Shown here: positions 1 through 25,121 of the stretch, piece by piece
Layout: every line of letters begins with the position of its first letter
Numbering within the stretch: the stretch's first letter is position 1
Virus record (IMG/VR): IMGVR_UViG_3300049810_002334
Span: 1-25,121 of that record
DNA length: 25,121 nucleotides
DNA from: a virus
Direction: 5' to 3' (one strand)
Program-made: the position numbers and the translations under genes
Notes under the pieces: generated by a model
What the model was told of the DNA's origin: nothing
Seen by the model: only the letters and a program-made list of their open reading frames with translations
Databases searched by the model: none

Positions 1-684
1 GCCAGTTATATCATAGCAATTTTGAAAAGCGCTGTCGTCAATTAATTTTACAGTTAAAGGGATAGCCACTGAAGTTAATGATGAACAACCATAAAAAGCT
101 CTTTCACCTATTCCAGTTATTGAACTGCCAAGATTAGCCATAGTTAAACCAGCACAAGTTTCAAGTGCTTGGTCTGACAAGGTAGTAAGAGCGTCGCCTA
201 TTATGGAAAAAGTTTTAATATCTGTATTATATCCAAAACTAGGAAGAGCGACTCCTTGACCACTTACTCTTGTTGTACCACTAACGTAAACATGAGAATT
301 TTTATCGTGCCAAATAAGTTCACTACCTTTGTAAATTCTGTTTATGTTTGATTGAGGTGTAGCTTCAAAAGATGTATATTCTGATTCCAGATCACTTGCT
401 GTAATTCCAGTAATACTATCTACGACACCAGTTGTAATGTAATAATTTGTGGCACTGCCAGCGGCATATTGAGTGATAAATCTACCAGAATTAGGTCCCG
501 ATTCAACGCGACTGATACCATCACCGTAATTACTACTAGCGTCATAATCATCTGGATGAATTTTGTTCCAATGATTACTCGTTACTTTGTAAAGGATGCC
601 AGATGGACCTTGGTTAGATTTAATAGAAACTGTATTTTCAGTTGGTGCTCCTACATTTATCTTATATGCGTCGTTAGTTATCAT
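1..684 (-). CDS. Partial adhesin-like protein with BspA-type leucine-rich repeats
   Basis: Reading the minus strand from the ATG at 684 gives 228 codons without a stop up to the left edge, so the C-terminus is missing. The ATG overlaps the stop of the upstream fibre gene in an ATGA arrangement, which supports this start and translational coupling. Residues about 1-160 are a Ser/Thr/Asn/Gly-rich region of the kind found in phage fibres. From about residue 165 the protein has BspA-type (LRR_5) leucine-rich repeats: 'IGERAFYGCSSLTSVAIP' followed by a second copy starting 'LIDDSAFQNCYDITG'. In bacteria and protists such repeats occur in surface adhesins. Here the position beside a repeat-bearing fibre gene suggests a tail fibre tip or decoration protein that contacts the host. 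The repeat call is strong; the role as a receptor binder is inference. Confidence 0.8.
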   Translation of the reverse strand, partial: MITNDAYKINVGAPTENTVSIKSNQGPSGILYKVTSNHWNKIHPDDYDASSNYGDGISRVESGPNSGRFITQYAAGSATNYYITTGVVDSITGITASDLESEYTSFEATPQSNINRIYKGSELIWHDKNSHVYVSGTTRVSGQGVALPSFGYNTDIKTFSIIGDALTTLSDQALETCAGLTMANLGSSITGIGERAFYGCSSLTSVAIPLTVKLIDDSAFQNCYDITG

Positions 685-1610
685 CCTGCAATTACATAAA
701 AGGTGTTAGCATCTGGAGTAATAGCATTATACTCAGCTTGTGTCAACTGCCTCATAGTAGTAATTGTAACTGAATCTGCTCTTACATTTTGAACTGGCGC
801 TCCTGCAGAGGTGTTGGAGACATCTGTAGCGGTTCCCAAAGAGACAGATCTTATAGTATTGTTGTCATTGACATCAACGAATACTTCTGTTCCGTCGCGT
901 CTGAACATACACATTTCTTTGGGTAATCTAATTGCTGGTTCTTTACCTTCACTGTTATTAGATGCGCCAAACTGTGCTCCAGTATTAGGAAGCGTAAAAG
1001 CAACAAATCCATCACCAGGATTAAAAGCATCACCTAAATTAGAACAACGAACGCCAGCGCCTCGACTATTCGTTGAGTTCCAAATACCAAATTCGGCTAC
1101 ATTCGATGGAGTCCTAACATTTTTGCCGAAAGCAAAGGAATCGTTGCCAGATGTAGTATTTTGAAATCCAACAGCAATTTGTCTTTGTCCACTGGCGCAA
1201 GTATTGCTTTGACCAATGGTAAAAGAGTGGTTTCCGCTTATTATAGAATTTGATTTACCAAAAGCTTGCGAATAAAGTGTATTACCATCTGTTGTATTGC
1301 TAAATCCATAAGCAAAAGAATTATCGCCAGACTGTGTGTTTAATTTGCCAAATGAAAAGCTTTCATCAGCCGCAGTTTTAAAGTCGTTATTAATTCCAAC
1401 ACTAAAGCAATTTGCCCCCTCCATGCTAGAAAGACCACCATCATTAATAAAATAATTGGTGCCATCTTGAATAAAAACTCCAGCATGTTGCGCCTTCACT
1501 CTTTTAGTAACGCTTGTAGCCCCAGAATCAACTATAGGGAAGAAGTCGTTAGTTAAATCTACAGCTGTATGAGTTAATAAATCTAATTGTGATATTTTTT
1601 TGTCTGCCAT
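681..1610 (-). CDS. Tail-fibre-like protein with YadA-head-type repeats
   Basis: This 309-residue protein has three parts. The N-terminus ('ADKKISQLDLLTHTAVDLTNDFFPIVDSG') resembles the attachment segment of many marine phage structural proteins. Residues about 65-175 hold five imperfect repeats of 14-15 residues built around 'SFxFGxxNTxxGN', the pattern of the collagen-binding head of trimeric autotransporters such as YadA, a left-handed beta-roll that trimerises. The C-terminal end contains 'LTQAEYNAITPDANTFYVI', a sequence type common at the ends of phage fibres. The protein is therefore most likely a trimeric fibre. It starts at an ATG just after a promoter-like motif, and its stop overlaps the start of the leucine-rich-repeat gene. 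It lies on the strand opposite the main tail genes. Confidence 0.8.
   Translation of the reverse strand: MADKKISQLDLLTHTAVDLTNDFFPIVDSGATSVTKRVKAQHAGVFIQDGTNYFINDGGLSSMEGANCFSVGINNDFKTAADESFSFGKLNTQSGDNSFAYGFSNTTDGNTLYSQAFGKSNSIISGNHSFTIGQSNTCASGQRQIAVGFQNTTSGNDSFAFGKNVRTPSNVAEFGIWNSTNSRGAGVRCSNLGDAFNPGDGFVAFTLPNTGAQFGASNNSEGKEPAIRLPKEMCMFRRDGTEVFVDVNDNNTIRSVSLGTATDVSNTSAGAPVQNVRADSVTITTMRQLTQAEYNAITPDANTFYVIAG
1085..1418 (-). repeat. Five YadA-head-type repeats within the fibre gene
   Basis: The encoded units begin SFSFGKLNTQSGDN, SFAYGFSNTTDGN, AFGKSNSIISGNH, SFTIGQSNTCASGQ and SFAFGKN, with one more diverged unit (QIAVGFQNTTSGND) before the last. The phase is about 14-15 residues. The similarity is at protein level only; the DNA copies have diverged, so this is an old array rather than a recent expansion. 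Confidence 0.75.
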
Positions 1611-1627
1611 TTTTACTATTTACACTA
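1611..1627 (-). promoter_or_regulatory. Promoter-like motif before the fibre gene
   Basis: On the minus strand the sequence AGTGTAAATAGTAAAA sits directly before the ATG at 1610. It is one of five close matches to GTGTAAtATAGTA placed 4-6 bases before start codons in this window. The motif overlaps the stop codon of the preceding gene, so the fibre gene may have its own promoter within the run of genes. Confidence 0.45.
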
Positions 1628-1978
1628 AACATCCTGCTCAAGAACTAGATTAAATCCGTTTTCTTGTACTAATGTGCTAGAATTTTCTGTTAGTATATTA
1701 TCTGGGACACTAGGAGAACTTACTGACCCTATAAAGCTTGTTAAATCTGTTGGTTTAAACCCAGCATCTACTGGAGAAGTTATCTTGCTCGAAAGATTAA
1801 ATTGGCTATATTTTCTATTTAATTCTTGAATCACTTTTGCATATGCATGAAAATGCTCAGAAATTGAATATTCGGAAGATAATGCGCCGATTCTGTTCGC
1901 ATAATGATTATTGGAAAAAAGAGTCACATTATGACTTGAATGTATTTCTTTTTCTAAGAGATGTATATTTTCAGCCAT
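1625..1978 (-). CDS. Small protein of unknown function, copy A of a tandem duplicate
   Basis: This 117-residue protein is a clear paralogue of its upstream neighbour (1980-2237). Both share the N-terminal 'LEKEIHS', a central segment ending in 'LSSxY', a 'KVI.ELN.KY.Q.NLSSKI' stretch and 'PVDAG.(R/K)PT.LT.F'. This copy has about 33 extra C-terminal residues rich in Ser, Asn and Val. The shared region is mainly polar and helical, with a possible short coiled coil around 'VIQELNRKYSQFNLSSKI'. One base separates it from the stop of the upstream copy. I do not recognise the family. Its position just before the fibre and leucine-rich-repeat genes makes a small virion or fibre accessory protein plausible, but nothing in the sequence proves that. 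Confidence 0.75.
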   Translation of the reverse strand: MAENIHLLEKEIHSSHNVTLFSNNHYANRIGALSSEYSISEHFHAYAKVIQELNRKYSQFNLSSKITSPVDAGFKPTDLTSFIGSVSSPSVPDNILTENSSTLVQENGFNLVLEQDV

Positions 1979-1979
1979 A

Positions 1980-2237
1980 TTATGCCATAAAATTGGTTAA
2001 AGTTGTTGGTCTTAAACCAGCGTCAACTGGCTCGATAATCTTACTTGAAAGATTTAGTTGTTTATATTTTGTATTTAATTCTCGTATAACTTTTTGATAA
2101 GAGGCTAAATGAGTGACTGTGTTGTAGGTGCTAGAGAGCCCTTTAATTCTATTTCTAAAAGAATCATCAGAAAATTCAGCAACATCACGCGCAGAGTGAA
2201 TCTCTTTCTCTAAATCATGTATAGATTGCAAAGCCAT
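1980..2237 (-). CDS. Small protein of unknown function, copy B of a tandem duplicate
   Basis: This 85-residue protein aligns over its whole length with residues 1-84 of the next gene (1625-1978). About half of the positions match, including 'LEKEIHSARDV', 'KVIRELNTKYKQLNLSSKI' and 'PVDAGLRPTTLTNF'. It is the shorter form of the pair and ends where the longer copy begins its extension. The ATG at 2237 follows a promoter-like motif and a 17-base dyad, so it probably heads a transcript that also covers the second copy, the fibre gene and the leucine-rich-repeat gene. No signal peptide or membrane segment is seen and the family is unknown to me. Confidence 0.75.
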   Translation of the reverse strand: MALQSIHDLEKEIHSARDVAEFSDDSFRNRIKGLSSTYNTVTHLASYQKVIRELNTKYKQLNLSSKIIEPVDAGLRPTTLTNFMA

Positions 2238-2255
2238 ATAGTGTATTTTACACTA
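2238..2255 (-). promoter_or_regulatory. Promoter-like motif with perfect dyad before the duplicated small genes
   Basis: The minus strand reads TAGTGTAAAATACACTAT immediately before the ATG at 2237. It contains GTGTAAAATA, a member of the window-wide motif. Positions 2239-2255 also form a perfect inverted repeat, with arms TAGTGTA and TACACTA around three A bases. It lies in the 34-base gap after the 84-residue gene, a natural place for a new transcription start or an operator. Confidence 0.45.
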
Positions 2256-2271
2256 AAATATCGATAAATAC

Positions 2272-2526
2272 TTAGATTTCCTCAAGCATATCAATATGAT
2301 CTTCCTCTGTTATACTAAGAGCTGAGTCTATATGCATTAGCGCCTCCCAACCATCTGCATTTCCAGATCGTGAAAAGAATGCGATGTCATCAGCAACAAG
2401 AGATATAGAAGAGATATCGTCCCCATATTGCTCTAACAATGAATTATACTCTTTTAAAGCATCATCACCATCTTCTACTATGGGTTTTAAAATATTTTCG
2501 TTATTTTTTGTATAAATTAGTATCAT
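2272..2526 (-). CDS. Hypothetical 84-residue acidic protein
   Basis: This small acidic protein (many Asp and Glu, ending 'EEDHIDMLEEI') begins with a hydrophobic strand 'MILIYTKNN' followed by helices. The start codon lies 25 bases inside the end of the riboflavin-kinase-like gene, so the two are translationally coupled. GAGGAAA about nine bases before the ATG could act as a ribosome binding site, although it also encodes part of the upstream protein. It is the last member of the tightly overlapping run that starts at 5999. I do not recognise its family. Confidence 0.65.
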   Translation of the reverse strand: MILIYTKNNENILKPIVEDGDDALKEYNSLLEQYGDDISSISLVADDIAFFSRSGNADGWEALMHIDSALSITEEDHIDMLEEI

Positions 2527-2887
2527 AAATTGATTTCCTCATTTCACTAACGGATTTTTTACTGAGTTCTTTTATATATTTTACACCAGCGTAATAAATA
2601 TCAGTGGGACTTAAGTGATTTTTGTATACACCAGCCTTTGGGTGGCTGATTTTATTGATTATTTCGCACTTTATGAAATCATTATTAAACAAAATTTCAT
2701 TCAAAAAATGGATTTCAGCTACGTCTGGAGTGACGGACATATATCCTTTGCCAAACTCTTTATGGTGAACAAAATACATTCCAGATTCAGTCTTGGATTC
2801 GTTGTAAATGTTTATGGTAGGGAATCCCATTTTAGAGCTTAAACCCAAACCTTTGAAAACTTTACCAAATATAATATTTTTATTCAT
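2501..2887 (-). CDS. Riboflavin-kinase-like protein
   Basis: The 128-residue product resembles the riboflavin kinase (flavokinase) domain of RibF and eukaryotic RFK, a six-stranded barrel that phosphorylates riboflavin to FMN. Visible hallmarks are 'GKVFKGLGLSSKMGFPTINI' (residues 8-27), containing the PTxN motif that binds Mg-ATP, 'SGMYFV' matching the GxY strand, and 'AEIHFLNE' (residues 57-64) matching the EvHl segment whose Glu is catalytic in known enzymes. It is close to the size of the isolated domain and lacks the FAD synthetase half of RibF. The first 8 bases overlap the end of an oxygenase-like gene and the last 26 overlap the next gene. Flavin metabolism beside 2-oxoglutarate oxygenase-like genes is unusual in a phage. 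The fold call is fairly good; activity on riboflavin is not shown. Confidence 0.6.
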   Translation of the reverse strand: MNKNIIFGKVFKGLGLSSKMGFPTINIYNESKTESGMYFVHHKEFGKGYMSVTPDVAEIHFLNEILFNNDFIKCEIINKISHPKAGVYKNHLSPTDIYYAGVKYIKELSKKSVSEMRKSIYDTNLYKK

Positions 2888-3449
2888 TTATAATAAATTT
2901 TTTAAAAATTCTCAATGCTGTTTTTAATTTGATCATTTTACCTCTGTATCCAGGAACAAAGCATATAGTCCATCGGGGTTCGTTTGTAGGGTTGTGTGTC
3001 GAATGTAAAACTCCAACATTTAGTAGACTGGGTTTATTTGTGTTTCTTTCAAAAACCAAAGTAGAATCTTCCTCTTTCGCCAAAAGGATTGGTTGGGTGC
3101 TATAATCAGCCTTAGGGTCTTGCCATCTATAAGTTTTATCTGAAGTCCACCATCTAACAGTTGCCTTTTCTGAACCCCAAGTCATATTTATTTTAACATG
3201 GTCATCTGGAGAGTCATCTTTATCATTGTAGTCATCTGTATGAATTGGAACACTGCCATTTGGGGGAGTGTAAAAGACTTCAGTTTTTAAACATTCTAAG
3301 CCAAGTTTTTTTAACCAAGATTCGATATTGGGGTCTTGATATTTTCCTCTCAAACTTATCTGTTCCCAGTTTTGTGGAGTCTCGTGTGTTATGGGCGGCC
3401 TGGCAATTTCAAAAGGCAGATTTAAGTATCTGTGGTAGATGTTATCCAT
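2880..3449 (-). CDS. 2-oxoglutarate/Fe(II) oxygenase-like protein 1
   Basis: The 189-residue protein has the metal-ligand pattern of the 2-oxoglutarate and Fe(II)-dependent dioxygenase double-stranded beta-helix. H70 and D72 lie in 'SVPIHTDD', and a distal H149 in 'NVGVLHSTHN' is followed by R159 in 'EPRWTICFVPGY', the expected 2-oxoglutarate-binding basic residue ten residues downstream. The sequence between, with 'INMTWG' and 'VRWW', fits the core strands. Aspartyl/asparaginyl hydroxylase-like members have a similar small core. It is the most diverged and last of four oxygenase-like genes; its first 28 bases overlap the gene before it and its end overlaps the riboflavin-kinase-like gene. 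The substrate is unknown. All four ligands are present, so it could be active. Confidence 0.65.
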   Translation of the reverse strand: MDNIYHRYLNLPFEIARPPITHETPQNWEQISLRGKYQDPNIESWLKKLGLECLKTEVFYTPPNGSVPIHTDDYNDKDDSPDDHVKINMTWGSEKATVRWWTSDKTYRWQDPKADYSTQPILLAKEEDSTLVFERNTNKPSLLNVGVLHSTHNPTNEPRWTICFVPGYRGKMIKLKTALRIFKKFIINE

Positions 3450-3943
3450 TTTTTTACTTTTTGTTTTAAAATTGGGTATAATAATTTATGCTTATTTAAA
3501 GCAAACTCTATACTGAATATAGATCTGTTCCCTTCTATATTAAAGACTCCGTGAGGTATTTGATTATTAAATAAATAGAATTTGTTTGGTTTATATTTTA
3601 ATTCTGTCAAATCAGAATAGTGAGAATGCCCTTCAAAAACTTTTTCTGAAAATAGTGTTACTGAATTTTTGTCCTCCAATAACACATTAACGCATACACC
3701 CCTACTAACGTCTTGATGAAAATTATAAAGCATATTGGGTGGCATTTTTATGACGCCACAATTAAATTCGTATTCACTATATAGCCATTTTAAAAATGGA
3801 TTGCGGTCTATGAGATCTTCTTGATTTAATACGGGATACGTATAAAACCCATTGTGATTAAATGGCTCTTGTTGGATTTGTAAGTCGTTGCTTTCAAAAG
3901 TTTGGTTTGGGATTTCTAAAAAATATTTATCAGTTTTATTCAT
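3422..3943 (-). CDS. 2-oxoglutarate/Fe(II) oxygenase-like protein 2
   Basis: The 173-residue product is a close paralogue of the next gene upstream (3936-4484). Shared blocks are 'NPFxxWL', 'CGxIKMxPNxxYxxHxDV', 'RGVCxNxL' and 'FYLFNxxxxHxVxN'. The candidate iron ligands are H76 and D78 ('NFHQDVS') and H131 ('QIPHGVFN'), with R140 nine residues later ('GNRSIFSIEF') as the likely 2-oxoglutarate contact. It is short for a dioxygenase but covers the double-stranded beta-helix core. The first 8 bases overlap the end of its paralogue (ATGAATAA). Substrate is unknown; hydroxylation of a protein or small molecule is possible. Marine phages often carry such genes, commonly near structural genes. Confidence 0.6.
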   Translation of the reverse strand: MNKTDKYFLEIPNQTFESNDLQIQQEPFNHNGFYTYPVLNQEDLIDRNPFLKWLYSEYEFNCGVIKMPPNMLYNFHQDVSRGVCVNVLLEDKNSVTLFSEKVFEGHSHYSDLTELKYKPNKFYLFNNQIPHGVFNIEGNRSIFSIEFALNKHKLLYPILKQKVKKWITSTTDT

Positions 3944-4484
3944 TTAAAAATTCAGTTTTAATTTTATTTTTAATTCTTTCGTAGGTTAAAAGCGGATAAT
4001 CTAATTCAAACTCTACGCTAAATAAAAGCCTTTCTTTTTCAAAATTATAAACCGAGTGAGCTTTGCTAGTGTTAAATAAATAAATTTCATTTAAGTCGTA
4101 AGTGAACGGGACAATATCAGTCTGAAACTCCTCGCCACCGTGAGACATTAAATTATTTAAATTATCTGTAAACAAAACAAAAGATGGAGAAGGTGTCACT
4201 AGGGCGTTAATACATACCCCTCGATTTGTTTTAGTTTTGCCCACATCAATATGCCAATCATAAATTTTATTTGGTTCCATTTTAATTAGACCGCAAGAGA
4301 ACTTATAATTTTCCGCCAACCATTCAAAGAATGGATTACCTTGAATGAATTTTTCTACATCAATCTGTTTCAAATAGAAGTGATAATACAAATGTTCATC
4401 ATTATTTACAAGGGGGATATCTACTAAATTTAAGGGTTTAGATGGTATTTTCCAAGCATATTTTTCATCTATTGGATAATTCAT
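3936..4484 (-). CDS. 2-oxoglutarate/Fe(II) oxygenase-like protein 3
   Basis: The 182-residue protein is the tandem paralogue of the following gene (3422-3943). Candidate metal ligands are H78 and D80 in 'YDWHIDVG' and H143 in 'SKAHSVYNF', followed by R152 in 'KERLLFSVEFE'. The N-terminal 'GNPFFEWLAENYKFSCGLIKMEP' parallels 'RNPFLKWLYSEYEFNCGVIKMPP' in the paralogue, so the duplication covers the whole gene. Its ATG overlaps the stop of the previous gene (ATGA). It belongs to one long overlapping transcription unit with the GNAT-like genes. The ligand set is complete, so the protein is probably an active oxygenase, but the substrate cannot be read from the sequence. Confidence 0.62.
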   Translation of the reverse strand: MNYPIDEKYAWKIPSKPLNLVDIPLVNNDEHLYYHFYLKQIDVEKFIQGNPFFEWLAENYKFSCGLIKMEPNKIYDWHIDVGKTKTNRGVCINALVTPSPSFVLFTDNLNNLMSHGGEEFQTDIVPFTYDLNEIYLFNTSKAHSVYNFEKERLLFSVEFELDYPLLTYERIKNKIKTEFLNE

Positions 4485-5017
4485 GATTTATCTACGTTTA
4501 GCCCTATTGATATTCTATTTGTTTTCGAGCCGACACAATGCCAAAATGGTTTATCTCTTGAAACTACAAACTTTCTATGTTGCCAGCCCTTCTTATCCCA
4601 GTCAGTTATTATCTCACCAGTTTCTGGGTCTCTGTACCTAAAGAAACTTTTTTTATCTTCTGCCGCCCAAGCAAAGTAGATTCTTTCGCCTTCGCAATTA
4701 TTGTTTGTATGCCAGCCGCAAAAAGCATCGGGAGGATACCAAAAAAAGCCAGAGTATTTTCTTTTAATTCCTGTTTCTTCCTCAAGCATTTCTTTCAATT
4801 TGATTTGATAGAATATTGAATTATTTAAAATTATGCGATTGTCGTTATGGTCAATAGAACCAGGTTTTGCTAAATCCCCATTAATCATGATTTGATTAAG
4901 CACCTCTTCAGAAAGAGTATAATCCATATCATATTTATTTGGAAAAAATTTATTAGTTTGATTTACTTTTTTAAATTCTTCTAGAATTTTGTCTAACTTT
5001 TTATATATATGTTTCAT
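4481..5017 (-). CDS. 2-oxoglutarate/Fe(II) oxygenase-like protein 4 with HxN in place of HxD
   Basis: The 178-residue protein has the same core arrangement as its three neighbours: 'GFFWYPPDAFCGWHTNNN' (H103, N105), then 'RIYFAWAAEDKKSFFRYRD', then 'KPFWHCVGSKTNRISIGLNV' (H160, R168). The usual Asp of the HxD pair is replaced by Asn. Fe(II) dioxygenases normally need a carboxylate there; halogenases use Ala or Gly at that position. The protein may therefore be inactive, bind metal weakly, or do different chemistry. The N-terminal third is a helical extension not seen in the other copies. Its start overlaps the stop of the GNAT-like gene by four bases (ATGA), and its own stop does the same with the next gene. 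Confidence 0.55.
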   Translation of the reverse strand: MKHIYKKLDKILEEFKKVNQTNKFFPNKYDMDYTLSEEVLNQIMINGDLAKPGSIDHNDNRIILNNSIFYQIKLKEMLEEETGIKRKYSGFFWYPPDAFCGWHTNNNCEGERIYFAWAAEDKKSFFRYRDPETGEIITDWDKKGWQHRKFVVSRDKPFWHCVGSKTNRISIGLNVDKS

Positions 5018-5502
5018 ATGTGGAAAATAACTTTTATTGGATCTCCCATTTTAACTGTTATATTATAAAGCCTATGCAAGAATTTTAAATATCTTTCTGG
5101 GTCTTTCCTGTCTATGATAGTATGTATTTCATTGAATCCCAGTTTTTTCATGCCGTCAAAACTTTTGAGCGAACCTTTAAGTGTCATTTTATCATATCTA
5201 AAACTTTCAGATTTAAATATAAAAGGATTATAACATATGCCATCTTTTATTCTAAAGCAGTAAAATCCACAAATCTTACCAGTTCCATCGTCAATTACAA
5301 CAGTGTTGTGTTGACAGGATTCTACGAGTTCTTTTGTTCGGGCTTTAAAAAACTCAATTTTTTGACTAAATGTTTTTAAAGAATTTGATTCGCTAAAATA
5401 GTTTGTGTCAACTTTTTTATGAAATTTCATCAATTCATAAGAAAGTTCGTCTAAATATTTAGGTTCATAATTAACTGTATGGTTACCTTTACATATTATC
5501 AT
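5014..5502 (-). CDS. GNAT-fold acyltransferase-like protein, copy 2
   Basis: The 162-residue protein looks like a degenerate GNAT N-acyltransferase fold. Residues about 65-85 ('NTVVIDDGTGKICGFYCFRI') match the strand pair beta2-beta3 of the fold, with the typical turn 'dgGKIvGf'. The C-terminal 'RKDPERYLKFLHRLYNITVKM' parallels 'KRDRFDTYVKFMKRTFNLHVM' in the preceding gene, so the two are probably duplicates. The canonical acetyl-CoA pyrophosphate-binding loop (Q/RxxGxG/A) is not visible. Related GNAT-like proteins occur in some marine phages, sometimes as virion components. It overlaps its neighbours by four bases on both sides. Fold call moderate; activity unproven. Confidence 0.5.
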   Translation of the reverse strand: MIICKGNHTVNYEPKYLDELSYELMKFHKKVDTNYFSESNSLKTFSQKIEFFKARTKELVESCQHNTVVIDDGTGKICGFYCFRIKDGICYNPFIFKSESFRYDKMTLKGSLKSFDGMKKLGFNEIHTIIDRKDPERYLKFLHRLYNITVKMGDPIKVIFHI

Positions 5503-5999
5503 TTTAAAAATTCTACATATACTCTACCGAAAGCGTCTGTTTGCATAACGTGAAGATTAAAAGTTCTTTTCATAAATTTTACATATGTATCAAACCTATC
5601 CCGTTTACCCAGAATCGCAAAGACCCGTTTGTCGCGGAATTCTTTTTTTAAGCCAAATAGTATTATATATTTAAATAACTTATTAAAAGGGACGTCTTCG
5701 TCTTTAAATATTAAAATAAGGTCAACCCCTTCTTTAACCACAACACTGTCACCGAAACAAGCATACCCAACAATTTGACCATTTTCATCATTTTCTACGA
5801 CAAAATGATACTTGTGGTCACTTATTAGTTTTTTAAGCTCTCCAGATAGGTATGGGTATAAGAAAATAGGGCTTTGATCTTTGCCCAAGCTATGGTAAAG
5901 ACTAACTTCAGCCTTGGCTTGAAACTTAATAAAAAGATGAAAAACGCTTTCAAAGTCTTTGGGTTCATATTTTCTATAAGAAATGTTTTCTAGCTTCAT
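5499..5999 (-). CDS. GNAT-fold acyltransferase-like protein, copy 1
   Basis: From the ATG at 5999 the product has 166 residues. The same frame is open further upstream to a TTG at 6053, but that would run across the promoter and start codon of the divergent L-like gene, and GNAT similarity begins right after the ATG ('ENISYRKYEPKDFESVFHLF', the usual beta1-alpha1). 'HFVVENDENGQIVGYACFGD' gives beta2-beta3 of the fold. The acetyl-CoA loop motif is not recognisable, as in its downstream paralogue. It is the first gene of an eight-gene overlapping unit leading through the oxygenase-like genes to the 84-residue gene. Modification of a phage or host molecule is a guess from context. Confidence 0.55.
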   Translation of the reverse strand: MKLENISYRKYEPKDFESVFHLFIKFQAKAEVSLYHSLGKDQSPIFLYPYLSGELKKLISDHKYHFVVENDENGQIVGYACFGDSVVVKEGVDLILIFKDEDVPFNKLFKYIILFGLKKEFRDKRVFAILGKRDRFDTYVKFMKRTFNLHVMQTDAFGRVYVEFLK

Positions 6000-6032
6000 T
6001 TTAATTTGTATGTTTTGGGTGTAATATAGTAC
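6000..6032. promoter_or_regulatory. Divergent promoter region between the modification cassette and the tail genes
   Basis: This 33-base gap separates two divergent transcription units. On the plus strand GTGTAATATA (6019-6028) lies four bases before the ATG of the L-like gene, the best form of the repeated motif. On the minus strand the same bases read TATATTACAC, and TATATT would give a -10-like box with a short leader for the GNAT-like gene. No -35 box of the TTGACA type is visible in the plus direction, which suggests a phage-specific polymerase, sigma factor or activator. Confidence 0.5.
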
Positions 6033-7106
6033 ATGGCAAATGGAATAAATCAAGCTTTTGCAAGAGCTATTTTCGATGTAGAACCAACGGCGTTATTGGA
6101 ATTGTATACATTATACTACGATTACCAGAACGATTCTCAAGCCCAAATCAATTTTCATGGAGGAACTAATGGCATTGGAGGGCCAATTATCTTTGATGGC
6201 CAAGAGTATTTGCCAATTCCTGTAGAAGCAGACGGGTTTGATTTATTAGGTGACCAAAGACTACCTAGGCCCGTAGTTAAGGTTTCAAACGCTGGTTTGT
6301 ATATTTCTTCGCTTTTAAGGAAATACGATAATTTAAATGGGGCCAAAGTAGTAAGAAAAAGAACTTTTTTGAAGTTTATAGACGATGTGAACTTTCCCGA
6401 CGACTCCAATCCTTGGGGGTCTGCAAATCCAGATGCTAGGATGCCAGATGATAAATATTTTATTTCTAGAAAAAAATCTGAAAATAAACTCGCGGTTGAG
6501 TTTGAGTTAGTTTCTAGTTTAGAACTCGAAAATATAGAAATTCCAGCTAGAAAAATTTCAGCAAGATACTGTTCTTGGATTTATAGAGGATTTGGGTGTA
6601 GATACGGCTACAACAAAACTGCTACTAAAGCTGATAGGCCAATTGGAACAGTTGATGATAACACTTTTGTAACTGGCGCTGGAACTACTTTCAGATTAAA
6701 CAGCGATTTAATTCCTCTTGCTGGAGGTGGGTCACACCCACAGCAAACTTCTGTTGACAATTGTATAAGCGATAGCGGATTATGGCAAGCGTCTACAGAT
6801 CAAACTACGGTTACATATGCTGTAGGCGATTATGTATTTAAATTAAGCGACAGGGTTAGTGAGGGACAGGGTCTCACCTCTAATTATTATCAACAACACC
6901 CAGTTTACTATATCTGTAAAAGCGGGCATGATTCTGTAAGCGGTCAGACGCCAGAAAGAAGACCCGACTTATGGATTAAAGACGAGTGTTCAAAAAAATT
7001 ATTTGGTTGCAGACTTAGATTCGGAAATGATGATTTTGGAGGAGTAAATAATAATAAAGATCTTCCTTATGGCGGATTCCCAGGAACAGAAAAATATTCA
7101 TACTAA
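6033..7106 (+). CDS. Minor tail protein L-like, tail tip (possible iron-sulfur cluster)
   Basis: The 357-residue protein belongs to the lambda gpL family of tail-tip proteins, which sit between the tail tube and the central J protein. Typical features are the N-terminal 'IFDVEPTALLELYTL', the segment 'FDGQEYLPIPVEADGFDLLG', and the cysteine-bearing C-terminal half. In that half, C180 and C189 ('ARYCSWIYRGFGCRYG') and C319 and C326 ('DECSKKLFGCRLRFGN') correspond to the four conserved cysteines that hold an Fe-S cluster in lambda gpL. The end, 'LPYGGFPGTEKYSY', is also typical. A segment of about 110 residues between the two Cys pairs, with two extra Cys (C244, C295), is longer than in lambda. 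It is the first gene of the plus-strand tail unit and its stop overlaps the next start. Confidence 0.88.
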   Translation: MANGINQAFARAIFDVEPTALLELYTLYYDYQNDSQAQINFHGGTNGIGGPIIFDGQEYLPIPVEADGFDLLGDQRLPRPVVKVSNAGLYISSLLRKYDNLNGAKVVRKRTFLKFIDDVNFPDDSNPWGSANPDARMPDDKYFISRKKSENKLAVEFELVSSLELENIEIPARKISARYCSWIYRGFGCRYGYNKTATKADRPIGTVDDNTFVTGAGTTFRLNSDLIPLAGGGSHPQQTSVDNCISDSGLWQASTDQTTVTYAVGDYVFKLSDRVSEGQGLTSNYYQQHPVYYICKSGHDSVSGQTPERRPDLWIKDECSKKLFGCRLRFGNDDFGGVNNNKDLPYGGFPGTEKYSY

Positions 7107-7480
7107 TGAGCATTAAAAGAAAAATAGAATTTGAATGTGAAAAAGATGTTTCCGAAGAGCGTTGCGGTTTTGTCGTCTGGAAAGACGGAGAACTAGATTT
7201 AATAATGTGTGAAAACAGGGCCGAAGATAAGAAAAATCAATTTTATATACCAGCAAAAGAGTTTCTCTATATTAAAAAAAATAATGATATTGTAGCTATT
7301 TATCATTCCCATAATGATGGAACCGAGAAGCCCTCAGATTTTGATATTAAATCTGCTGATATTATTTGTTATCCATTTTTAATATATTGCACAAAGAATA
7401 ATAAGTTTGGAATCTACGAGCCAGAATATTCTGATGCGGGAAAAGAACAACTAGATCAACTAAAGGAAGAGGTAATATGA
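7106..7480 (+). CDS. JAMM/Mov34 metallopeptidase domain protein, K-like
   Basis: The 124-residue protein is a stand-alone JAB/MPN domain with a complete JAMM zinc motif: E18 in 'EERCGFV', then H67-S-H69, seven residues, S77 and D80 ('HSHNDGTEKPSDFD'). In lambda the K protein carries this domain at its N-terminus, fused to an NlpC/P60 cell-wall peptidase; here the NlpC/P60 half is absent and no such domain was found in the next genes. Between L and I is the expected place for K. The likely role is cleavage of a tail protein or activity during tail assembly or entry. Its first base is the last base of the L-like stop codon, and its end overlaps the next gene (ATGA). Confidence 0.88.
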   Translation: MSIKRKIEFECEKDVSEERCGFVVWKDGELDLIMCENRAEDKKNQFYIPAKEFLYIKKNNDIVAIYHSHNDGTEKPSDFDIKSADIICYPFLIYCTKNNKFGIYEPEYSDAGKEQLDQLKEEVI

Positions 7481-8031
7481 CAGAAATAACTTTACATGGA
7501 TTAGTTGCAAAAAAATTTAAACCATTTTTTAAGATGAGTAATATATCTAGACCAGTTGATTCTATTTTAGCTATTGACGCTAACTACGATGGGTTTAAGA
7601 ACTTTTTTTTACGAGAAGCTGAAAAAAATAATTTTTATCAATTTATTGTAGATGGAGATTTAGTGACAAACGCCAACGAGGCGCTCGAAAGAAAAGAAAT
7701 ACAAACAATAGATATTGTCCCGTGCGTAAGTGGCTCTGTCCCAGTACTTGCGGCATTTGTTGTAAATTTAGCGATTGGACTAGTCATGGCTGGAATACAA
7801 TATTTAATGACTCCCATACCCGAAAACGAACCGAAAACAGCGGTGGCGCAGTTAGGGGGAAATTCTTTTTGGTTTGCTTCAAAAGCTAATATTCCAGCTC
7901 AGTTTATTTCTGTGCCTTTAGGGTACGGAGAATTGAGAGTCGGCTCTAAAGTTATAGAGCAAACTATTGAGGCTATTGATAGAGCTGATGGAGATTCAAG
8001 TCCGCCAACAACAGAAGGGTCAAATTACTAA
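7477..8031 (+). CDS. Tail assembly protein I-like, copy 1
   Basis: The 184-residue protein matches the lambda gpI family in order and content: an N-terminal ubiquitin-like region ('ITLHGLVAKKFKPFF' to about residue 80), 'DIVPCVSGS', one hydrophobic segment (about 88-111), the conserved 'MTPIPENEP', and a C-terminal 'PLGYGELRVGSKVI'. In lambda, I is needed for assembly of the tail tip but is not found in the finished virion. The end after 'RVGSKVI' is short and rich in Asp, Ser and Pro. It is followed at once by a second, longer I-like gene with the same layout. Start overlaps the JAMM gene stop by four bases; stop and next start overlap by one base. Confidence 0.82.
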   Translation: MTEITLHGLVAKKFKPFFKMSNISRPVDSILAIDANYDGFKNFFLREAEKNNFYQFIVDGDLVTNANEALERKEIQTIDIVPCVSGSVPVLAAFVVNLAIGLVMAGIQYLMTPIPENEPKTAVAQLGGNSFWFASKANIPAQFISVPLGYGELRVGSKVIEQTIEAIDRADGDSSPPTTEGSNY

Positions 8032-8720
8032 TGAAAACAAAAATTAGACTTCACGGAAAATTGAAAAAACTTTATGGGGAATATTTTGAGTTTGCTAATA
8101 TTAGAAAACCAATTGACGCCATCAAGGCGTTAGATGCTATATTCCCAGGCTTTAAAAAAAGCGTAATTGATGAGGCTAAAGCTGGCGGGCATTACGAGAT
8201 AATATCGAACGGCGAAACAAAAAATGCATTTGAATTAACAAGAGACCAAAAAAAAATTGAAGAAGTTGATATAGTCCCTTGTTTAATTGGTCACGCTGGA
8301 AGTCTTGTTATAGCGCTTGGAGCTCTTGCTGTTGGTGTTGGTCTTTCTATTGGTGTTAGTACAGCCCTTGGAGCCTTTTTTATAGCGTTAGGCGTAGGTT
8401 TGATTATTGCTGGTATTATGTATCTACTAACGCCTATACCAGAAAACGAACCAAATGAAAGAAGTATTACATCTTCTATTAAAAATGCATCTTTTCTTTT
8501 TCAAAACCCAAGAAATGTATCAACACAAGGAAGAGCTATACCTATTGTGTACGGGAGACTAAGAGTTGGGTCTTATGTTGTCGGGACCGCTGTTACAAAC
8601 TTTGAATTACATTTAGACGCTCAATTACAAAGAAGATACGCATCTAATAGAACAAATGCGCTATTAAAGATACAAAAATCATTTGGGAATTCTATATCTG
8701 AATTATACAGGACTTTCTAA
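8031..8720 (+). CDS. Tail assembly protein I-like, copy 2
   Basis: The 229-residue protein is a paralogue of the gene before it. Shared elements include 'LHGxLxKxxxxxFxxxNIxxPxDAI', 'DIVPCxxGx', a hydrophobic region, and 'LTPIPENEP', followed by 'IPIVYGRLRVGSYVVG'. The hydrophobic part (89-134) is Gly-rich and about twice as long as in copy 1, enough for a helical hairpin, as in typical I proteins. It also has about 40 extra C-terminal residues with a basic, amphipathic look. It is directly followed by the first J-like gene with a one-base overlap (TAATG). Two I-like genes for two J-like genes suggest that each J has its own assembly partner, which is inference. Confidence 0.8.
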   Translation: MKTKIRLHGKLKKLYGEYFEFANIRKPIDAIKALDAIFPGFKKSVIDEAKAGGHYEIISNGETKNAFELTRDQKKIEEVDIVPCLIGHAGSLVIALGALAVGVGLSIGVSTALGAFFIALGVGLIIAGIMYLLTPIPENEPNERSITSSIKNASFLFQNPRNVSTQGRAIPIVYGRLRVGSYVVGTAVTNFELHLDAQLQRRYASNRTNALLKIQKSFGNSISELYRTF

Positions 8721-11700
8721 TGAAAGAGTACATATTAAAAAAGTACAGAAAGTATAATAAAAATTTTGTATTCGGCCGAGGAGACGAGGCTCAAAAAAAT
8801 CAAAATGCACTGCAAGCTAATGCAGATAGAGTGGGTGACCAATTTACTCGACTTACTCCTCCGTTTTCTTCTGATTTAAAATTATCAACTGCTGACCTAA
8901 TCGCTTGCGATTTAATATCTGAAGGGCCAATAGAGGGATTTGTTAATACTAATGGAAAATCTTGTTCAGCATTAGAAGCCACATATTTAGACGGAACAGT
9001 TGTCGCAGAACCAGTGCTTTCAACAAAGACAGTTGACAATCTAACAACAGGAAAATTAAGCGGCGTTTTTTACAACTTTAAACCTTTTGTTAGCGGTGAA
9101 TTAGATTCATATGCAAGAGAGCTTGACGGCAGATTTGTACATAAAGAATACCCGACTTCACAATCAGCCCTTGGGGCCGCGGGCAGTTACGGGGTAATCG
9201 ATTTTGTAAAAAAAGTGACGACGATATTAGCTTGCCCTGGTGGTAATCAGAAACTGGATACTTTTATGGCATGGAATCACGGGACTAGTACGACAAGGAC
9301 GGCAAATGACTCTTGGGACAGTCTTAAAAGGGCTGGTCATGGGTATAGAAAGGTTCCTTATCAATACAGAAGGATATATCACCCAAATAGACCTAAACCT
9401 GGTAATAATTATAGTCTCCCTAGCACCTATGTCTACACCGATGAACAAAACCCAATTCTTTATCAAGGCAATTATGGTTTTGGAGCTTCAATAAATTCAA
9501 GTGGTAGGTTGTCGAAATCTTATTGTACAAGAGCTTTTGTTAAAACCTTACATGTATCAGATGCAGTAGCTTATGCTGGTTCCACGTTTAACAACTTTAG
9601 TGCTTACTTAGGCACCGCCATGAATTTTAATCCTACTTTTGCTTCTAGATTTCCAAACGGAAGACCAAGTAAATATAGATATTCATTAGCTAGCTACTAT
9701 GAACCAGAGGGATTGAAAGAACCAATTATAGATGCAATAGCTGAAAAAATAAACGATTTGGGTTATGATTATTGGAAGCCTTATAGATTTTATAACTCTG
9801 ATCCAAATATTATCGGAGGTATAGCAGTACCAACGTTGGAGGCGACTTATGCCAATGACGCTGAGCCATATTCATCAACTAACGTAAGATACCCGAGTGG
9901 TTTGTACAATGTGTTTAATCCTGGAACGAAAGCATATCAGCTAAGGGACGCTGATGGAAACTTACTTTTTAATTCAAATGGTAGTGCTAAAATGGCAGCA
10001 AAGGCTCAAAGAGACAAAATATTTCGAAGAAAGACTGTAATTGACGGAAAAAATGCTGACAAGTTTGTATCTAGATGGGGGAGTCAACAACTAGATTTAA
10101 CGGAATATGGAACTTACGATAATGCGGCTAGACTTTATAAACCTAATGTAACATATAGATTTACTGGGTCAATTTATATACCTTCTGCTAATGATAATGT
10201 TAATGTAGTAAAGTTTCAATTGGTGGATAATGGCGGAAAGACTGCATTTAGTATAACTGGAGGCACAACTGACTTTCCTTTTAATCAGTGGAATGATTTT
10301 GATTTCGAATACACAAACAATGATTTCAGAAGATTAAGAATAAGAATGTATGAAAATAGCTCTAATCCAGGAGCGAACGCTAGCGGAGATTGGTTTGCGT
10401 TCAATGACATGACAGTTCTTGAAAAAACGACTGGAAACGCTTCAGAGAGTAGTAGCGATTTTGCGTATATGGCATTTTCTGCTGATGATTTTTTCGGTAC
10501 AAATTTTAATAAAGATCACGAATTAACATTTTCAGTAGATGGAGAAAGATTAGAAATAGAAGATGAGAATGGCCTAGGGCACTCCTTCCCAGAAGTTACT
10601 GGCTTTGATTTGAGATCAAGAAGCGTTAAAGAATCATTTGTATATAGGAAGTTTTTGATAGAACCAGGCGGTAGCCGTGGGCAATGTTCTTATTCTAACG
10701 GGGGGTATTCGCAAACACAAGCATTTCCTATAGTTACTGGAGCTTCAAATGCTACAAGTCTTGGGATGGAGTTAAATGAAGCCGAGTCAAATAAATTTAA
10801 AGGAACTATTCTTTATCCAGTTTATTTGGGAGAAAAAGCAATTCCTTTAACATCTAATGGAAGTATAAATACTGGAATAATATTTATTAACCCATCGGAT
10901 TCAGCTACGATAAGTGGAAATAAAATTGCAAGTGGGGCATCTAACGATTATGATGTGTTTGCTTTAAAAAATGGAAATTTTGAATACGCGCACGTCGCTA
11001 ACCCAAATGTTAAAGCCCCATCCGTAGAAACCTTAAACAAAAAAATAGGATTAAGGTTAGTAGAAAGAGATCCAGGTCTTTTTAATTTTAGTAATTTTAG
11101 AATGGATTTTAATTTGGGTGAAGAAAACCAGAAACCGCTAACTCAAGAAAATTTGACTTCGACAGAATTCAATAAATCAATATACGGCCCAAGTAATCCA
11201 AACGAAGAATTTGACCCCGAGATAAATATGGACGAATCCATTACCAATGCCAATAATGCTGGAATGAGGCGTTATTCCGCACTCGAGGGCACATCTAGCG
11301 CTGATGTTGAATCGAATCTCGAGTTTCAATCCGACTGGATGGCGAATATACCTCTTGATGTTGATTATGTACCATTAACTTATATAGTTAGTAGAAAAGA
11401 GGTAGACTGCATAAAAATCACATTTATTATTGAACAATTATACCAAGACCTTATTTCTCAACAAGACATTTATGAAGCTTCAGTAAAAACAGATGCATTG
11501 CAGATTAATTTTTCAATTTTTATTTCTTTTGAAGGGGTTCCAGAGAGTATATTCCCAACCGAAGAAACAAAAATTTCTTATTATGGACTCGTTCCAGGTT
11601 TTTATGCTGTGGATAGTGATCAAATTACATTACCTTCATATGATGATATTATTGATGATTATCCAAATGAAACTAAAGCTAGTTTAGCTCAAAAATTTCC

Positions 11701-13507
11701 AAGAAAAGTTGAAGTAAGAAAAAATGATTTCGAAACAAATTCGACAAGAATGGCGAGGGCGGCCAGAATATTCCAAGTCATAGAAGTGATAAAAGAAAAA
11801 TTTTCTTACCCATTCTCTGCTGTGATGAAAACGTATCTTGATGCTAGATCTTTTAAAGACCCTCCGAATAAACAATGGAATGTAAGATTAAGAAAAATTA
11901 AAATACCTTCGAATTACTTTCCTTTGGATTTAGAGGGAAAAGATAAAAGATTTGTTGATAATGCAGAAAACCTAGGAACTAGAATAGTTTACGACGGCGA
12001 CTGGGATGGAAGTTTTAAAATAGGTTGGACAGATAATCCTGCTTGGATTTTGTATGATTTATTAACTGATCAAAGATATGGAGTAGGAAATCGAATAGAC
12101 AGTTTTGAAGATATAAATATTTTTAATTTATATAAAATTGGTAGATATTGTGATTCTGTAGACAATAACGGAATTTTTGTTGGTCTAGATAATGGAGTGG
12201 GTGGATTAGAGCCAAGATTCTCCTGCAACATTATGTTAGATATTTCAAATAACGGTTTTGAATCAATAAAAGATATAGCATCAGTATTTAATGGTATGGC
12301 GTTCTGGGCTAATGGCAGACTAGACTTTTTCGCTGATCAGCCTAAAGAAGTGATGATGTATTTTAACAATGGAAATGTTTTTGATGGAATATTTAATTAT
12401 CAAACAACAAATAAATCTTCCTTGTTTAATACTGCAGATGTTGTCTATTTAGATAAGAGAGATAATTATACAGCGAAAAAAGAAACAATTGTTGATGAAG
12501 ATGGGCTAAGAAAAAACGGACTTTTAAGAAGAAATGTTACAGCGAGAGGAGCGACAAGCAGATCACAAGCAAGTAGACTTGCAAGGTACATAATATACTC
12601 AAATAAACTAGAAAGAGAAGTCGTAAACTTTAAGACTTCTGCCCAAGGATTAATGCTTTCTATTGGAGATATTATTGAAGTCCAAGACGAGCTTAAAAAC
12701 TTTGAAGCCAACTATGCAAAAATTTTAAATATACAATCAGTTGGCGATAAATTTATAGAAATAGAAAATAAAATAAACACAAATTCCGTAATTAACAATC
12801 ATAGCGGGGCTTTTGTAATAGTATCTACAGGGCAGGATAAATTAGTTGACCTATACAATAATGTTGAAGCGGGAGGTACAATTGGAACTCAAGAATTGAA
12901 TGATATGTATACTCCACAAGTTAGAAAATTAAAAATTACGGGAGCAAATGAATTAGCTACTAAAATTAGAATTGGTATCGAAGACCCAAGTGGATATTTG
13001 CCCGATGTTCAAACTGGCACTTTGATTAATTTAGATTTGACAAATAGGGTGCCGAAACAATATAGAGTGTTGTCAATCAATCCAGAAGAAACTAATTTGT
13101 ATGGGATCAGCGCTACAGAGTATAGAAAAGAAAAGTTTGATATTATAGAATCTCCAATTAATTATTCTTTAGATGAGGCAGAGCCTTATAATATTGGAAT
13201 ACCACAAATCGTTAACAAGCCAATTACCGAGCCGTTAGGATTTGAAAGTCAAGTAGTGGCCACACAATACAATTCAGAGATAAACTTTCAAATTACTGGC
13301 GATATTACTGGCAATGAAACCGCTTATAAATTAAGTATTATTCATCCAAATGCGAAAGTAGATACAAAAAGAATATTAAAACAAGATACAGTGACAAATG
13401 GGAATTTTGTAACAACTGGGAAGTTTAATGATATAACTTCATTTGGAACATACACATTTGAAGTGAGCTCTATAAGTTCAGAAGAAATTTCTGACCAAAC
13501 GAATTAA
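8720..13507 (+). CDS. Central tail-tip / host-specificity protein J-like, copy 1
   Basis: The 1595-residue protein is a J-like tail-tip hub. The N-terminus ('LKLSTADLIACDLISEGPIEGF') is the usual start of J proteins. The hub core lies at about 1090-1420: 'YDGDWDGSFKIGWTDNPAWILYDLLTDQRYGVGNRID', then 'RFSCNI', 'VFDGIFNYQ', and a strand-rich region ending near 'IEVQDELKNFEANYAKIL'. Between are J-specific additions: a jelly-roll, carbohydrate-binding-like module at about 450-575, and a mixed beta region at about 850-1000. The C-terminus (about 1490-1595) looks like one fibronectin type III domain. Such proteins close the tail tube, bind the host receptor and start DNA entry. It ends soon after the FN3-like domain, unlike copy 2, which continues for over 100 residues. 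Confidence 0.88.
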   Translation: MKEYILKKYRKYNKNFVFGRGDEAQKNQNALQANADRVGDQFTRLTPPFSSDLKLSTADLIACDLISEGPIEGFVNTNGKSCSALEATYLDGTVVAEPVLSTKTVDNLTTGKLSGVFYNFKPFVSGELDSYARELDGRFVHKEYPTSQSALGAAGSYGVIDFVKKVTTILACPGGNQKLDTFMAWNHGTSTTRTANDSWDSLKRAGHGYRKVPYQYRRIYHPNRPKPGNNYSLPSTYVYTDEQNPILYQGNYGFGASINSSGRLSKSYCTRAFVKTLHVSDAVAYAGSTFNNFSAYLGTAMNFNPTFASRFPNGRPSKYRYSLASYYEPEGLKEPIIDAIAEKINDLGYDYWKPYRFYNSDPNIIGGIAVPTLEATYANDAEPYSSTNVRYPSGLYNVFNPGTKAYQLRDADGNLLFNSNGSAKMAAKAQRDKIFRRKTVIDGKNADKFVSRWGSQQLDLTEYGTYDNAARLYKPNVTYRFTGSIYIPSANDNVNVVKFQLVDNGGKTAFSITGGTTDFPFNQWNDFDFEYTNNDFRRLRIRMYENSSNPGANASGDWFAFNDMTVLEKTTGNASESSSDFAYMAFSADDFFGTNFNKDHELTFSVDGERLEIEDENGLGHSFPEVTGFDLRSRSVKESFVYRKFLIEPGGSRGQCSYSNGGYSQTQAFPIVTGASNATSLGMELNEAESNKFKGTILYPVYLGEKAIPLTSNGSINTGIIFINPSDSATISGNKIASGASNDYDVFALKNGNFEYAHVANPNVKAPSVETLNKKIGLRLVERDPGLFNFSNFRMDFNLGEENQKPLTQENLTSTEFNKSIYGPSNPNEEFDPEINMDESITNANNAGMRRYSALEGTSSADVESNLEFQSDWMANIPLDVDYVPLTYIVSRKEVDCIKITFIIEQLYQDLISQQDIYEASVKTDALQINFSIFISFEGVPESIFPTEETKISYYGLVPGFYAVDSDQITLPSYDDIIDDYPNETKASLAQKFPRKVEVRKNDFETNSTRMARAARIFQVIEVIKEKFSYPFSAVMKTYLDARSFKDPPNKQWNVRLRKIKIPSNYFPLDLEGKDKRFVDNAENLGTRIVYDGDWDGSFKIGWTDNPAWILYDLLTDQRYGVGNRIDSFEDINIFNLYKIGRYCDSVDNNGIFVGLDNGVGGLEPRFSCNIMLDISNNGFESIKDIASVFNGMAFWANGRLDFFADQPKEVMMYFNNGNVFDGIFNYQTTNKSSLFNTADVVYLDKRDNYTAKKETIVDEDGLRKNGLLRRNVTARGATSRSQASRLARYIIYSNKLEREVVNFKTSAQGLMLSIGDIIEVQDELKNFEANYAKILNIQSVGDKFIEIENKINTNSVINNHSGAFVIVSTGQDKLVDLYNNVEAGGTIGTQELNDMYTPQVRKLKITGANELATKIRIGIEDPSGYLPDVQTGTLINLDLTNRVPKQYRVLSINPEETNLYGISATEYRKEKFDIIESPINYSLDEAEPYNIGIPQIVNKPITEPLGFESQVVATQYNSEINFQITGDITGNETAYKLSIIHPNAKVDTKRILKQDTVTNGNFVTTGKFNDITSFGTYTFEVSSISSEEISDQTN
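10050..10430 (+). other. Carbohydrate-binding-like jelly-roll module inside J-like copy 1
   Basis: The encoded segment runs from about residue 445 to 570. It has the strand order and key positions of carbohydrate-binding modules of the CBM4/9/22 type: 'YRFTGSIYIPS', 'VVKFQLVDNGGKTAFS', 'FNQWNDFDFEYTN', 'FRRLRIRMYENSS' and a terminal 'DWFAFNDMTVLEKT'. No match is present at this place in J-like copy 2. It probably adds a sugar-binding surface; the sugar is unknown. Confidence 0.5.
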
Positions 13508-13516
13508 AATAGTACT
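13506..13516 (+). promoter_or_regulatory. Weak promoter-like motif before the 126-residue gene
   Basis: AAAATAGTACT lies directly before the ATG at 13517 and resembles the 3' part of the GTGTAATATAGTAC motif used elsewhere in the window. The GTGTA part is missing, so it may be a decayed copy or coincidence in AT-rich DNA. Confidence 0.2.
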
Positions 13517-13897
13517 ATGATTATACATTCAGTAAAAGTTTTACCACCTCGAAGGGGAAATAACAAAATATCAATGATTTTGGTCAATGGGACCAATACG
13601 GCCTATAATTATGTTAAAAAATTTATTAAAGTAAATAAACAGGATGCATTGATATTTCAAATAATGATAATGGATATGGACACTATGCAAAATACACTTG
13701 TAGATTATCCTAATTTATATTTTGAAGCCCTTGTTTATGAAGAGTCTACTAAGGATTATACTAAAAAATTTTTAAAATTTAAAAGAAATGGAATTATTAT
13801 AGAATCTAAGATGTTTAAGTCAGAAGAAATAAAAATCAAAGTTTTGTTAAGGGACAAAGAAGAAGTAATTGATTATTGTCTCATTGATATAGTGTAA
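13517..13897 (+). CDS. Hypothetical 126-residue protein between the two J-like genes
   Basis: This Lys- and Ile-rich protein consists mainly of predicted beta strands ('KISMILVNG', 'ALIFQIMIMDM', 'LYFEALVYEES', 'FLKFKRNGIIIESKMF', 'EIKIKVLLRDKE', ending 'YCLIDIV'). That pattern fits a small beta-sandwich or immunoglobulin-like domain, as found in phage decoration and fibre-attachment proteins. I do not recognise a family. It lies between the two J-like genes, nine bases after the first and ten before the second, and has no counterpart after the second. No signal peptide or membrane segment is present. A role in joining or selecting the two tail-tip proteins is only a guess. Confidence 0.65.
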   Translation: MIIHSVKVLPPRRGNNKISMILVNGTNTAYNYVKKFIKVNKQDALIFQIMIMDMDTMQNTLVDYPNLYFEALVYEESTKDYTKKFLKFKRNGIIIESKMFKSEEIKIKVLLRDKEEVIDYCLIDIV

Positions 13898-13907
13898 TAT
13901 AATTAGG
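13892..13907 (+). promoter_or_regulatory. Promoter-like motif before the second J-like gene
   Basis: GTGTAATATA at 13892-13901 is followed by ATTAGG and the ATG at 13908. It is an exact copy of the ten-base core found before the L-like gene and before the kinase-like gene. It overlaps the end of the 126-residue gene, so the second J-like gene may be transcribed on its own as well as by read-through. Confidence 0.5.
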
Positions 13908-16900
13908 ATGAAGGACTACAAGGAATATTTTAAGTCAAAAGCTAAGCTAATTAAAGGTTCTGCAACGCTAAAACCACCAGCAGGGGGTCAAGATGGCTTA
14001 CAATCTGTGGCCTCCATGAATGTTTTGGATTTAATATCTGAAGGGCCTATTTACGGTTTAGTAGATGCTGAAGGTAGAAAGACTAATAATATGTCAATTT
14101 TAAATTCTCTTTATTTAGATAATACTCGTGTTTTAGATAAAGGTATACCCGAACCACAAATAAGGACAGTAGACTTTGATCAAATCCAAATGATGGGTCG
14201 GTTAACTAGCGCAAACATAGAAACGGCTTTCGATAATATATCTGGACAGTTAGTAGCTTATGAATCTGCTACTAATTTTAATGTTAATAATGCACCGATG
14301 TCTTCTATTAAAAAAAGAGACATCGCTGAAGACAAGCAAGCTTTAATTGAATTTGTAAACGAAAATAAGTCTTTAAGCAGATTTGGAATGATTCAATTTA
14401 AATCGTATGGAATTTTTCCAACAGGAGACGCAATATATTCAAGGGTTAATAACACCACCAACCGATTTGAAAACACCGCCCCTGTTGATCCAAGTACCGT
14501 AACTAATTTCACAATTGAATGGAGCGATGGAACTAATACCTACACTGGAACCGCAACAATAGCGATACAAGCGGGTACGACGGCTACAGCGCTTAGGTCA
14601 TATGGATCATTAAAATGGAACGTACTTGGTTCAGACGGTCAGACCTATGTGATGTTCAAACAAGAAGCTAGTGATGGACGGTTTTTTTGGCACTTTGGCG
14701 GCCTTTACTCGTATGGTAATAACAGCACTAATGGAAACGACACAAGCCTCGCTATTAATGGAGCGACATCAACGAGTGAAGATTTTCCGTGGGTTGACAG
14801 AACGGCCTCTACTTGGTATCAGTATCAAGCAACTGCTAGTCCGACTCAATGGAACCAGTGGACTTTAAGATTTACCAGCTTTAATAGTCAAGCTACTGAA
14901 ATATATAATACAACGACTTTTAATTTAGATGTATATAATGGCACTAATCTAGCAAAAAGATTAATAAAAAATGAAGACGGAGAAGCTATAGAAATTCCTT
15001 CTCCAATTTTTTATGGTTATCAAGTTTTTAATAATAGCAAGTTTGGTACCTACACCGCTGCTCCAAATGTACTAGATGTAGGTGTATCTGGAAAAGTAGG
15101 AAAGAAATATTTGATAGATGGATTTGCTGGAGGAGGAATATACTTTTTTGAAATTGGGGATAACGACGAGCTAAAAGCGAATGGAGATTTTAATACTGGA
15201 AAGTTCTTTGTTGCAAAAGGCGGCAATGTCCCAAATACACTACAAAGTGGCCTAGACAACGGATATGATGTTTTTGTTTATGATGGCGCCACTGGGCCAA
15301 TTTCACTAGAATCGCCAACTCCAAATCAATTGTCCCCTATTGTTGGAGAATTAGCTGGTCAAGAGATTGGTCTAGGCTATATCAGTGATTTAAATTTAAC
15401 ATATAATTATGGAAACATAGATTTTGATTTTAGAGAAGGATTCGAAAAACAACCCAAAATGCTAGGTCATTCTGAGGGAGATCAAGATTTTGATGTAAGA
15501 AAAAAATTATACGGACCACTTCAGTATGGAGGATCAGCTGCTGATGGAGATGGAGAAGGATATTCTGATCTAAGACAGGGGGGAGACTTTTCTACCTGGA
15601 TGTTGAACCCACCACTAGAATCAGATTCGTATCCATACACTCATACAATAAAAAGAATTGATGTAAAAAAAGCTACACCTACATTAGCTATAGAAGGTTT
15701 AAGTGACACTATAGCTAACGGTGCAAGCGCTGGCGTCCAACAAAGTGAAACCTTGTTGATGGGATTCACTTATGGTTTTGAAGGTGGAGTAACTGGAAAT
15801 GTGGGGACTTTATTAGCTGCTGGAAATAATTTAAAAGATATAGCGCTTGGAACATTTGAAGTTGTTGAAACAAATAGATATGAGGGTATCGTTGTTTCTA
15901 ATTACCTCGACACGTATGATGAGATAGGGGACTTGCCAAGGAATAAAGTTTTGAGGGGCGTCACGGTTGATGATACTAATATACCAGGTTTAACACAAGC
16001 TATGATAAATCAATATGGATATACATCTGGAGAACTTATATTTCCTGGAGAAGATTGGAAAGTGCCAAATAGGTTTATAAAAATAGAAAAATTAAGTTAT
16101 GAAACAGACTCAACTCTTATTACAAGAGACTGTTCTTTAAGTTATGTATCTGAAAGAATTGGTGAGCCATTTAGTTATCCGCTTGTAGCAACTGCTGGAA
16201 CTATTTTTGATGCTAGAAATTTTGCGGCGCAGCCAACTAGAGACTTTGAAGTTAGGGGGAAGCTTATTGCGATACCATCAAACTATGAACCATTGGATTC
16301 AGACGGGAGCGACAAAAGGTTTATATCGAGTTCAAAAGATTATGGGCTGAGAAGCATTCAAACATTTGATGGAGGCGGTTATGGAAAAGTTTACGATCAT
16401 ATAGACATAGGAACTAGTAATTTTGAAATTGAAATGAGGGTTGGATTTGGTTCTTTAGCAGTGGCTGCAGGAAACGCAGGAACTGACTTTCAGTACTTGT
16501 TAAGTGTGGATGGAGGATTTGCGCAAGCTAATGGAATAAGTATTTTTAACCATAATGATAATATAGCTGCTAATATAAGACAGTCCAATGGAACTGCAGT
16601 TGATGTTCCTTTGGTCGTAAGTATAGCTGGAAGAAATAGTAGTCATTTTTATAATGATTGGGAGTATATAAATGATGCTCAAAATCTTACGTTTAATGCT
16701 GTTGATGCTAATATTGATACTAGCACTAGTTTTAATATACAGTTTGATTTACTTCTAGGCAATGTTGGTAGTACTAGTAATAGTATCTTATGGACAGCGG
16801 GAAGCCATCAAAGACTTGAAATAAGGTTTACTAGTGGAAATAAAATACAACTATCTCTTAGTAGTCTCCCAGTAGGCAGTACAGATGGAAATGGCGTAGA

Positions 16901-19664
16901 AAACACCACTACTCAAGTCCCAGGTAAAAGCGCAACTAGTACGAGGACTTTTTCACAATTTGAATTTGTGCAATTTAAACTCGAGGGTAATTTATCAACT
17001 GGGATAAAGCTCAGAGACAGAAGCGACAATAGTATTATTGCAGAGCTTACAACTGCGACACTAGCAGATGTGGCATCTCATCCTAATGGAATGGCGAGAA
17101 TTACTGGTTTGTACATCTTGGGAGTTAATAGTCAGAACGCTACTGTTGGGAGAAGAGGAGCTGGCGCTATGAGAAATTTATCCGTACAAGGAGTATCTGT
17201 TTTTACTAACACATACAATGTAGCAGGAGTAGTTAAAAGATTTAATTCAGATCCGAATTTCTTAAAAGTCGGCGACGTTAATCCAGCAGATGTGTATGAC
17301 ATTAGCTTGAAAGGAATCGGAAAAAAATACACACTAGAAGTAAAAGTTGGAGATGAAGTGGTTGGAACTAGTTCTGGCACAATGACGTCTGAGAGAGGAA
17401 ATATAAATTTTGGTGGCACAGTAACAAATCAAGGTGCAAATACTACACCTAGATTATTAATTGGGACCAACGGAGACGAATACCCGCCCGCTCATATAAA
17501 AGCAGGAGGAAAAATATCAGATGTTAGGATTAGAAAAAATAACCAACTAATACATCATTGGGATGGAACTGTTATAGATGTGGTACGCCACGATAATTGC
17601 ATGAAAGATAAGGTAGGAGGATTTCATGCAGACCTCATAGGTACAGTGAATACAGTTTTAGATTCGACTTTTATTTTTGGCAAGAATAAGAAAAGAATTT
17701 ACAATGGGCCTTGGGACGGAACATTTAGATTAGGATGGACTGATAACCCCGCTTGGATTCTATATGACCTAATGATAAACCCTATTTACGGAGTAGGGAA
17801 TTCCATAGATGATAGAGAGGATATAAACATCTTTAATCTTTATAAAATAGCACAATATTGTGACGCTGTGGATAGTGATGGGTATTTTGATGGATTGCCA
17901 GATGCAACTAGAGGTTTAGAGCCTAGATTTAGTTGTAATATTAGAATTTACGACCCTAAAAATGCATTTGAAGTTGTAGGAAACATCGCTTCTATATTTA
18001 GAGGATTTACTTATTGGGACGGTGTTGGATTAAACTTCGCTATAGATAACGAAAAACAAATAAGCGCTATATTTAATAACGGAAATGTTTTTGATGGAAT
18101 TTTTAATTATGGGGATATAACAAGCTCTGCTAGATTCTCAAAAGTTGAAGTTATGTATTCTGATTCAAATGACTTATATTCCACTAAATCAGAATATATA
18201 GAAGACGAAGACGCAATAAGAAAATACGGGATAGTCTCTAAAATTCTTAATGGTATTGGTTGTACATCTAAATCCCAAGCAAAGAGAATGGGTAAATATG
18301 TTTTATTAAGTAATAAGATGGAAACGGAAATCGTTTCATTTAAAGCCTCTTCTGAATGTTTCTTTTTAGAGCCAGGAGATATAATTAGAATCGATGATGA
18401 GGTAAAAAACTTTGAAATTAATTATGGAAAAGTTTTAGAAGTTAATTCTTTAACGCCAGATCCATATATTAGAGTTGAAAGCCATGTAAATCCAAGCAAA
18501 ATTCGACTTGGATCAGCTGGAGGGGTTTACTTGTATACAAATAGAAAACAAAATGAATTGGAAAATATTTACGATATTGTAAAATATCGAACATTGTATC
18601 AATTCGGAGAAGATTCTCATACTTATAGTGGGGTCGTTGACACTGATTTTATAAATCAGCAAAGCTTAACTGAAATACAAAAAATACAAGTCACAGGAGC
18701 TGTTAAGGAAGATAATAATGTTAAATTATATCTAGATACTGGAGATGCTAATTTTCAACACTTAAGCGGGGCTCAAGTTGGGTCTTTCTTTAACGTTGAG
18801 TTAACAAATGATGTAGACAAAACTTACAAGGTCATAAGAAAGAGGCAACAAGAAAATAATATCTTCAATATTGAAGCCATCCAATATGATATAGAAAAAT
18901 TCAAAAAAATAGAAGAAGAAGATTTTGACGTAGAAGAAGTAACATACAATATAGGTATACCAGCGCATACAATAAATAGACCGCTTACCCCAACCTTCGA
19001 CGAGACCGTCATTCTAAATAATGATTTAAGTTACTCTGTAACGGGAACGATTAACGCTCAAGCCAACAGCAATGAAACATCTTACAGGGTTGTAGCTTAC
19101 AGATCAAATCAAGCTGGGCCATATGTACAAAAAGAATTTTTAAGAGAGTCTGACGACACTACGGAATATAGACTAAATGGGCTGATAGATGGGAACTATA
19201 CTATATCTGTAGCTGCTTTAAGGAATCCAGAGTCGAGCAACAACTTTACCAAAAACTTTTCCATAGAATCTAGAAGAGACATTTACATGAACCCAATCAT
19301 TAAGGAAATAGAAATTGGAAATTCAAATATTAGTAATTATGAAAGAATTAGTGGTAGCGGTTTTGGTTCTGGATCTTCTAATTATAAAGATGTTGAATAT
19401 AGATTTGTAACGGTGGATAAAAAAGATAGAACCTTTAGTTTAACCCAACTTGATTACACTCTTGATGTTTTTATAGAAAAAAGTGGTGAATATACTGTTA
19501 TAGCACAAGATCATGAAGCAGATACTTTTACATTTACTGATGTAGACAATATGATATTTTTTGGGGATTACAATTATGATTTCAACGCCAAATTTGACCT
19601 AAAAAAAGACGGAACCGTTGTAGATTCCGCCTTCTTTGAAACTAATGTAATTAATTTAAATTAA
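13908..19664 (+). CDS. Central tail-tip / host-specificity protein J-like, copy 2
   Basis: At 1918 residues this is the largest product in the window and a diverged paralogue of the first J-like protein. It shares the N-terminal 'LDLISEGPIYGL', the pre-core 'IPSNYEPLDSDGSDKRF', and the hub core (about 1260-1530): 'YNGPWDGTFRLGWTDNPAWILYDLM', 'EPRFSCNI', 'IFNNGNVFDGIFNYG' and 'DEVKNFEINYGKVLEV'. A block of about 445 residues (about 812-1257) with LamG/concanavalin-like character is inserted between 'DKRF' and the core. Another extra beta-rich segment lies at about 185-330. The C-terminus has an FN3-like domain (about 1690-1780) plus over 100 further residues. It ends in a nine-base overlap with the convergent minus-strand gene. 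It is likely an alternative or second receptor-binding hub. Confidence 0.87.
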   Translation: MKDYKEYFKSKAKLIKGSATLKPPAGGQDGLQSVASMNVLDLISEGPIYGLVDAEGRKTNNMSILNSLYLDNTRVLDKGIPEPQIRTVDFDQIQMMGRLTSANIETAFDNISGQLVAYESATNFNVNNAPMSSIKKRDIAEDKQALIEFVNENKSLSRFGMIQFKSYGIFPTGDAIYSRVNNTTNRFENTAPVDPSTVTNFTIEWSDGTNTYTGTATIAIQAGTTATALRSYGSLKWNVLGSDGQTYVMFKQEASDGRFFWHFGGLYSYGNNSTNGNDTSLAINGATSTSEDFPWVDRTASTWYQYQATASPTQWNQWTLRFTSFNSQATEIYNTTTFNLDVYNGTNLAKRLIKNEDGEAIEIPSPIFYGYQVFNNSKFGTYTAAPNVLDVGVSGKVGKKYLIDGFAGGGIYFFEIGDNDELKANGDFNTGKFFVAKGGNVPNTLQSGLDNGYDVFVYDGATGPISLESPTPNQLSPIVGELAGQEIGLGYISDLNLTYNYGNIDFDFREGFEKQPKMLGHSEGDQDFDVRKKLYGPLQYGGSAADGDGEGYSDLRQGGDFSTWMLNPPLESDSYPYTHTIKRIDVKKATPTLAIEGLSDTIANGASAGVQQSETLLMGFTYGFEGGVTGNVGTLLAAGNNLKDIALGTFEVVETNRYEGIVVSNYLDTYDEIGDLPRNKVLRGVTVDDTNIPGLTQAMINQYGYTSGELIFPGEDWKVPNRFIKIEKLSYETDSTLITRDCSLSYVSERIGEPFSYPLVATAGTIFDARNFAAQPTRDFEVRGKLIAIPSNYEPLDSDGSDKRFISSSKDYGLRSIQTFDGGGYGKVYDHIDIGTSNFEIEMRVGFGSLAVAAGNAGTDFQYLLSVDGGFAQANGISIFNHNDNIAANIRQSNGTAVDVPLVVSIAGRNSSHFYNDWEYINDAQNLTFNAVDANIDTSTSFNIQFDLLLGNVGSTSNSILWTAGSHQRLEIRFTSGNKIQLSLSSLPVGSTDGNGVENTTTQVPGKSATSTRTFSQFEFVQFKLEGNLSTGIKLRDRSDNSIIAELTTATLADVASHPNGMARITGLYILGVNSQNATVGRRGAGAMRNLSVQGVSVFTNTYNVAGVVKRFNSDPNFLKVGDVNPADVYDISLKGIGKKYTLEVKVGDEVVGTSSGTMTSERGNINFGGTVTNQGANTTPRLLIGTNGDEYPPAHIKAGGKISDVRIRKNNQLIHHWDGTVIDVVRHDNCMKDKVGGFHADLIGTVNTVLDSTFIFGKNKKRIYNGPWDGTFRLGWTDNPAWILYDLMINPIYGVGNSIDDREDINIFNLYKIAQYCDAVDSDGYFDGLPDATRGLEPRFSCNIRIYDPKNAFEVVGNIASIFRGFTYWDGVGLNFAIDNEKQISAIFNNGNVFDGIFNYGDITSSARFSKVEVMYSDSNDLYSTKSEYIEDEDAIRKYGIVSKILNGIGCTSKSQAKRMGKYVLLSNKMETEIVSFKASSECFFLEPGDIIRIDDEVKNFEINYGKVLEVNSLTPDPYIRVESHVNPSKIRLGSAGGVYLYTNRKQNELENIYDIVKYRTLYQFGEDSHTYSGVVDTDFINQQSLTEIQKIQVTGAVKEDNNVKLYLDTGDANFQHLSGAQVGSFFNVELTNDVDKTYKVIRKRQQENNIFNIEAIQYDIEKFKKIEEEDFDVEEVTYNIGIPAHTINRPLTPTFDETVILNNDLSYSVTGTINAQANSNETSYRVVAYRSNQAGPYVQKEFLRESDDTTEYRLNGLIDGNYTISVAALRNPESSNNFTKNFSIESRRDIYMNPIIKEIEIGNSNISNYERISGSGFGSGSSNYKDVEYRFVTVDKKDRTFSLTQLDYTLDVFIEKSGEYTVIAQDHEADTFTFTDVDNMIFFGDYNYDFNAKFDLKKDGTVVDSAFFETNVINLN
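16350..17680 (+). other. LamG/concanavalin-like insertion in J-like copy 2
   Basis: The encoded insert starts with 'TFDGGGYGKVYDHIDIGTSN' and contains at least two lectin-like units. The first is followed by 'FEIEMRVGFGS' and 'NGISIFNHND'. The second starts near 'FNIQFDLLLGNVG' with 'LEIRFTSGNKIQLSL', and the last part ends in 'LIHHWDGTV' and 'MKDKVGGFHADLIGT', a typical closing element of LamG-like domains. In J-like copy 1 the same position holds only about a dozen residues between 'KRF' and 'YDGDWDG', so the insertion site is sharply defined. Confidence 0.6.
19601..19633 (-). terminator. Intrinsic terminator for the minus-strand block, inside the J-like copy 2 coding end
   Basis: On the minus strand AAGGCGGAA pairs with TTCCGTCTT (nine pairs, one of them G-U) across a ten-base loop, followed directly by a run of T bases (19607-19601). 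On the plus strand the G-U pair becomes an A-C mismatch and no U tract follows, so the signal faces the minus direction. It lies just downstream of the recombination-like gene and inside the last 20 codons of the opposite gene. Confidence 0.6.
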
Positions 19665-20396
19665 TTTTAATAATTTTCGACACTCTTTTGCGGGAATATC
19701 TTTATAATCTGACCACTCTTTGATGACCTCTGGGTCATTAGTGTAAGCGCCAGTCTTATACCACGCTCTAAGGCACCCTTTAAAAGAATTGAAGTCTGTA
19801 CCCGCTTTTTCTTTTAAAATGCCCTGTGGGCTAATATCTTTCGCTCCAGAGGATGATGGAGGAGCTACAATAGGAGACTTGTTTTTAGATGAGTCAATTT
19901 CGTCAGCTCCAACGATATGAATACCGAGAAAATTACGGACAGCACGAACAAACGCACGATTTTCTGCAATACATTCTAAAAACTTAGCAGCGAATCCATT
20001 TGTATTATGAACAGTAGCGTTAGCTATTGAACTAAATGTTTGTGAACCGTTGCTTTCATAGTTATCGATCCAATTAATCATGCACTGGGTAACGACGCGA
20101 TTGTCTGAAGACTCATAAATGTCGTATGTTAAATTATGAAAACCCCGCAGCTTTGCAAGCTCTTTGATTCCACCAAGCTTAATTAAAAGCTGATTGTCTT
20201 CAAGGCCTTCAATAGAATCTGGAACTGGCATCTTACGCATTTCGAAGTGATCCTTGTTTGGATATAGATGCTCTGGGCTGATCATGGCTCGCCAGTTGAC
20301 TGAGCCATCTTGATTAAATTCGTATTCAACAGACTCTAGGAGTCCGTGTTCGTTGCGTTTCCACAAGTCTGGGCCGTATAATTTATTTTTTGACAT
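19656..20396 (-). CDS. Possible single-strand annealing / recombination protein
   Basis: The 246-residue protein has two parts. Residues about 1-165 include 'GSVNWRAMISPEHLYPNK', 'IKLGGIKELAKLRGF', a beta hairpin region, and the helix 'AENRAFVRAVRNFLGIHI', which resembles the Arg-rich helix of ERF/Rad52-like annealing proteins. A Ser/Pro-rich linker (about 168-195) leads to a C-terminal helical domain with 'WSDYKDIPAKECRKLLKLI'. That layout, a core plus a flexible linker and a small tail domain, is common in phage recombinases. I cannot name the family with certainty. It overlaps the previous gene by 14 bases and is the last gene before the terminator. DNA recombination and replication genes next to glycosyltransferase genes would be an unusual mix. 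Confidence 0.4.
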   Translation of the reverse strand: MSKNKLYGPDLWKRNEHGLLESVEYEFNQDGSVNWRAMISPEHLYPNKDHFEMRKMPVPDSIEGLEDNQLLIKLGGIKELAKLRGFHNLTYDIYESSDNRVVTQCMINWIDNYESNGSQTFSSIANATVHNTNGFAAKFLECIAENRAFVRAVRNFLGIHIVGADEIDSSKNKSPIVAPPSSSGAKDISPQGILKEKAGTDFNSFKGCLRAWYKTGAYTNDPEVIKEWSDYKDIPAKECRKLLKLI

Positions 20397-21480
20397 ATAA
20401 GTATAAACTTTCTATTTCTGATTTTGAGATTCCATCATATACGAAGTTATTTGTTTTGTCAAGTCTTTTAGCGGAAGATTCTGATAAATAGAACTCCCCG
20501 TCTAGAACAAATTGCTTATTTGATATATACTTGCAGTCTTCGGGTAGATTAGGCACCTCGGGAGCTTCTTCTTTTAAAATCACACTATAATCAAAATACT
20601 TTAATCTTACTTGGGAAACTATTTCCTCGTTGGAGACTTCTATAATAATCCTCTTATTGTATCTTTTTAATATTTTAAAAAATTTTGCTAAGTCTTCTTT
20701 TTCATGTTCTTCAGAGTATTTAAAAACAATTTGTTTAAGGTTTGGTAAATTAGCTACGATATGCTCTTCTAACTCATTGTCTAAATAAAGATTTACAATG
20801 CAATATCGGCACCAACGAGTTATCATTTCCAAATCAAAGTGAAGGTCTGATCTTAGATTTACTGGTTTACCTTTAACTTCTTCGTAGGGCTTAAAAATGT
20901 TAGGGACAATTTCCATTGTGGGATTATGAAAATTTTCGCCAATTCTAATTGTTTTAAAATTAACATCGAATTCAATCTCAAGTTGAGCTAATATAATTTG
21001 TGCTATAGTCTCTGGTTTGATTTCATTAACTCTATTCTTTCCTTCTTCCATTTGAAAAGAAGGTTTTTGTTTTGAAAAATCTGGAGTTACAACTTCCGCA
21101 TATTTAAACAAATTAAAATTTTCTTCATACATATTACCTAATACGCAAACAGAAGGAATGGAAAAAATGTCACTAAGGTGGACTCGATGACTGGCCGTCC
21201 CCACATATAACAATGATTTTTTAATTAAATGATTATTTTGCTTAACTGTTATTTTATCTTGTTCTGGGGCTGTTAATATACCTATCTCTTTTTCTTCTAA
21301 AGCTTCTTCTATCATAGAAAAAACAACGTCCCAATGTTTATATTCTTGTGATGGATAATCTCCATGTGGATTAAAATAAATATATTTATCCATAACATTA
21401 GGATAAAAATGATCTGTTATTTTAGGTTGCCCAATTCTGACCCCCAAATCTTTTGCGTAAACTTCTGCTATGTGCGACAT
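20383..21480 (-). CDS. Glycosyltransferase GT9-like C-terminal half plus extension
   Basis: The 365-residue protein begins in the middle of a GT9-type (heptosyltransferase-like, GT-B fold) enzyme. Residues 1-30 resemble the linker helix region ('SHIAEVYAKDLGVRI'). Residues about 30-130 form the C-terminal Rossmann domain, with 'YIYFNPHGDYPSQEYKHWD', 'HLIKKSLLYVGTASHRVHLSDIF' and 'SIPSVCVLGN', where nucleotide-sugar binding is expected. The matching N-terminal Rossmann half lies at the end of the upstream gene in another frame; the two genes overlap by 13 bases. The last part (about 200-365) is an unassigned alpha/beta region. Either the two products assemble into one GT9 unit, or a frame change restores a single protein. 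A role in glycosylating phage or host glycans is inference. Confidence 0.6.
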   Translation of the reverse strand: MSHIAEVYAKDLGVRIGQPKITDHFYPNVMDKYIYFNPHGDYPSQEYKHWDVVFSMIEEALEEKEIGILTAPEQDKITVKQNNHLIKKSLLYVGTASHRVHLSDIFSIPSVCVLGNMYEENFNLFKYAEVVTPDFSKQKPSFQMEEGKNRVNEIKPETIAQIILAQLEIEFDVNFKTIRIGENFHNPTMEIVPNIFKPYEEVKGKPVNLRSDLHFDLEMITRWCRYCIVNLYLDNELEEHIVANLPNLKQIVFKYSEEHEKEDLAKFFKILKRYNKRIIIEVSNEEIVSQVRLKYFDYSVILKEEAPEVPNLPEDCKYISNKQFVLDGEFYLSESSAKRLDKTNNFVYDGISKSEIESLYLYVKK

Positions 21481-23162
21481 AATTTAAATGTATTTTTATC
21501 TTTACCGTTATGAAAAAATGAAGCTGATCTTTGACTGCTATAATGCGGGAAAAAGGCCAGCTCAAAATAACCTTCATGATCTAATTTACCTTCAAGTAGA
21601 AATGGACTATCTATTTCCTTAGAATACGGAAGTACTTTATGAACGTCGGGATGATCTTCTATGTAAGAATATAAATCTGGTTGAGTAAATATATATATAT
21701 TGTGGGACGGATATAATTCTTTAACGTCTCCAATCATAGCATTTAACCATAGAATATCTGAGGCTGACTGGGGCAATACAATAGCTAAAGATTCGCCTTC
21801 ATCTATTAAATCAGATAAATCTAAGGTTTTTTCTTTTGCCTCTTTATCCCAATCAAAATCATAGTCTACATCTGGCATTTCATCTAAGATTTTTTCTAAC
21901 TTCTTGCCAACGACATCTGTAGAATAATTATCTTCTACCCATTTTCTAGCTTTCCAACCAATTTGCAATCTTTTGTTTAAATCCATGCTCCAAACTTTTT
22001 TAAGTTGTTTGGCTATGCTAGATGGATATGTTGAAGCTTTAATAAATTGAGTTCCTGGTTCTCGATACTCAGACCAGTCAAGTGGGAAACTACCACTTTC
22101 ACTAGTAGAAGAATCTTCTCCGCAGGAATAATTTGTAACTAGGGTAATTAGTCCAGTAAGTTTCGCCTCAAAGATAGGTATTTCCATACCTCCGCTAGTA
22201 AACGGATGACAATAGACATCCATTAAATTATATATTTGATTTAGTTGTTCTTCATCAACGCCGTGTTTGATATTTGTTGTATTAACTGTTTTTTTAGCTC
22301 CACAAAATCTACAGTCCTGCTCTTGACCGCTGAAGGGGCGTATATCATATTGGCTACAAGATGAGCAATGATAAGTTGTGAGAATATCATTATTGTCGAG
22401 GCCTTTTTCTTCTATAAGTCTTGGTATATCCCAACCTTCCGTCCAATGAGTATGTAAAAGTAATTTAGCTTTTGGACAATCTTTTTTAAATATTTTAAAA
22501 CCTTCCAGTAAGTTTGGTACACTTTTTCTTAATTGATTTCTGAAAACAAATCCAATAATAAATTCATCCGAAAGACCGAATTGTTTCCTTAATTTTTTTC
22601 TGTCTTCATCAATAAATCTATGGAAGTCTTCTGTATCGACGGTTCCGTGCAAAGTTTTTACATGACCTTGACCAGCTTTAACCATATCTTTTTCCGCAAA
22701 AGAAGCCCAAGTATAAAAATTTTTTGTTTCGGGGGCAGCCTCCATCGCTTGTGGTAAAATTGGCTGGCTATCGAGCGTAGTCCAAATCATATTATTAATT
22801 TTATTCCACCAAGGTTTTTTCCAGTAATTAGAAAAAGCCCAAATATCTTCAATTCCTATATAAATATCTGGCTTATATTCTTTGATTGCTTGATCAATCA
22901 TTTCAGCTCCATAGCTAGCCGTTCTAGCCCTATTTGGATCAGCATTAATTTGCTGTATAGCAACAGGGTTATTGGGTAGAGAGCCTTGAGCTTTCCAAGG
23001 TCTCGTTTTCAAGTAATGGTCGCCCCAGGGAGTCCCATTAGCAAATTCAATAATCTCATACTTGTTTGTGGCTTGTAAATAGCGGAGAATGTTTTTGGTG
23101 TGTTTGCCAAAACCAGTAAACGCTTTTGCGTTATTTGAATGAATTAGGACTTTCTTTTTCAT
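21468..23162 (-). CDS. GT4-type glycosyltransferase with embedded zinc ribbon and GT9-like N-terminal half
   Basis: The 564-residue protein starts with a GT-B fold glycosyltransferase of the GT4 type. 'HSNNAKAFTGFGKHTKNILRYL' is the acceptor-side Gly loop. The donor domain begins near 'FIIGFVFRNQLRKSVPNLLEGF', with 'VYCHPFTSGGMEIPIFEAKLTG' as the E-rich nucleotide-sugar motif (residues 317-337). Inside the donor domain sit two CxxC pairs (C266/C269 and C284/C287) forming a zinc ribbon. From about 455 to the end a second, GT9-like N-terminal Rossmann starts ('SLAIVLPQSASDILWLNAMIGD') and breaks off at 'FHNGKDKNTFKLC'. The continuation is in the next gene in the -1 frame. The start overlaps the stop of the upstream gene by one base (TAATG). 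Confidence 0.75.
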   Translation of the reverse strand: MKKKVLIHSNNAKAFTGFGKHTKNILRYLQATNKYEIIEFANGTPWGDHYLKTRPWKAQGSLPNNPVAIQQINADPNRARTASYGAEMIDQAIKEYKPDIYIGIEDIWAFSNYWKKPWWNKINNMIWTTLDSQPILPQAMEAAPETKNFYTWASFAEKDMVKAGQGHVKTLHGTVDTEDFHRFIDEDRKKLRKQFGLSDEFIIGFVFRNQLRKSVPNLLEGFKIFKKDCPKAKLLLHTHWTEGWDIPRLIEEKGLDNNDILTTYHCSSCSQYDIRPFSGQEQDCRFCGAKKTVNTTNIKHGVDEEQLNQIYNLMDVYCHPFTSGGMEIPIFEAKLTGLITLVTNYSCGEDSSTSESGSFPLDWSEYREPGTQFIKASTYPSSIAKQLKKVWSMDLNKRLQIGWKARKWVEDNYSTDVVGKKLEKILDEMPDVDYDFDWDKEAKEKTLDLSDLIDEGESLAIVLPQSASDILWLNAMIGDVKELYPSHNIYIFTQPDLYSYIEDHPDVHKVLPYSKEIDSPFLLEGKLDHEGYFELAFFPHYSSQRSASFFHNGKDKNTFKLCRT

Positions 23163-23626
23163 TAACCCTCGTAAGAAAAAAGTCTTGTAAGATACAGCTC
23201 TAGCAAAGTTTTTAAGGTTCTTGCTTCTCCTAGTTCGATGCCAATTCCAAACTTAAGAGTAGAGTTTTTGATAACGCCAAAAGACCAAGCATCGACACCG
23301 TTATGTTTTTGATATGGCTTTAATGAAAGACTTGTTTTATCGTCGTTATACGTATGAAACGCTGACCATTCTGAATACTTTTCAATAGTATCTATTATAG
23401 CGCCAGCTTCATTCTCATTTATCTTGCAATAGATATTTTTCTCTGGGTCTTTAGCGTTCGCACTGAAAGATCCAGATCTCTTGCTTTGATCCCAACTAGC
23501 TTGTTTAATCGCTTGAATTAAAAATGTTGGTTTTGTTGGATTCCCTTCTTTATCTTTTTCGATAACTTTAAAAGAAAAAGCGCACCCAGTACTTTTAGCG
23601 TTTGGTTTATATAGATTATATTGCAT
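23162..23626 (-). CDS. Small beta-rich protein, possible single-stranded nucleic-acid-binding protein
   Basis: From the ATG at 23626 the product has 154 residues. The frame is open to a TTG six codons earlier, but those codons would lie over a perfect TATAAT box, so the ATG is preferred. Visible segments are 'MQYNLYKPNAKSTGCAFSFKV', 'LIQAIKQASWDQSKRSGSF', 'IYCKINENEAGAIIDTIEKYSEWSAFHTY', 'LSLKPYQ' and a C-terminal strand-helix unit 'LKFGIGIELGEARTLKTLLELYLTRLF'. The basic first half with exposed aromatic residues, then a strand-helix end, recalls small phage proteins with a Whirly/PC4-like or single-strand-binding fold. This is a weak resemblance. It shares an operon with the glycosyltransferases; its stop overlaps their start. 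Confidence 0.45.
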   Translation of the reverse strand: MQYNLYKPNAKSTGCAFSFKVIEKDKEGNPTKPTFLIQAIKQASWDQSKRSGSFSANAKDPEKNIYCKINENEAGAIIDTIEKYSEWSAFHTYNDDKTSLSLKPYQKHNGVDAWSFGVIKNSTLKFGIGIELGEARTLKTLLELYLTRLFSYEG

Positions 23627-23641
23627 ATGCGATATTATATA
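23627..23641 (-). promoter_or_regulatory. Promoter-like TATAAT box before the small beta-rich gene
   Basis: A perfect TATAAT (23639-23634, minus strand) is followed by seven bases and the ATG at 23626. Transcription starting about seven bases after the box would begin at the ATG, the same leaderless geometry as the GTGTAATATA sites. No TTGACA-like box is seen at the right distance. A short AT-rich hairpin (23653-23671) lies just upstream. Confidence 0.35.
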
Positions 23642-23671
23642 CAATATGCAGCATAATTCTACAAGAATTAT

Positions 23672-24766
23672 TTAAATATTTTTAATAAAGGGCGCAAACA
23701 TTTCGTCCAACATGTCCATATAGTCTGCAAACTCGTCCTGTATGCTTTCTCTAATAAAAGCATAATTTTTAAAGAGATTTAAAACACTACCTACTTCTTC
23801 GTTATCCACTAATGATTTATAAAAATAACCAGAAATTATTTTGTACAGCAATATTTTATAAGCTAATTGTTTGAAGTAAACATAGTTATAATCTTCTTCT
23901 TTTAGAAAAGATTCTGCGTGATAAGCCTCTAAGAATTTTTTTTCATAAATAGGATGATCATTTAACTGTAACTTGTAAGATGCAAATGCAAGATCCCAAG
24001 CTGGGTGAATATGAAATGACTCAAAAAAGTTACAAATTTTTAATTGATTAGGCCTATTTAAAATACACGAAAGATTTAAATTAGTATGACATAAGCAAGA
24101 AAACCCCTCTCCAGGTTCGAAAAGTTGATCCTCAACTGTCTGTTTAATATCTTTAAGTAAAGCTAAGCTTTGTTTAAAATTTGGTCTTTCCAACAATGCA
24201 TTATAAAATTCTTGATCCATAAAATCTTCAAATGAACCTAAAGAATACATAGAGTCTAAAAAATATTCTCTTTGATTTTCTTCTGTTTTTGTGGCGTTGT
24301 GTATTTTTGCCAAAGAAGAGCCTAATAATTCTATATTTTCATAGGTATAAGAAAGACCTAATTCTTTTGATGATTGGGAGTTTTCGAAAGATGTTAAAAG
24401 ATAGGCATAGTCGTCTGAAAAGGCATTATTAAAAAACATTGGAGAAAGATTTAAATCTTTTATAGACTCTAACGCTTTTTTTTCTCTTTCAAATATAAAT
24501 GAATCATTATTCTCTCCAACTTTTATTGCATAACTTAAATTATCATAAGAGAATCTATAAATATCATAAAAAATGTTTCTGTCTATAATTTTAATAGATT
24601 GTTCAATTTGATCAATTTCTGGAAATTTCTCGTTAAGATAAAAATCTTCAGTAAAAATTTCAAGTAAGTAATTCTTTTCAACCAAAGATATTTTTAAGGT
24701 TTTTCTTTCTGTCAAAACCCTATTTGTTAAAAAATCTGAAATACTAATTTTTTGGCCTTCTTCCAT
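23672..24766 (-). CDS. APH/choline-kinase-like protein lacking catalytic residues (pseudokinase)
   Basis: The 364-residue protein has the layout of the aminoglycoside phosphotransferase / choline kinase fold: a small N-lobe with 'LSYAIKVGENN' (K82, the expected ATP-binding Lys) and a Glu-bearing helix 'FIFEREKKALESI' (E93 or E95), the hinge 'YAYLLTSFENS', then an all-helical C-lobe. The Brenner-type catalytic loop reads 'LCHTNLNLSCIL' (H227, N229, C234) where active members have HxDxxxxN, and the metal-binding Asp of 'iDwe' is N246 in 'KICNFFES'. The Asp of 'HPAWDLAF' (D258) is kept. Three key residues are therefore changed while the fold is preserved. It follows a terminator and a promoter-like motif and heads the glycosyltransferase operon, so a binding or regulatory role in sugar transfer is possible. 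Confidence 0.65.
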   Translation of the reverse strand: MEEGQKISISDFLTNRVLTERKTLKISLVEKNYLLEIFTEDFYLNEKFPEIDQIEQSIKIIDRNIFYDIYRFSYDNLSYAIKVGENNDSFIFEREKKALESIKDLNLSPMFFNNAFSDDYAYLLTSFENSQSSKELGLSYTYENIELLGSSLAKIHNATKTEENQREYFLDSMYSLGSFEDFMDQEFYNALLERPNFKQSLALLKDIKQTVEDQLFEPGEGFSCLCHTNLNLSCILNRPNQLKICNFFESFHIHPAWDLAFASYKLQLNDHPIYEKKFLEAYHAESFLKEEDYNYVYFKQLAYKILLYKIISGYFYKSLVDNEEVGSVLNLFKNYAFIRESIQDEFADYMDMLDEMFAPFIKNI

Positions 24767-24780
24767 TTACTATATTACAC
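24767..24780 (-). promoter_or_regulatory. Promoter-like motif before the kinase-like gene
   Basis: The minus strand reads GTGTAATATAGTAA and then the ATG at 24766. Thirteen of the fourteen bases are identical to those before the L-like gene on the other strand. The motif starts directly after the T run of the terminator at 24781-24806, so transcription ends and restarts within about 20 bases. Confidence 0.55.
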
Positions 24781-24806
24781 AAAAAAGGCGGTATTTCTAC
24801 CGCCTT
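24781..24806 (-). terminator. Intrinsic terminator after the 69-residue gene
   Basis: On the minus strand AAGGCGGTA and TACCGCCTT form a perfect nine-pair stem closed by a GAAA loop, a stable GNRA-type tetraloop, and are followed by a run of six T bases (overlapping the stem end). It lies five bases after the stop of the gene 24812-25021. A matching, slightly weaker signal ends the block at 19601-19633. Confidence 0.85.
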
Positions 24807-24811
24807 GAAAA

Positions 24812-25021
24812 TTAGATACTTACTGTACCCATTTTTAGACCAGTTAAACTGGTTTTAGCGAACTTTCGCCTAACGCCAGCATTTCTATCGTGGATAACGA
24901 CATAGCTAGGTGTTTCATTTACAAACTGAGCATTATAACTAGCTCCGTCCTTTGTCCGAAGGCCGAAAAAACGACCTCCGCTTTGTTTCATTGTTTTTAC
25001 GATACGATTTGTTTTTCTCAT
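24812..25021 (-). CDS. Small basic 69-residue protein, SH3-like
   Basis: The product is strongly basic at its N-terminus ('MRKTNRIVKTMKQSGGRFF') and then appears to form five short strands ('FFGLRTKDG', 'YNAQFVNE', 'SYVVIHDRN', 'VRRKFAKTSL', 'TGLKMGTVSI'), a pattern compatible with a small SH3-like or OB-like barrel that binds nucleic acid or protein. I do not recognise a named family. AGGA lies eight bases before the ATG, a good ribosome binding site, in contrast to the genes with promoter motifs at their starts. It follows a cut gene by two bases and ends at a strong terminator, so it is the last gene of its transcript. Confidence 0.65.
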   Translation of the reverse strand: MRKTNRIVKTMKQSGGRFFGLRTKDGASYNAQFVNETPSYVVIHDRNAGVRRKFAKTSLTGLKMGTVSI

Positions 25022-25023
25022 AA

Positions 25024-25121
25024 TTAAAATCCTATAACTCCTTTGGGTTTGATTGTAGATTTATTTTCTATAGTTTTTGCATCTACGTTTAATTTATTGG
25101 CAAATATATCATATATAGTTT
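25024..25121 (-). CDS. Partial CDS, C-terminal 31 residues of an unidentified protein
   Basis: The minus strand is open from the right edge to the TAA at 25026-25024, two bases before the next ATG. The visible residues include 'IYDIFANKLNVDAKTIENKS' and end in 'KPKGVIGF'. The tight spacing to the following gene and the lack of other coding potential support a real gene end. Too little is visible to assign a function. Confidence 0.55.
   Translation of the reverse strand, partial: TIYDIFANKLNVDAKTIENKSTIKPKGVIGF

Follow-up and report, generated by a model that had tools for sequence, protein, structure and literature searches.

The window analysed here, a virus record of 25,121 bases from a marine tailed phage, contains four consecutive minus-strand genes, which we call A (4481-5017), B (3936-4484), C (3422-3943) and D (2880-3449) and which encode proteins of 178, 182, 173 and 189 aa, respectively. 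Adjacent genes overlap by 4 (A/B), 8 (B/C) and 28 bases (C/D), and the chain of overlaps extends beyond the run on both sides. Upstream it takes in two minus-strand genes for possible GNAT-like proteins, G1 (5014-5502) and G2 (5499-6053), each joined by 4 bases; downstream it continues with a minus-strand flavokinase-like ORF (2501-2887; 128 aa), which shares 8 bases with D, and then an ORF at 2272-2526 (26 bases). A few small ORFs separate the run from a minus-strand tail fibre/adhesin-like gene at 681-1610. Two ORFs that precede this fibre gene, at 1625-1978 and 1980-2237, are tandem paralogues with 56% identity and are kept in relatives. Divergent from the run, on the plus strand, lie the lambda-like tail-tip genes L, K, I, I-like and J (6033-13507; phrog_18, 30, 32 and 31), and a glycosyltransferase gene occupies the far side of the window (21468-23162).

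A sequence-only reading of this DNA had described four oxygenase-like genes tied by overlaps to GNAT-like and flavin-related genes and placed next to fibre genes. Most of this description holds. The flavin-related neighbour matches PF01687 (Flavokinase) at 26.1 bits against a cut-off of 19.6, and is possibly a truncated riboflavin kinase; the fibre ORF matches PF24243 (Phage_tail_C) at 33.4 bits and, weakly, YadA_head. The GNAT-like label is less secure: G2 matches the acetyltransferase family phrog_1249 (E 4.4e-4) and G1 is similar to it, as a distant paralogue, but neither gave a convincing Pfam match when 18 relatives were included.

The iron-ligand pattern HxD/N...H...R is present in all four proteins (2880-5017), where the earlier reading had placed it: H103-T-N105...H160...R168 in A, H78-I-D80...H143...R152 in B, H76-Q-D78...H131...R140 in C and H70-T-D72...H149...R159 in D, in each case with the arginine 8-10 residues past the distal histidine. 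Among 149 other phage ORFs in this size range, 5% contain a loose form of the pattern, as do 4-12% of shuffled versions of the A-D proteins. To find it in four of four genes is much more than chance would give, with the reservation that B and C do not count as independent cases; they are the tandem paralogues that had been pointed out (36% identity, E 2e-29). The four genes look like 2-oxoglutarate (2OG)/Fe(II)-type oxygenases, A and B by fold and C and D by paralogy or motif.

The AlphaFold model of A, built with 46 relatives aligned, has a pLDDT of 91.2 and shows an N-terminal helical part followed by eight strands. Its best structural matches by Z score (10-11) are PHD2, PiuC (pseudomonal iron uptake factor C), the P. 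putida prolyl 4-hydroxylase (P4H) and the viral collagen P4H (chlorella-virus prolyl hydroxylase), with PHD2 superimposing over 144 residues at 3.4 Å (Z 11.1). 2OG oxygenases canonically place their ligands after strand II, on strand VII and at the opening of strand VIII. Judged from strand positions in the models, the candidate ligands of A lie in these places, with H103/N105 after strand II, H160 opening strand VII and R168 opening strand VIII, and so do those of B (H78/D80 after strand II, H143 on strand VII and R152 on strand VIII). A double-stranded β-helix, on which the sequence-only reading had staked its case, is predicted for A and, at a pLDDT of only 74, for B. PHD2/EGLN and the bacterial and viral P4Hs share with A the jelly roll and the positions of the two histidines and the arginine, but are only 10-15% identical to it and carry Asp where A has Asn; the P4H link of A is a resemblance of predicted fold only.

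This asparagine, which replaces the usual Asp/Glu in 46 of 46 aligned relatives, is the one feature of A that departs from textbook members. Members of the 2OG oxygenase superfamily without the carboxylate do exist, as in the halogenases. It could be argued from the invariable HxN that A is catalytically dead and serves as a protein for binding or as a chaperone in fibre assembly, with B-D active or decaying, and the gene that A often follows directly is indeed one for a fibre or for fibre assembly, which is the usual chaperone position. However, both histidines, the asparagine and the 2OG-site arginine stay invariant down to approximately 30% identity, as would be expected of a site that still functions, and we consider loss of catalysis very unlikely. 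The full set of residues invariant in the 46 aligned sequences is W102, H103, N105, F126, H160, R168 and G172.

Relatives of A were found at 203 viral loci, whereas a scan of 84,980 bacterial and archaeal genomes confirmed none; a search of the phage collection returned only two remote records, and no convincing Pfam or PHROG family match was obtained. A more specific proposal is that A represents a virus-only family of fibre-protein hydroxylases in which a 2-His-1-Asn iron site replaces the 2-His-1-carboxylate triad, and which would modify marine-phage tail fibres, in some cases collagen-like ones, post-translationally. In this full form we regard the proposal as doubtful. Phage C48C1 (Kyanoviridae) carries two A-family genes (L107, 5941-6609; L108, 5716-6423) and a third place detected by tblastn; its A-family genes adjoin tail-tube/UvsY and tail-fibre assembly genes.

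The model of B was obtained from only three sequences (pLDDT 74.2) and shows a jelly roll laid out as in A; it matches the 2OG-Fe(II) oxygenase 6n1f over 151 residues at 4.1 Å (Z 9.8). The oxygenase assignment of C would follow from its paralogy to B, together with a weak match to phrog_274 (E 2.3e-5), a family that A, B and D do not match. For D the assignment draws mainly on the motif, which recurs in its relative from an unrelated phage (41% identity); comparison of the D profile with A-family proteins gave a weak signal (best 10.5 bits; shuffled maximum 7.4). R168 of A and R152 of B fit the 2OG-binding arginine by their models, R140 of C and R159 of D by spacing only. 

Profile searches against 2OG oxygenase families, which the sequence-only reading had proposed, yielded the weak phrog_274 match of C and nothing over the curated scores of PF13640 or PF13759, either for A-D or for the 46 relatives of A. 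PF13640 had no match across the window, and the near-identical record contains neither PF13640 nor PF13759. Profile-profile comparison of A, B/C and D was not significant, although the motif histidines fall in register; the B/C profile gave no signal beyond noise against the other sets, and sequence searches of the PDB returned chance matches only. B, C and D are nearly private to the window and its near-identical record, with B found also in one contig that carries A and D also in an unrelated phage. Alignment-based scans with B/C and D recovered only the near twin of the window, a short contig and one D relative; no B/C relatives were confirmed in cellular genomes, and the phage collection held no protein related to C, D or the D relative. 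Taken together, we are confident that A, B and C are oxygenase-fold metalloproteins, and somewhat less confident, though still inclined to accept it, for D.

The family matched by C is named 'DNA endonuclease V', yet several of its members (P-SSM2, HTVC008M) match PF13640. We rejected the endonuclease name for C on account of these matches to 2OG families. The phages concerned are P-SSM2, HTVC008M and S-PM2, and denV as a name in cyanophage records is probably an inherited error. A different reading makes A-D nucleic-acid oxygenases, active in AlkB-like repair or base modification. AlkB appears in the fold list of B (Z 8.8), and a DNA-repair role has been suggested for cyanophage 2OG proteins (PMC3037559), but the best matches of A are protein hydroxylases and PiuC rather than AlkB, and the locus consists of tail genes, not replication or repair genes. 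We find nucleic-acid substrates decidedly unlikely.

Comparison with related phages divides the run into two parts. G2 and A hold their position beside the tail-tip genes, usually with G1 still adjoining A, whereas B, C, D and the flavokinase-like ORF are absent from many of the related phages that carry A. These four genes are accordingly a variable insertion 3′ of A. D in turn has a relative in another phage that lacks A-C in the part examined. The sequence-only reading had proposed a multi-step or multi-target modification cassette; a single multi-step pathway is doubtful in view of these separations, and a four-step version was rejected, since A occurs without B-D in many phages.

When the neighbours of A at 36 diverse loci are tallied by named PHROG, tail-fibre and fibre-assembly families come out most often, and relatives of A adjoin such genes in unrelated phages, which makes virion proteins a fair guess as targets. 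In two records an A relative starts 7-16 bases past a collagen-like (Gly-X-Y) fibre gene (L045, 1402-4423; L046, 1858-4447), and collagen-like proteins occur in six of the 36 A-bearing records. The window's own fibre gene is not collagen-like and its near twin contains no collagen-like proteins, so a collagen-hydroxylase reading was dropped for the window.

Several records carry further genes beside A or the fibre genes. A small phrog_35149 protein with an 'RMIDGxHR' motif, ParB/sulfiredoxin-like by eye, is encoded directly 3′ of A in nine of 14 records searched (L058, L061, L062, L066, L067, L069, L074, L083 and L087). In L067 (1211-3118 and 3686-4282) the A relative adjoins a 635-aa protein with a PLOD-type glycosyltransferase domain; the contig also carries collagen-like proteins, an arrangement that recalls collagen hydroxylation and glycosylation. 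A BspA-type leucine-rich-repeat protein (LRR_5) is encoded just past the fibre gene in L001 (9827-10717) and L004 (8423-9466). L004, an A-bearing relative lacking B-D, also has an overlapping run at 9689-11827, just past its fibre genes, that consists of a sulfotransferase (PF03567), a PF13640 2OG gene and a biotin/lipoate protein ligase (PF03099).

The sulfotransferase in L004 and the glycosyltransferase in the window raise the alternative that A-D act with the latter on host cell-surface material or sugars, and so block superinfection or alter receptors. The glycosyltransferase gene is, however, 16 kb away and outside the A-D unit, and no feature of A-D indicates sugars; such a role appears quite improbable.

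The sequence-only reading had considered a run of four such genes to be undescribed. This does not stand, because public records already show runs of four in two cultured ocean phages. Pelagibacter phage HTVC008M (KC465899, 57442-59681) has four consecutive overlapping minus-strand genes beside neck genes, annotated as 2OG-Fe(II) oxygenase or phytanoyl-CoA dioxygenase. Like the run in the window, they belong to a marine phage, encode proteins of similar size (178-196 aa) and lie on one strand, divergent from virion (neck) genes. They differ in that all four proteins exceed the cut-off of a 2OG Pfam family (PF13640/PF13759), which none of the window's proteins match, and in their setting, a myovirus with a ferrochelatase neighbour instead of a lambda-like tail-tip locus. 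In Synechococcus phage S-SCSM1 (MK867354, 210680-213294), ORFs 240-243 are four overlapping genes annotated as 2OG-Fe(II) oxygenases and stand directly before tail-fibre genes, as the present run stands near one, but their sequences fall into different families (two of the four into PF13759) and their host genome is that of a T4-like cyanophage. That a cyanophage can have multiple 2OG genes has been on record since 2010 (PMC3037559), and the authors of the S-SCSM1 genome counted 24 2OG-Fe(II) oxygenase ORFs (PMC9602691); co-located 2OG genes in pelagiphages followed in 2022 (PMC9599517), and EGLN3-like phage proteins, widespread in marine phages, in 2026 (PMC12774648). With several adjacent, overlapping 2OG-type genes beside virion genes, the window fits this marine-phage multi-2OG cluster. 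The present run is another instance, set in a lambda-like tail-tip locus and with sequence-divergent members.

In a metabolic or regulatory reading, along lines proposed for cyanophages, A-D are auxiliary genes whose products have small molecules or host proteins as substrates and/or deplete cellular 2-oxoglutarate during infection, and the position near the fibre gene is an insertion hot spot only. Cyanophage 2OG genes have been proposed to alter 2OG levels (PMC3037559) and pelagiphage 2OG genes often lie near ferrochelatase genes (PMC9599517); in the window, B-C-D form a variable insertion and a flavokinase-like gene belongs to the same overlapping chain. Against this, relatives of A in different phages keep company with genes for fibres and fibre assembly, and no shared metabolic partner was seen among them. 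We consider the metabolic reading possible but rather unlikely.

The explanation that we favour, tentatively and at a little under an even chance for the statement as a whole, is that A-D are 2OG oxygenases with an accessory role, inserted at a hot spot in the fibre locus, with fibre or tail proteins as the target suggested by the neighbourhood. A-D would be small single-domain 2OG/Fe(II) jelly-roll enzymes that bind the metal and 2OG, use Fe(II), O2 and 2-oxoglutarate, hydroxylate a substrate and release succinate and CO2. Beside the tail-tip genes, A is a resident gene in the conserved unit that it forms with G2 and, usually, G1; the variable part, inserted on its 3′ side, consists of B-D and the flavokinase-like ORF. 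The likeliest substrate, at least for A, would be a phage fibre or tail protein from the neighbouring genes, whose stability or binding may be tuned by hydroxylation; A probably hydroxylates such a protein, even though in phages the position of a gene says little about what its product acts on. Counting against this explanation are the lack of a Pfam 2OG match for A-D, the missing carboxylate ligand in A, the weak link of D and a fibre in the window without collagen-like character. The run of four is one more case of a known pattern among marine phages, within which A provides a compact, well-predicted and conserved example in the company of fibre genes.
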